From Jatrophihabitans endophyticus (GTDB lineage Bacteria; Actinomycetota; Actinomycetes; Mycobacteriales; Jatrophihabitantaceae): a DNA stretch of 64,000 nucleotides. Position 1 is the first letter of the stretch. The number at the start of each line of letters is the position of its first letter. Below, one piece after another: positions 1 through 64,000 of the stretch. A program made the translations under genes and the position numbers. The stretch spans positions 1-64,000 of the forward strand of contig NZ_FQVU01000002.1 of NCBI RefSeq assembly GCF_900129455.1, given 5' to 3'. Under the pieces are notes generated by a model that saw nothing but the letters and a program-made list of their open reading frames with translations, did not search any database and was not told the DNA's origin.

Positions 1-126
1 GTCGACAACGTCTCCACCAGCGCCCGCTCCACCAACGAAGCACTCAGCCAAACCCGCACCGCCGTCGACGAACTCGCCCGCATGTCCGCCGACCTCCGCA
101 GCGCCGTCAACCAGTTCCGCTTCTAA
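1..126 (+). CDS. Methyl-accepting chemotaxis protein, C-terminal end (partial)
   Basis: The frame is open from the first base of the window and stops at 124-126, giving the last 41 residues of a protein. They form a helical, Ser/Thr/Ala-rich heptad-like tail ending in SAVNQFRF. The chemoreceptor at 48760-50394 ends the same way (an S-A-x-L-Q-R/S-x-V stretch, then a hydrophobic end without a CheR-binding pentapeptide). Chemoreceptors signal through CheA/CheW as long cytoplasmic coiled coils. The membrane and sensor parts lie outside the window, so the assignment rests on the tail alone. A different coiled-coil protein is possible. Confidence 0.6.
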   Translation, partial: VDNVSTSARSTNEALSQTRTAVDELARMSADLRSAVNQFRF

Positions 127-1136
127 CCGGTCGCGAGCTCGGCGGTGCCCTCGGTGAAGTCGACCGTGGGGCGCCAGCCGAGTTCGCGCACGACGCGCCC
201 CGAGTCGGCGGTGATGTGCCGGACGTCGCCCAGCCGGTAGGCACCGGTGACGACCGGTTGCGGACCACCGAGGGCGGTCGCGAGGGCGGCGGCGAGGTCG
301 CCGACGGTGCGCGGCGTACCGGATCCCACGTTGTAGGCACGCACCCCGTCGGCGTGGCGCTCGGTGGCCGCCGCGACCGCGCGGGCCACGTCGCGCACGT
401 GGACGAAGTCGCGGCGCATCGCGCCGTCCTCGTTCACCGTGGGCGCCTGACCTCGCCGCAGTGCGGACAGGAAGATCGCCGCGACCCCGGCGTACGGGGT
501 GTCGGCCGGCAACCCCGGCCCGTAGACATTGTGGAACCGCAGGGCGGCGACGCTGCCACCGGTAGCCCGCGCCCACGACGAGGCGAGCTGTTCCTGGCCC
601 AGCTTGCTGACCGCGTACGCGTTGCGGGGGTCGGGGGGGGTGTCCTCGCCGACGAGCTCCGGCGCCAGCGGCCGGCCGCAGCGCGGGCACGGCGGCTCGA
701 ACCGGCCGGCCGCGAGCTCGCTCTCGGCGCGCGCTCCCGGCGTCACCGCGCCGTGTTCGGGGCAGCGACCCAGCCCCTCGCCGTAGACGACCATGGAGCT
801 GGCGAGCACGAGCCGGCCGACGCCCTGCCGCGCCATGGCGGCGAGCAGCACGGCGGTGCCGTGCACGTTGGAGTCGGCGTAGTCCGGCAGGTCCTGCACG
901 TCCACGCCCAGACCCACCTTGGCCGCGAGATGCACCACGACCTCGACACCGGTCAGCGCCGCCTCGACGGCGTCGATATTGCGCACATCTGCGCGAACGA
1001 GGCCGGGCAGTTCCGGTGGTGTGCCGCGGTGGACGTCGGGACGGAGCGAGTCGAGGACGACCACGTCGTGACCGGCGAGCGCAGCTCGGACGTGCGTGCC
1101 GATGAAGCCGGCACCGCCGGTGAGCAGCACCTTCAC
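123..1136 (-). CDS. NAD-dependent sugar epimerase with internal zinc-ribbon-like insert
   Basis: Extended short-chain dehydrogenase, 337 residues. The N-terminal Rossmann motif is TGGAGFIG, the catalytic tyrosine-lysine pair lies in the NAYAVSKLGQEQ segment (Y-x3-K), and there is a serine in LASSMVVYG. I use the GTG at 1136 because its codon overlaps the TGA of the upstream MTA phosphorylase (GTGA), giving the fold-start sequence VKVLLTGG; an in-frame ATG 42 bases upstream would add a nonconserved basic leader. Between the Ser and Tyr segments sits an insert of roughly 50 residues with C-x2-H and C-x2-C spacing (CPEH, CPRCG). From memory such an insert occurs in dTDP-L-rhamnose 4-epimerase-type enzymes. 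The exact sugar substrate cannot be read from the sequence. Confidence 0.85.
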   Translation of the reverse strand: MKVLLTGGAGFIGTHVRAALAGHDVVVLDSLRPDVHRGTPPELPGLVRADVRNIDAVEAALTGVEVVVHLAAKVGLGVDVQDLPDYADSNVHGTAVLLAAMARQGVGRLVLASSMVVYGEGLGRCPEHGAVTPGARAESELAAGRFEPPCPRCGRPLAPELVGEDTPPDPRNAYAVSKLGQEQLASSWARATGGSVAALRFHNVYGPGLPADTPYAGVAAIFLSALRRGQAPTVNEDGAMRRDFVHVRDVARAVAAATERHADGVRAYNVGSGTPRTVGDLAAALATALGGPQPVVTGAYRLGDVRHITADSGRVVRELGWRPTVDFTEGTAELATG

Positions 1137-1933
1137 GGCAGGACGTGCGAGGCGGGGTACCCGGACGTGTCGCCGCACGGGCAGTCGTCCTGCTCGTCGG
1201 GCAATCGGCCCAGCGTGTCGACGAGCAGGTCGCGCAGGCGGGGCAGGTTGGCCGCGAACGCCTCGAGCACCTCGGCGTGGGTCACCCCCTCGCCCGCCGC
1301 GACCCCGGCGTCGAGGTCGGTGACGAGCGCGAGCGTGGTGTAGCAGAGGGCCAGCTCACGGGCGAGCCCCGCCTCGGGCATCGCGGTCATCCCGATGATC
1401 GACCAGCCGTGCGACTGGAACTCGAGCGACTCGGCGCGCGAGGAGAAGCGCGGCCCGTTGACCACGACGAGGGTGCCGCCGTCGTGGGCGGTGACGCCGG
1501 CCGCCAGCGCCGCGGCCCGGCCGCGCGGGCAGTAGGGGTCGGCGAAGCCGGCGTGGCCCACGCCGGTGGCGGCGTCGAAGAACGTGTGCGGACGGCCGGC
1601 AGTGCGATCGACGACCTGGTCGGGCACGACGAGCGTCCCGGTCGGCAGCGCGGTGGTCAGCGAGCCGACCGCCGACAGCGAGACCACCTGCCGGACGCCG
1701 AGGGAGCGGAGCGCCCAGAGGTTCGCCCGATAGGGCACGAGATGCGGCGCGAACCGGTGTCCGGTGCCGTGCCGCGGCACGAAGGCGACGGGACGGCCGG
1801 CGAGCGAGCCGACCGTCACCGGGTCGCTCGGCGCCCCGTAGGGCGTCTCGACCACGTGCTCGGCCGGGTCCTCGAGCAGCGAGTAGAAGCCCGAGCCGCC
1901 GATGACCCCGATCGGCGCCGTCTGTGCAGCCAT
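1133..1933 (-). CDS. mtnP: S-methyl-5'-thioadenosine phosphorylase
   Basis: Phosphorolytic cleavage of 5'-methylthioadenosine to adenine and methylthioribose-1-phosphate in the cytosol; 266 residues, normal for the family. Visible PNP/MTAP signatures are the N-terminal IGVIGGSGFY, the phosphate/ribose-binding PRHG segment, NGPRFSSRAES in the middle and the MTAMPEAGLARE loop. ATG start at 1933, with a TAGCGT -10 candidate exactly six bases upstream, so the mRNA may be leaderless. It is the first gene of a two-gene unit with the sugar epimerase (GTGA overlap). It joins the other nucleoside-salvage genes in the window. A relaxed S-methyl-inosine specificity cannot be excluded. Confidence 0.92.
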   Translation of the reverse strand: MAAQTAPIGVIGGSGFYSLLEDPAEHVVETPYGAPSDPVTVGSLAGRPVAFVPRHGTGHRFAPHLVPYRANLWALRSLGVRQVVSLSAVGSLTTALPTGTLVVPDQVVDRTAGRPHTFFDAATGVGHAGFADPYCPRGRAAALAAGVTAHDGGTLVVVNGPRFSSRAESLEFQSHGWSIIGMTAMPEAGLARELALCYTTLALVTDLDAGVAAGEGVTHAEVLEAFAANLPRLRDLLVDTLGRLPDEQDDCPCGDTSGYPASHVLP

Positions 1934-1939
1934 ACGGTC

Positions 1940-1945
1940 ACGCTA
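1940..1945 (-). promoter_or_regulatory. -10 element of mtnP, leaderless type
   Basis: TAGCGT on the minus strand, followed by six bases and then the ATG of mtnP. No Shine-Dalgarno sequence lies between. The spacing places transcription start at or next to the start codon. Confidence 0.45.
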
Positions 1946-1976
1946 GCGGCACCCCGTCAACGCGCCGCTCGCGGAA

Positions 1977-1982
1977 TATCAT
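1977..1982 (+). promoter_or_regulatory. -10 element of the acyl-CoA dehydrogenase gene, leaderless type
   Basis: TATCAT followed by six bases and the ATG at 1989; no ribosome-binding site is present. It lies back-to-back with the mtnP -10 element in a 55-base divergent gap. Confidence 0.45.
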
Positions 1983-1988
1983 CCGCAC

Positions 1989-3143
1989 ATGGACCGCAAG
2001 CACTACGACGACGACCACCACGCGTTCGGCGAGGCCTTCCGAGCGTTCGCCGACAAGTCGGTCGTGCCGAATTTCGCCGACTACGAGCGCGCCGGCATCA
2101 CGCCGCACGAGATCTTCGCCGAGGCCGGTCGCAGCGGGTTCCTCGGAATGGCGGTGCCGGAGGAGTACGGCGGCGGCGGGAGTGCGGACTTCCGGTTCAA
2201 CCAGATCCTGGGCGAGGAGGTCGCCGACGCCGGGATCACCGGCTCCGGGCTCGGCCTCACGCTGCACAACGACATCTGCCTGCCCTACTTCCTCTCCTAC
2301 GCCGACGAGGAGCAGAAGCGGCGCTGGCTGCCGGGCATCGCGTCCGGCGAGCTCGTCACCGCGATCGCCATGACCGAGCCCGGCGCCGGGTCCGATCTCG
2401 CCGGCATGCGCACCCGCGCCGAGCGGGACGGTGACGACTACGTGGTCAACGGGGCCAAGACGTTCATCACCAACGGCATCAACGCCGACCTCGTCATCAC
2501 CGCGGTGCAGACCGGCGGCGAGGCGGACGACCGCCGCGGCGGCATGTCCCTGCTCGTCCTCGAACGGGGCATGGTCGGGTTCGAGCGCGGCCGCAACCTG
2601 GAGAAGCTCGGTCTGCACTCGCAGGACACCGCCGAGCTGTCGTTCACCGACGTGCGGGTGCCGGCGGCCAACCGGCTCGGCGAGGACGGCGGCGGCTTCG
2701 GCTACCTCGCGGCGAAGCTGCCGCAGGAGCGCGTCTCCATCGCGATCGCCGCCATCGCCGAGGCCACCGCCGCGTTCCGCGAGACGCTGCGGTACGTCCA
2801 GGACCGCACCGCGTTCACCAAGCCGGTCGCGTCCTTCCAGAACACGAAGTTCGCGCTCGCCGACATGGCGACCGACATCGACGTCGCACAGGCCTACGTC
2901 GACCGGTGCGTCGACCGGCTCAACGCCGGCGAGCTGTCGGCCGCGGACGCCTCGAAGGCCAAGTACCACTGCAGCGAGCTGCAGGGCCGGGTCGTGGATC
3001 GCTGCCTGCAGCTGCACGGCGGCTACGGCTACATGACCGAGTACCCGATCGCGCGCCGTTACGCCGACGCCCGCATCACCCGCATCTACGGCGGGACGAG
3101 CGAGATCATGAAGTCGGTCATCTCCAAGTCGCTCGGGATCTGA
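1989..3143 (+). CDS. Acyl-CoA dehydrogenase, long-chain (LCAD) type
   Basis: FAD-dependent alpha,beta-dehydrogenation of an acyl-CoA, the first step of beta-oxidation or branched acyl-CoA catabolism; 384 residues, full length. Family signatures seen: AMTEPGAGSDLAG and the FITNG turn in the middle domain, and HGGYGYMTEYPIARRYADARITRIYGGTSE at the C-terminus (given here as its key parts GGYGYMTEY and RIYGGTSE). The C-terminal motif is YGGT, not YEGT, so the catalytic base must lie elsewhere. As in LCAD, a glutamate is available in the helix containing FRETLRYVQDR. ATG start at 1989 with a -10 box six bases upstream. The next gene, maf, begins three bases after the stop, so the two are probably cotranscribed. 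Substrate chain length is not determined. Confidence 0.9.
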   Translation: MDRKHYDDDHHAFGEAFRAFADKSVVPNFADYERAGITPHEIFAEAGRSGFLGMAVPEEYGGGGSADFRFNQILGEEVADAGITGSGLGLTLHNDICLPYFLSYADEEQKRRWLPGIASGELVTAIAMTEPGAGSDLAGMRTRAERDGDDYVVNGAKTFITNGINADLVITAVQTGGEADDRRGGMSLLVLERGMVGFERGRNLEKLGLHSQDTAELSFTDVRVPAANRLGEDGGGFGYLAAKLPQERVSIAIAAIAEATAAFRETLRYVQDRTAFTKPVASFQNTKFALADMATDIDVAQAYVDRCVDRLNAGELSAADASKAKYHCSELQGRVVDRCLQLHGGYGYMTEYPIARRYADARITRIYGGTSEIMKSVISKSLGI

Positions 3144-3146
3144 GGC

Positions 3147-3746
3147 ATGCGCTTCGTGCTCGCGTCGGCCTCACCGGCGCGGCTCGCGACGCTGCGCGCC
3201 GCCGGCGTCGAACCCGAGGTGATCGTCAGCGGCGTCGACGAGGAGGCCGTCACCGCCGACACCCCGGCGGGGCTGGTCGCGGCCCTGGCCACGGCCAAGG
3301 CCGTCGCGGTGGCGGCGGAGCTCCCCGCGGACGTGGTGGTGCTCGGCTGTGACTCGATGCTCGAGTTCGACGGCGCCGTGCTCGGCAAGCCGCTCGCCGC
3401 GGACGTCGCGATCGAGCGCTGGCGTGCGATGCGGGGGCGGTCCGGCGTGCTGCACACCGGTCACCACCTGCTCGTCACCGGTGACGGGCGCAGCACCTCG
3501 CGTGCCGCCTCGACCGTCGTCCGCTTCGCCGACGCCGACGACGCCGAGATCGACGCGTACGTGGGAACCGGAGAGCCACTGGCCGTCGCCGGCGCCTTCA
3601 CCCTGGACGGTCTGGGTGGCTGGTTCGTCGACGGGGTGGACGGCGACCCGCACAACGTCGTCGGCGTCTCGCTGCCGGCCCTGCGCTCGATGACCCGCGA
3701 GCTCGGCCTCGGCCTGGCCGACCTGGGCTGGCCCGCTCCCCGCTGA
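3147..3746 (+). CDS. maf: Maf-family nucleotide pyrophosphatase
   Basis: Maf/Ham1-like house-cleaning nucleoside triphosphate pyrophosphatase, hydrolysing noncanonical or dTTP/UTP-type nucleotides to the monophosphate; 199 residues. It starts with the family signature [14 protein letters not shown] (usual S-P-R-R is S-P-A-R here). It continues with the central [11 protein letters not shown] and GKP segments and the later [18 protein letters not shown] block, all in order. The gene follows the acyl-CoA dehydrogenase by three bases and ends convergently with the cyclase gene. From memory, maf lies near acyl-CoA carboxylase genes in other actinomycetes, which fits the accD-accE cluster just downstream. 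Confidence 0.88.
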
Positions 3747-3794
3747 CCCGCCCCCCGCTGACCCCCGCGCTGACCCGCTCCGCGCCGGCCCGTC

Positions 3795-5435
3795 TCAGCC
3801 GCGCCGGGCCCCGGGCAGGTGCGGGGGCCGCGGCGGGAGCTCGCTGACCGCCTTGGCGACGTCGCCGAGCCGCCGGACGAGCGACGGGGTCGCGGGCCGC
3901 GGGCCGTCCGTGCAGCGATAGGTCTCGACGGGCGCGTCGTGACCGCGCAGCCGCATCGCGCGGCCCTTCGTCCAGTGCCCACGTTCGTCGGGGTCGGCCG
4001 CCTCGACCGTCGTGGCGCTCGCCAGTATGCGTCCGTCGGTCCGTTTGGCGAGGTCGGTGAGGCGGGACGCCTCGTTCACGGCGTCGCCGACGACGGTGTA
4101 CTCGAGCCTGCTCGCCGCCCCGATCTGGCCGGCGACCACCGGTCCCGACGCCACGCCGATCCCGATCTCCAGCTCGCCCATCAGGGCCACGCGGTCACGG
4201 ATGCCACGGGCGGTGCGCAGCGCGGCGGCGGCCGGCTCGTCGACCTCGGCGGGCGCGCCGAAGACGCACAGCGCTGCGTCGCCCTCGAACTTGTTCAGTA
4301 GTCCGCCGTTGCCCTCGACCTCGTCCACGACCACCTCGAAGAAGCGGTTGAGCATCGCGACGAAGTCCGCCGGCGCCGTCGTGCGGGTGAGCGCCGTCGA
4401 CCCGGTGATGTCGACGAACAGCGCGACGACCTCGCGCCCCTCGCCGCTGAGCGTCACGCCGCTGCTGATCGCCTCGGCCGCCACCGCCGGCCCGACGTGC
4501 CGGCCGAACAGATCGGTGACCCGGTCGCGCTCGCGCAACCCGGCCACCATCTCGTTGAAGCCGTTCTGCAGCAGCCCGATCTCGCCGGCGTCCTCGATGG
4601 GGAGGTCGAGGTCGAGCCGGCCGTCACCCACGCGGCGCAGGGCGTCGACGACCGATCGCAGCGGGGCGCCGATCGCGCGCGCGATCAGCCCGGTCGACAC
4701 GACGCCGACGAGGATCGCGATCGCCACGACCACGAGGCTGACGCCGACCTTGTTGCGCTGGCCGGGCGGCGCGGTCAGCACGAGCGCGACCCCGACCAGG
4801 GGCAGCCCGCTGGTCAGCACCCAGTTGATGAGCAGCTGCCAGCGCACGCCGAGCAGCGGGGCGGTACGCGGCGGGCTCGCGGCCAGCGCGAGCCGTCGCA
4901 CCGGCTGGTTGAAGCGCCCGAGCACGAGGTACATGAGGCCGGCGGACACGAAGCCGGCGACCACCAGGCCGCCGGCGAGGCCCGCCGCGCGCTGCGTTCC
5001 CGTCCCGACGACGCCGGCGACGGTCGCCATGACCACCGCGCCGATCGTCCACAGCCCGGCCGTGATGACGGCGAGGTCGAGCGGCATCCGCAGCGCCCGA
5101 CGCGCGTCGTCGGCACCCGGCGCCTCACCGCGCAGCAGCCACCGCAGCGTCCTGCGCTGCACCAGCGTGGCGAGCGTGACGCCGCACACCACGCTGGCCG
5201 CGGTGAGCACGATCGTGGTCGTGAACAGCACGCGCAGCTGGTCGTCGGGCACCGACGTGTTCATCGCGGTGACGAGCAGCGCGACGACGACCACGCCGAT
5301 CACGTTGAGGCCGATGCCGAGCAGCGCGATGCCGCCCGCGGTGCGCACCACGAGCGGGACGTTGGCCGCGACGTGCGCGACGTCGATCGGTCGGCCGGCG
5401 GCGCCGTCGGGCGGACCGTCGGCTGGCGTCGTCAC
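3795..5435 (-). CDS. Membrane-bound class III adenylate/guanylate cyclase with HAMP domain
   Basis: Makes a cyclic nucleotide, probably cAMP. About 546 residues: roughly six hydrophobic segments in the first 250 residues, a HAMP linker (about 253-305) and a C-terminal class III catalytic domain (about 325-500). Catalytic features visible: metal-binding Asp in FVDITGST (near residue 342), the second metal Asp and substrate-selecting Lys in LNKFEGDA, Asp for adenine recognition in EYTVVGDAVNEASRL, and the transition-state Asn and Arg in NEASR. The layout resembles the mycobacterial Rv1318c-Rv1320c group. The GTG start overlaps the TGA of accE (GTGA), making it the fourth gene of the fadE-accD-accE unit. 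I infer a regulatory link between acyl-CoA catabolism and cAMP. Confidence 0.9.
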   Translation of the reverse strand: MTTPADGPPDGAAGRPIDVAHVAANVPLVVRTAGGIALLGIGLNVIGVVVVALLVTAMNTSVPDDQLRVLFTTTIVLTAASVVCGVTLATLVQRRTLRWLLRGEAPGADDARRALRMPLDLAVITAGLWTIGAVVMATVAGVVGTGTQRAAGLAGGLVVAGFVSAGLMYLVLGRFNQPVRRLALAASPPRTAPLLGVRWQLLINWVLTSGLPLVGVALVLTAPPGQRNKVGVSLVVVAIAILVGVVSTGLIARAIGAPLRSVVDALRRVGDGRLDLDLPIEDAGEIGLLQNGFNEMVAGLRERDRVTDLFGRHVGPAVAAEAISSGVTLSGEGREVVALFVDITGSTALTRTTAPADFVAMLNRFFEVVVDEVEGNGGLLNKFEGDAALCVFGAPAEVDEPAAAALRTARGIRDRVALMGELEIGIGVASGPVVAGQIGAASRLEYTVVGDAVNEASRLTDLAKRTDGRILASATTVEAADPDERGHWTKGRAMRLRGHDAPVETYRCTDGPRPATPSLVRRLGDVAKAVSELPPRPPHLPGARRG

Positions 5436-5626
5436 CGCTCGATTCTGCACCACGGCCGCGGGCCGGGACCGTCCTCGCGCAGCGCCGCCAGCCGCGTGCG
5501 GCGCCAGCGCAGGTACGGATCGTCCGGCCGGGACGGCCCCTCGCCGCGTGCCCGGACGACGGCGACGACCGCGGCGAGCTCCTCGGCCGTCGCCGCACCG
5601 CGCACGCGCACGCCGTCGGCCGTCAT
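5432..5626 (-). CDS. accE: Acyl-CoA carboxylase epsilon subunit
   Basis: A 64-residue protein that is easily missed. Its ATG at 5626 overlaps the TGA of accD (ATGA), and its own stop overlaps the GTG of the cyclase gene. The N-terminal half reads VRVRGAATAEELAAVVAVV, the characteristic helix of small epsilon subunits. The basic, Trp-containing tail (YLRWRRTRLAALR, then PRPWCR) also fits. In actinomycetes epsilon subunits bind the beta carboxyltransferase and raise holoenzyme activity. Length and position directly after accD support the call; sequence conservation in this family is low, so the call leans on context. Confidence 0.75.
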   Translation of the reverse strand: MTADGVRVRGAATAEELAAVVAVVRARGEGPSRPDDPYLRWRRTRLAALREDGPGPRPWCRIER

Positions 5627-7149
5627 ACCGGCGGCACCCCGTGCCGCTTGGCCGCGATGTCGCGGGACTTGCCGACCAGCACGCGGTAGCGGGCGACGAG
5701 CTCCCGGCGCAGCTCGCCGGGCTCGACGATGCCGTCGATGACGAGATCGGCGGCGAGGCGCAGGATGTCGACGTCCGCCTCGTACTCGGCACGCTTGACC
5801 GCGACGAACTCCGCCCGCGCGTCGTCGTCGGCGAGGGCGGCGATCTTGTTGGCGTAGACGGCGTTGATCGCCGCCTGCGGCCCCATGATGGCGATCTTCG
5901 CCGTCGGCAGGGCGAGGCAGACGTCGGGCGAGAAGCCGGGGCCGGCCATGGCGTAGAGCCCGGCGCCGTAGGCCTTGCGCACGATGACCGACACCTGCGG
6001 CACCGTCGCCTCCGACACCGCGGTGATCATCTTGGCGCCGTGGCGGATGATGCCCTGACGCTCCACGTCGCTGCCGATCATGAAACCCGGGACGTCGGCG
6101 AGGTAGAGCAGCGGCACGTTGAACGCGTCGCACAGCCAGATGAAGCGCGCGCACTTGTCGGCGGAGTCGACGAACAGCACGCCGCCGCGCACGGCGGAGT
6201 TGTTGGCGACGATGCCGACGGGACGGCCGTCGACGCGCGCGAGTCCGACGACGACCTCGGCGGCGAAGAGCGGCTTGACCTCGAAGAAGGAGTCGGCGTC
6301 GACGAGGCCGTCCACCACGTCGTGGATGTCGAAGGGCACCGACTCGGCGGCCGGCACGGCGTCGGCCGCCAGCTCGACCGCCGGCGCCTCGGGCTCCACC
6401 TCGGGTGCGGGCTCGCGCCAGCACGTCGGCAGGTAGGAGAAGAACAGCCGCGCCTGCTCGATGGCGTCGGCGTCGTCGCTCGCGAGGTTGTCGCCGCAGC
6501 CCGAGACCGACGCGTGCATGCGCGCGCCGCCCATCTCCTCGAGCGTCACCTTCTCGCCGACCACCATCTCGGCCATGCGCGGCGAGCCGAGGTACATCGA
6601 CGCGTTGCCCTCGACCATCACGACGAAGTCGCAGAAGGCCGGGATGTACGCACCGCCGGCGGCGGACGGGCCGAACAGGCAGCACAGCTGCGGCACCTTG
6701 CCCGACAGCGCCACCTGGTTGTGGAAGATGCGACCGGCGCCGCGCCGGCCGGGGAACATCTGCACCTGGTCGGTGATGCGGCCGCCGCCGGAGTCGATGA
6801 GCCAGAAGATCGGCAGCTCCTCGACCAGCGCGCGCTCGGTGATCCGCACGATCTTCTCGACGGTGCGCGCGCCCCACGAGCCGGCCTTGACGCTCGGGTC
6901 GTTGGCGACGACGAGCGCGGGGCGACCGTCGACCATCACCTGCCCGGTGACGACGGCGTCGGCGGGCAGGTCACCGGCGAGGGCATTGGCCAGCTGGCCG
7001 TCCTCGACGAAGCTCCCCTCGTCGCACAGCAGGGCGATGCGGTCGCGGACGTAGAGCTTGCCCTGCTCGGCCAGCTTGTCCGCCGCCTTCGGCGTGGGGC
7101 GCAGCGTGGCCTCGCGGGCGGCGGCGATGCCCTCCGGGGTGGTGGTCAT
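5623..7149 (-). CDS. accD: Acyl-CoA carboxylase beta (carboxyltransferase) subunit
   Basis: Biotin-dependent carboxyltransferase that moves CO2 from carboxybiotin to an acyl-CoA; 508 residues. Both crotonase-like halves are present: first half with the GGGRITDQ and GPSAAGGAY oxyanion-loop segments, second half with IVANNSAVRGGVLFVDSA (key parts ANNSA, GGVLF) and RKAYGAGLYAM. Its ATG overlaps the last base of the upstream acyl-CoA dehydrogenase stop (TGATG), and its stop overlaps accE. The biotin carboxylase partner is probably the protein at 9178-10941. It does not look like a methylcrotonyl-CoA carboxylase, and it differs from AccD5 in the loop regions I can recall. The substrate (acetyl-, propionyl- or another acyl-CoA) is unresolved. 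Confidence 0.9.
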   Translation of the reverse strand: MTTTPEGIAAAREATLRPTPKAADKLAEQGKLYVRDRIALLCDEGSFVEDGQLANALAGDLPADAVVTGQVMVDGRPALVVANDPSVKAGSWGARTVEKIVRITERALVEELPIFWLIDSGGGRITDQVQMFPGRRGAGRIFHNQVALSGKVPQLCCLFGPSAAGGAYIPAFCDFVVMVEGNASMYLGSPRMAEMVVGEKVTLEEMGGARMHASVSGCGDNLASDDADAIEQARLFFSYLPTCWREPAPEVEPEAPAVELAADAVPAAESVPFDIHDVVDGLVDADSFFEVKPLFAAEVVVGLARVDGRPVGIVANNSAVRGGVLFVDSADKCARFIWLCDAFNVPLLYLADVPGFMIGSDVERQGIIRHGAKMITAVSEATVPQVSVIVRKAYGAGLYAMAGPGFSPDVCLALPTAKIAIMGPQAAINAVYANKIAALADDDARAEFVAVKRAEYEADVDILRLAADLVIDGIVEPGELRRELVARYRVLVGKSRDIAAKRHGVPPV

Positions 7150-8300
7150 CAGCTGACCGGCAGCCCGAGGCCGCGGGCGATGAGCATGCGCTGCACCTCG
7201 GAGGTCCCCTCGCCGATCTCGAGGATCTTGGCGTCGCGGTAGAAGCGGGCGACCGGGAACTCCTCCATGAAGCCGTTGCCGCCGAAGACCTGCGTCGCCA
7301 CGCGGGTCGCGGCGACGGCGGCCTCGGTGGAGTACAGCTTGGCGATCGCGGCCGCCTGCTTGAGCTGCGCCGCGGGCCGGCCCGCGTCCTTGAGCCACGC
7401 CGCCTTGTAGGTGAGCAGGCGCGCGGCCTCGACCGACACGGCCAGATCGCTGAGCGAGAACGCGACGGCCTGGCGGGAGCCGATGGGCGCGCCGAACGTG
7501 CGTCGTTCGGCCGCGTAGCGCAGCGAGTGGTCGAGGCAGGCCTGGGCGAGTCCCACGGCGAGCGCGGCGATGGCGATGCGGCCGTCGTCGAGTACGGCGA
7601 GGAACTGCCGGAAGCCGTCCCCGCGCCGGCCGAGCAGGTGGGCCTCGGGGACGCGACAGCCGTCGAAGGTGAGGCCGTGGGTGTCGGAGATGTGCCAGCC
7701 GAGCTTGTCGTACGCGGGCTCCACGGTGAACCCGGGCGTGCCCGCCGGGACGATGAGCGAGCTGATCTCGTCCTCGCCCGTCCGCGCGGTCACGGTGACG
7801 AGCGAGGTGATGTCGGTGCCGGAGTTCGTGATGAACGCCTTCGCGCCGTCGATGGTCCACTCGCCGTCGGCGAGGACGGCCCGGGTGCGGGTGGCACCGG
7901 CGTCCGATCCCGCTTCGGGCTCGGTGAGCCCGAAGCCGGCGAGCGCCCGGCCCGCGACCAGGTCGGGCAGCCACCGCTCCTTCTGCTCGGTGGTGCCGTA
8001 GGTGAGGATCGGGTTGATGCCGAGGCCGACCCCGGCCTCGAGGGTGATGCCGATCGACTGGTCGACGCGGCCGAGCTCCTCGATCGCGACGCACAGCGAG
8101 GTGAAGTCGCCGCCGCTGCCGCCGTACTCCTCGGGCACCACCAGGCCGAACAGGCCGAGCTCGCCCATCCCCCGCACGACCTCCAACGGCAGGTGGTGCG
8201 CGCGGTCCCACGCGGCGACGTGCGGCGCGACCTCGCGCTCGGCGAAGTCGCGGACGACCTTGCGGAACGTCTCGTGGTCCTCGCTCAGTTCGAACGTCAT
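7149..8300 (-). CDS. Acyl-CoA dehydrogenase (short/medium-chain type)
   Basis: FAD acyl-CoA dehydrogenase of 383 residues, first gene of a four-gene overlapping unit with accD, accE and the cyclase. Seen: FGLTEPEAGSDAG, FITNSGTD, the QVFGGNGFMEEFPVARFYRD block (key part GGNGFMEEF) and LEIGEGTSEVQ, where the Glu of the GEGT motif is the expected catalytic base. I chose the ATG at 8300 because AAGGGAG lies a few bases upstream; the longer open frame would run through the divergent promoter. An 18-bp dyad just upstream is the likely target of the divergent MerR regulator. The regulator-dehydrogenase-carboxylase set resembles branched-chain acyl-CoA (leucine/isovalerate-type) modules, but the substrate is inferred. 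Confidence 0.9.
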   Translation of the reverse strand: MTFELSEDHETFRKVVRDFAEREVAPHVAAWDRAHHLPLEVVRGMGELGLFGLVVPEEYGGSGGDFTSLCVAIEELGRVDQSIGITLEAGVGLGINPILTYGTTEQKERWLPDLVAGRALAGFGLTEPEAGSDAGATRTRAVLADGEWTIDGAKAFITNSGTDITSLVTVTARTGEDEISSLIVPAGTPGFTVEPAYDKLGWHISDTHGLTFDGCRVPEAHLLGRRGDGFRQFLAVLDDGRIAIAALAVGLAQACLDHSLRYAAERRTFGAPIGSRQAVAFSLSDLAVSVEAARLLTYKAAWLKDAGRPAAQLKQAAAIAKLYSTEAAVAATRVATQVFGGNGFMEEFPVARFYRDAKILEIGEGTSEVQRMLIARGLGLPVS

Positions 8301-8312
8301 GCGCGCTCCCTT

Positions 8313-8330
8313 GACGTTTACGTAAAGGTC
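8313..8330. promoter_or_regulatory. MerR-type operator between fadE and its divergent regulator
   Basis: GACGTTTACGTAAAGGTC is an 18-bp dyad: TTTACGTAAA is a perfect 10-bp palindrome, extended by matching GAC/GTC after one mismatch on each side. It directly follows a TTGACG hexamer (8311-8316) on the plus strand, the place where MerR proteins bind inside an over-long promoter spacer. It lies 12 bases upstream of the fadE start and 16 upstream of the merR start. From memory LiuR-type sites in proteobacteria also contain ACGTTTACGTAAA; that similarity is unverified. Confidence 0.55.
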
Positions 8331-8346
8331 CGGCAACCATAGCCGG

Positions 8347-8754
8347 ATGGCGGCCCCACGCACCACCCCGTCGGCCCCGCGGACCTGGACGGTGGGGCAG
8401 CTCGCCGCCGAGCTCGGCGTCACGACCCGCACGCTGCGCCACTACGAGGCCGAGGGGCTCGTCACGCCCCGCCGCGCCGGGCCGAACCGGGTCTACGACG
8501 AGCGCGACCGCACCCGACTGCGGCTCATCCTGCGGGGTCGCCGCTTTGGCATGACGCTCGCCGAGTGCCGCGAGATCGTCGACATGTACGACGGCGCCGC
8601 GTCCTCGGAACGACGGCAACTGAGCACCCTGCTCGGCCGCCTCGACGAGATCGCCGCCGACCTGCGCCGGCGGCAGGCCGACCTCGCCCGCACCGTGACC
8701 GAGGTCGACGAGGTCGCCGCCCGCTGCCGGGACCGCCTCGCCGAGCTCGACTGA
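8347..8754 (+). CDS. MerR-family transcriptional regulator (LiuR-like position)
   Basis: A 135-residue DNA-binding protein with a winged helix at about 14-80 (WTVGQLAAELGVTTRTLRHYEAEG in outline: key parts TVGQLA, TRTLRHYE, GLVTP) followed by a long charged coiled coil for dimerisation (SSERRQLSTLLGRLDEIAADL region). It has no cysteine pair or other obvious metal or effector site, as in MerR regulators that sense acyl-CoA intermediates. It is transcribed divergently from fadE-accD-accE-cyclase, with a dyad operator between, so it probably controls that unit and itself. The ATG lies about 30 bases from the putative -35 box. The effector is unknown. Confidence 0.85.
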   Translation: MAAPRTTPSAPRTWTVGQLAAELGVTTRTLRHYEAEGLVTPRRAGPNRVYDERDRTRLRLILRGRRFGMTLAECREIVDMYDGAASSERRQLSTLLGRLDEIAADLRRRQADLARTVTEVDEVAARCRDRLAELD

Positions 8755-8813
8755 CACCGCGCGCGCCGCGTAGGTCTTGTGCCGCAATCCAGCGTGTGTT
8801 AGTTTTCTGTTAG

Positions 8814-8842
8814 TTGACGTCGCTCGGGAGGGACGACGTCAA
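8814..8842. promoter_or_regulatory. Inverted repeat TTGACGTCG / CGACGTCAA
   Basis: Nine-base perfect arms separated by 11 bases (CTCGGGAGGGA). The arms sit about 65 bases after the merR stop. The left arm follows an unusually T-rich run (GTTAGTTTTCTGTTAG). It could be a merR terminator stem or a regulator-binding site; there is no trailing T tract. Confidence 0.4.
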
Positions 8843-9054
8843 ACCACCGCGGGGGAACGGCCAGACGGCACGCCCGCTCGCGCGACGCGTTCCGTCACGA
8901 CACAGGACGGGACGGCGCGACCGATGCCCCAGCCACGGCACAGCCGGCCGACCCGTTCCGTACGCCGAACTGCCGGCGGACGTCCGCGACCGCGGGGCAT
9001 GCGCCCGGACCGTACCCGGGCAACCCCGCCGACGTGACCCGCTGGACCGGGGGG

Positions 9055-9111
9055 CGACACGCCGTCGGACGCGGACCGGGCGACCGGTAATCTGCGCCCG
9101 ACGGCGTGTCG
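9055..9111. promoter_or_regulatory. 14-bp inverted repeat enclosing a -10 element upstream of accA
   Basis: CGACACGCCGTCGG (9055-9068) and its exact complement CCGACGGCGTGTCG (9098-9111) flank 29 bases that contain TAATCT (9088-9093), the best -10 match in the region. Binding of a dimer or formation of a cruciform would bear directly on this promoter. In RNA only the right arm would be present if transcription starts near 9100. Confidence 0.45.
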
Positions 9112-9116
9112 AGGGG

Positions 9117-9134
9117 CGGATCCGCACGGATCCG
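9117..9134. promoter_or_regulatory. 18-bp dyad CGGATCCG-CA-CGGATCCG in the accA leader
   Basis: Two 8-base arms separated by CA; each arm is itself a palindrome. It lies 43 bases before the accA start and downstream of the -10 candidate, a position suited to repression or to a leader hairpin. No factor is known to me. Confidence 0.35.
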
Positions 9135-9177
9135 TCAGAGGCACGCACCCGCCACTCGACCTCCTGGGGGCTCCACG

Positions 9178-10941
9178 GTGCAGAAGGTGCTGATCGCCAA
9201 CCGCGGCGAGATCGCGGTCCGGGTCATCCGGGCCTGCCGCGACGCCGGGTACACCTCCGTCGCGATCTACGCCGATCCCGATCGGGACGCCCTGCACGTG
9301 AAGGTCGCCGACGAGGCGTACGCGCTCGGCGGCACCACGCCCGGCGACTCCTACCTGGTCATCGACAAGGTCATCGAGGCCTGCCGCAAGTCCGGCGCCG
9401 ACGCCGTGCACCCCGGCTACGGCTTCCTCTCCGAGAACTCCGACTTCGCGCAGGCGGTCCTCGACGCCGGGTTGACCTGGATCGGCCCGTCGCCGCAGTC
9501 GATCAAGGACCTCGGCGACAAGGCGGTGGCCCGCCACATCGCCGAGCGCGCGGGCGCGCCGCTCGTCGCCGGCACCAAGGATCCCGTCGCCGGTGCCGAG
9601 GAGGTCGTCGCCTTCGCCGAGGAGCACGGCCTGCCGATCGCGATCAAGGCGGTCTACGGCGGCGGCGGGCGCGGCATGAAGATCGCCCGCGAGATGGCCG
9701 AGGTCGAGGAGCTGTACGAGTCCGCGGTGCGCGAGGCCGTCTCGGCCTTCGGCCGCGGCGAGTGCTTCGTGGAGCGCTACCTCGACCGTTCCCGCCACGT
9801 CGAGGCGCAGGTGCTGGCCGACCAGCACGGCAACGTCGTCGTCGTAGGGACCCGCGACTGCTCGCTGCAGCGCCGCAACCAGAAGCTGGTCGAGGAGGCG
9901 CCCGCGCCCTACCTCACCGACGACCAGCGCGCGCGAATCCACCAGAGCGCGAAGGACATCTGCACGGAGGCCGGCTACTACGGCGCCGGCACGGTCGAGT
10001 ACCTCGTCGGCAACGACGGCGTCATCAGCTTCCTCGAGGTCAACACGCGGCTGCAGGTCGAGCACCCGGTCACCGAGGAGACCAGCGGCATCGACCTCGT
10101 CCGCGAGCAGTTCCGCATCGCCGAGGGCGAGCGGCTGCGCTTCACCGAGGACCCGACGCCGCGCGGGCACAGCTTCGAGTTCCGCATCAACGGCGAGGAC
10201 CCCGGTCGCAACTTCCTCCCCGCCCCCGGCACGGTCACCGAGTACCGCGAGCCCGCCGGCCCCGGCGTGCGCGTCGACTCCGGCATCGAGGGCACGTCGG
10301 TCATCGGCGGCGCGTTCGACTCGTTGCTGGCCAAGCTGATCGTCACCGGCGAGACCCGCATCCAGGCCCTCGAACGTGCTCGCCGCGCGCTCGACGAGAT
10401 GGTCGTCGACGGCATGGCCACCGCGCTGCCGTTCCACCGCGCCGTCGTCCGCGATCCCGCGTTCGCCACCGACGACGACACCCCGTTCACCATCTTCACC
10501 CGCTGGATCGAGAGCGAGTTCGACAACACGATCGAGCCGTTCGGCGCCGCGGCCGAGGCCGAGGAGGACGCCGGGCCGCGCGAGACGGTCGTCATCGAGG
10601 TCGGCGGCAAGCGCCTCGAGGTCTCGCTGCCCGCCGGCTTCGGCGGTGGGGGTGGCGGCGGTGCCCGCAAGGCGGCTCCCAAGCGTTCGGCCGGCAAGAA
10701 GGCCGGCGCGGCCGCGTCGGGTGACTCGCTCACCGCTCCCATGCAGGGCACCATCGTCAAGATCGCCGTCGAGGACGGCGCGACCGTCGAGGCCGGCCAG
10801 GCGGTCGTCGTGCTCGAGGCGATGAAGATGGAGCAGCCCATCAACGCGCACAAGGCCGGCACCGTCACCGGCCTGCAGGCCGAGGTCGGCGGCGTCGTCA
10901 CCGCCGGTTCGGTCATCTGCGACATCAAGGATGCGGAGTAG
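9178..10941 (+). CDS. accA: Acyl-CoA carboxylase alpha subunit (biotin carboxylase + biotin carboxyl carrier)
   Basis: ATP-dependent carboxylation of its own biotin arm, supplying carboxybiotin to AccD; 587 residues, typical of actinomycete AccA3-like proteins. It starts with [20 protein letters not shown] (biotin carboxylase N-domain), and an ATP-grasp domain with [10 protein letters not shown] and [12 protein letters not shown] follows. A Gly/Lys-rich linker near residues 488-510 leads to the biotinyl domain with EAMKMEQP (biotinylated Lys near 550). GTG start at 9178 preceded by CTGGGGG. It is not physically joined to accD but lies beside it, so one alpha subunit may serve this and other beta subunits. 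Confidence 0.93.
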
Positions 10942-10956
10942 GCCGTCCGCCTGCCC

Positions 10957-10986
10957 TTGCCCTGCGGACGAACCGAGCAATAGCGT
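10957..10986 (+). promoter_or_regulatory. Promoter of the glycerol operon
   Basis: TTGCCC (10957-10962), 18-base spacer and TAGCGT (10981-10986) lie upstream of glpF. They leave a leader of about 45 bases that contains the GAAAGGGG ribosome-binding site. Confidence 0.4.
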
Positions 10987-11037
10987 CAGAGGACGACGCC
11001 CGCCGGGACGTCGACGACGCCGTCGAAAGGGGCAAGA

Positions 11038-11853
11038 GTGCCCGAGCCCGAGGTCAACACCGAACTACCGTCGGACGAGGATTTCGTCGCGTCCCCCGCG
11101 GGCGAGCTGGCCGGTGAGTTCTTCGGCACGCTGATCCTCATCCTCTTCGGCAATGGCGTCGTCGCACAGGTGCTCTCGGCCAAGGACGGCTCGCTCGGCG
11201 ACCACGACAGCATCGCGTGGGCGTGGGGTCTCGGCGTCACGTTGGGCATCTTCGTGGCCGGCCGGCTCAGCGGCGCGCACCTGAACCCGGCGGTGACGCT
11301 CTCGCTCGCGCTGTTCCAGGACTTCCCCTGGCGCAAGGTCGCGCCCTACGTCGTCGCCCAGTTCCTCGGCGCCTTCGTCGCCGCGCTGCTGGTGCGCTGG
11401 AACTACAGCGAGACCCTCGCCCTGGTCGACCCCGGCAACACCATCAAGACCCAGGGTGTCTTCTCGACCCTGCCCGGCAACGGCTCGTTCCCGGTGAGCG
11501 AGTGGGGCGCGCTACGCGACCAGCTGATCGGCACCGCGATCCTCGTGTTCATCGTCTTCGCGCTGACCGACGTGAAGAACTCGCCGCCGCTCGCGAACCT
11601 GACGCCGCTGCTGGTGGGCCTGCTGGTGGTCGCCATCGGCATGGCCTGGGGCACCGACGCCGGCTACGCGATCAACCCCGCCCGCGACTTCGGGCCGCGA
11701 CTCGCGTCCTTCTTCACCGGGTACGGGACGGCCATGCGCGACCAGTACGGCAACTTCTACTTCTGGGTGCCGATAGTCGGGCCACTGCTGGGCGGCGCGA
11801 TCGGCGGTGCCGCCTACACCCACGGCATCAAGCGCTTCCTGCCGCGCGGCTGA
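11038..11853 (+). CDS. glpF: Glycerol uptake facilitator (aquaglyceroporin)
   Basis: MIP-family channel for passive glycerol entry; 271 residues with six membrane spans and the two half-helix NPA loops: HLNPAV near residue 83 and [10 protein letters not shown] near 212. The Asp after the second NPA-R (NPARD) is the residue typical of glycerol-conducting rather than water-only channels. GTG start at 11038 behind GAAAGGGGCAAGA. The hydrophilic N-terminal extension of about 20 acidic residues is somewhat longer than in E. coli GlpF. First gene of glpF-glpK-glpD, 49 bases before glpK. Confidence 0.93.
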
Positions 11854-11902
11854 CGCCCGGCCATCCATCCGCGGCAACGACCCACCCACCGAAGGAGCAC
11901 TC

Positions 11903-13414
<1,512 letters not shown>

Positions 13415-13434
13415 TCCGCGGGCAAGATGGAGGG

Positions 13435-15138
13435 GTGAGTACTTCTGCACCGACCCTGGGCCCCGCCGACCGTGACGAGGCGCTGCGGCGTCTCGCCGCC
13501 GAGGAACTCGACGTCCTGATCATCGGCGGCGGCGTCGTCGGTGCCGGGGCGGCGCTCGACGCCGTCACCCGCGGGTTGACCGTCGGGTTGATCGAGGCGC
13601 GTGACTACGCGTCGGGCACGTCCAGCCGCTCCACCAAGCTCTTCCACGGCGGCCTGCGCTACCTCGAGCAGTTCGACTTCCACCTGGTCTTCGAGGCGCT
13701 CAAGGAGCGCGGTCTCGTCCTCAACAAGCTGTGCCCGCACCTCGCCAAGCCGGTGCCGCTGATCTATCCGCTGGAGAAGTGGCTCGACCGGCCCTACGTC
13801 GGCATGGGCATCGGCGTCTACGACGTCATGGGCGGCGGCCGCGGAGTGCCGCACCACCTCAAGCACATGGGCAAGCGCAAGACGATGCAGTCCTTCCCGT
13901 CCGGCAAGGGCACCGCGATCCGCGGCGCGATCCGCTTCTACGAGGGCCAGGTCGACGACGCCCGGCACACGATGATGCTGGCGCGCACCGCGGCCCAGTT
14001 CGGCGCGCTCTGCGCGAACAGCACGCGGGCGACCGGGTTCCTGCGCGAGGGCGACCACGTGGTCGGCGTGCGCGCCAAGGACCTCGAGGGCGGCTCGGAG
14101 TTCGACATCCGCGCCACGCACGTCATCAACGCCGCCGGGGTCTGGACCGACGAGATCCAGCAGATGGTGGGCGGCCGGGGCGAGTTCCGCGTCCGCGCGT
14201 CCAAGGGCGTGCACGTGGTCGTCGACCGCAACCGGATCAACTCCGCCACCGGCATCATCGCGCGCACCGCGAAGAGCGTGCTGTTCATCGTCCCGTGGGG
14301 CAGCCACTGGATCATCGGCACGACCGACACCGACTGGGACCTCGATCTCGCGCACCCGGCCGCCAGCCAGGCCGACATCGACTACCTGCTCGACCAGGCA
14401 AACCGGCTGCTGGCCGACCCGCTCACCCGCGACGACGTCGTCGGCGTCTACGCGGGGCTGCGGCCGCTGCTCGCGGGCGAGTCCGACTCCACCAGCAAGC
14501 TGTCGCGCGACCACGCGGTCGCCTCGCCCGTGCGAGGGCTGACCGTCATCGCCGGCGGCAAGTACACGACGTACCGGGTCATGGCCAAGGACGCCGTCGA
14601 CTTCGCCGTGCACGACATGGAACGCAAGATCCCCGACTGCATCACCGAGGACGTCCCCCTCGCCGGGGCCGACGGCTACCACGCGCTGTGGAACTCACGG
14701 CGCGTCATCGCGACCCGGACCGGGCTGCGGCTGTCCGTCGTCGAGCACCTGCTCGGTCGTTACGGCTCGCTGATCAACGAGCTGCTCGCGCTGGTCGACG
14801 AACGGCCCGAGCTCGGCGAGCCGCTGGCCGGTGCGCCGGAGTACCTGCGGGTCGAGGCCGTCTACGCCGCCACCCACGAGGGCGCCCGGCACCTCGAGGA
14901 CGTGCTGACCCGCCGCACCCGCATCTCGATCGAGGTGCCCGACCGGGGCGTCGCCGCGGCCCGCGAGATCGCGACCCTGGTGGCGCCGGTGCTCGGCTGG
15001 GACGACGACACCGTCGCCCGCGAGCTGGAGCACTACGAGCAGCGCGTCGCCGCCGAGCTCGAGTCGCAGCACCAGGGCGACGACCTCACCGCGGACGCCG
15101 CCCGGCTCGGCGCCCCGGACGTCCGCCTCGGCGTCTGA
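13435..15138 (+). CDS. glpD: FAD-dependent glycerol-3-phosphate dehydrogenase
   Basis: Membrane-associated oxidation of glycerol-3-phosphate to dihydroxyacetone phosphate, feeding electrons to quinone; 567 residues. FAD-binding motif DVLIIGGGVVGAGAALDA near residues 22-39, then the GlpD signatures GTSSRSTKLFHGGLRYLEQ (key parts SSRSTK, HGGLRYLE) and GLRPLLAG, and a C-terminal helical cap. The GTG at 13435 is almost abutted by GGAGG, an unusually short spacing, but there is no better start before the flavin motif. Last gene of the glycerol operon; a 30-bp hairpin follows four bases after the stop. Confidence 0.94.
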   Translation: MSTSAPTLGPADRDEALRRLAAEELDVLIIGGGVVGAGAALDAVTRGLTVGLIEARDYASGTSSRSTKLFHGGLRYLEQFDFHLVFEALKERGLVLNKLCPHLAKPVPLIYPLEKWLDRPYVGMGIGVYDVMGGGRGVPHHLKHMGKRKTMQSFPSGKGTAIRGAIRFYEGQVDDARHTMMLARTAAQFGALCANSTRATGFLREGDHVVGVRAKDLEGGSEFDIRATHVINAAGVWTDEIQQMVGGRGEFRVRASKGVHVVVDRNRINSATGIIARTAKSVLFIVPWGSHWIIGTTDTDWDLDLAHPAASQADIDYLLDQANRLLADPLTRDDVVGVYAGLRPLLAGESDSTSKLSRDHAVASPVRGLTVIAGGKYTTYRVMAKDAVDFAVHDMERKIPDCITEDVPLAGADGYHALWNSRRVIATRTGLRLSVVEHLLGRYGSLINELLALVDERPELGEPLAGAPEYLRVEAVYAATHEGARHLEDVLTRRTRISIEVPDRGVAAAREIATLVAPVLGWDDDTVARELEHYEQRVAAELESQHQGDDLTADAARLGAPDVRLGV

Positions 15139-15141
15139 TCC

Positions 15142-15205
15142 CGCCTTCCTCGGCGAGTTGGTTGATCAACACGCCTGTTGATCAACCAACTCGCCGAGGA
15201 AGGCG
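15142..15205. terminator. 30-bp perfect hairpin between converging glpD and a hypothetical gene
   Basis: Arms 15142-15171 and 15176-15205 are exact complements with a 4-base loop (CGCC). The element fills the gap between the two opposing stop codons (15138 and 15206), so it can terminate transcripts from both sides. There is no T tract. Each arm also contains the palindrome GTTGATCAAC. Its length and perfection exceed normal terminators, so a mobile or dispersed repeat origin is possible. Confidence 0.7.
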
Positions 15206-15571
15206 TTAAGCGGGGCCGCGGCGGGCCAGGATGCGTGTGATCATCTCGGCGCGGCGGCGGGCCAGGGTGCCCATCTCGTCGGTACGCCGGCGGATCTCGC
15301 TCGCGTCGGTGCCGGGGGTGAAGACCATGGCCCAACCCGTCCCCGCCTCCAGCTCGGGCACCCGCTCGACGATGTCGGTCTGCGCCACGTGGTGCGTGCC
15401 CGCGAACTCGTGACCGTCGTCGACGACGGCGACCAGCACGTGCCCGTCGGGGACGTCGGGGAGCGCGGCCACGATGTGCTCGGCGTGCTCGGCGAACACC
15501 CCGGCTGCCCGGGCCTTGCCGTGGGCGGCCTCGCGCGCCTCGGGTGAGTAGTCGCCGTGGTTCGTCGTCAT
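15206..15571 (-). CDS. Conserved-looking hypothetical protein
   Basis: 121 residues, acidic N-terminal half and a basic C-terminal helix (RRRTDEMGTLARRRAEMITRILARR, in outline). I do not recognise a family. No signal peptide, membrane segment or metal site is apparent. The middle, HVLVAVVDDGHEFAGTHHVAQ, has alternating hydrophobic beta-strand character. The ATG at 15571 has GAGGCTGAC upstream. It follows lpdA by 24 bases on the same strand, so the two are probably one transcript. Codon use matches its neighbours, which argues for a real gene. Confidence 0.7.
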   Translation of the reverse strand: MTTNHGDYSPEAREAAHGKARAAGVFAEHAEHIVAALPDVPDGHVLVAVVDDGHEFAGTHHVAQTDIVERVPELEAGTGWAMVFTPGTDASEIRRRTDEMGTLARRRAEMITRILARRGPA

Positions 15572-15595
15572 GTCAGCCTCGTCAGGTCCGCGTGG

Positions 15596-17005
15596 TCAGT
15601 CCAGGTCGTCGTGCAGCATCAGTTGGCGGGCGGCCTCGGCCACCGACCCCGACAGCGACGGGTAGACGCCGATCGTCGCCGCGAGATGGTTCACCGTCAA
15701 CGAGCGCTGCACCGCGAGCGTCACCGGGAAGATGAGCTCCGAGGCGTTCGGGGCCACGATGACCGCGCCGATCACGTGGCCGGTGGCGGCCCGGCAGTAG
15801 AGCTTGACGAAGCCGTCCAGGTGGCCTTGCATCTTGGCCCGCGCGTTGGTGGCCAGCGGCAGCTTGACGATGCGCGCCGGCAGCTCGCCCGAGGCCACCA
15901 CCGAGTAGGGAATGCCCACCGAGGCGATCTCGGGATTGGTGAAGATGTTCGCCGCCACCGTCTTGAGCCGCAGCGGGGCGACGGCCTCACCGAGGGCGTG
16001 CCACATCGCGATGCGTCCCTGCATGCCGGCCACCGAGGCCAGCAGCAGCACGCCGGTGCAGTCACCCGCCGCGTAGATCGACGGGACGCTGGTCCGCGAG
16101 ACGCGGTCCACGGCGATGTAGCCGTGTTCGTCGAGCGCGACGCCGGCGTGCTCGAGCCCGAGGCCCTCGACGTTGGGCACCGACCCGACGCACATCAGCG
16201 CGTGCGACCCGGTGACGACCCGCCCGTCGGTCAGCTCGACCTCGACGCCCCCACCGGACCGGCGCACGGCCGCGGCCCGGGCCTGCTTCACGAGCGTGCC
16301 GCCGCGGCGGGTGAACACCTGCTCGATGACGTCGGCGGCGTCGGGGTCCTCGCCGGGCAGCACGCGGTCGCGGCTCGACACCAGCGTCACCGGGACACCG
16401 GCCTCGCTGTAGCCGCTGGCGAACTCGGCGCCGGTGACCCCCGACCCCACCACGATCAGGTGCTCCGGCACCTCGGTGAGGTCGTAGACGTCGCGCCACG
16501 ACAGGATCCGCTCCCCGTCGGGGACGGCGGTCGACAGCACGCGGGGCGTCCCGCCGGTGGCCAGCAGGACGACGTCGGCCTCGATCGTGTCGGCGACGCC
16601 ACCGGCGGCGTCCACGACCTCGATGCGGTGCGTGCGTCCCGGCTGTGACGCGCTGAAGCGGCCGCTGCCGGTCAGCACCGTCACCCCCTCGCGCACCAAC
16701 CGCTCGGCGATGTCCTCGGACTGCTGCTGCGCGAGCTCCTTGATCCGCTGGTTCACCGCCGCGAAGTCGACGACGACCTCGCCGCCGCCGGTGCCGACCC
16801 CGACCCGCGAGGCGTCGCGCATCGCGGTCACCCGGTCGCTCGTCGAGATCAGCGTCTTGCTGGGCACGCAGTCGGTGAGCACGGCGGACCCGCCGATGCC
16901 GTCACGGTCGACGACGGTCACCCGGGCCCCCAGCTGGGCCGCGACGAGGGCCGACTCGTACCCGGCGGGGCCGCCGCCGAGGATGACGATTCGCAGCACG
17001 GTCAC
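15596..17005 (-). CDS. lpdA: NAD(P)H-quinone reductase LpdA (flavoprotein disulfide reductase family)
   Basis: 469 residues, close in sequence pattern to the mycobacterial LpdA quinone reductase. FAD motif RIVILGGGPAGYESALVAAQ, NAD motif IVVGSGVTGAEFASGY, C-terminal interface with YPSLSGSVAEAARQL. In true lipoamide dehydrogenases the redox pair is C-x4-C before VPSK. Here the first Cys is Ala and only the second (DCVPSK) remains, as in LpdA, so it should not act on lipoamide. GTG start at 17005, with a GACAAT box six bases upstream. It is transcribed divergently from the gamma-glutamylcyclotransferase gene. Confidence 0.9.
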   Translation of the reverse strand: MTVLRIVILGGGPAGYESALVAAQLGARVTVVDRDGIGGSAVLTDCVPSKTLISTSDRVTAMRDASRVGVGTGGGEVVVDFAAVNQRIKELAQQQSEDIAERLVREGVTVLTGSGRFSASQPGRTHRIEVVDAAGGVADTIEADVVLLATGGTPRVLSTAVPDGERILSWRDVYDLTEVPEHLIVVGSGVTGAEFASGYSEAGVPVTLVSSRDRVLPGEDPDAADVIEQVFTRRGGTLVKQARAAAVRRSGGGVEVELTDGRVVTGSHALMCVGSVPNVEGLGLEHAGVALDEHGYIAVDRVSRTSVPSIYAAGDCTGVLLLASVAGMQGRIAMWHALGEAVAPLRLKTVAANIFTNPEIASVGIPYSVVASGELPARIVKLPLATNARAKMQGHLDGFVKLYCRAATGHVIGAVIVAPNASELIFPVTLAVQRSLTVNHLAATIGVYPSLSGSVAEAARQLMLHDDLD

Positions 17006-17088
17006 CCCGCCATTGTCCCGCGCGGCCCCGAGCGTCGGTACGCTGCCCAGTCGATGAGCATTTCGAGGTGGGTCAGCCGGAGGCCGGC

Positions 17089-17550
17089 GTGAGCGCGCGC
17101 GGCCTCTACGCCGCATACGGCTCCAACATGGATCCCGAGCAGATGCTGGAGCGCTGCCCGCACTCCCCCGCGGCGGGGACGGGCTGGCTGGGCGGCTGGC
17201 GGCTCACCTTCGGCGGCGAGGACCTCGGGTGGGACGGCTCGCTGCCCATGGTCTGCCCGGACCCCGACGGCCAGGTCTTCGTCGCCCTCTACGACGTCTC
17301 CCCGCAGGACTGGAAGAAGCTCGACTACTGGGAGGCCGCCGACACCGGCCTCTACGACAAGATCCGGCTGCGCGTCTCCACGCTGGACGAGGACGTGCTC
17401 GCCACCTGCTACGTGCTCGACGGGTTCGAGGGCGGCCTGCCGTCGGCGCGGATGATCGGCCTGATCGCCGACGCCGCCGAGGCCGCAGGCGCCCCCGACG
17501 AGTACGTCGCGGAGCTGCGCAACCGCGAGTGCCGGTCGCTCGGCGAATGA
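17089..17550 (+). CDS. Gamma-glutamylcyclotransferase-family protein
   Basis: 153 residues of the GGCT/AIG2 fold. The substrate-binding YGSN motif is in LYAAYGSNMDPEQM, and the expected catalytic Glu is in KLDYWEAADTGLYDK. Such enzymes convert gamma-glutamyl amino acids or peptides to 5-oxoproline. I place the start at the GTG 17089 because GGAGG lies five bases upstream; an upstream GTG (17068) lacks a site. The stop overlaps the next gene (ATGA). The presence of a glutamate-cysteine ligase gene 2 kb away is suggestive of thiol or gamma-glutamyl metabolism, but no substrate is shown. Confidence 0.82.
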   Translation: MSARGLYAAYGSNMDPEQMLERCPHSPAAGTGWLGGWRLTFGGEDLGWDGSLPMVCPDPDGQVFVALYDVSPQDWKKLDYWEAADTGLYDKIRLRVSTLDEDVLATCYVLDGFEGGLPSARMIGLIADAAEAAGAPDEYVAELRNRECRSLGE

Positions 17551-18047
17551 CCCACGACGGCGGACCCCGGCTCGTGGCCCCGACCGCGACGCTCCACGAC
17601 GCGTGGCGGGCGGCGCACGAGGAGTGGGGCCCCGGGCTGCACGAGGACGGCTTCGGCCTGGGCGCCGACGACGACGTGAGCGACCGCGCCGGCTTCGCGA
17701 CGTGGCTGGCGGCGCTGGAACGCGACCCGGGGCAACTGTGGTGGATCCTCGACGGGGCCGCGGTCGCCGGCGGGATAGCGCTGCGCGCCGACGATCATCC
17801 GATGGCGGGCCGGCACGGCCACGTCGGCTACGGCATCCGGCCGTCGTTCCGCGGCCGCGGCCTCGCGACCTGGGCCCTGGGGCAGGTGCTCGCCGAGGCA
17901 CGGTCGCAGCGGCGGGAGTCCGTCCGCGTCGTCTGCGCCCGCGACAACGTCGCGTCGGCCCGCGTGGCCGAGCACCACGGCGGCCGCCTCGAGGCCCCGG
18001 ACGACGGACGCGTACGGCGTTACGTCATCGACCTCGCGGGGCGCTGA
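17547..18047 (+). CDS. GNAT-family acetyltransferase
   Basis: 166 residues with the acetyl-CoA-binding motif A of the GNAT fold: the strand HVGYGIRPSFRGRGLATWAL contains R-G-R-G-L-A, equivalent to the Q/R-x-x-G-x-G/A pyrophosphate loop. The C-terminal strand DNVASARVAEHHGG is the usual N-x-x-S motif B. Small-molecule or protein N-acetylation is expected, acceptor unknown. Start ATG overlaps the previous stop (ATGA), so expression is coupled to the cyclotransferase. The 3' end overlaps the convergent M20 amidohydrolase gene by 28 bases. Confidence 0.82.
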   Translation: MTHDGGPRLVAPTATLHDAWRAAHEEWGPGLHEDGFGLGADDDVSDRAGFATWLAALERDPGQLWWILDGAAVAGGIALRADDHPMAGRHGHVGYGIRPSFRGRGLATWALGQVLAEARSQRRESVRVVCARDNVASARVAEHHGGRLEAPDDGRVRRYVIDLAGR

Positions 18048-19219
18048 GCTTGGGACGTCGCGGCGAGGGCGGCGTGCGCCAGCGCGACGGTGTACCGCAC
18101 ACCGACGCCGAGCGCGGCCTCGTCGAGGTCGAAGGTGCCCTGGTGCAGGTCGAAGGCGCGGCCACCGGGCGCCCGCACGCCCAGCCGGGCCAGCGCGCCC
18201 GGGATGGTGTCGAGGTACCAGGCGAAGTCCTCCCCGCCCATGCTCTGCTCGGTGTCGACGAGCGCCGCGGGACCCAGCGCGTCGACGACCGCCACGCGCT
18301 GCAGCTCCGCGGCCTCGGCGTCGTTCACGACCGGGGGGACGCCGCGGGTGTAGTTGGTCTCGGCCCCGACCTGCAGCGGCGTCAGCAGCTCGTCGACCAG
18401 CGCCTCGACGAGCGGGCCGGCGGCGTCCCACGCGTCGCGGTCGAAGACGCGCAGCGTGCCGCGCAGCCGCCCGGACATGGGAATGGCGTTGGCGGCCCGG
18501 CCGGCCTGCACCGAGCCCCAGACCAGCGAGAGCGCGGAGCGCGGATCGACCCGCCGCGACAGGACACCCGGCAGGTCGGTGATCAGCCGGCCCGCGGCGT
18601 AGACGACGTCCTGCGTCAGGTGCGGGCGGGCGGTGTGGCCGCCGCTGCCGTGCAGCGTGACCTCGATGTGGTCGCAGGCCGCGGTGATCGGCCCCACGCG
18701 GACACCGACCGTCCCGGTCTCGAGCCGCGGGTCGCAGTGCAGCGCGAAGATCCGGTCGACGCCCTCGAGGACGCCCGACGCGATGACCCGCGGCGCGCCG
18801 CCGGGGACGGTCTCCTCCGCGGGCTGGAACAGCAGGCGGACGCAGCCGGCGGTCGGCGGTGCCGCGGCCAGCTCGCGCGCCGCGGCGAGCAGGATCGCGG
18901 TGTGCGCGTCGTGCCCGCACCCGTGGCACATGCCGTCGACGGTGGAGCGGTAGGGCACCGACTTCTGGTCGGTGAGCGGCAGCGCGTCGATGTCGGCCCG
19001 CAGCGCGATCGTGGGACCGTCGGCCGCGACGTCGACGCCGATGTCGCACACCACGCCCGTGCCGATGGGCAGTACCGCCGGGTCGAGCCCGATCGCCCGG
19101 AGCTGCCCGACGATCAACGCCGTCGTGCGGTGCTCCTCGAAGGCGAGCTCGGGATGGGCGTGCAGCTCGCGTCGCAGCGCCACGACGTCCATCGGTTCGA
19201 GGTTCTCGACCGCGCTCAC
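18020..19219 (-). CDS. M20-family amidohydrolase (N-acyl amino acid or hippurate hydrolase type)
   Basis: Zinc or manganese-dependent hydrolase of N-acyl amino acids or related amides; 399 residues. Metal-binding and catalytic parts seen: RRELHAHPELAFEE at the N-terminus, IALRADIDALPL, MCHGCGHDAHTAILL and FQPAEETVPGGA (adjacent glutamates), then the dimerisation lid with LHGSGGHTARPH. GTG start at 19219 overlaps the stop of the glutamate-cysteine ligase gene (GTGA). The final 28 bases overlap the convergent GNAT gene. No signal peptide, so it acts in the cytoplasm. Confidence 0.88.
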   Translation of the reverse strand: MSAVENLEPMDVVALRRELHAHPELAFEEHRTTALIVGQLRAIGLDPAVLPIGTGVVCDIGVDVAADGPTIALRADIDALPLTDQKSVPYRSTVDGMCHGCGHDAHTAILLAAARELAAAPPTAGCVRLLFQPAEETVPGGAPRVIASGVLEGVDRIFALHCDPRLETGTVGVRVGPITAACDHIEVTLHGSGGHTARPHLTQDVVYAAGRLITDLPGVLSRRVDPRSALSLVWGSVQAGRAANAIPMSGRLRGTLRVFDRDAWDAAGPLVEALVDELLTPLQVGAETNYTRGVPPVVNDAEAAELQRVAVVDALGPAALVDTEQSMGGEDFAWYLDTIPGALARLGVRAPGGRAFDLHQGTFDLDEAALGVGVRYTVALAHAALAATSQAQRPARSMT

Positions 19220-20352
19220 AAATTCAATCCGTCCCGCATCTCGCCGATGAGCAGATCCACCACGGGTTCCAGTTTGCCCTCGTGCGCGGCCGCGCAGGCA
19301 CGCTGTCGCTGGTAGCTCGCGCCGCGCTCGATGAGCTTGGGGATGAGCTCGAGCTCGGCGGCGCAGTCGAGCCGGCGCGCGAGCGGCAGCAGATCCTCGA
19401 CCAGGTTGGTGATCGCCTCGGTGACCGGCTGCACGCGGCCGGTGTTGTCGACGACGATCTCGGCGTCGAGGCCGTACCGCGCCGCGCGCCACTTGTTCTC
19501 GCGCACCAGCCAGGGCCGCGGCTCCGGCAGCGTGTAGCCGTCGTCCAACTGGTGGTCGAAGCGCTCGACCAGGCACTGCGCGAGTGCGGCGACGCAGCTG
19601 ATCTCGTCCAGCGAGGGCAGGCCGTCGCAGATGCGCAGCTCGACCGTCCCGAAGTTGGGGTGCGGCCGGATGTCCCACCACACCTCGCGGATCGACTCGA
19701 TCGCGTGCGAGTGGATGAGGATGTCCATGTACTTCTCGAACTCCTCCCACCCGCCGAGCTGGTAGGGCAAGCCGGCGGTCGGCAGCGCCTCGAACACCTT
19801 GGAGCGGTAGGACGCGAGTCCGGTGTCGGAGCCGATCCAGTACGGCGAGGACGCCGACAGCGACAGGAAGTGCGGCAGGTAGCCCAGCAGCGCGTTGACG
19901 ATCGGGATCGCCTTCTCCGGCGCCCGCACGCCGCAGTGGACGTGCACGCCGAAGATCTGCAGCTGGCGGGCCAACCACTGGTTGCGCTCGATGAGCTGGT
20001 GGTAGCGCTCGGTGTCGGTCACACGCTGCGTGGACCAGTCGGTCATCGGGTGGGTGCCGCTGCACATGAGGCCGACGTTGCGCTCGGCAGCCGGCCCCTG
20101 CAGCTCGCCCACGGTGCCGGCGAGGTCGGCGCGGGCCTCGGCGACGGTGGTGCACACGCCGGTGATGACCTCGACGCAGGACTGCAGCAGCTCGTGCTTC
20201 GCCTTCGGGTGCTCGCCGTCGCCCTCCGGCGAGATCGCGGCCAGCAGCGCGTCGGACGCGCCGGTGAGCTCACGGGTGTCGAGGTCGACGAGCTCGAGCT
20301 CCCACTCGACGCCGAGGCTCGTCCGCGGCGAGGGCGAGAAGTCGATGTGCAT
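19216..20352 (-). CDS. Carboxylate-amine ligase, glutamate-cysteine ligase type 2 (YbdK family)
   Basis: 378 residues of the GCS2 family, ATP-dependent formation of gamma-glutamyl-cysteine or a related amide. Motifs: SLGVEWELELVD near the N-terminus, GTHPMTDW, QIFGVHVHCGV (metal and substrate segment), SSPYWIGSDTGLASYR (key parts SSPYW, GLASYR) and TVELRICD. Two starts are possible; I use ATG 20352 rather than GTG 20361 because GGGTGGG precedes it. It follows the antiporter gene by ten bases and overlaps the amidohydrolase start. Some YbdK proteins have only weak ligase activity, so the physiological product is uncertain. Confidence 0.85.
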   Translation of the reverse strand: MHIDFSPSPRTSLGVEWELELVDLDTRELTGASDALLAAISPEGDGEHPKAKHELLQSCVEVITGVCTTVAEARADLAGTVGELQGPAAERNVGLMCSGTHPMTDWSTQRVTDTERYHQLIERNQWLARQLQIFGVHVHCGVRAPEKAIPIVNALLGYLPHFLSLSASSPYWIGSDTGLASYRSKVFEALPTAGLPYQLGGWEEFEKYMDILIHSHAIESIREVWWDIRPHPNFGTVELRICDGLPSLDEISCVAALAQCLVERFDHQLDDGYTLPEPRPWLVRENKWRAARYGLDAEIVVDNTGRVQPVTEAITNLVEDLLPLARRLDCAAELELIPKLIERGASYQRQRACAAAHEGKLEPVVDLLIGEMRDGLNL

Positions 20353-20362
20353 TCTGCCCACC

Positions 20363-21814
20363 CTAGGGGGCGAAGACGTCGTCCGGGGCGTCGTCGGCGT
20401 CGGCCAGCGCGAGCACTTCGTCCCCGGGCCGCAGCACGGTCTCCCCGCGCACCTGCACGAGCCGCCCTTGGCGGCTCACCATGCTGATCCAGAAGTTCTG
20501 GCCGACGTCCAGGTCGGCGACGGTGCAGCCGTCCGCACGGGAGCCGGCGGCGACCACGTAGCGGTGCAGCCCCTCCGGCTCGTCACGGAACCGCATGCCG
20601 AGCGCCCACGGCTCGGCCTCGACGGTCCGCATGGGCACCCGCAGCAGCTTCGCGACGGTCGGGACCAGACCGCCCTGCACGACCACCGAGACCAGCACCA
20701 CGACGAAGACGATGTCGTAGATCTCGTGCGCCCGCTCGCCGCCCTCCACGAGGACGTAGGTGCCGAGCAGGATGGGCACGGCACCCTTCAGCCCGGCGAA
20801 CAGGACGAAACCGCGCTCGCCACGCGTGAGGGACAGCGGCGCGAGGACGAGCCCGACGAACAACGGCCGGGCGAGGAGGATCAGCACCGCCGCCACGAGC
20901 AGGCCGGTCCACAGCCGATCGGCCGAGAGCACGTCGTGCAGGTCGACCGACAGCCCCAGCACGGTGAAGGCCACGATCTCGGCGAGCCCGGCCAGCGCGC
21001 CGGCGAAGTGCTCGATCTCGCGCTTGTAGGGGGCCCGCTCGTCGCCGACGAGGATGCCGGCCACGAACACGGCGAGATATCCGGACCCCTCCGCAACCGT
21101 CGCGACGCCGAACAGCGCGAAGGCCACGGCCAGCGTCTGCACCGGGTATAGCGCCGGGTTGGGCAGTGGCATGCGGCGCATGAGGTACAGCAGGAACCAG
21201 CCGCCGAGGACCCCGACGACGCCACCGACGACCAGCTGCAGCGCGAAGTGCCCGACGCCGCTGCCGACCGCGCCGAGCCCACCTCCGGTCGCGCCCAGCA
21301 GGCTGATCATCAACGCGATCCCGACCGGGTCGTTCGCGCCGGACTCCCCTTCCAACAGGGTGCCCGAACGGCCGGAGATCTCCCGGCGCCCCAGGACGGA
21401 GAACACGACCGCCGGGTCGGTGGGCGCCAGCGCCGCGCCGAGGACGAGCGCGGTCTGCCACTGCCAGCCGAGCACCAGGTGCACCGCCACGGCCAGGGCG
21501 GCCGTCGTGACCAGCGTCCCCGCCACGCCCAGCCACAGGACCCCGCCGAGCGCGGGCCGCATCCGGCGCCAACCGATGTGCATCCCGCCGTCGAAGAGGA
21601 TGACGACGAGCGCGATGGTGACGATGCGTTGGTCGGTGACGATGTCGAGGTGGCCGAGCTCGGGGACGAGGTTGGACGCCACCGCCGCGGCGGCGAGGAA
21701 CAGCGCCGGCGCCGGGATCCGCGTCCACTCGGTGAGTCGGTTGGATGCGACGGCGAGGAGCACGGCGAGCGCGGCGTAGAGCACGACCCGTCCGTAGGGC
21801 AGGAGGTCGTGCAC
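20363..21814 (-). CDS. K+/H+ or Na+/H+ antiporter, CPA1/NhaP2 type with TrkA-C domain
   Basis: 483 residues: about twelve membrane segments from residue 10 to 385, then a cytoplasmic TrkA-C-like domain (about 400-480, with VLRPGDEVLALAD) that normally binds nucleotides and gates transport. Ion-translocation signatures: ILFDGGMHIG, ALAPTDPAVVFSVLG (key TDPA) and GESGANDPVGIAL, where the N-D-P pair is typical of electroneutral CPA1 exchangers. GTG start at 21814 preceded by GAGAGG. First gene of a minus-strand group with the ligase and amidohydrolase. Choice of K+ or Na+ cannot be made from sequence. Confidence 0.87.
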   Translation of the reverse strand: MHDLLPYGRVVLYAALAVLLAVASNRLTEWTRIPAPALFLAAAAVASNLVPELGHLDIVTDQRIVTIALVVILFDGGMHIGWRRMRPALGGVLWLGVAGTLVTTAALAVAVHLVLGWQWQTALVLGAALAPTDPAVVFSVLGRREISGRSGTLLEGESGANDPVGIALMISLLGATGGGLGAVGSGVGHFALQLVVGGVVGVLGGWFLLYLMRRMPLPNPALYPVQTLAVAFALFGVATVAEGSGYLAVFVAGILVGDERAPYKREIEHFAGALAGLAEIVAFTVLGLSVDLHDVLSADRLWTGLLVAAVLILLARPLFVGLVLAPLSLTRGERGFVLFAGLKGAVPILLGTYVLVEGGERAHEIYDIVFVVVLVSVVVQGGLVPTVAKLLRVPMRTVEAEPWALGMRFRDEPEGLHRYVVAAGSRADGCTVADLDVGQNFWISMVSRQGRLVQVRGETVLRPGDEVLALADADDAPDDVFAP

Positions 21815-22102
21815 GATGGGCCTCTCGACGAACGGGGACGACGGAGCTGCTCGCCGACCAGACTTCCCGGCACACCGCGACCCAGCCTAGTCGCCGAAGG
21901 CACGACGCTCCGACGGCGTCCCGTCACCCGCCGTTCACGCACGCTGTGACGGTGCGTACAGCGCCCCGCGCGCGGGCGGCGGGAGCGGCAAACCGGTTCG
22001 TACAGTCGACAGCAGGCCCCGCGGCCGGCGATCCCGGCGCGGTGCCGCCCCAGACACCGACCGGTTGCCGTCCGAAGCACGGACGGGACGACGGAGGTCA
22101 CC
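21815..22102. other. Intergenic region without a supported gene
   Basis: 288 bases between the divergent antiporter gene and a possible small ORF. Two partly similar stretches, GTGCGTACAGCG near 21953 and GTTCGTACAGTCG near 21995, contain TACAGC/TACAGT -10-like boxes reading rightward, so there may be tandem promoters. I see no hairpin or coding signal. Confidence 0.3.
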
Positions 22103-22249
22103 GTGCGCATGTTCACCACCACTCCCGGCCGGGCGCTGCTCGACCGGCTCGCCGGCGCGATCAGCGGCTCGGCCGTCGCGCTCGTGCTCGTCCGGCTCGG
22201 CGCGGCGCGTCACGACGCCGTGCGTCGGGAAACGCGTCAGGACGGCTGA
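22103..22249 (+). CDS. Possible 48-residue small protein
   Basis: GTG at 22103 is preceded by GGAGG at five-base spacing, one of the better ribosome-binding sites in the window. The frame runs to TGA at 22247. The peptide has a basic N-terminus, a hydrophobic stretch (AISGSAVALVLVRLG) long enough for a short membrane or amphipathic helix, and a charged tail. It overlaps the convergent meaB 3' end by 13 bases. I recognise no family. Short length makes a chance ORF possible in such G+C-rich DNA; the ribosome-binding site and hydrophobic segment are the only support. Confidence 0.4.
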   Translation: MRMFTTTPGRALLDRLAGAISGSAVALVLVRLGAARHDAVRRETRQDG

Positions 22250-23262
22250 GCGCCGCCCGCCCCGGCGTCGCTCGCGACGGCGCCGTCCACCGCCGCGAGG
22301 ATCCTGGTGGCGGCCTGGTCCGGCGTGAGCCGTTCGGCCCGCACGGCGTCCTCGGCGGCGGCGACCTCGTCGCGCACGCCCGGCCGGGCGAGCCGGGTCA
22401 GCAACCGGTCCCGCACCAGGTCGCGGGTCCACGCGACGAGCTGCTCGCTGCGCTTGCGGCCGAGCCCGTCACGCTCCTCGAGCCACGCACGGTGGCGTTC
22501 GACGTGCTGCCAGACGCGATCGAGGTGCAGGTCGTGCAGGCCGCTGCAGGTGACGACGGGCGTCTGCCAGTCGTCCTCGCCGTCGCGGAGGAACCGCAGC
22601 GCCGCCGACAGCTCCCGGCCGGCCCGTTCGGACTCGGTCTCGTGCTGCTCGTCGGCCTTGTTGACGGCGATGACGTCGGCGAGCTCGAGGATGCCGCGCT
22701 TCATGCCCTGCAGCTGGTCCCCGGTGCGGGCCAGGGTGAGGAACAGGAACGTGTCGACCATGTCGGCGACGACGTACTCGGACTGGCCGACGCCGACGGT
22801 CTCGACGAGCACGACGTCGTAGCCGGCGGCCTCCATGACCAGCATGGTCTCCCGCGTCGCCTTCGCCACCCCACCGAGCGTGCCCGCGGACGGGGACGGT
22901 CGGACGAACGCGTTCTCGTCGGCGGCGAGGCGGGCCATGCGCGTCTTGTCGCCGAGGATCGACCCGCCGGTGCGTCCGGACGACGGATCGACCGCGAGGA
23001 CCGCCACCCGGTGCCCGTCGGCGATCAGGTTGACGCCGAGCTGGTCGATGAACGTCGACTTGCCGACACCCGGGACGCCGGTGATGCCCACCCGCCGCGC
23101 ACCGCCGGTGTCGGGGAGCAGCCCGGCCAGCAGCTCCTGCGCGCGCTCGCGGTGATCCGCCCGCCGGGACTCGACGAGGGTGATCGCCCGCGCGACCGAC
23201 GCCCGCCGCCCCGCCCGGACGCCGTCGGCCAGCGCCCCGACGTCCACCGGTCGCGCGCTCAC
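22237..23262 (-). CDS. meaB: MeaB-type GTPase, methylmalonyl-CoA mutase chaperone
   Basis: G3E-family GTPase (ArgK/MeaB) that protects and reloads the B12 cofactor of methylmalonyl-CoA mutase; 341 residues. Walker A GITGVPGVGKSTF near 60, the SxGGSILGDKTRM switch region, ETVGVGQSE (Walker B/G3) and VNKAD (G4). The GTG start at 23262 lies inside the first unit of the CTGGCGAC repeat array, whose complementary strand also supplies the AGG of its ribosome-binding site. It is directly downstream of mutB in the same direction, so mutA-mutB-array-meaB is one functional unit. Confidence 0.93.
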   Translation of the reverse strand: MSARPVDVGALADGVRAGRRASVARAITLVESRRADHRERAQELLAGLLPDTGGARRVGITGVPGVGKSTFIDQLGVNLIADGHRVAVLAVDPSSGRTGGSILGDKTRMARLAADENAFVRPSPSAGTLGGVAKATRETMLVMEAAGYDVVLVETVGVGQSEYVVADMVDTFLFLTLARTGDQLQGMKRGILELADVIAVNKADEQHETESERAGRELSAALRFLRDGEDDWQTPVVTCSGLHDLHLDRVWQHVERHRAWLEERDGLGRKRSEQLVAWTRDLVRDRLLTRLARPGVRDEVAAAEDAVRAERLTPDQAATRILAAVDGAVASDAGAGGAQPS

Positions 23263-23364
23263 TGGCGACCTCGTGGGTTGACTGGTGACCTTCGCGCCGA
23301 CTGGCGACCTGTAGGTCGCCAGTCGGCTGCGAAGTCGCCAGTCAACGTGGGACGTCGCCAGTCA
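23259..23364. repeat. CTGGCGAC fold-back repeat array A (6 units)
   Basis: Three direct units on the plus strand (23259-23271, 23279-23291, 23298-23310; core GACTGGCGACCT, one with a C-to-T change) are followed, after a 2-base loop, by three inverted units (23313-23325, 23332-23344, 23352-23364). The period is 19-20 bases and the 5-7 bases between units differ. The centre is a 13-bp perfect stem, and the halves pair imperfectly over about 50 bases. The array fills the mutB-meaB gap exactly: the outermost inverted unit contains the mutB TGA, and the outermost direct unit contains the meaB GTG. It matches the larger array at 56235-56453. Confidence 0.85.
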
Positions 23365-25527
23365 GTCCGTGGCGAGGGCATCGTTCAGGGTGGTCAGCAG
23401 CTCGACGGCGGCCTCGGCGATGACGGTGCCGGGCGGGTAGATCGCCGCGGCGCCGGCCTCGCGCAGCGCGGCGAAGTCGCCGGGCGGGATCACGCCGCCG
23501 ACGACGATCATGATGCCGTCACCGCCCTGCTCGGCCAGCTGGTCGCGCAGCTCCGGCACGAGGGTGAGGTGCCCCGCCGCGAGCGAGTTGACGCCCACCA
23601 CGTGCACGTCGGCCTCGACCGCCTGCCGGGCGACCTCGGCCGGCGTCTGGAACAGCGGGCCGACGTCGACGTCGAAACCTAGGTCGGCGAACGCGGTGGC
23701 GAGCACCTTCTGACCGCGGTCGTGGCCGTCCTGACCCATCTTGGCCATCAGGATGCGCGGCCGACGACCGTGCTGCTCCGCGAACTCGTCGGTGGCGGCC
23801 CGCGCCCGCTCGATGACGTCCACCCCGGCTCCCGCCTCTTCCCGGTAGACCCCGGAGATGGTCCGGATCGTCGCGGAGTGCCGACCGTAGACCTTCTCGA
23901 GGGCGTCGGAGATCTCCCCCACGGTCGCCTTGGCCCGGGCGGCGTCGATCGCGAGCGCCAGCAGGTTGCCGCCGGCCGACCGGCCGCCGGCCGCCTCCGT
24001 CAGCGCCGCGAGGGTCCCCGCGACCTCGTCGGCGTCACGCTCCTCGCGCAGCCGGGCCAGCTTCTCGGCCTGCTCGCGGCGGACACCGGCGTTGTCGACC
24101 TTGAGCACGTCGAGGGCGTCCTCCTCGGCGAGCCGGTACTTGTTGACCCCGATCAGCGGCTGCCGTCCCGAGTCGATGCGCGCCTGGGTACGGGCCGCGG
24201 CCTCCTCGATGCGCAGCTTCGGCAGGCCCTGGTCGATGGCCTTCGCCATGCCGCCGGCGTCCTCGACCTCCCGGATGTGCGCCCACGCGCGCCGGGCGAG
24301 GTCGTAGGTCAGCTTCTCGACGTAGGCCGAGCCGCCCCACGGGTCGATGACCCGCGTCGTGCCGGACTCCTGCTGCAGCACGAGCTGGGTGTTGCGGGCG
24401 ATGCGGGCGCTGAAGTCGGTGGGCAGGGCCAGCGCCTCGTCCAGCGCGTTGGTGTGCAGCGACTGGGTGTGCCCCTGCGTCGCCGCCATCGCCTCGATGC
24501 AGGTGCGGGTCACGTTGTTGAAGACGTCCTGCGCGGTCAGCGACCACCCCGAGGTCTGCGAGTGGGTCCGCAGCGACAACGATTTATCGCTCTTCGGCGC
24601 AAATTCGCGGACGAGCTTCGCCCACAGCAGTCGCCCCGCCCGCAGCTTCGCGACCTCCATGAAGAAGTTCATGCCGATCGCCCAGAAGAACGACAGCCGG
24701 GGAGCGAAGCTGTCGATGTCGAGCCCGGCGGCGATGCCCGCACGGATGTACTCGACGCCGTCGGCCAGGGTGTAGGCGAGCTCGAGATCGGCCGTCGCGC
24801 CGGCCTCCTGGATGTGGTAGCCGGAGATCGAGATGGAGTTGAACCGCGGCATGCGCTGCGAGGTGAACTCGAAGATGTCGCTGATGATCCGCATCGACGG
24901 CTGCGGCGGGTAGATGTAGGTGTTGCGGACCATGAACTCCTTGAGGATGTCGTTCTGGATCGTCCCCGTGAGCTGCTCCGGCGGCACTCCCTGCTCCTCG
25001 GCCGCCACCACGTACAGCGCCAGCACCGGCAGCACCGCGCCGTTCATCGTCATCGACACCGACATGCGGTCGAGCGGGATGCCGTCGAAGAGCTGCCGCA
25101 TGTCGTAGATGGAGTCGATCGCGACCCCGGCCATCCCGACGTCGCCGACGACCCGCGGGTTGTCGCTGTCGTAGCCGCGGTGGGTCGGCAGGTCGAACGC
25201 GATCGACAGCCCCTTCTGCCCCATCGCGAGGTTGCGGCGGTAGAACGCGTTCGACTCCGCGGCCGTGGAGAAGCCCGCGTACTGCCGGATCGTCCACGGC
25301 TGGTTGACGTACATCGTCGGGTAGGGGCCGCGCAGGTAGGGCTTGACGCCCGGGTACGTGCCGAGCGTGTCGAGATCGGCGAGGTCGGCCGCGGTGTAGA
25401 GCGGCGGCACCTCGATGCCCTCTGGCGTCTCCCACGCGGCGGTGCCGGCCGGCCCGCTCGGCGGGGTCGGCGCCGGGGCCGCGGCGCCGAGCGAGGCGGT
25501 CGAGAAGTCCGGGATCGTGGCGGCCAT
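23362..25527 (-). CDS. mutB: Methylmalonyl-CoA mutase, large (catalytic) subunit
   Basis: B12-dependent interconversion of methylmalonyl-CoA and succinyl-CoA; 721 residues. A TIM-barrel domain comes first, with the substrate segment [17 protein letters not shown] (key parts [15 protein letters not shown]), [11 protein letters not shown] and NGAVLPVLA. The C-terminal cobalamin domain contains the DxHxxG lower-ligand motif in [11 protein letters not shown], followed by GVNSLAAGH and [11 protein letters not shown] at 25527 overlaps the mutA stop (TGATG). The stop codon is the first part of a repeat unit. Together with mutA, meaB and the acyl-CoA carboxylase genes it supports propionate or odd-chain/branched-chain carbon flow. 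Confidence 0.96.
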
Positions 25528-27365
25528 CAGCTGACTCCCAACTCGTCGTGGGTCCGACGCAGCACGGCGAGCGCGTCGCAGCCGGCGAACAGGGTGTCGT
25601 CGACGCCCTCGTACTCGCCCTTGCCCGCCAGCCACACCTGCGTCGCCCCGGCGTCACGCAGCGCCTTGGCCGCGACCTCGGCCTCGTCGGCGTACGTCTT
25701 GTCCGACGAGCACAGGCAGGCGACGGTCGTTCCCGCGTCGGCGAACTCCTCGACGGGCCCGGTGACGCACGCCAGGCCGCCGGCCTGGAAGAGGTTGGCG
25801 GCGAAGCCCGCGCGGGCGCTGTGCACCGCGGGTGGCCCGAGCGTCGCCAGGAACACAGCGGGACGCTCGGCCTGCGCGTCCGCCCGGTCGCGCAACGCCT
25901 CGAACGGCTCGGCGTAGCGCCGCGGCGGCAACGGGCCGCCGGCGGCGGGGGGCCACGGCGTCCGCTCGACCGGCGCCTCGTCGACGTGGGCGAACTCGCT
26001 CACACCGGTGATCGGCGCGCGCCGGTGGGCGATGTCGTCGTCCCGCCCGGCGCGGGTGTCGGCGAGCAGGCCTTCGACGGTGCCGTCGTCGAGCGCGGCC
26101 AGCGCGCCGCCGGCACGCTCGATACCGGCGAACACCGCCCAGGCTGCCTCGGCGAGCTGATCGGTCAGCGACTCGACGAACCACGAGCCGCCCGCGGGGT
26201 CGACCACCCGGGCGAGGGACGACTCGTCGTGCAGCACCGACTGCGTGTTGCGGGCGATCCGGCGGCCGAAGTCGTCCGGCGCGCCGAGGGCGTGGTCGAA
26301 GGGCAGCACGGTGACGGCGTCGGCGCCGCCCACGGCGGCCGCGAAGCAGCCGATCGTCGTGCGCAGCAGGTTCACCCAGGGGTCGCGCCGGGTGAGCATG
26401 GCCGCGGACGTCACCGCGTGCTGCCGCTGGCCGCGCCGCTCGGCGGACGCACCGCAGAGCTCGGCGACGCGGTCCCAGACCCGACGCGCCGCGCGGAGCT
26501 TGGCGATCGCCGGGAACTGCTCGGCGGTGACGGCGAGGCGGAACTCGAGCGCGGCGAGCGCGGCGTCGACGTCGAGCCCGGCCTCGGTGAGCGCACGCAG
26601 GTAGGCGACGCCGACGGCGGTCGCGATGCCGATCTCCTGCGCGTCGCTGGCCCCGGCGTCGTGGTAGACGGTGCCGTCGACCGTCGCCAGGCACATGCCC
26701 GCGGCCGCGCCGCCCTGCTCGGCCAGGGTGCGCAGCATCCCGAGCTCCGCGTCGGCGCCGGTGCGCGCTCGCAGCCCGATCGGGTCGGCGCCGAACGATC
26801 CGCGCAGGTCCGCGGCGGCGACGCCGCGCCGCTCGGCCAGGGCGAGCAGCGCCGAGGCGGCGGCCACGGTGTCGGCGCCCGCGTCGAGGACGACCGGCGC
26901 GAGGTCGAGGTACACGTCGGCCAGGACGGCCGGCAGGTCGTCGACGGCGATCCCCTGGGCCCCCAGCACGAGCCACACCGACGTCGCGCCCGTCTCGAGA
27001 TCGTTCAGCACCGCCGCGTTGGTCCGGTCGGCGTCCGGCTGCGCGGAGCCGGCGTGCCGGGTGCGGACGTCCCACCCCGCCGCCGTGGCGTCCGCGGTGG
27101 TGGCGCCCCGGACGAAGGGGGGCCGGCCGGGCAGGCCGGCGGCGTCGCCCGCGGGCAGGTCGTCGGCGGTGTAGAGCGGCTTGATCGCGATGCCGTCGTA
27201 CGTCGTGGACGTCAGCGCGGCCTCGGGATCGACGTCGGCACCGGCTCCGGACTTCGCCAGGACCGCGGCGACGAGGGCGCGCCAGTCGTCCCGGGTGGGT
27301 GTCGGGAAGTCGGCGGCGAGGGCGAGAGCGCGCGGGGGCTGCGGGTCGGCCGGCTCGTCGGGCAT
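25527..27365 (-). CDS. mutA: Methylmalonyl-CoA mutase, small subunit
   Basis: 612 residues, the non-catalytic partner of MutB in the actinomycete heterodimer. It retains the mutase barrel pattern ([32 protein letters not shown] in outline, [26 protein letters not shown] region with key parts RNTQ and DPAGGS). It has a degenerate B12-binding domain: the region aligned with DxHxxG reads [17 protein letters not shown] and lacks the cobalt-ligating His motif, as expected for small subunits. ATG 27365 lies eight bases after a TAGAGT box, so the operon message may be leaderless. mutB starts within its stop codon. Confidence 0.94.
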
Positions 27366-27373
27366 GTCTGCCG

Positions 27374-27379
27374 ACTCTA
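27374..27379 (-). promoter_or_regulatory. -10 element of the mutA-mutB operon, leaderless type
   Basis: TAGAGT on the minus strand followed by eight bases and the mutA ATG; no ribosome-binding site lies between. Confidence 0.35.
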
Positions 27380-27474
27380 GGTCCCGGAAGCGCCCCGAGG
27401 AGGCGGGAGGTGGTCGATCTCTCGCGGTGCGCGACGCACCGGTCCGGGGCGGCCCGACCGTGCTGGTGGCGGCG

Positions 27475-27795
27475 TCAGGACGCGTCGATGCCGAACACCG
27501 GCGCCAGGCCGGCGATCGTCACGGTGCGCCGCGCCGCGGCCGGCACCGCCCGCAACGCGAGCTCCTTGCCGGCTCCCTCGGCGTGATTGCGCAACTCGAT
27601 CCAGCACCCGATGCCGGTGGAGTCGAGGAAGGTCAGCCGCGCGAGATCGAGGACGAGCGTCGCCGTCCCGGGCTCGCCGAGCTCGGCGAGCGCGGTGTCG
27701 CGCAGCGCCGGCACCGTGGCCAGGTCGAGCTCGCCGTCCAGGCTGAGGACGGCGGTGCCGTTCTCGCGACGCGCGCTGAGGGACAGTGAACTCAC
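27475..27795 (-). CDS. STAS-domain anti-sigma factor antagonist
   Basis: A 106-residue single STAS domain. The phosphorylatable serine is in LTFLDSTGIGCW, the RsbV/SpoIIAA signature, preceded by GELDLATVPALRD. Such proteins bind and titrate an RsbW-type anti-sigma kinase, and phosphorylation by the kinase switches them off. The divergent neighbour at 27886 is just such a kinase-like protein, so the two are probable partners, although no sigma-B-type gene is present in the window. The GTG at 27795 lies six bases after a CACAGT box. Confidence 0.85.
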   Translation of the reverse strand: MSSLSLSARRENGTAVLSLDGELDLATVPALRDTALAELGEPGTATLVLDLARLTFLDSTGIGCWIELRNHAEGAGKELALRAVPAAARRTVTIAGLAPVFGIDAS

Positions 27796-27885
27796 CGATC
27801 CACTGTGGCACAGTCGGCCGCGGAGCAGGGGTCCGCGACGCCGCGGACGAGGGCCCGTGCGCGTACGAAGGGCGGGGTCGACCAG

Positions 27886-28281
27886 GTGGGCGTGCCGACC
27901 GGACGGGAATTCCTCGGGGACACGGCCGCACCGGCCGGCGCACGCGCGTACGTCATGGCCACGGTGGTCGAGCTGCTGCCCGGTGGGCTCGACCCCACAC
28001 TGCGCGACGACCTGGAGCTGGTGGTGAGCGAGCTCGTCACCAACGCCGTGCGCGCCGGCAGTCCCACCGTCACGGTGGGCGTGACCGCCGAACGTGGCCG
28101 GATCGTGTTGCGGGTCGGCGACGAGGGCACCGGCTGGCCCGAGCCGCGCGACGCCGGCATCCACGACGTCAACGGCCGCGGGCTGGCACTCGTCAGCGCG
28201 ATGTGCGCGTCGTGGGGTGTCCGGCTGGCCGGCGACGGCAAGACGGTGTGGGCCGAGCTGGAGATCCGCTCCGCCGGCTGA
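27886..28281 (+). CDS. RsbW-like anti-sigma factor / ATP-binding regulator
   Basis: GHKL-type ATPase domain (HATPase_c_2 type): N-box LELVVSELVTNAVRAG, then VLRVGDEGTGWPEP (G1 box) and NGRGLALVSAM (G2 box). That order is diagnostic of RsbW/SpoIIAB and related actinomycete regulators. The frame is open back to a GTG at 27805, but that would leave only nine bases to the divergent STAS start; GTG 27886 has GCGGGG at good spacing and precedes conserved sequence. The start remains uncertain (27805, 27886 or 27892). The likely function is reversible inhibition of a sigma factor controlled by the STAS protein. Confidence 0.8.
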   Translation: MGVPTGREFLGDTAAPAGARAYVMATVVELLPGGLDPTLRDDLELVVSELVTNAVRAGSPTVTVGVTAERGRIVLRVGDEGTGWPEPRDAGIHDVNGRGLALVSAMCASWGVRLAGDGKTVWAELEIRSAG

Positions 28282-28361
28282 GCCACCCCCGACGTCGGCT
28301 ACCGATACGACGCACAGGTCTCTCACCGCGGGTTCGAAGACGGGCCGCGCAGGATCGATGC

Positions 28362-28805
28362 ATGGCGACGGGGACGATGTGGACACCGACGACGTGGACG
28401 TCCGAGTCGACCGGGCCGCGCACGCTGACCGCGACCGAGCTCGCCCAGCTGCGCATGATGCTCGACGAGCAGCGGGGCTTCCGGCTCGAACAGCTCGCCG
28501 CGTTGCGGCGCCCCGGCACGCCCGGACCGCTCGGCAGCGCCGACGACGAGATCTCGGCGTCGCTCGCGACCGGCGCGCACGCCGCGCTGGGCGACATCGA
28601 GGCCGCACTGCGCCGCATGGTGCGAGGCACCTACGGCCGCTGCACCGAGTGCGGCACCGCGCTCGGCCTCGAGCGACTCGAGATCCTGCCGCAGGCGGCG
28701 CTGTGCATGCCGTGCCAGCGCCGCGACGCCGCCGACGGACAGCCCGGTGGGGGTACCGGCTCCGTCGGCGGCGCGCCCGTCCGCGACACCCGGACGGGCG
28801 GCTGA
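28362..28805 (+). CDS. TraR/DksA-type C4 zinc-finger protein
   Basis: 147 residues. The C-terminal zinc finger has C-x2-C and C-x2-C pairs 17 residues apart (YGRCTECG and CMPCQRRD), preceded by the acidic/amphipathic helix [18 protein letters not shown]. DksA-like proteins reach into the RNA polymerase secondary channel, and short actinomycete members such as this are general transcription modulators of unclear function. The Gly-rich tail after the finger is probably disordered. ATG 28362 with AGGA eight bases upstream. It stands alone between the RsbW-like gene and pnp. Confidence 0.82.
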
Positions 28806-28882
28806 CGGGAGGGCCGTCACGCCCGCCGGCCGGGGCCACTCGGCGGCACGCCGCGCGTGCGGAGTGCGCGGCACGATCCGAG

Positions 28883-28888
28883 TAGGGT
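28883..28888 (+). promoter_or_regulatory. -10 element of the pnp operon, near-leaderless
   Basis: TAGGGT, eight bases before the GTG of the purine nucleoside phosphorylase gene. A CGGCGGGC spacer replaces any clear Shine-Dalgarno site. Confidence 0.4.
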
Positions 28889-28896
28889 CGGCGGGC

Positions 28897-29742
28897 GTGA
28901 CCGGAGCGCCCCCCGCAGCGTCCCCCAGCGCCGCCCCCACCCCTGGTAGCCCGGCCGAGGCGGCCGGCGCCGCGGCCGCCGCCCTCGCCGAGCGCACGGG
29001 CGTCGCGAGCCACGACCTCGCGATCGTCCTCGGCTCGGGCTGGGTGCCCGCGATCGACGTGCTGCCCGACCCCGGTTCCGACGTCGTCGAGTTCCCGGTC
29101 ACCGAGCTGCCCGGCTTCCTGCCCCCCGCCGTCGAGGGTCACGCCGGCCGGGTGCGCTCGCTGTCGGTCGGGGGCAAGCGCGTCCTCGCCTTCCTCGGCC
29201 GCACCCACCTCTACGAGGGCCGCGGCGTCGAGCCGGTCGTGCACGGCGTGCGCACGGCGGCCGCCGCCGGGTGCCGCGTCGTCGTCCTGACCAACGCCTG
29301 CGGCGGGCTGCGGCCGGGGCTGTCCGTCGGCGACCCGGTCCTGCTCGCCGACCACCTCAACCTCACCGGCCGGACCCCGCTCGTCGGGGCCCGCTTCGTC
29401 GACCTCTCCGACGTCTACGCGGCCCGGCTGCGCGCCCTGGTCCGCGAGGTCGACCCGGACATCGCCGAGGGCGTGTACGCGCAGTTCCCCGGCCCGCAGT
29501 ACGAGACGCCGGCCGAGGTCCGCATGGCGGGCGTGCTCGGTGCCGATCTGGTCGGCATGTCGACGGTGCTGGAGGCCGTCGCGGCACACGCCGAGGGCTG
29601 CGAGGTGCTCGGCATCTCCCTCGTCACCAACCTGGCCGCCGGGTTGGGCGACCCGCTCGACCACGACGAGGTCCTCGCCGTCGGCAAGGCCGCCGCGACC
29701 CGCATGGGCGAACTGCTGCGCCGGGTCGTCCCCCGCGTATGA
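28897..29742 (+). CDS. punA: Purine nucleoside phosphorylase (trimeric type)
   Basis: Phosphorolysis of (deoxy)inosine and (deoxy)guanosine to the base and (deoxy)ribose-1-phosphate; 281 residues, low-molecular-mass trimer class. Signatures: [30 protein letters not shown] (phosphate Arg and His), the TNACGGL loop, [11 protein letters not shown] and the [10 protein letters not shown] base-binding region. An Ala/Pro-rich leader of about 30 residues precedes the fold. GTG 28897. First of three overlapping genes with an SDR and a phosphosugar mutase, an arrangement suited to handling the pentose-1-phosphate product. Confidence 0.93.
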
Positions 29743-30521
29743 CGGTGCTGCTGACCGGCGCCGCCGGTCGCATCGGGACGGCGCTGCGCGAGCGCCTGCC
29801 GTCCTTCGGCTGGGAGGTTCGCGGCTTCGACCGCGAGGCGGTGCCGGGCGGTGTCGCGGGTGACATCGGCTCGGCCGGCGACCTCGACGGCGCCCTGGCC
29901 GACGGTGACGTCACCGCGATCGTCCACCTCGCGGGCGTCCCGACCGAGGCGCCGTGGCCGCAGTTGCGGGCCGCGAACGTCGACGGCCTGTACGAGGTCT
30001 TCGAGGCCGCTCGCCGCCACCGCGTGCCGCGGCTGGTGTTCGCGTCGTCCAACCACGCCGCGGGGTTCACGCCCAACACGCCCGGCCCGGCGGCCGACAC
30101 CGCGCCGCGTCCGGACACCCTCTACGGCGTCACCAAGGCCTTCGGCGAGGCGCTCGGGCGCTACTACCACGACCGGTACGCGATGCGGGTGGCGTGCCTG
30201 CGCATCGGCACGTTCGCACCCGCCCCGCACGACGCACGCGCCCTCGCCACCTGGCTGTCGCCCGACGACGGCGCCCGGCTCGTCGACGCCTGCCTGCGCA
30301 GCCCCGACCTGGGTTTCGCGATCGTCTGGGGTGTGTCGGCCAACGCACGCAACACCTGGGACCACGCGGCCGGTCGGGCCCTGGGCTACGAGCCCCGCGA
30401 CGACGCGGAGCGGTTCGCGGCGCGGCTGACCGACGTCGAGCCGCGGCCGACCGACGCGCTGGTCGGCGGGGAGTTCACCTCGGCCGGGTACGGCATCGAC
30501 GAGATCGGGAGCGACCGGTGA
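29739..30521 (+). CDS. NAD-dependent epimerase/dehydratase (uronate dehydrogenase-like SDR)
   Basis: 260-residue extended SDR with the glycine motif [13 protein letters not shown], the acidic segment [22 protein letters not shown] and the active-site pair [11 protein letters not shown] (Y-x3-K) preceded by VFASSNHA. The spacing SSNH before YxxxK and the later RIGTF and [10 protein letters not shown] segments resemble uronate dehydrogenases, but sequence alone does not fix the substrate. ATG overlaps the pnp stop (ATGA), and the stop overlaps the mutase start (GTGA), so all three proteins are co-translated. Confidence 0.82.
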
Positions 30522-32104
30522 CCCTGCACGACGATGTCCGCGCCTGGATCGCCGACGAGGTCTCCGATCGGGACGCCGGCGAACTGCAGGCGCTGCTCGA
30601 CGCCGGGGACGACGTCGAGCTGGCCGAGCGCTTCGGCGCCACCCTGACCTTCGGCACCGCCGGCCTGCGCGGCCCGCTGCGCGCCGGGCCGAACGGGATG
30701 AACCGCGCGGTCGTGCGCCGCGCGGCGGCCGGTCTCGCGGCCTGGCTGACCGAGCACGGCCATGCCGGCCGTCCGGTCGTGGTGGGCTACGACGCCCGGC
30801 ACGGCTCGGCCGACTTCGCGCGCGACTCCGCCGCGATCCTCGCCGCCGCCGGCTTCGAGGCCCGACTGCTGCCGCGGGTGCTGCCGACGCCGGTGCTCGC
30901 GTTCGCCGTGCGCCGGCTCGGCGCCGCGGCCGGCGTCATGGTGACCGCGTCGCACAACCCGCCGCAGGACAACGGCTACAAGGTCTACGCCGACGACGGC
31001 GCGCAGATCGTCCCGCCCGCCGACCGCGAGATCGAGGCGGCGATCGAGGCGACCGGCGCGGTGCGGGACATCGCGCTCGCCGACGACGTGACCGTGCTGG
31101 CCGACGGCATCGTCGACGAGTACGTCGACGCGGTGGCCGGGCTCGTCGCCGGCGACGGACCCCGCGCCCTGCGGATCGTGCACACCGCGATGCACGGCGT
31201 GGGCACCGAGACCGTGCTGGCGGTGCTGGCCCGGGCCGGGTTCGCCGACGTCACCCCGGTCCCGGAGCAGCAGCGCCCGGACCCCGACTTCCCGACCGTC
31301 GCCTTCCCCAATCCCGAGGAGCCGGGCGCGCTGGACCTCGCGCTCGCCCTCGCCCGCCGGAGCGGTGCCGACCTCGTCATCGCCAACGACCCCGACGCCG
31401 ACCGCTGCGCCGCGGCGGTGCCGGTGCCCGGTGGCGACTGGCGGATGCTGCGCGGCGACGAGGTCGGCGTGCTGCTGGGTGACGCGATGATGCGTGCCGG
31501 TATGCGGGGCACCTACGCCACGACCATCGTGTCGTCCTCGCTGCTCGGCGTCCTCGCCGCCGCCCACGGCGTCGACTACGCCGAGACGCTGACCGGCTTC
31601 AAGTGGATCTCGCGCGCCGCGCCCGACCTCGTCTTCGGCTACGAGGAGGCGCTCGGGTACGCGGTGGCGCCGGAGCTGGTACGCGACAAGGACGGCGTCA
31701 GCGCGGCGCTCCGGCTCGCCGAGCTCGCCGCGACGCTCGCGGCCCAAGGGTCGTCCCTGCTCGCCCGGCTGGACGAGATCGCCGCCGAGCACGGCCGCTA
31801 CGCCACCGACCAGGTGTCGCTCCGCGTCGCCGAGCTCTCGCTGATCGCCGACACCATGACGCGGCTGCGCACGTCCCCGCCGGCGACGCTGCTCGGCCGA
31901 CCGGTGACCGTCGAGGACCTGCTGCCCGCGACGGACGGGCTGCGGTGGCGCGTCGACGGTGGCCGGGTCGTCGTCCGACCGTCCGGGACCGAGCCCAAGC
32001 TCAAGGCCTACCTCGAGGTCGTGGAGCCCGGTGGCGACGCGGGCGCGGCGGCGGACGCGCTCGCCCGGCTGCGCGACGAGGTCGCGGCGCTCGTCGGCGC
32101 CTGA
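30518..32104 (+). CDS. Alpha-D-phosphohexomutase family protein (phosphomannomutase / probable phosphopentomutase)
   Basis: 528 residues with the four canonical domains: substrate entry TFGTAGLRGPL, catalytic phosphoserine loop VTASHNPPQDNGYK, metal loop NDPDADRC, sugar-binding FGYEEALGY, and the C-terminal phosphate loop RPSGTEPKLKAY. The N-terminal extension (about 40 residues before TFGTAG) and the FKWI segment fit the PGM2 type, some of which act as phosphopentomutases. Position in one overlapping operon with purine nucleoside phosphorylase supports conversion of ribose-1-phosphate to ribose-5-phosphate; that role is inferred. GTG start overlaps the previous stop (GTGA). Confidence 0.9.
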   Translation: MTLHDDVRAWIADEVSDRDAGELQALLDAGDDVELAERFGATLTFGTAGLRGPLRAGPNGMNRAVVRRAAAGLAAWLTEHGHAGRPVVVGYDARHGSADFARDSAAILAAAGFEARLLPRVLPTPVLAFAVRRLGAAAGVMVTASHNPPQDNGYKVYADDGAQIVPPADREIEAAIEATGAVRDIALADDVTVLADGIVDEYVDAVAGLVAGDGPRALRIVHTAMHGVGTETVLAVLARAGFADVTPVPEQQRPDPDFPTVAFPNPEEPGALDLALALARRSGADLVIANDPDADRCAAAVPVPGGDWRMLRGDEVGVLLGDAMMRAGMRGTYATTIVSSSLLGVLAAAHGVDYAETLTGFKWISRAAPDLVFGYEEALGYAVAPELVRDKDGVSAALRLAELAATLAAQGSSLLARLDEIAAEHGRYATDQVSLRVAELSLIADTMTRLRTSPPATLLGRPVTVEDLLPATDGLRWRVDGGRVVVRPSGTEPKLKAYLEVVEPGGDAGAAADALARLRDEVAALVGA

Positions 32105-32135
32105 CGCCCCACCGCGGCGTCCGGCACCGGCCCGG

Positions 32136-33245
32136 TCACCGGGTCGGGACGAGGCCGCCGGTGCGGTACTCGTTCCACGCCACGTTCCACAGCCCGTACC
32201 CCTGACCCATCTGCATCCTGGGGCCGGTCGCGTTCGGGAACGTCACGACGTCGCCGACCCGCAGCTCGCCGTAGAGCTTGCGGGCGTCGCGCGGCAGCAG
32301 GTTGGTGCAGCCGTTGGAGGAGTTCACGCCGGCCTCGATGTTGTCGACGTTCCACGGCGCGGAGTGCAGGTACTCGCCGCCGAAGGTCAACCGCTGCGTG
32401 TCCTGCACGCGAGCCGTGTAGTAGCCCGGCCCCTTCATCGGGATCTGCCGACCCTTCTCCATGATGACCTTGATGCCACGCATCGTCGGCGTCGCCGTCG
32501 AGCCCAGGGACGTGGGGAAGCTGCCGTACCTCGTGCCGTCGGACACGACGGTGACCCGGTGCGTCGTGTTGTCGACGGTCGTGATGGTGCGCGCGGCGGT
32601 CGAGAAGTCCAGCGTGCTCAGCCGGCCGTCGGTCGCCAGCCGCCCGCCGAGGGCCGTGCCCCGGGCCGGGAAGGTGACGTGGATCTTCGCGTGCGCCGGC
32701 CAGTAGTCCTTGGGCCGCAGCTGCGCCTCGATCGGGCCGTGCCCGGCGGCCGAGCGCTGGAAGTACCACGCCGTGTCGAGCGGGCGGCCGTTGGCGGTGA
32801 CGGTGGTGCCCTGCTGGAAGGCGCGGGCGTCGGTGATCCGCTGGGAGAAGTACGCGATCACGGGCATGCCCACCCCGTAGACCGCGCCGTCGCTGTTGGC
32901 GGTGGTGACCCGCACGAACGTCGCCCCCGCCGGCGGCGTCGACGAGCGGGCCGCGGACACCGACGGCCGCGCCGCCTCGACCGATCCGCGGCGGTCTTCG
33001 TCGCCGCGGGTGACGGCGAGGGCGCCGGCCACGATCGCGACCACGGCGGCCGCGGCGGCGAGCGGGGCCCACCACCGGGCGCGGCCGGGGCGGTGCGGTG
33101 CGGCCGCGGCGGGACGGGCTCCGGTCGGCGCGTCGTCGGCGCCGGCGTACCGGGGTGGCGGCGGCACCGCGTGGTCGCCGACACCGGCGCGGGCCCGCGC
33201 GTCGAAGGCGTCGGCGAGGAAGCGCCCGAGGTCGTCGTCGGTCAC
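32136..33245 (-). CDS. Membrane-anchored L,D-transpeptidase with cytoplasmic N-terminus
   Basis: 369 residues. Order: a 50-residue charged/proline-rich cytoplasmic part (starting VTDDDLGRFLADAFDARA), one membrane helix (WWAPLAAAAAVVAIVAGALAV, about 58-78), an extracellular Ig-like domain of actinomycete Ldt type (about 95-235) and the YkuD catalytic domain. The catalytic Cys is Cys313 in NSSNGCTNL with His294 in HSAPWN upstream; the residue usually His before Gly-Cys is Asn311. The reaction would be 3-3 crosslinking of peptidoglycan or protein attachment. The GTG start overlaps the ECF sigma stop (GTGA), the place usually held by an anti-sigma gene. Confidence 0.88.
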   Translation of the reverse strand: MTDDDLGRFLADAFDARARAGVGDHAVPPPPRYAGADDAPTGARPAAAAPHRPGRARWWAPLAAAAAVVAIVAGALAVTRGDEDRRGSVEAARPSVSAARSSTPPAGATFVRVTTANSDGAVYGVGMPVIAYFSQRITDARAFQQGTTVTANGRPLDTAWYFQRSAAGHGPIEAQLRPKDYWPAHAKIHVTFPARGTALGGRLATDGRLSTLDFSTAARTITTVDNTTHRVTVVSDGTRYGSFPTSLGSTATPTMRGIKVIMEKGRQIPMKGPGYYTARVQDTQRLTFGGEYLHSAPWNVDNIEAGVNSSNGCTNLLPRDARKLYGELRVGDVVTFPNATGPRMQMGQGYGLWNVAWNEYRTGGLVPTR

Positions 33246-33823
33246 GAGCCACCGCCCAGCGTCGTGCGCAGGGTCGTGTGCAGCGTCGCCATGCCCCGGC
33301 TGGCCGCGGACTTGACCGCGCCGGCCGAGATGCCGAGGGTGTCGGCGATCTCGCGCTCGGACAGGCCGGACCAGTACCGCAGGATCAGGACCTCCCGCTG
33401 GTGGCGTGGCAACCGGCGTACGGCCTCGAGCGCGGCCCGGTGCTCGTCGCGGAGCAGGACGTCGTGGTCCGCTCCCGCCGTCGCCTCGGGCTCGGCCACC
33501 TTGAGGTGCTTGCGGGCGGTCTGACGCCGCCGCAGCACCGAGCGGGACAGGTTCACGACCGAGGTCCGCAGGTAGCCGAGCGCGGCGTCCGGGTCACGCA
33601 GCGACGCCGAGCGCCGGTGCAGGGCGACGAAGGCGTCCTGCACGACGTCCTCGGCACTCGCGACGTCGTCCACCATGAGGGTCGCGAGGCGCACCAGGTA
33701 CCGCCAGTGCGCCTGGTACAGCGCGTCGACGTCCGGCCCGGACGGGGCGGGCGACGCGCCCGCGGAGGCGGCCGGCACGGCGCGCAGACCCTCCTCGGCA
33801 GTCACGGGGACCAAGGTTGTCAC
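33242..33823 (-). CDS. ECF sigma factor, SigE-family type
   Basis: 193 residues with sigma region 2 (DVDALYQAHWRYLVRLATLMVDD, key parts LYQAHW, AEDVVQDAF) and region 4 (LPRHQREVLILRYWSGLSEREIADTLGISAGAVKS, key parts QREVLILRY, SEREIADTLG). No separate anti-sigma gene follows; instead its TGA overlaps the start of the membrane L,D-transpeptidase. I choose GTG 33823 because an ECF-like promoter ends about seven bases upstream, implying a leaderless message; GTG 33805 is the alternative. Probably responds to an envelope signal sensed by the transpeptidase protein (inference). Confidence 0.88.
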   Translation of the reverse strand: MTTLVPVTAEEGLRAVPAASAGASPAPSGPDVDALYQAHWRYLVRLATLMVDDVASAEDVVQDAFVALHRRSASLRDPDAALGYLRTSVVNLSRSVLRRRQTARKHLKVAEPEATAGADHDVLLRDEHRAALEAVRRLPRHQREVLILRYWSGLSEREIADTLGISAGAVKSAASRGMATLHTTLRTTLGGGS

Positions 33824-33830
33824 ATGGGTA

Positions 33831-33858
33831 GGACGCGCGGGGGTCGTGCGGGGTTGCC
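33831..33858 (-). promoter_or_regulatory. ECF-type autoregulatory promoter of the sigma gene
   Basis: On the minus strand GGCAACC (33858-33852), a 16-base spacer and CGTCC (33835-33831), matching the AAC / CGTC pattern of ECF promoters. The predicted start is at or beside GTG 33823. Confidence 0.45.
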
Positions 33859-33954
33859 GGGGCTCATGTGACGCCGGCCGCTGCCGATGTTGCGATGATG
33901 ACGTCGTCGCGGCACCGACACGGATCGCCGACGCGCCGAGCGAGGAGTGACCGG

Positions 33955-34785
33955 ATGACGACGGTGGCACGACTGGCCGCACGAGTGGTGGCGTTGACGA
34001 TGCTGCTCGCCGCCTGCACGTCGGGTGGGGGCGTCGCCGCGGCCGCGCCGAAGGTCGCGCAGCCGCCGAAGGCCGGTGTCTTCGACTACCAGATCGGCGG
34101 GGCCTACCGGCCCGCGGCCGCGGTGCGCATCGTCGATCGCGACCGCTCGGCGAAGCCCGCCGCGAAGCGCTACAACATCTGCTACGTCAACGCCTTTCAG
34201 ACCCAGCCCGAGGAGAAGCGGTTCTGGACGAGCAAGCACCGCTCCCTGCTGCTGCGGGTGCACGGCCGCTACGTCACCGACCCCGACTGGCCCGGCGAGT
34301 ACGTCCTAGACACCTCGACGGCCGCGAAGCGTGCGGCGCTCGTCCGGGTGGTCGGCGCCTGGTTCGACGGCTGCGCCCGCAAGGGGTTCGACGCCGTGGA
34401 GCCGGACAACCTCGACTCGTGGACCCGCCGGGGCGTGTCCGGGGCCATCACGAAGGCCGACAACCTCGCCTACGCCCGGGCGCTGGTGAAGCGGGCCCAC
34501 GCCCGCGGCCTGGCCATCGCGCAGAAGAACACCGTCGAGGTGTCGAAGCGGGCGCGCTCGATCGGCTTCGACTTCGCGATCGCCGAGGAGTGCGAGGTGT
34601 ACCGCGAGTGCGGCGGCTACACCCGCTCCTACGGCGCACGCGTCCTGGAGGTCGAGTACACCGACACGCCACGCTCGGCCTACACCCGCGCGTGCACGGC
34701 GCGCGCCGGCACCATGTCGATCATCCTGCGCGACCGCGACGTCGTGCCGCGCGGCAACCGCGCCTACCGCTACTCCCACTGCTGA
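33955..34785 (+). CDS. GH114 (endo-alpha-1,4-polygalactosaminidase-like) lipoprotein
   Basis: 276 residues. Signal peptide with lipobox LLAAC (Cys near residue 21), so secreted and lipid-anchored. The mature part carries GH114/DUF297 features: the opening FDYQIGGAY strand, ICYVNAFQTQPEE, and the acidic active-site strands GFDAVEPDNLDSW and AIAEECEVYRECGGY. Family members cleave galactosaminogalactan-type or related amino-sugar polymers; the natural target here is unknown. ATG 33955 with GAGGAG upstream. Divergent from the ECF sigma/transpeptidase pair, so it may belong to the same envelope-related locus. Confidence 0.83.
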   Translation: MTTVARLAARVVALTMLLAACTSGGGVAAAAPKVAQPPKAGVFDYQIGGAYRPAAAVRIVDRDRSAKPAAKRYNICYVNAFQTQPEEKRFWTSKHRSLLLRVHGRYVTDPDWPGEYVLDTSTAAKRAALVRVVGAWFDGCARKGFDAVEPDNLDSWTRRGVSGAITKADNLAYARALVKRAHARGLAIAQKNTVEVSKRARSIGFDFAIAEECEVYRECGGYTRSYGARVLEVEYTDTPRSAYTRACTARAGTMSIILRDRDVVPRGNRAYRYSHC

Positions 34786-34806
34786 GCGGCGACCGCCTCG
34801 GCCGGG

Positions 34807-35439
34807 TCAGCGCGGCCCGAACTGCCGGTCGCCCGCGTCCCCGAGGCCCGGGACGATGTAGGCGTTCTCGTTCAGCCGCTCGTCGATGCTGGCCGTGAAC
34901 AGCCGGATGGGCAGTCCCGACCCGCCCAGCGCGGCGTGCCCCTCCGGCGCCACCAGCGCGCAGATCACGGTGAGGTCGGTCGCGCCCCGGCTCGCGAGCA
35001 GGTGCAGGCAGTGCAGCAGCGATCCGCCCGTCGCCAGCATGGGGTCCAGGACGAGCACCGGCCGACCGGCGAGCGACTCGGGCAGCGAGGCCATGTAGGG
35101 CGTGGGCTCGTGCGTCTCCTCGTCGCGGGCGAGGCCGACGAAGCCCATCTGCGACTCCGGCAGCAGGTTGAAGGCCGCCTCGGCCATCCCGAGCCCGGCC
35201 CGGAGCACCGGCACGAGCAACGGCGGATTCGCGATGGCGGTGCCGGTGGTCGGCGCGACCGGGGTCGAGATCGGGACGTCGGCGCGCTCGAGCTCACGGG
35301 TGGCCTCGTAGACCAGCAGCGACGCGATCTCGCGCAGCGCGGCACGGAACTCGGCGTTGCTGCTGGTCTCGTCGCGCATGACGGTGAGGCGCGCCTGGAC
35401 GATCGGATGGTCGACCACGGTCGTCTGCAGAGAACTCAC
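34807..35439 (-). CDS. upp: Uracil phosphoribosyltransferase
   Basis: Uracil + PRPP to UMP; 210 residues, full length. Seen: [17 protein letters not shown] and [12 protein letters not shown] at the N-terminus, [13 protein letters not shown], the PRPP-binding loop [14 protein letters not shown] and the C-terminal uracil-binding [19 protein letters not shown] (key parts [12 protein letters not shown]). GTG start at 35439, six bases after TAGGGT, so leaderless. Convergent with the GH114 gene and divergent from the large protease gene. Takes the uracil produced by the nucleoside phosphorylase/deaminase genes in this window. Confidence 0.95.
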
Positions 35440-35445
35440 GAGCAG

Positions 35446-35451
35446 ACCCTA
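35446..35451 (-). promoter_or_regulatory. -10 element of upp, leaderless type
   Basis: TAGGGT on the minus strand, then six bases (CTGCTC) and the GTG of upp. Confidence 0.45.
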
Positions 35452-35537
35452 GCGATCCGGTGCCGGCCGGGCGGTGCCACCCGAGGCGCCGAACCGCAGC
35501 CGAAGGTCACGGCGCGCCACCGATTTCCGCAGCCCGC

Positions 35538-35567
35538 TTGACGCGCATTACACAGCGAGGTCATAGT
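35538..35567 (+). promoter_or_regulatory. Promoter of the large subtilase gene
   Basis: TTGACG (35538-35543), 18 bases and CATAGT (35562-35567). It gives a leader of about 45 bases with GGAGG before the TTG start. Confidence 0.5.
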
Positions 35568-35617
35568 CAGCCGCGCTCTGCATCTGGTAGAGCCAGATTC
35601 CCCTTCGTGGAGGCCCG

Positions 35618-38600
35618 TTGTCGTCCCTACGTATTCCCCTGGTCGCGGCCGGTACCGCCGCGGCCACGGTCGCGGCGCTGTGCAGCGCACAGCTCGCGAT
35701 CGCGTCGTCCTCGTCGGCCGCTCCGGCCACGAGCGGCAAGCCGCAGTCGGTCATCGTCGTGCTGCGTGACCAGCTCCGCGGCAAGCCCGCCACCCGCGCG
35801 CACGTCGCCGCCCGCCGCGCCGCGGCCCGCTCGGCCCAGAACGCGGTCGTCGACCGCGCCAACCGGGTCACCTCCCACAAGGCCGCGAAGGTCGTCCACT
35901 ACACCGCGGCGAACGTGGTGTCGATGACGGTCAACCCGTCGCAGGTGTCGGAGCTCAAGTCCGACCCGGCGGTCTCGGCGGTCATCCCGAACACCAAGGT
36001 GGCGTTCATCCCGCGCAAGCAGGAGGAACCGGCCGGCGCGAAGCGCAGCGCCAAGGCGATCGGCGAGCCGAACTCGAGCGCCGTCTGCCCGACCGACCCG
36101 TCGAAGCCGCTGCTCGAGCCCGAGGCGCTCGAGGACACCCACACCGCCTCGGACGACGCCGACGCCAAGACCGCCCAGCAGCTCACCACCGGCTCCGGGG
36201 TGAAGGTCGCCTACATCGCCGACGGGATCAACCCCGACAACCCGGACTTCATCCGCGCCAACGGCGACCACGTCATCACCGACTACAAGGCGTTCTCGGC
36301 CGACGGCCCCGCCCCCGAGGAGGGCGGCGCGGAGGCCTACGGCGACGCCTCGGCCATCGCGGCCCAGGGCCTCGTGTCGCACGACCTGTCGACCTTCGTC
36401 AACCCGGCCTACCCGCTGCCGAGCGGCTGCAACATCCGCGTCCTGGGCATGGCTCCGGGCGCCAGCATCGTGGCCCTCAAGATCGACTTCTACACCACGT
36501 CGATCATCCAGGCCATCGACTACGCGGTGAGCAACGACCACGTCGACGTCATCAACGAGTCCTTCGGCGGCAACGTGGTGCCCGACGCGTCGGCCCGCAG
36601 CGCCATCCAGAGCTTCAACGACGCCGCCATCGCGGCGGGCGCGACCGTGGTCGTGTCCTCCGGCGACGCCGGCACGACCGGCACGATCGGCAACCCCGCC
36701 ACCGACCCGAACGTCATCTCGGTCGCGGCCAACACCAACTCCCGTGGCTACCAGCAGACCGGGTACGCCGGTGCGCGCACCTTCGGCAACGGCCAGTGGG
36801 TCAACGACGAGGTCTCGTCGCTGTCCTCGGGCGGTGTCACCCAGAGCGGCGGGACGGTGGACCTGACCGCACCCGGCGAGTCCGGTTGGGCCGTGTGTGA
36901 CGCCGGATCGGCCGAGTGCGCCAACTATCGCGGCGGTTCGTCGGACATCCAGCTCTTCGGCGGCACCAGCCAGTCCGCCCCGTTGACGGCGGGCGCCGCG
37001 GCCCTGGTCATCTCGGCCTACCGCTCCACGCACTCCGGCAACTCCCCGTCGCCGGCCCTGGTCAAGCAGCTGCTCAAGGGCACCGCGACCGACCTGGGCC
37101 TGCCGACCGACGAGCAGGGCTCCGGCCTGCTCGACGCCCGCTCCGCGGTCGAGGCCGCGCTGACCTACAACGGCGCCACCACCGCCGCCCCGGCGGGCGT
37201 GCAGTCGCAGATCGTCACCAATCCGCACCTCATCTCGGTCTCCGGCGCGCCGGGCAGCACGCACACCGTCAAGGTGGCCGTCCGCAACGTCGGCGCCGAG
37301 CCGTTGACGGTGGCGACGGGCAGCCGTCGTTACCGGACCGACTCGGTCGCGACCATCAACACGAGCATCGACGCGAGCTCGCCGCAGACCTTCCCGTACC
37401 CGACCAACGGCACGTCGTGGGTGTACAAGAAGGTGCCGTTCACGGTGCCGTCCGGTGAGGACCGGCTCGCGGCCAAGATGATCTGGCAGGGCGCACCGAA
37501 GCAGGTCGGCTCGGCCACGGTGACGCCGGTCGTGCGGATCTCGCTGTTCGACCCGTCGGGCACGTACGTGGCCAACAGCCGCCCCCAGGGCGGTGCCGTC
37601 TCGGCCAACTACGCCAACCTCGACGTGCGGCGGCCGACGGCGGGCAACTGGACCGCGGTCATCTACACGGCCGGCTCGGCGTCCGGGTACACCGGTGACG
37701 TCAACCTCCGGCTCTACCACCAGAGCGCGATCGACGTCGCCAAGGTGGCCACGCCGAGCATGACGCTCGCCGCGGGCCAGTACCGCAACGTGGAGGCGAC
37801 CTTCACCACCCCGAACAACGGTGACACCGCCTACGCGCTGACCGTCGCCACCTCGAACGGCCACCGGACCGCGATCCCGGTGATCCTGCGGGCGGTGATC
37901 CCGACGTCGAGCGGCAAGGGCTCGTTCAACGGGACCATCACCGGCGGCAACGCCCGAGCCGGGTCGGCGGCGCAGAGCCTCACCTACGCCTTCGACGTGC
38001 CCTCGGGACGCAAGGACGTGAGCGTCGGCGTCACGCTGCGCAGCGATCCGAACTACGAGCTCGAGGGCGTCCTCGTCGACCCCAACGACGAGACGCAGTC
38101 GATCGGCAGCAACGTCTACACCGGAGCCGACGGCAACATCGCAGGACGCGGGCTGAGCATGCAGCTCACCTCGGCCAACCCCGTCGCCGGGCGTTGGCGG
38201 CTGGTGATCCTGGTCGTGAACCCGGTCCCGGGCACGGCCATCAGCCAGCCCTTCTCCGGCACGATCGCCTTCGACGCCAACAACGTGAGCGCCACCGGGT
38301 TGCCCACGTCGACGAAGACGGTGCTGCCGGCCGGCAAGGCGACCACCGCGAAGGTCACGGTGCGCAACACCGGCAAGGCGCCGATCAACGTGCAGGTCGA
38401 TCCCCGCACCAAGTCGGTCGGGGCCATGCAGCTCACCTCGCCGTTCGGCACGCAGAACGTCCAACTGCCGAGTCACAACTCGCCGACGTTCATCGTGCCG
38501 CCGGGCACGCACGGCCTCACCGCGGTCTCGACGTCGGACGTGCCGGCGATCGTCGACCTGCTCTCCGGCTCGCAGGGCATCGACGTCGTCGGTGACCTGC

Positions 38601-39028
38601 CGGCGGCGAAGGCCGGCAGCACCATCTCCACGGCCACCGTGGACGAGGGTGCGAACGCGACGGTGTCGAGCGGCATCTGGTACACCGACCTCAACGAGAT
38701 CGGTGCGGTGGACGAGGACGGCGCACCCAGCGGCGACGCCCACGTGCAGCTGACCGCGCGGACCCAGGACTTCGACCGGACGGTGACCTCGTCGACCGGC
38801 GACTTCTGGAACGTGGCGACCGACTCCACGGCCAGCACCGGGGCGCCGGTGACCATCGCGCCGGGCGCGTCGGCCACCATCACCGTCACGATCAAGCCGA
38901 CGGCCACGAAGGGGACGAAGGTCAGCGGCCAGCTGTACGTGTACACGCCGCCGTCGTTCGCCTACCCGACGTTCAACACGACGGGTGACACCCTGCGCAC
39001 GCTCGACTACAGCTACACCGTGGGGTAA
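35618..39028 (+). CDS. Secreted S8-fold serine protease with non-canonical active site
   Basis: 1136 residues: signal peptide (about 1-33), I9-type propeptide (about 44-125), subtilase domain (about 190-515), then beta-rich repeats with no membrane anchor or sorting signal. TTG start with GGAGG six bases upstream. Active-site reading: Asp202 in YIADGINPD and Ser451 in FGGTSQSAP fit the triad. The segment that should hold HGTH reads YGDASAIAAQG (Asp243), and the oxyanion-hole segment usually A-G-N reads SSGDAG (Asp350). Asp at the oxyanion position is a sedolisin trait. It may be a divergent active protease or an inactive one; similar actinomycete proteins exist as far as I recall. Confidence 0.87.
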   Translation: MSSLRIPLVAAGTAAATVAALCSAQLAIASSSSAAPATSGKPQSVIVVLRDQLRGKPATRAHVAARRAAARSAQNAVVDRANRVTSHKAAKVVHYTAANVVSMTVNPSQVSELKSDPAVSAVIPNTKVAFIPRKQEEPAGAKRSAKAIGEPNSSAVCPTDPSKPLLEPEALEDTHTASDDADAKTAQQLTTGSGVKVAYIADGINPDNPDFIRANGDHVITDYKAFSADGPAPEEGGAEAYGDASAIAAQGLVSHDLSTFVNPAYPLPSGCNIRVLGMAPGASIVALKIDFYTTSIIQAIDYAVSNDHVDVINESFGGNVVPDASARSAIQSFNDAAIAAGATVVVSSGDAGTTGTIGNPATDPNVISVAANTNSRGYQQTGYAGARTFGNGQWVNDEVSSLSSGGVTQSGGTVDLTAPGESGWAVCDAGSAECANYRGGSSDIQLFGGTSQSAPLTAGAAALVISAYRSTHSGNSPSPALVKQLLKGTATDLGLPTDEQGSGLLDARSAVEAALTYNGATTAAPAGVQSQIVTNPHLISVSGAPGSTHTVKVAVRNVGAEPLTVATGSRRYRTDSVATINTSIDASSPQTFPYPTNGTSWVYKKVPFTVPSGEDRLAAKMIWQGAPKQVGSATVTPVVRISLFDPSGTYVANSRPQGGAVSANYANLDVRRPTAGNWTAVIYTAGSASGYTGDVNLRLYHQSAIDVAKVATPSMTLAAGQYRNVEATFTTPNNGDTAYALTVATSNGHRTAIPVILRAVIPTSSGKGSFNGTITGGNARAGSAAQSLTYAFDVPSGRKDVSVGVTLRSDPNYELEGVLVDPNDETQSIGSNVYTGADGNIAGRGLSMQLTSANPVAGRWRLVILVVNPVPGTAISQPFSGTIAFDANNVSATGLPTSTKTVLPAGKATTAKVTVRNTGKAPINVQVDPRTKSVGAMQLTSPFGTQNVQLPSHNSPTFIVPPGTHGLTAVSTSDVPAIVDLLSGSQGIDVVGDLPAAKAGSTISTATVDEGANATVSSGIWYTDLNEIGAVDEDGAPSGDAHVQLTARTQDFDRTVTSSTGDFWNVATDSTASTGAPVTIAPGASATITVTIKPTATKGTKVSGQLYVYTPPSFAYPTFNTTGDTLRTLDYSYTVG

Positions 39029-39042
39029 TCGAGTCGTTCGAC

Positions 39043-39077
39043 CGACGGCCGGTGGCGCACTGCGTCACCGGCCGTCG
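39043..39077 (+). terminator. Terminator-like hairpin after the subtilase gene
   Basis: CGACGGCCGGTG (39043-39054) and CACCGGCCGTCG (39066-39077) form a perfect 12-bp stem with an 11-base loop, 15 bases after the stop codon. No T tract follows. Confidence 0.6.
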
Positions 39078-39101
39078 TGTGTTCCGGGCCGTCTCGGCTC
39101 C

Positions 39102-39107
39102 TAGGAT
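39102..39107 (+). promoter_or_regulatory. -10 element of deoC, leaderless type
   Basis: TAGGAT, six bases (GGCCGG) and the GTG of deoC at 39114. Confidence 0.45.
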
Positions 39108-39113
39108 GGCCGG

Positions 39114-40064
39114 GTGACTGCCCTCACCGACACGGCGACGAGCGACGTCGCCCGTGACGACGCGACGCTGCGCCGGTTCCTGCACGGCCTGCCCGGGGTG
39201 GACCAGGTGGGCGCCGACGCCCGCGCCGCGTCGCTCGCCACCCGCAGCATCAAGACCACCGCCAAGGCGTGGGCCGTCGACGCGGCGATCGGGATGGTCG
39301 ACCTCACCACGCTCGAGGGCGCCGACACACCCGGCAAGGTGCGTTCGCTGTGCGCCAAGGCCGCGCGCCCCGACCCCACCGACCCGTCCGCCCCGCCGGT
39401 CGCCGCCGTCTGCGTCTACCCCGACCTCGTCGAGACCGCGGTCACGGCGCTGCGCGGCACCCGCGTCGAGATCGCCTCGGTGGCCACCGCCTTCCCGTCC
39501 GGGCGCGCCGCGCTCGCGACCAAGCTGCACGACGTCCGCGACGCCGTGGCCGCCGGTGCGACCGAGATCGACATGGTGATCGACCGCGGCGCCTTCCTCG
39601 CCGGCCGGTACCGCCAGGTCTACGACGAGATCGTCGCGACCAAGCGCGAGTGCGGGGCCGCGCACCTGAAGGTGATCCTCGAGACCGGCGAGCTGGCGAC
39701 GCTGGACAACGTCCGCCGCGCGTCGTGGCTCGCCCTGCTCGCCGGCGGCGACTTCGTCAAGACCTCGACGGGCAAGATCAACCCGGCCGCCCGGCCGCCG
39801 GTGGCGCTGGTCATGCTCGAGGCGGTGCGCGACTACTTCGCCGCCACCGGCGAGCGGCGCGGCGTCAAGCTGGCCGGCGGCATCCGCACCGCCAAGGAGG
39901 CGGTGCGCTACCTCGTGATGGTCAACGAGGTCGCCGGCGACGAATGGCTCGACCCGCGGCTGTTCCGCTTCGGCGCGTCCAGCCTGCTCAACGACCTGCT
40001 GCTGCAGCGACACAAGCTCGCCACCGGCAGCTATGACGGCCCCGACTACGTGACGGTGGACTGA
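39114..40064 (+). CDS. deoC: Deoxyribose-phosphate aldolase
   Basis: Cleaves 2-deoxyribose-5-phosphate to acetaldehyde and glyceraldehyde-3-phosphate; 316 residues, the longer actinomycete form. Schiff-base Lys in GGDFVKTSTGK (near 216), the proton-relay Lys in GVKLAGGIRT, Asp in GATEIDMVID and the CVYPDLV opening strand. GTG 39114. The aldehyde dehydrogenase that follows after four bases would oxidise the acetaldehyde, so deoC-aldh-aldh' is a coherent deoxynucleoside sugar pathway that links to deoA, pnp and the phosphosugar mutase elsewhere in the window. Confidence 0.94.
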   Translation: MTALTDTATSDVARDDATLRRFLHGLPGVDQVGADARAASLATRSIKTTAKAWAVDAAIGMVDLTTLEGADTPGKVRSLCAKAARPDPTDPSAPPVAAVCVYPDLVETAVTALRGTRVEIASVATAFPSGRAALATKLHDVRDAVAAGATEIDMVIDRGAFLAGRYRQVYDEIVATKRECGAAHLKVILETGELATLDNVRRASWLALLAGGDFVKTSTGKINPAARPPVALVMLEAVRDYFAATGERRGVKLAGGIRTAKEAVRYLVMVNEVAGDEWLDPRLFRFGASSLLNDLLLQRHKLATGSYDGPDYVTVD

Positions 40065-40068
40065 GACC

Positions 40069-41517
40069 ATGACGACCGAGACAGGCCCGCGTTTCGACTA
40101 CGCGCCGGCGCCGGAGTCGCGCGACATCGCGCGGCTGCGGCCGAGCTACCAGATCTTCGTCGACGGTGCGTTCCGTGACGGCGCGGGCGAGGCCGTGAAG
40201 ACGATCGACCCCGCCGACGAGCAGCCGCTCGCCGAGGTCGCCGAGGCCGGGCCGTCCGACGTCGACGACGCCGTGCGGGCCGCGCGACGCGCCTACGACG
40301 GCCCGTGGTCGGCGATGTCGGGGGCCGAGCGCGGCAAGTACCTGTTCCGCATCGCCCGGGCCATCCAGGAGCGCGGTCGCGAACTGGCCGTGCTCGAGTC
40401 GCTCGACAACGGCAAGCCGATCCGCGAGTCGCGCGACGTCGACATCCCCTCGGCCGCCGCGCACTTCTTCTACTACGCCGGCTGGGCCGACAAGCTCGGC
40501 TACGCAGGGCTCGGCCCGGCGCCCCGACCGCTCGGTGTCGCCGGTCAGGTCATCCCGTGGAACTTCCCGCTCCTGATGGCGGCGTGGAAGATCGCGCCGG
40601 CGCTCGCCGCGGGCAACACCGTCGTCCTCAAGCCGGCCGAGACCACGCCCCTGACCGCGCTCGTGCTGGCCGAGATCGTGGCCGAGGCCGACCTGCCGCC
40701 GGGCGTGGTGAACGTGCTCGCCGGCGGGCCTGCCATCGGGCAGGCGATCGTCGAGCACGACGACGTCGACAAGATCGCCTTCACCGGCTCGACCGAGGTC
40801 GGCAAGATCATCCAGCGCACGATCGCGGGCACCGGCAAGAAGGTCACCCTCGAGCTCGGCGGCAAGGCCGCGAACATCGTGTTCGACGACGCCCCCATCG
40901 ACCAGGCGGTCGAGGGCATCGTCAACGGCATCTTCTTCAACCAGGGCCAGGTCTGCTGCGCGGGATCGCGGCTGCTGGTCCAGGAGTCGGTCGCCGACGA
41001 GGTCGTCGCCGCGTTGAAGCGCCGGCTGACGACGTTGCGGGTGGGTCACCCGCTCGACAAGAACACCGACGTGGGCGCCATCAACTCCGCTGCTCAATTA
41101 GCGCGGATCCGCGCATTGACCGATGCGGGCGAGGACGAGGGTGCGACGCGCTGGTCGCCGCCCTGCGAGCTGCCGGAGCGCGGCTACTGGTTCGCGCCCA
41201 CCGTCTTCACCGACGTCTCGCAGGCGCATCGCATCGCGCAGGAGGAGATCTTCGGCCCCGTCCTGTCCGTGCTCACGTTCCGCACGCCCGACGAGGCGAT
41301 CGCCAAGGCCAACAACACGCCCTACGGGCTCTCGGCCGGGGTGTGGACCGAGAAGGGGTCGCGAATCCTGGCGATGGCGGGCCGGCTGCGCGCCGGCGTC
41401 GTCTGGGCCAACACGTTCAACCGTTTCGACCCCACGGCGCCGTTTGGCGGCTACAAGGAGTCCGGGTTCGGCCGCGAGGGCGGCCGGCAGGGGCTGGAGG
41501 CGTACCTCGATGTCTGA
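40069..41517 (+). CDS. NAD(P)+-dependent aldehyde dehydrogenase
   Basis: 482 residues, complete ALDH fold. Catalytic Cys in NQGQVCCAGSR (Cys 295/296), general-base Glu in TLELGGKAANIV, NAD-binding PWNFPLLMAAWKIAPALAAGNT (key parts PWNFP, KIAPALAAGN) and FTGSTEVGK, and C-terminal PFGGYKESGFGRE. ATG 40069, four bases after the deoC stop. Context suggests oxidation of acetaldehyde from deoxyribose-5-phosphate to acetate; specificity is inferred. Its stop lies eight bases into the next gene. Confidence 0.94.
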   Translation: MTTETGPRFDYAPAPESRDIARLRPSYQIFVDGAFRDGAGEAVKTIDPADEQPLAEVAEAGPSDVDDAVRAARRAYDGPWSAMSGAERGKYLFRIARAIQERGRELAVLESLDNGKPIRESRDVDIPSAAAHFFYYAGWADKLGYAGLGPAPRPLGVAGQVIPWNFPLLMAAWKIAPALAAGNTVVLKPAETTPLTALVLAEIVAEADLPPGVVNVLAGGPAIGQAIVEHDDVDKIAFTGSTEVGKIIQRTIAGTGKKVTLELGGKAANIVFDDAPIDQAVEGIVNGIFFNQGQVCCAGSRLLVQESVADEVVAALKRRLTTLRVGHPLDKNTDVGAINSAAQLARIRALTDAGEDEGATRWSPPCELPERGYWFAPTVFTDVSQAHRIAQEEIFGPVLSVLTFRTPDEAIAKANNTPYGLSAGVWTEKGSRILAMAGRLRAGVVWANTFNRFDPTAPFGGYKESGFGREGGRQGLEAYLDV

Positions 41518-42370
41518 CCGGCTGGACGTGCGCAAGACGTACAAGCTCTACCTCGGCGGCGCCTTCCCCCGCTCGGAGTCCGGGCGCTCGTACCCGGTCA
41601 CCGGCGCCGACGGCACGCTGCTCGCCCACGCCGCTCAGGCGTCGCGCAAGGACCTCCGCGACGCCGTCGTCGCCGCGCGCGGCGCGTTCGGGGCGTGGTC
41701 CGGCGCCACCGCCTACAACCGCGGCCAGGTCCTGTACCGGGTCGCCGAGGTGCTCGAGGGGCGGCGCGAGCAGTTCGTCGCCGAGATCGCCGCGAGCGAG
41801 GGCGTGCCCTCGGCCCGGGCGGGCGAGCAGGTCGACCGCGCCATCGACCGCTGGGTGCACTACGCCGGCTGGGCCGACAAGTTCGCCCAGGTCGTCGGCT
41901 CGACCAACCCGGTGGCCGGGCCGTACTTCACGTTCTCGCTGCCCGAGCCGACCGGCGTCGTCGGCGTGCTCGCGCCGCATGACTCCTCACTGCTCGGGCT
42001 CGTCTCCGTGCTCGCGCCGGTGCTGACGACCGGCAACACCGCCGTCGTCGTGGCGGCCGAGCGCCACCCGCTGCCGGCGATCACGCTCGCCGAGGTGCTC
42101 GCGACCTCCGACGTGCCCGGTGGCGTCGTCAACCTGCTCACCGGGCACCCCGCCGAGCTCGCCCCGTGGTTGGCCTCGCACCGCGACGTGAACGCCCTGG
42201 ACCTCACCGGCGCCCCGGCCGAGGACGTCGTCGAGCTGCAGCGCGCCGCCGCCGACAACGTGAAGCGGGTGCACGTCCCGCGGTCGCGGGACTGGGCGGC
42301 CGACCCCGGCCTGCAGCGCCTCACCGCGTTCACCGAGACCAAGACCGTCTGGCACCCGATCGGCGTGTGA
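41510..42370 (+). CDS. Truncated aldehyde dehydrogenase-like protein lacking the catalytic half
   Basis: 286 residues. It aligns with the NAD-binding half of an ALDH: KLYLGGAFPRSESGRSYPV, the Rossmann region GVVGVLAPHDSSLLGLVSVLAPVLTTGN (in outline) and the GVVNLLTGHP segment. The sequence then stops without the Glu (ELGGK) or Cys (QxCC) motifs. The APHDSS segment replaces PWNFP, and NALDLTGAP replaces FTGS. The ATG lies inside the previous gene (8-base overlap), with GGAGG upstream, so the two are co-translated. The coding sequence is uninterrupted and in keeping with its neighbours, which argues for a kept non-catalytic partner rather than decay. Confidence 0.8.
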   Translation: MSDRLDVRKTYKLYLGGAFPRSESGRSYPVTGADGTLLAHAAQASRKDLRDAVVAARGAFGAWSGATAYNRGQVLYRVAEVLEGRREQFVAEIAASEGVPSARAGEQVDRAIDRWVHYAGWADKFAQVVGSTNPVAGPYFTFSLPEPTGVVGVLAPHDSSLLGLVSVLAPVLTTGNTAVVVAAERHPLPAITLAEVLATSDVPGGVVNLLTGHPAELAPWLASHRDVNALDLTGAPAEDVVELQRAAADNVKRVHVPRSRDWAADPGLQRLTAFTETKTVWHPIGV

Positions 42371-42399
42371 CTCGGCAGCATCACCCGTACCGCCACGAG

Positions 42400-42801
42400 T
42401 CAGGCGGCGCTGCTCCCCGTTCCCTCGCACGTCGGGTCGGTGGTCTGGCCGTCGTGGTAGGCCTGCGCCGCGTCGATCAGGTAGGCGAGCTGGTCGCGGG
42501 TGGTGGTCAACTCGGCGATCTGATCGCCGAGGCGGGTGTGCTCGCGCCGCATGAGCCCGACGGCTTCGCGGGTCACGGCCGGTGACGGGGCGTCGACGCA
42601 GGGCAGCAGCGAGGCGATGGTGCGGCTCGTGAGGCCGGCGGCGTAGAGGCGGCGCAGCAGGATCACCCGATCGACGGCGGCGGCGGCGTAGTGGCGCTGC
42701 GCGCTCGAGCTGCGCTCGGGGACGAGCAACCCCTGCTCCTCGTAGTACCGCAGCGCTCGCGGGCTGGCGCCGGTCTGCCGGGACAGCTCACCGATCCGCA
42801 T
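42400..42801 (-). CDS. MerR-family transcriptional regulator
   Basis: 133 residues. N-terminal winged helix MRIGELSRQTGASPRALRYYEEQGLL (key parts IGELSRQTG, RALRYYEEQGLL), then a coiled coil (GLMRREHTRLGDQIAELTTTR region) and a short C-terminal effector part with a single Cys (PTCEG). It lacks the four-Cys cluster of SoxR. Transcribed divergently from the SDR gene with an 18-bp dyad between. The last bases lie 29 bases from the convergent ALDH-like gene. The effector is unknown. Confidence 0.86.
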   Translation of the reverse strand: MRIGELSRQTGASPRALRYYEEQGLLVPERSSSAQRHYAAAAVDRVILLRRLYAAGLTSRTIASLLPCVDAPSPAVTREAVGLMRREHTRLGDQIAELTTTRDQLAYLIDAAQAYHDGQTTDPTCEGTGSSAA

Positions 42802-42828
42802 GGGTGACCCTCGTCTCACGGAGTTGCC

Positions 42829-42846
42829 TCTGACGTCAACGTCAGA
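42829..42846. promoter_or_regulatory. MerR operator between the regulator and the SDR gene
   Basis: TCTGACGTCAACGTCAGA: perfect 8-base arms around CA. It sits between TTGCCT (42824-42829) and TTCTAG (42847-42852), i.e. within the spacer of a rightward promoter, the standard MerR geometry. Confidence 0.6.
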
Positions 42847-42895
42847 TTCTAGCGTCGACGGGGTTCCACCCCACCACCTGACGCAGGAGACAACG

Positions 42896-43609
42896 ATGGA
42901 CATCGAAGGATCGGTCGCGCTCGTCACCGGAGCGAACCGCGGCCTGGGTCGCCGGTTCACCGAGCAGCTGCTCGAACGCGGCGCCGCCACGGTCTACGGC
43001 GCCGCGCGCGATCCGGGGAGCATCACCACCCCGGGCGTCCGGCCCCTCACGCTCGACCTGCTCGATCCCCGCTCGATCGAGGATGTCGCCGCGGCGGCTC
43101 CCGACGTCGACCTGCTGGTGAACAACGCCGGCATCTCGGCCTACCAGAACCTCGTCCGGGGGGAGCTGAGTGAGATCCGGCGCGAGATGGACACCCACTT
43201 CTTCGGCACGCTCGGCGTGACCCGCGCCTTCGCCGACGTCCTCGCCCGCAACGGCGGTGGGGCCGTCGTCAACCTCCTCTCCGCGTTGTCGTGGTTCTCC
43301 TGGGACGGCGCGACCTCCTATGCCGCGGCCAAGGCGGCGGAATGGAGCCTGACCAACGCCACCAGGGTCGAGCTCGCCGCACAGGGCACGCAGGTCGTCG
43401 GCGTGCACCTCGGCGCGGCGGACACCGACATGATGGCCGGCTACGACGGCCCGCTCCTCGACCCGGCCGACGTCGTCCGCATCGCGCTCGACGGACTCGC
43501 CGCCGGCGAGGTCGAGGTGCTGGTCGACGACTGGAGCCGGACGGTCAAGGCAGGACTCGCCGAGGACCCCGGGGCCTTCTACGCGTCGATCGCCGCGGCC
43601 ACCGGCTGA
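42896..43609 (+). CDS. Short-chain dehydrogenase/reductase
   Basis: 237-residue classical SDR. Cofactor motif VTGANRGLG (T-G-x3-G-x-G), structural NNAG in LLVNNAGIS, catalytic Ser in LLSALSWFS and Tyr-Lys in TSYAAAKAA. Arg at GARNRG-like positions suggests NADP(H) preference, but this is weak. Substrate unknown; carbonyl reduction as an inducible detoxification is typical for MerR-controlled SDRs. ATG 42896 with GCAGGAG seven bases upstream. Probably the main target of the divergent MerR protein. Confidence 0.88.
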   Translation: MDIEGSVALVTGANRGLGRRFTEQLLERGAATVYGAARDPGSITTPGVRPLTLDLLDPRSIEDVAAAAPDVDLLVNNAGISAYQNLVRGELSEIRREMDTHFFGTLGVTRAFADVLARNGGGAVVNLLSALSWFSWDGATSYAAAKAAEWSLTNATRVELAAQGTQVVGVHLGAADTDMMAGYDGPLLDPADVVRIALDGLAAGEVEVLVDDWSRTVKAGLAEDPGAFYASIAAATG

Positions 43610-43645
43610 TCGCCTCGCCGCGACCCGTACCTCGTCCCGCGCCCC

Positions 43646-45193
43646 TCATCCCGCGCCGTCGACCACCTGGAGCAGGGCCGGACCGTCGGGGACGCCGAGA
43701 CCGGTGCAGGCGTCCCAACCCGGCTGCGCACGGTAGACGCCGTTGCTGCCCTGGGTGATGTCACGGAAGCCGGCGGCGGGGGCGTCGGGCTGCACGCCGG
43801 CGTAGAGGGTGGGTTGCAGCAGGCCGAGGGGACGCCCGGTCGCCTGCGCCAGCCGGCAGACCAGCCCGGCCCAGAGCGGGGCGACGGCGCTGGTGCCCCC
43901 GATCGTGCTGCGCCGGCCGTCGACCAGGACCTGGTAGCCGGTCTGCGGATCGGCGACCGCGGCGACGTCGGGGACGCCCCGCCCGGCCTTTCCGGCAGGG
44001 CCGGCGGGCACCCCGACGCCCGCCTGCCAGTCCGGCAGGGCGAACGCGGTGCTGACCCCGCCGCCGGTGGAGCCGCCCTGGCCGCCGTCGTTCCAGACGA
44101 CCTCGCTGCCGACGCGCCCGGCCAAGTCCAGCTGCAGCGTGGTGCCACCGCAGCCGAGGACGTGCGGGCTCGCAGCCGGGAAGTCGGCGTGCGGGTTCCC
44201 GTCGGCCTGCCGGTCGGAGCTGCCGTCGTCGCCGGCGGCCACGGTGACGGTCACGCCCAGCAGCGCCGCGTCGGCGAAGGCCTGGTCCATCGCGTCGCGG
44301 GCCTGCGGGCTCCACTGGTCCTCGCTCTGCCCCCAGCTGATGCTCATCGCCGTCGGTGCGGGCGTGGCGTGGGCGGCCTGGGTGACGGCGTCGAGGAACC
44401 CGTCGTCGGTGTTGGGCGCGAAGTACACGACCTGGGCGGCGGCCGGGGCGATGCCGCCGGCGACCTCGATGTCGAGCAGCACCTCGCCGTCGGCGCCGTC
44501 CGGGTCCTGCCCCGCCTGGTTCTCGGCGCCGTCGACACCGACCGCGGTGACGCTCGGCGTGGCCAGCCCGAGACCGCCGAAGTAGGCGTCGAGATCGTCC
44601 TGACCGAAGCCGCCGCCCAGCTCGACGACGGCGATCGTGTGGCCTGCACCGTCCCCCTCCGGCAGGCCGTAGACCTCGGCGAGCTGGGGCGGGGTGTAGC
44701 TGGTGACCGCGGCGTCGGCACGGGCGACGCGGTACCGCGCCCGCGCCTGCGGCCGGTCGTCGAGCCCCAGCACGGCGACGAGCGGGTCGGCCAGCGGGCC
44801 GGCGACGGCGAGCTCGCCGGCGGGTTGCCGCGCCGAACCGCCACCGGCGAGACGCACCTCGCGCAGCGTCGTGCCGAACAGGGCGCCGAGCGCATCGGCC
44901 TCGCCGCGCACCCGTACCAGCCGGGTGGCGGCATCGGCCGACACCACCTCGGCGCCGGCCCCCTCGACCGCGGCGCGCACCGCGTCGAGATCGGCCGGGT
45001 CGGCCCCGAAGCGTTCGGCCAGCTCCTCCCGGCGCAGCGGCGCTCCGCCGAACGCCGCGGCGTCGGGCTCGGCCCGCCGCCGCAGCACCAGCGTCGCCTC
45101 GACGGTCGTGGCGGGCGCGAGCGCGCCGACGACGGTGGCGTCGTCCCACCACTGCCGCAGGCTGCCGGTGAACGGGATGCGCGAATCGGTCAT
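43646..45193 (-). CDS. Sedolisin (S53) serine-carboxyl peptidase, kumamolisin-like
   Basis: 515 residues. N-terminal propeptide (about 1-170, with the FxGSLRQWW opening and LFGTTL segment), then the S53 domain. The catalytic Glu-x3-Asp is in GEVLLDIEVAGG, the oxyanion Asp in VAAGDDGSS, the Ser in IGGTSAVAPLWAG, and the C-terminal calcium-binding region in FRDITQGSNGVYRA. I use ATG 45193; no secretion signal is evident, as in some kumamolisins whose export route is unclear. Active at acidic pH in known relatives. It is the second subtilase-clan peptidase in this window. Divergent from the gene at 45261. Confidence 0.92.
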   Translation of the reverse strand: MTDSRIPFTGSLRQWWDDATVVGALAPATTVEATLVLRRRAEPDAAAFGGAPLRREELAERFGADPADLDAVRAAVEGAGAEVVSADAATRLVRVRGEADALGALFGTTLREVRLAGGGSARQPAGELAVAGPLADPLVAVLGLDDRPQARARYRVARADAAVTSYTPPQLAEVYGLPEGDGAGHTIAVVELGGGFGQDDLDAYFGGLGLATPSVTAVGVDGAENQAGQDPDGADGEVLLDIEVAGGIAPAAAQVVYFAPNTDDGFLDAVTQAAHATPAPTAMSISWGQSEDQWSPQARDAMDQAFADAALLGVTVTVAAGDDGSSDRQADGNPHADFPAASPHVLGCGGTTLQLDLAGRVGSEVVWNDGGQGGSTGGGVSTAFALPDWQAGVGVPAGPAGKAGRGVPDVAAVADPQTGYQVLVDGRRSTIGGTSAVAPLWAGLVCRLAQATGRPLGLLQPTLYAGVQPDAPAAGFRDITQGSNGVYRAQPGWDACTGLGVPDGPALLQVVDGAG

Positions 45194-45247
45194 ACCGCCG
45201 ATCATCCACCGCGGTACGACGATTTCGAAGAGCTCCGGCGCGCCCGG

Positions 45248-45253
45248 TAGGTT
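45248..45253 (+). promoter_or_regulatory. -10 element of the gene at 45261, leaderless type
   Basis: TAGGTT, seven bases and the ATG at 45261, with no ribosome-binding site. Confidence 0.4.
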
Positions 45254-45260
45254 CGCGACT

Positions 45261-46304
45261 ATGACGTCGTCGGCTGCCGCCATCATCCCGATCACGCTCA
45301 CCGTGAACGACCGCACGGGCCTCACGCTGTGGGCGCCGCCGTGGGAGGACGAGGACGGCGACGAATGGCAGGGCTTCCTCGGCGACGGCCAGAAGATCCT
45401 GCTCTACCCCAACACCGCCGACCTGGCGGCCTTCATCGCCTCGGGCGAGGAGAACGACCTGTCCGACCACCCCGGGTGGGGGCAGGTCCTCAAGGCGACG
45501 CCCGACGAGCTGCGGCCGAGCACCGAGGACCGCTACGACCTCGACGCCGTGTACGAGTGGGCCGGCGGCGAGCCCGACCCGGTCCACGTGTCGGCGCTCG
45601 CCGACGTCGTCGACATGGTGGCCAAGATCGCCGACTGCTGCGACGACGGCAAGCTGCGCCGGCTGGTCGAGGGCACGCCCGCGTTCGCCGAGCTCGTCGA
45701 CGAGGAGAACACCTACCAGGGACGTGACGGCCGCAAGCGCTGGAACGAGCTCGGCGACACCATCGCCGAGTCCTGGGAGCGCGCGATCGCCCGCGTCGAG
45801 GACTGGCTGAACTGGCGCGGCGACTTCAGCGAGAGCGAGTTCGACGAGCAGGCCTCGGTCTGGGAGCGGGTCGGCGCCGAACCGATCGAGCTGCGCTTCG
45901 CCGACGCCACCTACCTGACCGTGCGCGGCGACGTCTCCGTCGACGCCGACGGCGACGAGACCGCCACCGCCTTCCTCGGCGACGACCAGCAGGTCGTCGT
46001 CTTCACCGACCTCGCCGACCTTGCCCGCTACTGCCGCGAGGCCGAGGAGCACCGGCTGGTCAAGCTCGAGTGGTGGTCCGAGCTCGCCGACGTGACCGAC
46101 GACGCCGACTTCGCCCCCGCGGCGGACGCCGCGTTCGACCTGCGCAAGCCGTCGTCCGCCGGTGCCGGGGTGCTGCGCCAGCTCGCCGAGTTCTGCGGGC
46201 TCGAGGCCGACACCGACGTCCTCGACGGCCCCGACGTCGACAAAGACGACTGGGCCGACCTCGTGGCCGAGGTGCGCAGCTGCCTGCGCGACGAGAGCAG
46301 CTGA
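45261..46304 (+). CDS. Uncharacterised acidic protein with an internal duplication
   Basis: 347 residues, strongly acidic and Trp-rich, with no signal peptide or membrane segment. I recognise no functional family, although similar actinomycete hypothetical proteins exist as far as I recall. It seems to contain two related modules: one near residues 10-75 with [36 protein letters not shown] and a Trp (HPGW), and one near 205-275 with [35 protein letters not shown] and WW. The stretch between is mostly helical. The ATG lies seven bases after a TAGGTT box. Codon use is normal, so the gene is real. The function is open. Confidence 0.8.
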
Positions 46305-46339
46305 GGAACACCGACCGGCCGGCGCGCGTTGGACCGGCA

Positions 46340-47395
46340 ATGAAGCCAGGAACGGCGGAGCCGCTGCCGCCGACGCCGCTGTCCGTCCTCGACCTCGCGC
46401 CGGTCGCCGAGGGCACCGGCCCGACCGAGGCCCTGCAGGCGACGATCGCGCACGCGCGTCGCGCCGACGAGCTCGGCCTGAGCCGGTTCTGGGTCGCCGA
46501 GCACCACAGCATGCCCGGCATCGCCAGCTCGGCGCCGGCCGTCCTGATCGGCGCGATCGCCGCGGCGACCGAGCGCATCCGGGTGGGTTCGGGCGGCGTG
46601 ATGCTGCCCAACCACGCACCGCTCGCGATCGCCGAGCAGTTCGGCACCCTCGCCGCGCTGCACCCCGGCCGCATCGACCTCGGCCTCGGCCGCGCCCCGG
46701 GCAGTGACCAGCTCACCGCCCACGCCCTGCGGCGGGGGCAGGACCTCGCCGCGGACAACTTCCCCGAGGAGCTCGGCGAGCTCGCCTGCTTCCTCGCCGA
46801 CGACTTCCCCGCCGACCACCCCTACCGCGACCGGGTGGTCTCGGTCCCGGCGCCCGAGCAGCAGCCGCCGCTGTGGCTGCTCGGCTCGAGCCTGTTCAGC
46901 GCCGAGCTCGCGGGGATGCTCGGGCTGCCGTTCGCGTTCGCGCACCACTTCGCCGGCACGCACACACTGCCGGCCCTCGAGCGGTACCGCTCCGCGTTCC
47001 GCGAGGGCGGCCTGCTCACCAAGCCGTACGCGATGGTCACCGTGCAGGCCGTCTGCGCGCCCACCGACGAGGAGGCCGACCGGCTCGCGCTGCCGTCGGC
47101 GCTGTCGTTCCTGCGGCTGCGGCAGGGCAACCCCGGCAAGCTGCCGACGGCCGAGCAGGCGGCGGCGTACCCGTGGTCCCCGGCCGAGCAGCACTTCGTC
47201 CTGCAGCGCCGCGACGGCCAGGCCATCGGCTCGCCGCAGACCGTCGCCGCCTCGCTGCGGCGGTTGCTCGCCGACACCGAGGCCGACGAGCTGATGATCA
47301 CCACGCAGGTGTACGACCTGGCCGACCGGATCCGGTCGCTGGAGCTGGTCCGCGGCCTGTTCGACGACGCCCCGCTCGGGCTGCAGCAGGGCTGA
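46340..47395 (+). CDS. LLM-class (luciferase-like) flavin-dependent oxidoreductase
   Basis: 351 residues of the bacterial-luciferase TIM-barrel family, MsnO8-like subgroup. Features: [12 protein letters not shown] at the first strand, [17 protein letters not shown] (key part AEHH), the [17 protein letters not shown] strand-loop, [23 protein letters not shown] (key parts [14 protein letters not shown]) and the C-terminal [14 protein letters not shown] or F420 is the expected cofactor. ATG 46340, 36 bases after the previous stop; no strong ribosome-binding site. Substrate unknown. Confidence 0.9.
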
Positions 47396-47420
47396 CCCGG
47401 CACCGTGCCGTGCGCCGACC

Positions 47421-47426
47421 TAGGGT
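47421..47426 (+). promoter_or_regulatory. -10 element of the GH3 lipoprotein gene, leaderless type
   Basis: TAGGGT, six bases (CGGGGG) and the ATG at 47433. Confidence 0.4.
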
Positions 47427-47432
47427 CGGGGG

Positions 47433-48668
47433 ATGCGTGCCGCCGCCGTCGTCCTGTCCGCCGTCGCGGTCGTCGCGCTGGCCGGCTGCTCCGGCTCCGA
47501 CGGGGACGGGGCGCCGAACACGACCCCGGCGACGTCCGCGCCGACCACCGCGGGGGCGACCACGACGCCGCCGGGGACACCGACCCCCGCACCGACCTCG
47601 ACACCTGCGTCGACCCCGGCGTCGACCTCGACCCCGGCCACGGCGGCGCAGCGCGCGCTCGCGCGCATGAGCCTGCGGCAGCGCGTCGGGCAGCTGGTGA
47701 TGATCGACTGTCCGAGCACCGGCGTCGCCCCGGCGACCCGGACGGCCCTCACGCGCTACGACGTCGGCTCGGTCATCCTCGACGGCACCAGCCGCGCCGG
47801 CGCGTCGGCCACGCGGGGCGTCACCCGCGAGCTGAGCTCGCTCGCCGGGGATCGGGTCGGCCTCCTCGTCGCCACCGACCAGGAGGGTGGGCTCGTCCAG
47901 CGGCTGCAGGGCGAGGGCTTCGACCGCATCCCGAGCGGCACCGTGCAGGGGCAGCGGTCGGCGACCGCATTGCGCCGTGACGCGGCGCGGTGGGGGGCGC
48001 AGCTGCGCGACGCCGGCGTGAACGTGAACCTCGGCCCGGTCCTCGACGTGGTGCCCGCCGGTGGCGGCGCGAACCCGCCCATCGGCGATCTCGACCGGCA
48101 GTACGGCTCGACGCCGCGCGTCGTCACCTCGCACGGGCTGGCGTTCGCGAAAGGCATGGCCGACGCGGGTGTCGACCCGGTGGTGAAGCACTTCCCCGGC
48201 CTCGGCCGCGTCAGCGGCAACACCGACGTCGCGGCCGGCGTCACCGACACCGTGACCGAGGCCGACGACGCCGACCTGGGCCCGTTCCGCGCGGCCGTCG
48301 CCGCCGGGGTGCCGTTCGTGATGATGTCGACCGCGATCTACCGGCGCATCGATCCAGGGACCCCGGCCGCGTTCTCGACGCGGATCGTCACCGGGCTGCT
48401 CCGCGAGCGGTTCGGCTTCCGCGGCGTCGTCGTGAGCGACGACATCGGTGCCGCCGACCAGGTCGCCGCGTACCCGCCGGGCGAACGCGCGGTGCGCTTC
48501 GTGCGGGCCGGCGGCGACATCGCGCTGTCGGTCGTCGGCAGCGACGCCGGCCCGATGACGACGGCGCTCCTGGCCGAGGCACGCTCCGACGCGTCGTTCC
48601 GAAAGCTCGTCGACGCCGCGGTGTTGCGGGTCCTGCAGGCCAAGCAGGCACGCGGACTGGTGCACTGA
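47433..48668 (+). CDS. Glycoside hydrolase family 3 lipoprotein (NagZ-like)
   Basis: 411 residues. Signal peptide with lipobox VALAGC (Cys 19), then a Thr/Pro/Ala-rich linker (about 25-70) that would span the wall, then a GH3 N-terminal barrel. Recognisable parts: [43 protein letters not shown] and the nucleophile segment VVVSDDIGA. NagZ enzymes use a His in an N-terminal D-S-H loop after KHFPGHG as acid/base; here the loop reads [10 protein letters not shown], with neither His. It could still act by a modified mechanism on muropeptides or other beta-linked GlcNAc. ATG 47433. Confidence 0.88.
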
Positions 48669-48693
48669 TCGCCCGACCGTCTGCCGGGTTCGC

Positions 48694-48720
48694 TCAGGTC
48701 TGGCGGAATCCGGCCGATGT
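48694..48720 (+). promoter_or_regulatory. Possible flagellar-type (sigma-28/WhiG-like) promoter of the chemoreceptor gene
   Basis: TCAG (48694-48697), 15 bases and GCCGATGT (48713-48720), compared with the TAAA-N15-GCCGATAA consensus. It would give a leader of about 30 bases before the ATG at 48760. Confidence 0.35.
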
Positions 48721-48759
48721 CTGCGTCGAAGGTCCAGGGACGGGCCGGGAGAGGCAGAC

Positions 48760-50394
48760 ATGATCGGCGCAGTACGCAGGGTCCGTATCGGCTGGCGACT
48801 CGGGCTGTGCTTCGCCGTCGTGAGCGCGCTGCTCGGGGCCGCCGTGGCCGTGGGGCTGGGCACGCTGTCGTCGGCCCAGGACCGTGCGAACCACCTCGCC
48901 CGGCTGCAGCAGCTCGCCCACCAGATCGACACCATCAAGTTCTTCGACGCGGACGTGTCGGGCTGGCAGGTCGCCTACCTCGGCGACGCCGCGCGACTCG
49001 GCGGCCCGAAGTCGGTCGACCCGACCTCGGAGAACCGCGCCGGCTACCTCAAGGACAAGCAGGACCTGCTCGCCCTGCTGCGCCGGATCGACGTCGGCGC
49101 CATGACCGCGGCCGACCGGACGACGTTCCGTGAGCTGCGCAGCGAGGTCGACACCTTCTTCGCCGTCGACGACCGGATCGTGGCGCTGCTGCGCCGCAAC
49201 GAGCAGACCGCGGCCAGCAAGGTCACCGTCGACGACAGCTACCCGGTGTACTACAAGGTCCTCGCGCTCACCGACAAGACGATCCAGGCGACGTCCGCCC
49301 GCGTCGCGCAGGCCGTCGCGGACGGTCGTTCCGCCACGACGCACGCCCGCTCGGTCATGCTCGCCGTGTTCGGTCTCGCGCTGGTGCTCGCCGGCCTGCT
49401 CGTCACGCTGGTCACCGCCAGCATCGTCCGCCCGGTCCGGGCCGCAGGTGACCAGCTGCGCCGGCTGGCCGGCCGCGACCTCGCCGTGCCGGGCCCGGCC
49501 CGCGCAGCCGACACCGTGGACGCCGCTGCCGGTCACGACGAGATCACCGACATGTCGCGCGCCCTGCACGACGCTGTGGCGGGGCTGCGCGAGACGGTGT
49601 CGACGATCGTGGCCTCGTCGCGGTCCGTCGAGGGCGCCGCCGCCCAGGTCGGCACCGTCGCCGACGACCTCAACACCGTCTCGGTCGCGACCTCCGCTCG
49701 GGCCCGCGAGGCCGCGTCGGCCTCGCAGGACGTCACCGGTGAGGTCGCCGCGGTCGCCGCCGGCACCGTCGAGCTGGGCGGCGCCATCGACGAGATCGCG
49801 CGCAGCGCCTCGCAGGCCACCGACGTCGCGTCCCGCGCCGTCGACGCCGCCGGCGGGGCGAGCGTGCTCATCGAGAAGCTCGCGACGTCCTCGCGCGAGG
49901 TGGCCGAGATCGTCGAGGTCATCACCTCGATCGCCTCGCAGACCAACCTGCTCGCCCTCAACGCCACCATCGAGGCGGCACGCGCCGGCGAGTCGGGCAA
50001 GGGCTTCGCCGTCGTCGCGGGCGAGGTGAAGGACCTGGCGCAGGAGACGGCCAAGGCCACCGAGAGCATCACCAGCAGGGTCGGCGACATCCAGACCGAC
50101 ACCGCCGCCGCCGTCGCCGCGATCTCCCGGATCAGCGAGGTCATCGCCGAGGTCAACTCGTTCCAGACGATCATCGCCGCCGCCGTCGAGGAGCAGACCG
50201 CCGCGACCCGCGCCATCGAGGCGAGCATCGGTGCCGCCGCGACCGGCACCCAGGTGGTGGCCGACAACGTCGACCGCGTCGCCGACGCCACCGGCGAGAG
50301 CGCCCGCAGCGTCGACGCCGCGCGCCGCGCCGTCGGCGACCTCGGGTCGGCCTCGGCCCAACTGCAGCGCATCGTCGGCAGCTTCACGCTCTGA
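48760..50394 (+). CDS. Methyl-accepting chemotaxis protein
   Basis: 544 residues. N-terminal membrane helix (about 12-34), a helical periplasmic-side sensor of the four-helix-bundle type (about 35-205), a second membrane helix (about 207-230), HAMP (about 231-290) and a signalling coiled coil. The highly conserved hairpin tip is intact (key parts [20 protein letters not shown] and [17 protein letters not shown]). No CheR-binding pentapeptide at the C-terminus. ATG 48760 with GGGAGAGG upstream. Together with the receptor end at 1-126 it indicates a chemotaxis system elsewhere in the genome. The ligand is unknown. Confidence 0.94.
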
Positions 50395-51133
50395 GACCGG
50401 CAGCCACCACCAGCAGCACGCACGGCAGCTCGGCACCGGCGGGGGTGCAGTCCCGGCCGGCCTCGTCGCCCAGGTGCCAGTAGGCGGCGAAGCTGCCGGG
50501 CAGGACCGGCAGCCGGATCGCGACCTCGACCCGCACCCGCTCCCCCGGTCCGCACGCCGGGACGGGGGCGTCACGCGCGCTCGCCGGCAGACCCGGCGCC
50601 GCGTGCGCGCCGACACGCACCAGCCGGCGCCCCGACCACGGCACGACGCCGATGTTGTGCAACGTCCAGGCCGCCGCGACGACGGCGCCCGGGTCGAGCA
50701 GCAGGCCGTGGGGCAACGCCGGATCGGTCACGACCATCGCGTCGCCGGGGACGGCGCGCCGCCTCGCGTCCCGGTGCCCGGCCGTCGCGTAGGCGCCGCG
50801 CGCCTCGGCGAAGACCGACAGCAGCAGGCCGTCGGCACCCAGCACGGTGTCGTACCACTCCACCACGGCACGGTTGGGCCTGGCCTTGCCCGTCTCGATC
50901 TGCGACAGGGTCCCGCGCCCCGTCCCGGTCTCGCTCTCGACCTGGCGCAGGGACAGCCCCGCGGCCGTGCGCATCGCCCGCATCGACGCTCCGAGCCGAC
51001 CCCACAGTCGCTCGGCCGGGCCCGCCGCCGGCCCCGCGTCGTGACGGGTGGCGTGCGGCGCGGCCGCGACCCGCGGGTCCGCGCGCAGGTCGGCACCCGG
51101 ATCCCCTCGCAGCCCTGACTCGCCCACCGTCAC
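50384..51133 (-). CDS. XRE-family HTH protein with C-terminal FW (NBR1-like) domain
   Basis: 249 residues. A helix-turn-helix of the HTH_31 kind lies at about 55-110 ([32 protein letters not shown]). The C-terminal 105 residues match the FW/NBR1 Ig-like pattern: [17 protein letters not shown], then a [12 protein letters not shown] segment and [16 protein letters not shown], the spaced tryptophans being the hallmark. In eukaryotic NBR1 this domain binds other proteins; bacterial HTH-FW proteins are poorly understood. GTG 51133 with CGGGGGGAAC just upstream. It diverges from the HTH-nSTAND-WD40 gene and overlaps the chemoreceptor 3' end by 11 bases. Confidence 0.82.
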
Positions 51134-51222
51134 GTTCCCCCCGCGATCGACGTCGGCGGCGGCCCCGCCGGCGGTTTCGACTATGGCAACCGGCGGGCCC
51201 GGCCAGAGGGCGAGCGGCGATA

Positions 51223-51239
51223 CCCGTACGACCCCGTAC
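51223..51239. promoter_or_regulatory. Direct repeats CCCGTAC in the divergent XRE promoter region
   Basis: Two CCCGTAC copies (51223-51229 and 51233-51239), one helical turn apart, lie between the HTH-FW and HTH-nSTAND genes. They are a candidate operator for one of the two XRE domains. Confidence 0.3.
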
Positions 51240-51308
51240 ACCCGACCGGCGCGCACCCGCGACGTGACTTACGATTCGCCGACCGGTCCGGGGGCGGAGG
51301 GGAACGTC

Positions 51309-54300
51309 ATGGAGGCTGGGTCGTCGCCCGAGCCGCGGGACGTGTTGACGAGGGCGGACCTGGCGGCGGGGCTGCGCACCGTCCGCGCGCGAGCCGACCT
51401 GTCGATCCGCGAGCTGGCCCGGCGCGTGGGCGTCCCGCACGCGACGCTCGGGGGATGGTTCAGCGGGCGCAACCTGCCCACCCCCGGGCAGCTGACCACG
51501 CTCGCCGCGATGCTGCGCGAGTGCGGGCTCGGCCAGGCGGAGGTGGCGGCGTGGCTCGACGCGGCCCGCCGGGTCCGTGCCACACCGGCGCGGGTCACGC
51601 GCCCCGGGTCGCCCTACCCCGGTCTCGCGTCCTTCGACGTCGCGGACGCCGACGTCTTCTTCGGCCGGACGAGCGAGACCGAGGCGGTGCTGGCCCGGTT
51701 GGTGGCCGGGCACGAGCAGCCCGCCGGCTCGCTGCTCGCCGTGATCGGGCCGTCCGGGTCCGGGAAGTCCTCCCTGCTGCGCGCGGGGGTCGCGGCGGCG
51801 GTGCTCGCCCGTGACGGCGCCGGTTCGTGCGTCGTCACCACACCGGGCGACGACCCGCACCGCGCACTCGACGAGGCGCTGGCGGAGCTGGGATCGGCCG
51901 GTGTCCTCGTCCTCGACCAGTTCGAGGAGCTGTTCACCGCCACCGACGACGCCGCCACCCGCGCCGCCTTCCTCGACCGGTTGACCACCCCGCCCGCCGG
52001 CGTACGGGTGGTCCTCGGCATGCGCGCGGACTTCTACGCCCGCGCCGCGGCGGAGCCCGCGCTGGTGACCACGCTGCAGCACGGGCAGATCCTGCTCGGT
52101 CCGCTCGGGGCGGACGCGCTGCGCGACGCCGTCGAGGGGCCGGCCCGGGCCGTGGGCGTCACGGTCGAGCCCGGCCTCGCCGACCTCGTCCTCGCCGACC
52201 TCGCGCCGCGCGACTCCCCCACCGCGGCCCACGACGCCGGATCCCTCCCGCTGCTGTCGCACGCCCTGCTCACCGCGTGGGAGCTCGGGACGGGTCGGCT
52301 GCTGTCCGTCGCCGACTACCGCACCGCGGGTGGCCTGGACGGCGCGGTCCAGCGCACCGCCGAGCAGGCCTACGACAGCCTGGACGCGGCCGGTCGCGAC
52401 GCCGCGCGGGATCTGTTCCTGCGCCTCGTCCGCATCGAGGACGACGTCGCCGTCACCCGGCGCCGGGTGGCCGGCGCCGAGCTGGCGGCGCTGCTCGACG
52501 CCGACTCCGCCCTCCGCGGCGTGCTCGCCGAGTTCGTGCGGCGCCGGCTGCTCACGTCCGGCGACGGCACCGTCGAGATCAGTCACGAGGCGCTGCTGAC
52601 CGCCTGGCCGCGGCTGCGCGACTGGATCGACACCGACCGCGACGGGCTGCGGTTGTCGCGCACCGTGACGCAGGCGGCCAACGAGTGGGACGCCACCGAC
52701 CGCGACGACGCGCTGCTGCTGCGCGGCACCCGACTCGCGGCCGCGGCCGAGCTCGCCGCCAGCCCCACCCTGCGCACCCGGCTCAACCCGCTCGAGCGCG
52801 ACTACGTCGCGGCCGGGACCGCCGCCCGCGACGCGGCCCGGCACCGCGCCCGCCGCCGCACCCGCCGGCTGCGGCGACTCTTCGCCGCGGTCGCCGCCCT
52901 GGCCCTGGTCGCCGCCGGCCTCGCCGCGTACTCCCTCGACGCCCGCTCGCACGCCGCCACCGCGGAGGGCAGGGCCCGTGACGCGCGGGACGAGGCGGTG
53001 TCGCGGCAGATCGCCGGCCGTGCCCGCGAGCTGTCCGCCGCCGATCCGGCGCTGGCTGCGCAGCTGGCCCTGGTCGCGTACCGCGAGGCGCCCACGGACG
53101 ACGCGCGCGGCGCGCTCGTGGACCAGTCGAGCCGACCGGCGATCACCCGCGTCCTGGGCTCCCAGGGGCCGACACCGCTCGCGCTCTCGGCCGACGGCCG
53201 ACTGCTCGCGGTCGGGCACGCCGACACCGGCACGGTGCACCTGTACCGCCGGACCGCGGCGGTGCCGGTCGCGCTCGGCGTCGTACCGGCCGCCGACGCG
53301 GCGCGGCACCAGGTCTTCGCGCTGGCGTTCTCCGCCGACGGGCACACGCTCGCGGTCGGCGGCGAGGCGCACCAGGTGGTCCGGCTGTGGGACGTCCGCG
53401 ACCCGGGTCGGCCCCAGCCCACCGGCGTGGTGGCGACCGGCTTCACCGACGACGTCCAGGACGTCGCGTTCTCGCCCGCCGGGACCCTGCTCGCCGTCGC
53501 CGGGACGGGCCCGCACCCGGTGCGCGTCTGGGACGTGCGGGACCCGTCGACCCCACGCGCCCTCGCGGTTCCCGCCGGAGCACCCGCGGCCGGCGTCACC
53601 GCGATGCGAGTGCGCTTCGCCCCGGACGGACGGCGGCTCGCCGTCGCCGCGAAGGACGGCGCGGTCCGCACCTGGCGCGTCGCCGGCACGGCGGTGACCG
53701 GCGGCCGGAGGGCGGCGCCGCTGGGCGACGCGCTGCTCGCGGCGGCGTGGTCGCACGACGGCCGCGACCTCTTCGTCGGGGACGTCGGCGGCAAGGTCGT
53801 CGCGCTCGATGCCGCCACGATGCGACCCCGGCACGCCGCCGTCACCGTCACCACCGGCAACGTCAACGCGCTGGCCGCGGCGCCGGGCGGCGCCGGCTTC
53901 GTCGCCGCGACCTCCGAGGGCGCGGTCAGCCAGTGGTCCACCGTCAGCTGGACCGCGCTGTCCTCGCTCGGCCATCCGGGCCCGGTGACGGGCGTGGCCT
54001 ACACCCCCGACGGCACGACCCTGCTCACCACCGCCGCCGACGGCACGCTGCGCACTTATCCCGCCTCGGCCGGGCTGCCCACGGACGACAGCGTCTACAA
54101 CCTGGCGGCGTCCCGGGACGGCCGCCGGCTCGCCGTCGCGACCAGCGGCACCGCCGGCGGGCTGCGGCTGTGGGACCTGCGCGACCCCGACCGGCCACGA
54201 CGGATGTCGCCCCTCGTCACGATGCCGGCCGGCAGCGCGCCGATCACCGGCACGGTGGCGCTGCGCCGCGACGGCGCCGTCGTCGCCGCCGGGAACCCCG

Positions 54301-55118
54301 AGGGTCGGGTCGCGCTGTTCGACGTGCACGAGCCGGCCCACCCGGCCGTCCTCGGGCACGTGCTGCAGGCGCTGCGGTCGGGCTCGCTGGTCGAGTCCCT
54401 GACGTGGTCGCCGGACGGTCGGCTGCTCGCCGTCGGGGGCGACGACGACTCCGTGCGCCTGCTCGACGTCCGCGATCCGGCCCGCCCGCGGCAGGTCGCC
54501 ACCGTGATGACCGGCGGGCTGGTGCTCAACACCGCGATCAGCCCCGACGGGCGATACCTGGCCGCGGCGAGCGCCGACGCGCACGGCTACGTGTGGGACA
54601 TCTCGACACCCGCCCGGCCGCGGCTGCGGGCACGGCTCGGCGGCTTCGCCAGCTACGCGTACTCCGTCGCCTTCGCCCCGGCGTCCGACCGGGTCGCCGT
54701 GGGCAGCGCCGATCACACGACGCGCGTGTGGCGGCTCGGCGGCGCCACGGTGGTCCCGGTGGGGCCGCGCCTCATCGGCTCGACCGGCTACAACTTCGCG
54801 CTGGCGTTCAGTCCCGACGGCACGCAGCTCGCCGTCGGCTCCTCCGACGACGCGGTCCGTCTCTACGACGTCGCGGGGACGCCGATCCGGGTGCCCGTCG
54901 AGACGCTCGAGTCGCTCGGCGGGAACGTCTTCGCCCTCGCCTGGACGTCCGACGGCACGCATCTGCTCGGCGCCGGCCGCGCGGCCTCGGTGGCCGTGTG
55001 GGACGTCGACGTCGCCGCGTACGGCGCCCGGCTGTGCACGCGGGTGGGCGACCCGATCACGCGCGACGAATGGGCGCTGTACGCGCCGGGAGTCCCGTAC
55101 GACCCGCCGTGCCGGTGA
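51309..55118 (+). CDS. XRE-HTH / nSTAND1 NTPase / transmembrane / WD40 protein
   Basis: 1269 residues. HTH at about 15-70 (LSIRELARRVGVPHATLGGWF in outline), then the PYPGLASFDVADADVFFGR entry typical of nSTAND1, Walker A GPSGSGKSSLL (about 146-156), Walker B VLVLDQFEELF (about 199-209), a helical region and one membrane segment (LFAAVAALALVAAGLAAYSL, about 525-545). About fourteen WD40-like blades follow (about 615-1245), enough for two propellers, with recurrent xDVRDPxRPR turns. STAND NTPases assemble on ligand sensing and are frequent in bacterial conflict and signalling systems. ATG with GGAGGGG upstream. The partner across the divergent promoter is the HTH-FW protein. Confidence 0.9.
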   Translation: MEAGSSPEPRDVLTRADLAAGLRTVRARADLSIRELARRVGVPHATLGGWFSGRNLPTPGQLTTLAAMLRECGLGQAEVAAWLDAARRVRATPARVTRPGSPYPGLASFDVADADVFFGRTSETEAVLARLVAGHEQPAGSLLAVIGPSGSGKSSLLRAGVAAAVLARDGAGSCVVTTPGDDPHRALDEALAELGSAGVLVLDQFEELFTATDDAATRAAFLDRLTTPPAGVRVVLGMRADFYARAAAEPALVTTLQHGQILLGPLGADALRDAVEGPARAVGVTVEPGLADLVLADLAPRDSPTAAHDAGSLPLLSHALLTAWELGTGRLLSVADYRTAGGLDGAVQRTAEQAYDSLDAAGRDAARDLFLRLVRIEDDVAVTRRRVAGAELAALLDADSALRGVLAEFVRRRLLTSGDGTVEISHEALLTAWPRLRDWIDTDRDGLRLSRTVTQAANEWDATDRDDALLLRGTRLAAAAELAASPTLRTRLNPLERDYVAAGTAARDAARHRARRRTRRLRRLFAAVAALALVAAGLAAYSLDARSHAATAEGRARDARDEAVSRQIAGRARELSAADPALAAQLALVAYREAPTDDARGALVDQSSRPAITRVLGSQGPTPLALSADGRLLAVGHADTGTVHLYRRTAAVPVALGVVPAADAARHQVFALAFSADGHTLAVGGEAHQVVRLWDVRDPGRPQPTGVVATGFTDDVQDVAFSPAGTLLAVAGTGPHPVRVWDVRDPSTPRALAVPAGAPAAGVTAMRVRFAPDGRRLAVAAKDGAVRTWRVAGTAVTGGRRAAPLGDALLAAAWSHDGRDLFVGDVGGKVVALDAATMRPRHAAVTVTTGNVNALAAAPGGAGFVAATSEGAVSQWSTVSWTALSSLGHPGPVTGVAYTPDGTTLLTTAADGTLRTYPASAGLPTDDSVYNLAASRDGRRLAVATSGTAGGLRLWDLRDPDRPRRMSPLVTMPAGSAPITGTVALRRDGAVVAAGNPEGRVALFDVHEPAHPAVLGHVLQALRSGSLVESLTWSPDGRLLAVGGDDDSVRLLDVRDPARPRQVATVMTGGLVLNTAISPDGRYLAAASADAHGYVWDISTPARPRLRARLGGFASYAYSVAFAPASDRVAVGSADHTTRVWRLGGATVVPVGPRLIGSTGYNFALAFSPDGTQLAVGSSDDAVRLYDVAGTPIRVPVETLESLGGNVFALAWTSDGTHLLGAGRAASVAVWDVDVAAYGARLCTRVGDPITRDEWALYAPGVPYDPPCR

Positions 55119-55124
55119 CGCGGC

Positions 55125-56207
55125 TCAGGCGGTCAGCCGCGCGTAGCCGGGCTTGACGACGGAGTTGATGATGGCGAGCCGCTCGTCGAAGCCGATGAAC
55201 GCGCTCTTCATCGCATTGACGGTGAACCACTGCAGGTCGGCCCAGGTGTAGTGGAAGGCCTCGGCGAGCAGCGTCAGCTCGCGGGTCATCGACGTCTGGC
55301 TCATCAACCGGTTGTCGGTGTTCACGGTGACCCGGAACTGCAGGCGCCGCAGCATCCCGATGGGGTGCTCCTCGATCGAGTTCGCCGCGCCGGTCTGCAC
55401 GTTGGACGACGGGCACATCTCCAGCGGGATGCGCTTGTCGCGCACGTACTGGGCGAGCCGGCCGAGCTTCCCGCCGGCGGTGATGTCGTCGACGATGCGC
55501 ACGCCGTGCCCGAGCCGGTCGGTGCCGCACCACTGGATTGCCTCCCAGATGGAGGGCAGCCCGAACGCCTCGCCGGCGTGGATGGTGAAGTGGGCGTTCT
55601 CGCGGCGCAGGTACTCGAACGCGTCCAGGTGCCGCGTGGGCGGGTAGCCCGCCTCGGCGCCGGCGATGTCGAAGCCGACGACGCCGTCGTCGCGGTAGCG
55701 CACGGCCAGCTCGGCGATCTCCAGCGAGCGGGCGGCGTGCCGCATGGCGGTCGCGATCGCGCCCACCCGGATCGTCTGCCCGGCGGCCGCCGCGGCGGCC
55801 TCTCCCTCGCGGAAGCCCGACAGCACGGCCTCGACGACCTGCTCCAGCGTCAGGCCGCCCTCGGTGTGCTGCTCGGGGGCCCAGCGGATCTCGGCGTAGA
55901 CGACGCCGTCGGCCGCGAGGTCCTCGACCGCCTCGCGCGCGACGCGGCGCAGCCCCTCGACCGTCTGCATGACGGCCACGGTGTGCGAGAAGGTCTCGAG
56001 GTAGCGCTCCAACGACCCCGAGGACGACGCGTCCCGGAACCAGGTCGCGAGCTCGTCCACGTCGGTGGTCGGCAGCGCCCGGTAGCCGATGCGCCCGGCG
56101 ATGTCGACGATCGTGCTGGGCCGCAACCCCCCGTCGAGGTGGTCGTGGAGCAGCACCTTGGGTGCCTGCCGGATGGTCTCGGCGCTGAGAGGTACGGGCA
56201 TCCTCAC
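55125..56207 (-). CDS. add: Adenosine deaminase
   Basis: (Deoxy)adenosine to (deoxy)inosine; 360 residues. Zinc ligands and catalytic residues in order: [12 protein letters not shown] (H-x-H), [11 protein letters not shown] (His and Glu), DRLGHGVRI and the [10 protein letters not shown] segment (the usual S-L-N-T-D-D-P is T-V-N-T-D-N-R here, so the second Asp of the DD pair is Asn). Start GTG 56207 or ATG 56201; neither has a clear ribosome-binding site. Last gene of the nucleoside operon, separated from deoA by the large CTGGCGAC repeat array. Confidence 0.93.
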
Positions 56208-56234
56208 ACCGTATCGACCCGCTCCCCCGCATCG

Positions 56235-56453
56235 TCACTGGCGACCTCGATGTTCACTGGCGACTTCGCATGTCGACTGGCGACCTCGGGGCCGACTGGC
56301 GACGTGGGGCCGACTGGCGACGTGGGGCCGACTGGCGACGTGGGGGCCGACTGGCGACCTTGCATGTTCACTGGCGACCTTCGGGCCGACTGGCGACCTA
56401 TAGGTCGCCAGTCGGCCCCGAAGTCGCCAGTCGACCTGGGAAGTCGCCAGTCA
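56235..56453. repeat. CTGGCGAC fold-back repeat array B (12 units)
   Basis: Nine direct units on the plus strand (A of the ACTGGCGAC core at 56237, 56256, 56276, 56295, 56313, 56331, 56350, 56370, 56389; period 18-20) are followed by three inverted units (cores ending near 56412, 56431 and 56451). The turn is a perfect 28-base palindrome centred at 56400/56401. Units 4-7 share the interunit GTGGGGCCG-type spacer and look recently amplified. The array occupies nearly the whole deoA-add gap, and the deoA TGA is part of the last inverted unit, just as mutB's stop is in array A. Confidence 0.88.
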
Positions 56454-57728
56454 GGCGATGCGGTCGAGGACGAGCTTGCGGGCGGGGGCGGTGTCGCCGA
56501 TCTCCCAACCGTCCTCGAGGGCGGCGAGGGCCCGCTCGAAGCGGACGGGCTCGTCGGCGTGCAGCTCCAGCAGCGGCTGGCCGGCGGTCACCTGGTCACC
56601 CGGCTTGGCGTGCAGGACGACACCGGCGCCGGCCGACACCGGGTCCTCCTTGCGGGCGCGACCGGCCCCGAGCCGCCAGGCGGCGACGCCGACGGCGAGC
56701 GCGTCGAGGCGGGTCAGCACCCCGGACGACGGTGCGGTGACGACGTGCGTCTCGCGGGCAGTCGGCAGCGGCGCGGTTGGGTCGCCGCCCTGCGCGGCGA
56801 TCATCGCGCGCCAGACGTCCATCGCCCGGCCGTCACGCAGGGCGTCCGCGGGGTCGGTGTCGATCCCGGCACCGGCGAGCATCTCGCGGGCGAGCGCGAG
56901 CGTCAGCTCGACGACGTCGGCCGGGCCGCCCCCGGCGAGCACCTCGACCGACTCGCGCACCTCGAGCGCGTTGCCGGCCGTCAGCCCGAGCGGGGTCGAC
57001 ATGTCGGTGAGCAGCGCGACGGTGTGGGTGCCCGCGGCCGTGCCGAGCGCGACCATGGTGCGGGCGAGCTCCGCGGCGTCGTCGCGGGACTTCATGAACG
57101 CACCCGTCCCGACCTTGACGTCGAGCACGAGCGCGGACGAGCCCTCGGCGATCTTCTTGCTCATGATCGAGGACGCGATGAGCGGGATCGCCTCGACGGT
57201 GCCGGTGACGTCTCGCAGCGCGTAGAGCTTGCGGTCGGCCGGCGCCAGCTCGGCACCGGCCGCGCAGACCACCGCGCCGACGTCGTCGAGCTGCGCGAGG
57301 AACTCGGCGTTGGTCAGCCCCGCCCGCCAGCCACGGATCGACTCCAGCTTGTCCAGCGTGCCGCCGGTGTGGCCGAGGCCGCGCCCCGACAGCTGCGGCA
57401 CGGCGGCACCGCACGCCGCGACCAGCGGCGCGAGCGGCAGCGTGATCTTGTCACCGACGCCGCCGGTGGAGTGCTTGTCCACGGTCGGCCGGGTGACCGA
57501 GCCCAGGTCCAGCCGCTCGCCGGACGCGATCATCGCCGCCGTCCAGCGCTCGATCTCGGGCATCGCCATGCCGCGCAGCAGGATGGCCATCGCCAGCGCC
57601 GACATCTGCTCGTCGGCGACGGCGCCGCGGGTGTAGGCGTCGATCACCCAGTCGATCTGGGCGTCGTCGAGCCGGCCGCCGTCGCGTTTGGTGCGGATGA
57701 CGTCGACGGCGTCGAACTGTTCGGCCAC
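56451..57728 (-). CDS. deoA: Thymidine/pyrimidine-nucleoside phosphorylase
   Basis: Thymidine (or deoxyuridine) + phosphate to base and deoxyribose-1-phosphate; 425 residues. Signatures: VIRTKRDGGRLDDAQIDW and AMAILLRGM near the N-terminus, the phosphate-binding KHSTGGVGDK, ARGLGHTGGTLDKLES-like segment (here SGRGLGHTGGTLDK) and DVKVGTGAFMK. GTG 57728 begins one base after the cdd stop, so the two are coupled. Downstream the repeat array starts on its own stop codon. Product enters DeoC after mutase action. Confidence 0.96.
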   Translation of the reverse strand: MAEQFDAVDVIRTKRDGGRLDDAQIDWVIDAYTRGAVADEQMSALAMAILLRGMAMPEIERWTAAMIASGERLDLGSVTRPTVDKHSTGGVGDKITLPLAPLVAACGAAVPQLSGRGLGHTGGTLDKLESIRGWRAGLTNAEFLAQLDDVGAVVCAAGAELAPADRKLYALRDVTGTVEAIPLIASSIMSKKIAEGSSALVLDVKVGTGAFMKSRDDAAELARTMVALGTAAGTHTVALLTDMSTPLGLTAGNALEVRESVEVLAGGGPADVVELTLALAREMLAGAGIDTDPADALRDGRAMDVWRAMIAAQGGDPTAPLPTARETHVVTAPSSGVLTRLDALAVGVAAWRLGAGRARKEDPVSAGAGVVLHAKPGDQVTAGQPLLELHADEPVRFERALAALEDGWEIGDTAPARKLVLDRIA

Positions 57729-57729
57729 C

Positions 57730-58119
57730 TCAGCCGAGGCTCTCGCGGCCGAAGGCGAGCGGCAGGACCTCGATCATCTGCTTGACGCCGTCGGGGGTGT
57801 CGACGAGCAGGTCGGGCCCACCGTGCTCCCACAGCAGCTGGCGGCACCGGCCGCACGGCATGAGGACGTCGCCACGCGCGTCCACGCAGGCGAAGGCGAC
57901 GAGCGAGCCGCCGCCGCTGCCGTGCAGTGCCGACACCAGCCCGCACTCGGCGCACAGTCCCACGCCGTAGGACGCGTTCTCGACGTTGCAGCCGGTGACG
58001 ATGCGGCCGTCGTCGACGAGGGCCGCACACCCCACCGGGTACTGCGAGTACGGCGCGTAGGCGTTGCCCATGGCCTGGAGGGCGGCACGCCGCAGCGTGC
58101 CCCAGTCGATGTCACTCAT
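57730..58119 (-). CDS. cdd: Cytidine deaminase
   Basis: (Deoxy)cytidine to (deoxy)uridine; 129 residues, tetrameric zinc form. Zinc/catalytic motifs: GLCAECGLVSAL (C-A-E) and MPCGRCRQLL (P-C-x2-C); the substrate region is YSQYPVGCAALVDDG and NVENASYG. ATG 58119, seven bases after the permease stop with AGGGG upstream. Acts on imported cytidine before DeoA. Confidence 0.95.
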   Translation of the reverse strand: MSDIDWGTLRRAALQAMGNAYAPYSQYPVGCAALVDDGRIVTGCNVENASYGVGLCAECGLVSALHGSGGGSLVAFACVDARGDVLMPCGRCRQLLWEHGGPDLLVDTPDGVKQMIEVLPLAFGRESLG

Positions 58120-58126
58120 GCGTGCG

Positions 58127-60616
58127 CTATCCCCTGCTCGTATAGGGCTGGCCGTCCGCGGCGGGCGGACGGGAGCGGCCGATGAAGCCGGCCACCGCCA
58201 ACAGCGTGACCAGGTAGGGCGCCATCAGCAGCAAGTTGGAGTCGATCGGCGAGTCGGCCTGCTGCAGCAGCGACTGCAGCTGGTCGGCGAAGCCGAACAG
58301 CAACGCGGCCAGCACGGCGCCGCGCGGGTGCCACCGGCCGAAGATCACCGCGGCGAGCGCGATGAAGCCCTTGCCGGACGACATGTTGATCTGGAAGGTG
58401 TTCGCCGCGCCACTGCCCAGCACCAGGAACGCGCCACCGAGACCCGCGATGGCCCCGGCCAGCCACACCGTGCGGTAGCGGGTCCGCAGCACCTTGATGC
58501 CGACCGTGTCGGCCGCGCGCGGGTGCTCGCCCACGGCGCGGACCCGCAATCCCCAGCGGGTGCGGAAGAGCGCGACACCCACCACGATCACGATCGCGTA
58601 GGTCAGGAACAGGAAGATCGTCCCCTCGAAGAGCGCCGGACCGATGATCGGGATGTCTGACAGCCCCGGGATCTCGACGATCGGGAAGTGCGGCGGCTGG
58701 TTGTAGGTGTCGGCCGAGGGCTGCATGACCTTGCTGTAGAGGAACGTGGTGAGCCCCAGCACCAGCACGTTGAGCACCACGCCGACGATGACCTGGTCGA
58801 CGAGGTAGCGGATCGCGAGCACCGCCAGCAGCGCCGCCACGATCAGGCCGCCGACGAGACCGGCGATCGCGCCGATCCACGCGCTCGCCGCGATCGTCCC
58901 GACGAGCGCGGCCAGGAACGCCCCGAACAGCAGCTGGCCCTCGATGGCGACGTTGACGACGCCGGCACGCTCGCCGAGCACGCCGGCCATCGCGCCGAGG
59001 ATGATCGGGATGGCGCCGGGGAAGATCGTGCCCTGCAGCAGGCTCACGACGTTCAGCCCGTTCGGCGAGCCGGCGACGGACCAGAAGATGAAGGCGACGA
59101 GCAGGCCGACGACGGTGACCGTCGCCGTCCACCGGCCGCTTGCCCGGCCGGTGAGCCGGGCGACGCCGGCGAGCACGACGAGCGCACACAGCACGAGGGT
59201 CACCGGCCGGGCCTGGATCGCGACCCCGCCCAGGTCGATGGCCGCGCCCGGCGCCGACAGCTGGAAGGCCGCGGTGCCCGCCGAGCGGCTGCCGAGCCCG
59301 AAGACGAGCAGCCCCAGGACGCCGAGCACGAGCTGCGTCACGCCGGCGACGAGGCGTTTGCGGTCGGGGGACGCCGCGCGTTCGTTGACGACCACGGCGA
59401 GGTTCGTGGCCGCGGTCTGCAGCGCCCGCCCGGTCGCCTTGATCCGGAACGTCGCTCGGGTCAGCCGCGGCGCCGCGATGAACACGACGATGACGGCCTG
59501 CATGACCAGCACGATGTCGACGGGGATCTGCACCTGTGCCTGCATCGCCGTGCCACCGGCGCGCAGCACGCCGAACAGCATGCCGGCCCAGAACGTCGGC
59601 CACGGCCGCATCCGCCCGAGCAGTGCGACGGTGATGGCGTCGAAGCCGATGTTGGACGAGATGCCCTGCGTGACCTGGTAGGAGTTCGAGCTGCCGAGGG
59701 CGAGCGCCACCCCGGCGAGGCCGGCGAGACCGCCCGCGATCGCCATGGCGAGCATCGTGGTGTTGCCGATGTTCATGCCGGCGGTGCGTGCGGCGGCCGG
59801 GTTGGCGCCGGCCGCCCGCAGCCGGAAGCCGGCGGTGCTGCGCGAGAGGAGCCACCACAGGAACGCCGCGGCCGCGATGCCCAGCACGATCGCGAAGTCG
59901 ACGGGCAGGGCATTGCCCCACAGGTGCGGCAGCCGGGCGGTGCCGTGGACGACCTTGCTCTGCTGGTTGTCCTTCCCCTGGAACCAGGTCTGCTGCAGCA
60001 TGAACAGCAGCCCGAACGACGCGACGTAGTTGAGCATGATGGTCGTGATGACCTCGTGCGCACCGGTCTTGGCCTTGAGCGCACCGGCGACGAGGCCCCA
60101 GACGGCGCCGCCGAGCATGCCTGCCACGATCGCGACCACGAGGTGCAGCAGCGGGGGCAGCGAGATCCCGAAGCCGACCGCCCCGGCGACGGTGGCGCCC
60201 GCGGTGATCTGGCCCTCGGCGCCGATGTTGAACAGCCCGGCCCGGAAGGCCAACGTGACGCCGAGGCCGGCGAGGATGAGTGGGCCGGCCTGCGTGATCG
60301 ACGAGGCGATCGGGCCGAGCGCGCCGCTCAGCGAGCCGTCGCCGTGCAGGCTGAAGATCGAGCCCTGGAACAGCGCGCTGTAGGCGCCCGACACGACCTC
60401 CCACGCCCGCGGGAAGAACTTGCCGAAGTCGCTGCCCAGATCGCGTCGGGCCTCGTCGTCGGAGAAGACCATCAACACCGCGCCGATCACCAGCGCGACG
60501 ACGATGGCCAGGACGGTGACGAGTCCCTCGCTGCCCGCGATCGTGCGCCACCGCGAGGGCGGCGACGCGTCGGCGGGCTCCGGCGCGCCCGGCTTCGTCA
60601 GGACCGACGCGGTCAC
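58127..60616 (-). CDS. Fused nucleoside ABC transporter permease (both permease subunits in one chain)
   Basis: 829 residues with two consecutive permease modules of the BmpA-associated nucleoside importer (BPD_transp_2 type). Module 1 (about 30-395) has GVTLAFRAGLFNIGAEGQI, GAHEVITTIMLNYVA and FDAITVALLGR. Module 2 (about 430-815) has GVLGERAGVVNVAIEGQLL, VDQVIVGVVLNVLVLGL and GFIALAAVIFGRWHPRG. Each set is the complete signature of a separate protein in other bacteria; here there is no stop between them. The junction region (RALQTAATNLAVVVNERAASPDRKRL in outline) is hydrophilic. GTG start overlaps the ATPase stop (GTGA). Confidence 0.92.
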   Translation of the reverse strand: MTASVLTKPGAPEPADASPPSRWRTIAGSEGLVTVLAIVVALVIGAVLMVFSDDEARRDLGSDFGKFFPRAWEVVSGAYSALFQGSIFSLHGDGSLSGALGPIASSITQAGPLILAGLGVTLAFRAGLFNIGAEGQITAGATVAGAVGFGISLPPLLHLVVAIVAGMLGGAVWGLVAGALKAKTGAHEVITTIMLNYVASFGLLFMLQQTWFQGKDNQQSKVVHGTARLPHLWGNALPVDFAIVLGIAAAAFLWWLLSRSTAGFRLRAAGANPAAARTAGMNIGNTTMLAMAIAGGLAGLAGVALALGSSNSYQVTQGISSNIGFDAITVALLGRMRPWPTFWAGMLFGVLRAGGTAMQAQVQIPVDIVLVMQAVIVVFIAAPRLTRATFRIKATGRALQTAATNLAVVVNERAASPDRKRLVAGVTQLVLGVLGLLVFGLGSRSAGTAAFQLSAPGAAIDLGGVAIQARPVTLVLCALVVLAGVARLTGRASGRWTATVTVVGLLVAFIFWSVAGSPNGLNVVSLLQGTIFPGAIPIILGAMAGVLGERAGVVNVAIEGQLLFGAFLAALVGTIAASAWIGAIAGLVGGLIVAALLAVLAIRYLVDQVIVGVVLNVLVLGLTTFLYSKVMQPSADTYNQPPHFPIVEIPGLSDIPIIGPALFEGTIFLFLTYAIVIVVGVALFRTRWGLRVRAVGEHPRAADTVGIKVLRTRYRTVWLAGAIAGLGGAFLVLGSGAANTFQINMSSGKGFIALAAVIFGRWHPRGAVLAALLFGFADQLQSLLQQADSPIDSNLLLMAPYLVTLLAVAGFIGRSRPPAADGQPYTSRG

Positions 60617-62187
60617 GCGGTGCCTCCGTCCGCGTCGAGGCCCGCGAGCAGCGAGGGCTTCTCGAGCGCTTCCTGCTGCGCCTGCTCCTGCGGCACGCCG
60701 GCCATCATCAACCCCACCTCGTCGCGCGTCGCCCCCGACGGGAGCACGCCGATGATCTTGCCGCGGTACATGACCGCGATGCGATCGGCCAGCGACAGCA
60801 CCTCGTCCAGCTCGCTGGACACGAGCACGATCGCCGTGCCGCGTTCGCGTTCGGCGACGATGCGCCGGTGGATGAACTCCATCGCGCCGACGTCCACGCC
60901 GCGCGTCGGCTGCGAGACGACGAGCAGTCGCAGCGGGCGCGACATCGCCCGGGCGATGACGACCTTCTGCTGGTTGCCACCGGACAGCGTGTTCGCCGGC
61001 GCAGCCGGCTCGGGTGGCCGCACGTCGAACTCGGTGACCCGCTGCTGCGCGTTGTCGGCGACCGCGGCGTTGTCCATGCCGAGCCGGCCGCCGTAGGGCG
61101 GCCGGTCGAAGAGGTCGAGGACGAGGTTCTCGGCCACGCTGAAGGAGCCGACGAGGCCGTCGTGCTGGCGGTCCTCGGGCACGAAGCCCACGGAACGCTG
61201 CAGGATGCTGTGGGTGCTCCGGCCGAGCACGGACTCGCCGTCGAGCTCCACCGTCCCGCGCTCGGCGGGGCGCAGCCCCAGCAGGACCTCGACGAGCTGC
61301 TCCTGGCCGTTGCCCTGCACGCCGGCGAGCGCGACGATCTCCCCGCCCCGGACGTCCAGCGTGACGCCGTCGACGGTGGTGCTGCCCCGGTCGTCCTCGA
61401 CCACCAGGTCGGCGATGCGCAGGGCGACGTCACGGGTCTCGACGGGTGGCTTGTCGACCACGAGCGCGACGTCGCGGCCGACCATCAGGGACGCGAGCTC
61501 GGCCTCGGACGCCGCGGCCGCTGCCTCGCCCACGACCTTCCCCCGCCGGATGACGGTGATGCGGTCGGCGACCGCCTTGACCTCGCGCAGCTTGTGGGTG
61601 ATGAAGACGATGCCGGTACCGGCGGCGGCCAGCTCGCGCATCACGCGGATGAGGTCGTCGATCTCCTGCGGCGTCAACACGGCGGTGGGCTCGTCCAGGA
61701 TGAGCACCTTGGCGTCGCGGATGAGGGCCTTGAGGATCTCGACGCGCTGCTGCACGCCCAGCGGCAGGTCGCCGACGACGGCGTCGGGATCGACCTGCAG
61801 GCCGTAGCGGTCGGACAGCTCGCGCACCTTCGCCCGGGCCTGCTTCTGGGACAGGAAGCCGAGGGGGCCGGTCGTCCACTCGTTGCCGAGCATGACGTTC
61901 TCGGCGACGGTGAAGACGGGGACGAGCATGAAGTGCTGGTGGACCATGCCGATCCCGCCGGCCATGGCCTCGCCGGGCCCGGCGAAGTGCTGCGGCCGGT
62001 CGTCGAGCAGGATCTCGCCGGCGTCGGGGTGGTACAGCCCGTAGAGGACGTTCATCAGCGTCGACTTGCCGGCGCCGTTCTCGCCGAGCAGGGCGTGGAT
62101 CTCGCCCGGCTCGACGGTGAGGTCGATGGCGTCGTTCGCGACGAGCGAGCCGAACCGCTTCGTGATGCCCCGCAGTTCCAGCTTCAC
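60613..62187 (-). CDS. Nucleoside ABC transporter ATP-binding protein (two ATPase domains)
   Basis: 524 residues, RbsA/NupO-type tandem ATPase. Domain 1: Walker A GENGAGKSTLM, Q-loop VHQHFMLVP, signature LGVQQRVEILKAL, Walker B VLILDEPTAVLT, H-loop THKL. Domain 2: degenerate Walker A GVQGNGQEQL, signature LSGGNQQKVVIARA, and VVSQPTRGVD replacing the usual D-E-P. The H-x-F after the Q-loop and the one-sided degeneracy are normal for this transporter family. GTG 62187. It follows the binding-protein gene across a strong hairpin and overlaps the permease start, forming the importer with it. Confidence 0.94.
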   Translation of the reverse strand: MKLELRGITKRFGSLVANDAIDLTVEPGEIHALLGENGAGKSTLMNVLYGLYHPDAGEILLDDRPQHFAGPGEAMAGGIGMVHQHFMLVPVFTVAENVMLGNEWTTGPLGFLSQKQARAKVRELSDRYGLQVDPDAVVGDLPLGVQQRVEILKALIRDAKVLILDEPTAVLTPQEIDDLIRVMRELAAAGTGIVFITHKLREVKAVADRITVIRRGKVVGEAAAAASEAELASLMVGRDVALVVDKPPVETRDVALRIADLVVEDDRGSTTVDGVTLDVRGGEIVALAGVQGNGQEQLVEVLLGLRPAERGTVELDGESVLGRSTHSILQRSVGFVPEDRQHDGLVGSFSVAENLVLDLFDRPPYGGRLGMDNAAVADNAQQRVTEFDVRPPEPAAPANTLSGGNQQKVVIARAMSRPLRLLVVSQPTRGVDVGAMEFIHRRIVAERERGTAIVLVSSELDEVLSLADRIAVMYRGKIIGVLPSGATRDEVGLMMAGVPQEQAQQEALEKPSLLAGLDADGGTA

Positions 62188-62281
62188 GATCGCCGTTCCG
62201 TCCGCCGTGCCGGCGATTCGTCAGTCACCCTGAACACTCAAAACCCTCGTCACCTCGATGTCGAGACCCCCACGGGACGCG

Positions 62282-62315
62282 CGACGGCCCGGGGACGAGT
62301 GTCCCCGGGCCGTCG
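62282..62315 (-). terminator. Strong hairpin between bmp and the ATPase gene
   Basis: A 15-bp perfect stem (62282-62296 with 62301-62315; core GACGGCCCGGGGAC) and a 4-base loop, six bases after the bmp stop. No T tract. It probably gives partial termination or protects the 3' end, so that the binding protein is made in excess over the membrane components. Confidence 0.65.
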
Positions 62316-62321
62316 GCGGCG

Positions 62322-63428
62322 TTACTTGGCGGCCTGCGCGGCGGCGGCGCTGCCGAGCCCGGTGCCGCCCGCGACCGGGAAGATCACGTCGGCACCCTGC
62401 TGGATGAAGTTCTGCGTGATCTGCTGGCCCTTGCCCTGGTCGGTGAAGCTGCCGGCGAAGGTGCCCTTCTGCGTGGACTCGTTCCAGCCGAGCACCTGGA
62501 CCTTCTTGCTCTTCTGCTTGTTGTAGTACTGCACGCCCTCGTAGAAGCCGTCCATGTAGACCGTCACCGGGGCGATGGCGAGACCGCCGTAGGTCGCGAC
62601 CTTGCCGCTCTTGGAGTAGCCCGCGGCGAGGTAGCCGCCGAGGAAGCCCGACTGCGCGGTGTTGATCTGCAGGCCCTGCACGTTGGAGCCGTTGCCGGCG
62701 CCGTCGACGAGCGCGAAGTGCAGCTTCGGGTTGGCCTTGGCGGCGTTGTTGATCGCCTCGCCCATCAGGCCGCCGACGCCGACGATGAGCTTGCAGCCCT
62801 TGTTCACGAGCGCGCGGATGTTCGGGGCGTAGTCGGCCTGGGTCTTGGACGACACGTACTGCACCTTGGCCTTGCCGGCGGTCTGCGCGGCCTGCATGCC
62901 CGACCACGACGCGGCGTTGAAGGACTTGTCGTCGATGCCGCCGGTGTCGGTGACCATGCAGGCCGAGAAGCTGGCGTCCGTCTTGCCGGAGCTCGGCGGG
63001 GTGAGCTCGGTCTTGCCCTTGGGCTGGGCCTTCGAGGTGATGGTGATCTTGCCGGCGATGATGTCGGCCTTGACCTTGTTCACCTCGGACTTCAGGCTGT
63101 CGTCGACCTTGCCGTCGAACTGGTGGTAGGACGCGAGCCCGGTGCCGCCGTTCTTGAGGTCGCCGACGGTGTCGACCTTGGGGAAGATCCCGGCCGAGGC
63201 GTTCTCGACGGCGAGCTGCACGGCCTGCTTGTCGTTCTTCAGCACCGTCGTCAGGAAGACGTTGCAGTACTGCTTGGCGGTCGTGCAGCCGTCGGAGTCC
63301 ACCCACATGACGGCCGGCTTCTGGCTGTCGGACGAGTCGTCCCCGGAGTCGGTCTTCGCACAGGCACTGAGGCCGAGGCTGAGCGCAGACACCGCGGCGA
63401 CGAACGCCACGCAACCCTTGCGAACCAA
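62322..63428 (-). CDS. BMP-family nucleoside-binding lipoprotein, apparently circularly permuted
   Basis: 368 residues, extracellular binding component of the importer. TTG start at 63428 behind AAGGGGAAAG; signal peptide with lipobox LSAC (Cys23). The order of segments is unusual. Residues 37-131 (KPAVMWVDSDGC, YCNVFLTTVLKN, GDLKNGGTGLASYHQFDG, KVKADIIAGKI) form the block that normally ends BMP proteins. Residues 153-368 (SACMVTDTGGIDDKSFN, NIRALVNKGCKLIVGVGG, FLGGYLAAGYSKSGKV, DVIFPVAGGTGLG) are what normally begins them. A linker at about 132-152 joins them. All parts of one family fold are present once, so this looks like a true circular permutation. Confidence 0.88.
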   Translation of the reverse strand: MVRKGCVAFVAAVSALSLGLSACAKTDSGDDSSDSQKPAVMWVDSDGCTTAKQYCNVFLTTVLKNDKQAVQLAVENASAGIFPKVDTVGDLKNGGTGLASYHQFDGKVDDSLKSEVNKVKADIIAGKITITSKAQPKGKTELTPPSSGKTDASFSACMVTDTGGIDDKSFNAASWSGMQAAQTAGKAKVQYVSSKTQADYAPNIRALVNKGCKLIVGVGGLMGEAINNAAKANPKLHFALVDGAGNGSNVQGLQINTAQSGFLGGYLAAGYSKSGKVATYGGLAIAPVTVYMDGFYEGVQYYNKQKSKKVQVLGWNESTQKGTFAGSFTDQGKGQQITQNFIQQGADVIFPVAGGTGLGSAAAAQAAK

Positions 63429-63574
63429 GTCTTTCCCCTTATTTACGGGCAGTCAGGGACCGCCGCGAGCGTGTGATGCCGACACCATAGCCGCGCCCCG
63501 AGCACCACCCGCGGCGCCCGGAGGTCTGAAACCGGATCGTTGCCGACGCCCACGAGCGGCGCACCCATCGGCGC

Positions 63575-64000
63575 TCAGCGCACCGCGGGCCGCACCTCTC
63601 TGCCGACCAATGCGGCGAATTCGGGCAACGGGTAGGAGTCGTCGCCCACGGCGTGCAGGGCGACGTGGGTGGCACCGGCGGCGGCGTAGTCGCCGACCCG
63701 GGCCGCGATCTCGGCGGCCGGGGCACGGTCGGTGACCGTCACGAACACGACGACGTCGGCCGCGGCACGCCCGCTGCGGGCCTGCCCGGCGGCGAGGGGC
63801 TCGGCCGCATCGCGCAACGCCTGCGGCGTGGTGGCGCCGGTGAGGATCACACCATCGCCCACCTCGGTGGCGAGCTCGAGGGTCTTCGGGCCGACCGCGC
63901 CGACGAGCAGCGGCGGGGCCGGGGACGGCGGCCAGTCGAGCGCGACGTCCTCGAGCTGGACGTAGCGCCCGTCGGTCGACACCGTCTCGCCGTGCAGGAG
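63575..64000 (-). CDS. LLM-class flavin/F420-dependent oxidoreductase, C-terminal part (partial)
   Basis: The frame is open to the window edge and ends at 63575. The visible 141 residues show the family's LLHGETVSTDGRYVQLED segment, PPLLVGAVGPKTLELATEVGDGVIL (key parts LLVGAVGPK, GDGVIL) and the C-terminal helix-strand GDYAAAGATHVALHAVG, all typical of the F420-dependent methylenetetrahydromethanopterin reductase-like group. The N-terminal half lies outside the window. It precedes the nucleoside operon on the same strand, with a 146-base gap, and is probably a separate transcription unit. Confidence 0.85.
   Translation of the reverse strand, partial: LLHGETVSTDGRYVQLEDVALDWPPSPAPPLLVGAVGPKTLELATEVGDGVILTGATTPQALRDAAEPLAAGQARSGRAAADVVVFVTVTDRAPAAEIAARVGDYAAAGATHVALHAVGDDSYPLPEFAALVGREVRPAVR

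Follow-up and report, generated by a model that had tools for sequence, protein, structure and literature searches.

The repeat array that lies between deoA and add in Jatrophihabitans endophyticus is probably a solo copy, enlarged by tandem amplification, of a palindromic repeat that is dispersed over the genome and has a cognate protein of AbiEi/DUF559 type, encoded between two further copies, an arrangement that is REPIN-like with a nuclease in the place of the transposase. Good support for the pairing of the gene with its palindrome comes from the existence of the repeat family, from its rigid anatomy, from bracketing with palindromes that are particular to each gene and from recurrence across the class. 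That the protein recognises and spreads its own palindrome is the most economical reading, which we infer from this pairing.

Results

The array and its neighbours

The window, i.e., the whole stretch of 64,000 nucleotides that was analysed, contains the following features:

56237..56451, no strand: expanded palindromic element with nine direct and three inverted ACTGGCGAC units (exact-word count)
56383..56418, no strand: perfect central palindrome of 36 bp with the core ACTGGCGASCTRYAGSTCGCCAGT
56295..56358, plus strand: units 4-7 with near-identical spacers, a local tandem amplification
56451..57728, minus strand: deoA, thymidine phosphorylase, the upstream gene (NCBIfam search; homologs in 22 of 23 other genomes of the family)
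55125..56207, minus strand: add, adenosine deaminase, the downstream gene (NCBIfam search)
23261..23362, no strand: the window's other member of the family, of the 3+3 form, with one left unit reading ACTGGTGAC

The 12 exact ACTGGCGAC units at 56237-56451, nine on the plus and three on the minus strand, agree with the nine direct and three inverted copies described in an earlier note on this DNA, which was also right about the near identity of units 4-7 including their spacers and about the two neighbouring genes (thymidine phosphorylase and adenosine deaminase by NCBIfam). The central palindrome, given there as 28 bases, is actually 36 bp long (56383-56418), and the statement that the array fills the intergenic space holds for 214 of the 243 bp of the deoA/add gap, with the extent corrected to 56237-56451, where the outermost unit touches the TGA stop of deoA and has one base in common with it (TGACTGGCGAC). 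The nearest named homologs of add belong to metagenome-assembled Pseudonocardiales (81%).

Exact ACTGGCGAC words occur 17 times in the window against 1.24 expected (the largest of 100 shuffles gave 6), and the five that are not in the array make up the cluster at 23261-23362. Unit pairs at the array spacing number 12 in the window, 10 of these in the array, and 0 in the shuffles. Outward from the centre, the units follow each other in steps of 19, 20, 19, 18, 18, 19, 20 and 19 bp on the left and of 19 and 20 bp on the right, and the transcribed strand of the array folds at -129.3 kcal/mol, far better than its shuffles (z -9.0).

The view of the earlier note that this is neither a CRISPR nor a simple terminator proved sound. 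CRISPR was rejected on the 9-bp units, the 9-12-bp spacers and the flips in orientation, and a simple terminator because there is no T-run; the search for intrinsic terminators (a G+C-rich hairpin and then a T-run) gave 0 sites in 56100-56600. A known Rfam RNA was set aside likewise, with 0 matches at the gathering score in 55000-58000, and the six matches at E ≤ 1, none of which attained the gathering score, included five to microRNA models. An attC-like reading was dropped by inspection.

The dispersed family in the J. endophyticus genome

The suggestion of a dispersed intergenic repeat family was borne out by a genome-wide search of the source genome of the window (G000; 4.48 Mb, 10 contigs), which contains 31 elements on 8 of the 10 contigs, all excised from 29 stretches (237 kb). 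All 68 spaced unit pairs of the genome fall within these elements, the reversed pattern gives 0, and the core ACTGGCGASCTRYAGSTCGCCAGT at ≤1 mismatch occurs 28 times, in 28 of the 31 elements. The commonest form has 3+3 units (13/31), and the deoA/add copy (9+3) is the longest. The first step of an arm is 19 bp in 62/62 arms and the second is 20 bp in 48/51. In 48 in-register arms, columns 1-8 of the unit are 96-100% conserved and the mid-spacer columns are near random, while the share of C at the ninth column declines from 96% in the outer unit through 85% to 48% in the inner one. The arm consensus terminates in YCGACTGG, beyond which the flank is variable. Only 1 of 136 exact units in the 237 kb lies outside the elements, and no target-site duplication was found (53 elements, P 0.61).

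None of the 31 elements is entirely within a called gene, though the surroundings have a coding fraction of 0.906; overlaps are confined to five gene ends, which reach 54, 18, 1, 1 and 1 bp into an element. The 31 gaps that hold elements comprise 21 tandem, 5 convergent and 5 divergent ones, against 54, 5 and 21 among the 80 other gaps of at least 30 bp in the same stretches, so convergent gaps (5/31 vs 5/80) may be somewhat favoured. The classes come from a simple codon-usage gene caller, which overlooked the nuclease gene in locus L083 (see below); with this gene included, the counts are 22 tandem, 4 convergent and 5 divergent. The distribution relative to stop codons, which the earlier note had proposed to check, shows the element closer to the upstream stop in 17 of the 21 tandem gaps.

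If elements were kept purely as hairpins, the spacers that face each other should covary, and the variable spacer columns of facing arms in G000 do not (P 0.61 and 0.67), so that hairpin pairing as the sole constraint was set aside. The innermost unit position does covary, with the same letter in 23/31 elements (12 C/C, 10 G/G, 1 T/T; 8 mixed), and together with the next column gives P 0.001; for the whole inner spacer P is 0.10, and similarity at the three centre columns is below that of the permutations. In most column groups of genome G016 (n = 8), permuted arms resemble each other more than matched arms do, and in G015 (n = 10), matched arms are the more similar in 1/5 column groups (P 0.03). 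Conservation of the unit sequence, of the spacing and of the central symmetry points to sequence-specific recognition.

The gene between two palindromes

A putative nuclease gene lying between two copies of the array's repeat escaped the earlier note, being outside the window: it is found at C2:668353-669204 (284 aa, no internal stop), on the same contig as the array and 612 kb from it. Comparison of element flanks showed that G000, G015 and G016 each have a gene enclosed by two elements; these genes are homologs of one another, and in all three genomes the unit of the gene's palindrome is that of the solo copies. In each of the three modules read, the palindromes enclose a single gene. As a side observation, further ACTGGCGAG-type units in 20-bp steps occur at ~5030-5160 of L083, in the space that separates the nuclease gene from the second of its flanking elements.

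The 24 genomes of the family encode eight members above 130 bits, the G000 protein included, and all eight genes lie between two direct copies of a gene-particular palindrome (7/8 by a stricter, fixed rule, which takes a palindromic direct repeat on both sides at E ≤ 1e-5 and ≥40 bp). In G016, each of two genes has its own palindrome, and the solo copies likewise form two groups (8 and 2 read). In one of four genomes, G006, both solo elements have units unlike the palindrome of the gene. A second gene in G000 (C1:488839-489639, locus L280) has a different palindrome, with the unit CGAGTGGTCGC, of which the 237 kb yielded no solo copy, only one inverted pair that looks like chance. Among weakly related genes of the family, 5 of the 17 that could be tested are bracketed, and their palindromes are altogether different. 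Across the 24 genomes, element and close gene are both present in 4, the element alone in 3 (G001, G019, G020), the close gene alone in 2 (G002, G022) and neither in 15, which gives P 0.04, several of the assemblies being incomplete.

The encoded protein

AbiEi models (PADLOC) match 8/8 members at E ≤ 0.1 (best 4.9e-10; G000 protein 1.1e-8), the similarity being N-terminal. Neither Pfam nor NCBIfam gave a match for the G000 protein; 3/8 members match Pfam DUF559/MTES_1575 weakly (E ≤ 0.1, best 1.7e-4), L247 being above the DUF559 cut-off. E172, D205, E216, H222 and D231 are invariant in 8/8, and we take this motif of E, D, E, H and D residues to be what a restriction-type (DUF559/MTES_1575) nuclease fold would need. 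The nuclease assignment is one of homology and motif, because it comes from weak family matches and invariant residues, and the profile search of the PDB gave one match (E 0.42). The G000 protein thus likely combines an AbiEi-like N-terminus with a DUF559-type PD-(D/E)XK nuclease C-terminus, the latter assigned by way of its homologs.

Y1 transposases (PF01797, RAYT) were found in 0/24 genomes of the family at E ≤ 0.001, with 5/14 control genomes positive. No copy of the nuclease was found in viral contigs, and plasmids gave three weak matches (29.7-31.7%).

The same architecture with other units

The concern, raised in the earlier note, that the array might be unique to this assembly applies to the exact sequence, which is in no other genome searched, but not to the architecture, which six further genomes share with units of their own. 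The exact repeat was not found in 2 congeners, in 23 other genomes of the family, in viral contigs or in a genome-contig database (which possibly omits near relatives), and the core ACTGGCGASCTRYAGSTCGCCAGT at ≤1 mismatch occurs in 0/396 other genomes of the order sample. A looser unit pattern matches in 4/23 genomes of the family, those in G010 being a 10-bp tandem repeat and not an element. The general architecture pattern occurs in 7/24 genomes of the family (6/23 besides G000) and in 0/373 genomes of other families of the order, with 0 for the reversed control, and its sites and units are as follows:

G000: 26 sites, GACTGGCGAC
G016: 19 sites, GAGTGGCGAC or GAGTGGCGGG
G015: 18 sites, GAATGGGCAG
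G020: 6 sites, GAGTGGTCAC
G001 (same genus as G000): 3 sites, GAGTGGCCAC or GAGTGGCTGN
G006: 2 sites
G019: 1 site, GAGTGGTCAC

Among 18 other deoA loci, inspected by eye and with a de novo scan, one has an element: in G020, of another genus, a 2+2 element with the unit CGAGTGGNCAC and the centre CTATAG lies 3' of deoA. The de novo architecture scan (708 kb) reported 31 loci, of which L181 alone was accepted, 13 shuffled loci being positive as well. The deoA/add junction of G006 (L197) carries four tandem 16-bp copies of GTCGACTGAGGCMGGG at the position of the array.

Co-divergence and history

The more alike two proteins are, the more alike their palindromes tend to be (Mantel r 0.45, P 0.0002, over 27 genes; 10 of 37 genes were dropped, having no usable arm), a relationship that is marginal among pairs across host families (r 0.12, P 0.051). 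For three G000 elements, the corresponding gap of another genus also carries an element, with two-sided synteny (L084/L257, L082/L256 and L092/L221), against about 0.25 expected for 35 sites (P 0.002, a rough value); in this comparison, L214, L217 and L215 have no element by pattern and two places are present twice (L204/L235 and L211/L226). The unit differs within each of the three orthologous pairs. Either the enzyme and its element thus evolved in concert at a fixed site or certain gaps were invaded more than once, and staying put fits these positions as well as movement does. The deoA element site is common to G000 and G020 on the single comparable side, and the module of G006 has its neighbourhood on one side in common with the second module of G000.

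Signs of insertion come from G005, where the deoA-add junction is about 60 bp long and element-free, and from G019, where an element is read in frame in an apparent interdomain linker (L211 793-2172) of what we take, naming it from sequence, to be a dihydrolipoamide acyltransferase-like (E2) gene.

Recurrence across the class

A profile built from the eight proteins matches 196/394 genomes of the class at E ≤ 1e-20. The class-wide set comprised 29 loci outside G000, the best of each genome, 28 of them with usable flanks. By the fixed rule, 20/28 testable homologs are bracketed, a proportion that does not extend to DUF559 genes at large because the loci were picked by similarity to a bracketed family, and 0/92 control genes are (add 0/77, deoA 0/15); at the laxer E ≤ 1e-3, 1/77 add genes has a repeat. 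Taken together, 27/36 (7/8 and 20/28) against 0/92 gives P 2.5e-20 (Fisher), where L280 was counted as a failure because its repeat is 26 bp long by the fixed rule (80 bp and 87.5% in the other flank test). L274 did not pass the fixed rule either.

When 346 genes of 600-1500 bp were scanned blind (800 kb, two genomes of the class), 3 had a direct repeat around them and 2 a palindromic one, namely the gene of an AbiEi/DUF559 protein and the adjoining fumarase gene, which shares one of its palindromes. These two genes are arranged as follows:

L342 11591-14149 (G407): three consecutive palindromes that bracket an AbiEi/DUF559 gene and then a fumarase gene

Solo copies of the repeat type number 2 in 400 kb of G407 and 0 in 400 kb of G557. 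The class homologs L298, L302, L313 and L318 have one in-frame stop each, as if decaying.

Discussion

To hypothesize, the protein would bind the units through its N-terminal domain, both in their array form and about the central dyad, and would nick or cut the palindrome, perhaps once it is extruded as a hairpin or cruciform in replication. Repair or transposition might then copy palindromes into new gaps and homogenise their units, solo elements would be non-autonomous copies or the scars of lost gene copies, and the foldback possibly alters the expression of deoA and add secondarily. The two roles offered in the earlier note fare differently: recognition by a protein fits best, and a primary role in mRNA processing is unsupported, given the absence of spacer covariation and the 5/31 elements in divergent gaps (21/80 among the controls).

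Extended to the class, we lean towards the view, held slightly less firmly than that of the array itself, that each AbiEi/DUF559 nuclease owns a private palindrome, sits between two copies of it, spreads it intergenically and drives its concerted change, and that this system arose independently of REPIN/RAYT with a restriction-type nuclease and not a transposase. Our confidence is trimmed because the G000 protein has no family match, the units of G006 do not fit its gene and co-occurrence is loose.

An unlikely alternative, still to be taken seriously, is homing, in which the palindromes are independent sites, the nuclease cuts a solo one, and its gene recombines in and duplicates the site, so that solos would be targets and not products. 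Homing endonucleases of the Vsr fold exist, elements occupy orthologous gaps across genera, and the flanking copies of L266, L267 and L280 are 98.6, 98.6 and 87.5% identical; in G016, the flanking pairs (0.95 and 0.95) are also more alike than the solos (64-bp type, mean 0.84; 66-bp type, one pair, 0.83). However, the flanking pairs of G000 and G015 (0.80 and 0.83) are no more alike than the solos (means 0.84 and 0.81), and homing alone leaves 31 copies of one lineage-specific unit unexplained. AbiEi antitoxins bind inverted repeats of their own promoter, and the AbiEi-like N-terminus together with a palindrome copy upstream of each of the 8 genes could indicate an autoregulator whose dispersed copies form a regulon; this we consider improbable, since an equal copy is also found downstream of the gene, 21/31 elements are in tandem gaps (17/21 closer to the upstream stop) and 5 in convergent ones, and the invariant nuclease-type residues are left unexplained.

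Marginally less probable again are transcription terminators or mRNA-stabilising intergenic hairpins. The strong fold (z -9.0), the proximity to gene 3' ends and the share of convergent gaps (5/31 vs 5/80) speak for them, but the T-run is missing, pairing of the spacers is not kept, 5/31 elements are in divergent gaps and the link to a nuclease gene goes unexplained. Rigidly spaced, sequence-conserved units on 8/10 contigs would also suit an array bound by a chromosome-organising protein, which is nonetheless very improbable, as the units differ among species, even within the genus (G001), and the sites bracket one particular gene.

The preferred reading, that of a nuclease-like protein with its own palindrome, gives a specific DNA partner to a widespread class of uncharacterised actinobacterial proteins, and genomes with two gene/palindrome pairs offer built-in mismatched controls. 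If movement is true, short repeats would spread by a transposase-free route. A search of the open-licence PMC literature found, in titles and abstract openings among the matches listed, no paper in which DUF559 or AbiEi genes are connected to palindromic repeats.

Comparison with known systems

BOX, STAR and MIRU are modular intergenic repeats with variable numbers of short modules in arrays, and the present family resembles them in its variable counts of short modules and its intergenic arrays; it differs in the inverted plan round a central dyad and in the nuclease-like gene. The DNA uptake sequences of Neisseria and Haemophilus, too, consist of a short motif with lineage-specific dialects that occurs as inverted pairs near gene ends, as here, although in our family units are scarcely found outside arrays (1/136 exact, 237 kb). 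The likeness to AbiE toxin-antitoxin systems is in the N-terminus, similar to the AbiEi antitoxin, whereas here a nuclease-type domain follows and the palindromes of the three modules read enclose one gene each. MITEs are likewise short, palindromic and intergenic, but here no target-site duplication was found and the transposase search covered Y1.

The closest likeness is to REP/REPIN sequences and their RAYT, for which the literature describes palindromes dispersed intergenically, a cognate gene between two copies, several pairs per genome and tandem clusters (PMC3116915, PMC2817692, PMC3733652). All this is seen here as well: dispersed intergenic palindromes with the cognate gene between two copies, distinct gene/repeat pairs sharing a genome, and tandem clusters. 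The differences are that the partner here is AbiEi/DUF559-like and not a Y1 transposase, that there is no head tetranucleotide of the GTAG/GGAG type at the ends, that the arms consist of short repeated units in 19/20-bp steps, and that the gene is flanked by two whole palindromes, compared with two inverted REPs in the REPIN case. Some dispersed bacterial palindromes, e.g., CGTC repeats, apparently have no dedicated transposase (PMC3733652). Since the enzyme bears no relation to the known mobilisers of repeats with which we compared it, we regard the system as new in kind; more cautiously, it could be classified as a variation on the REPIN principle.
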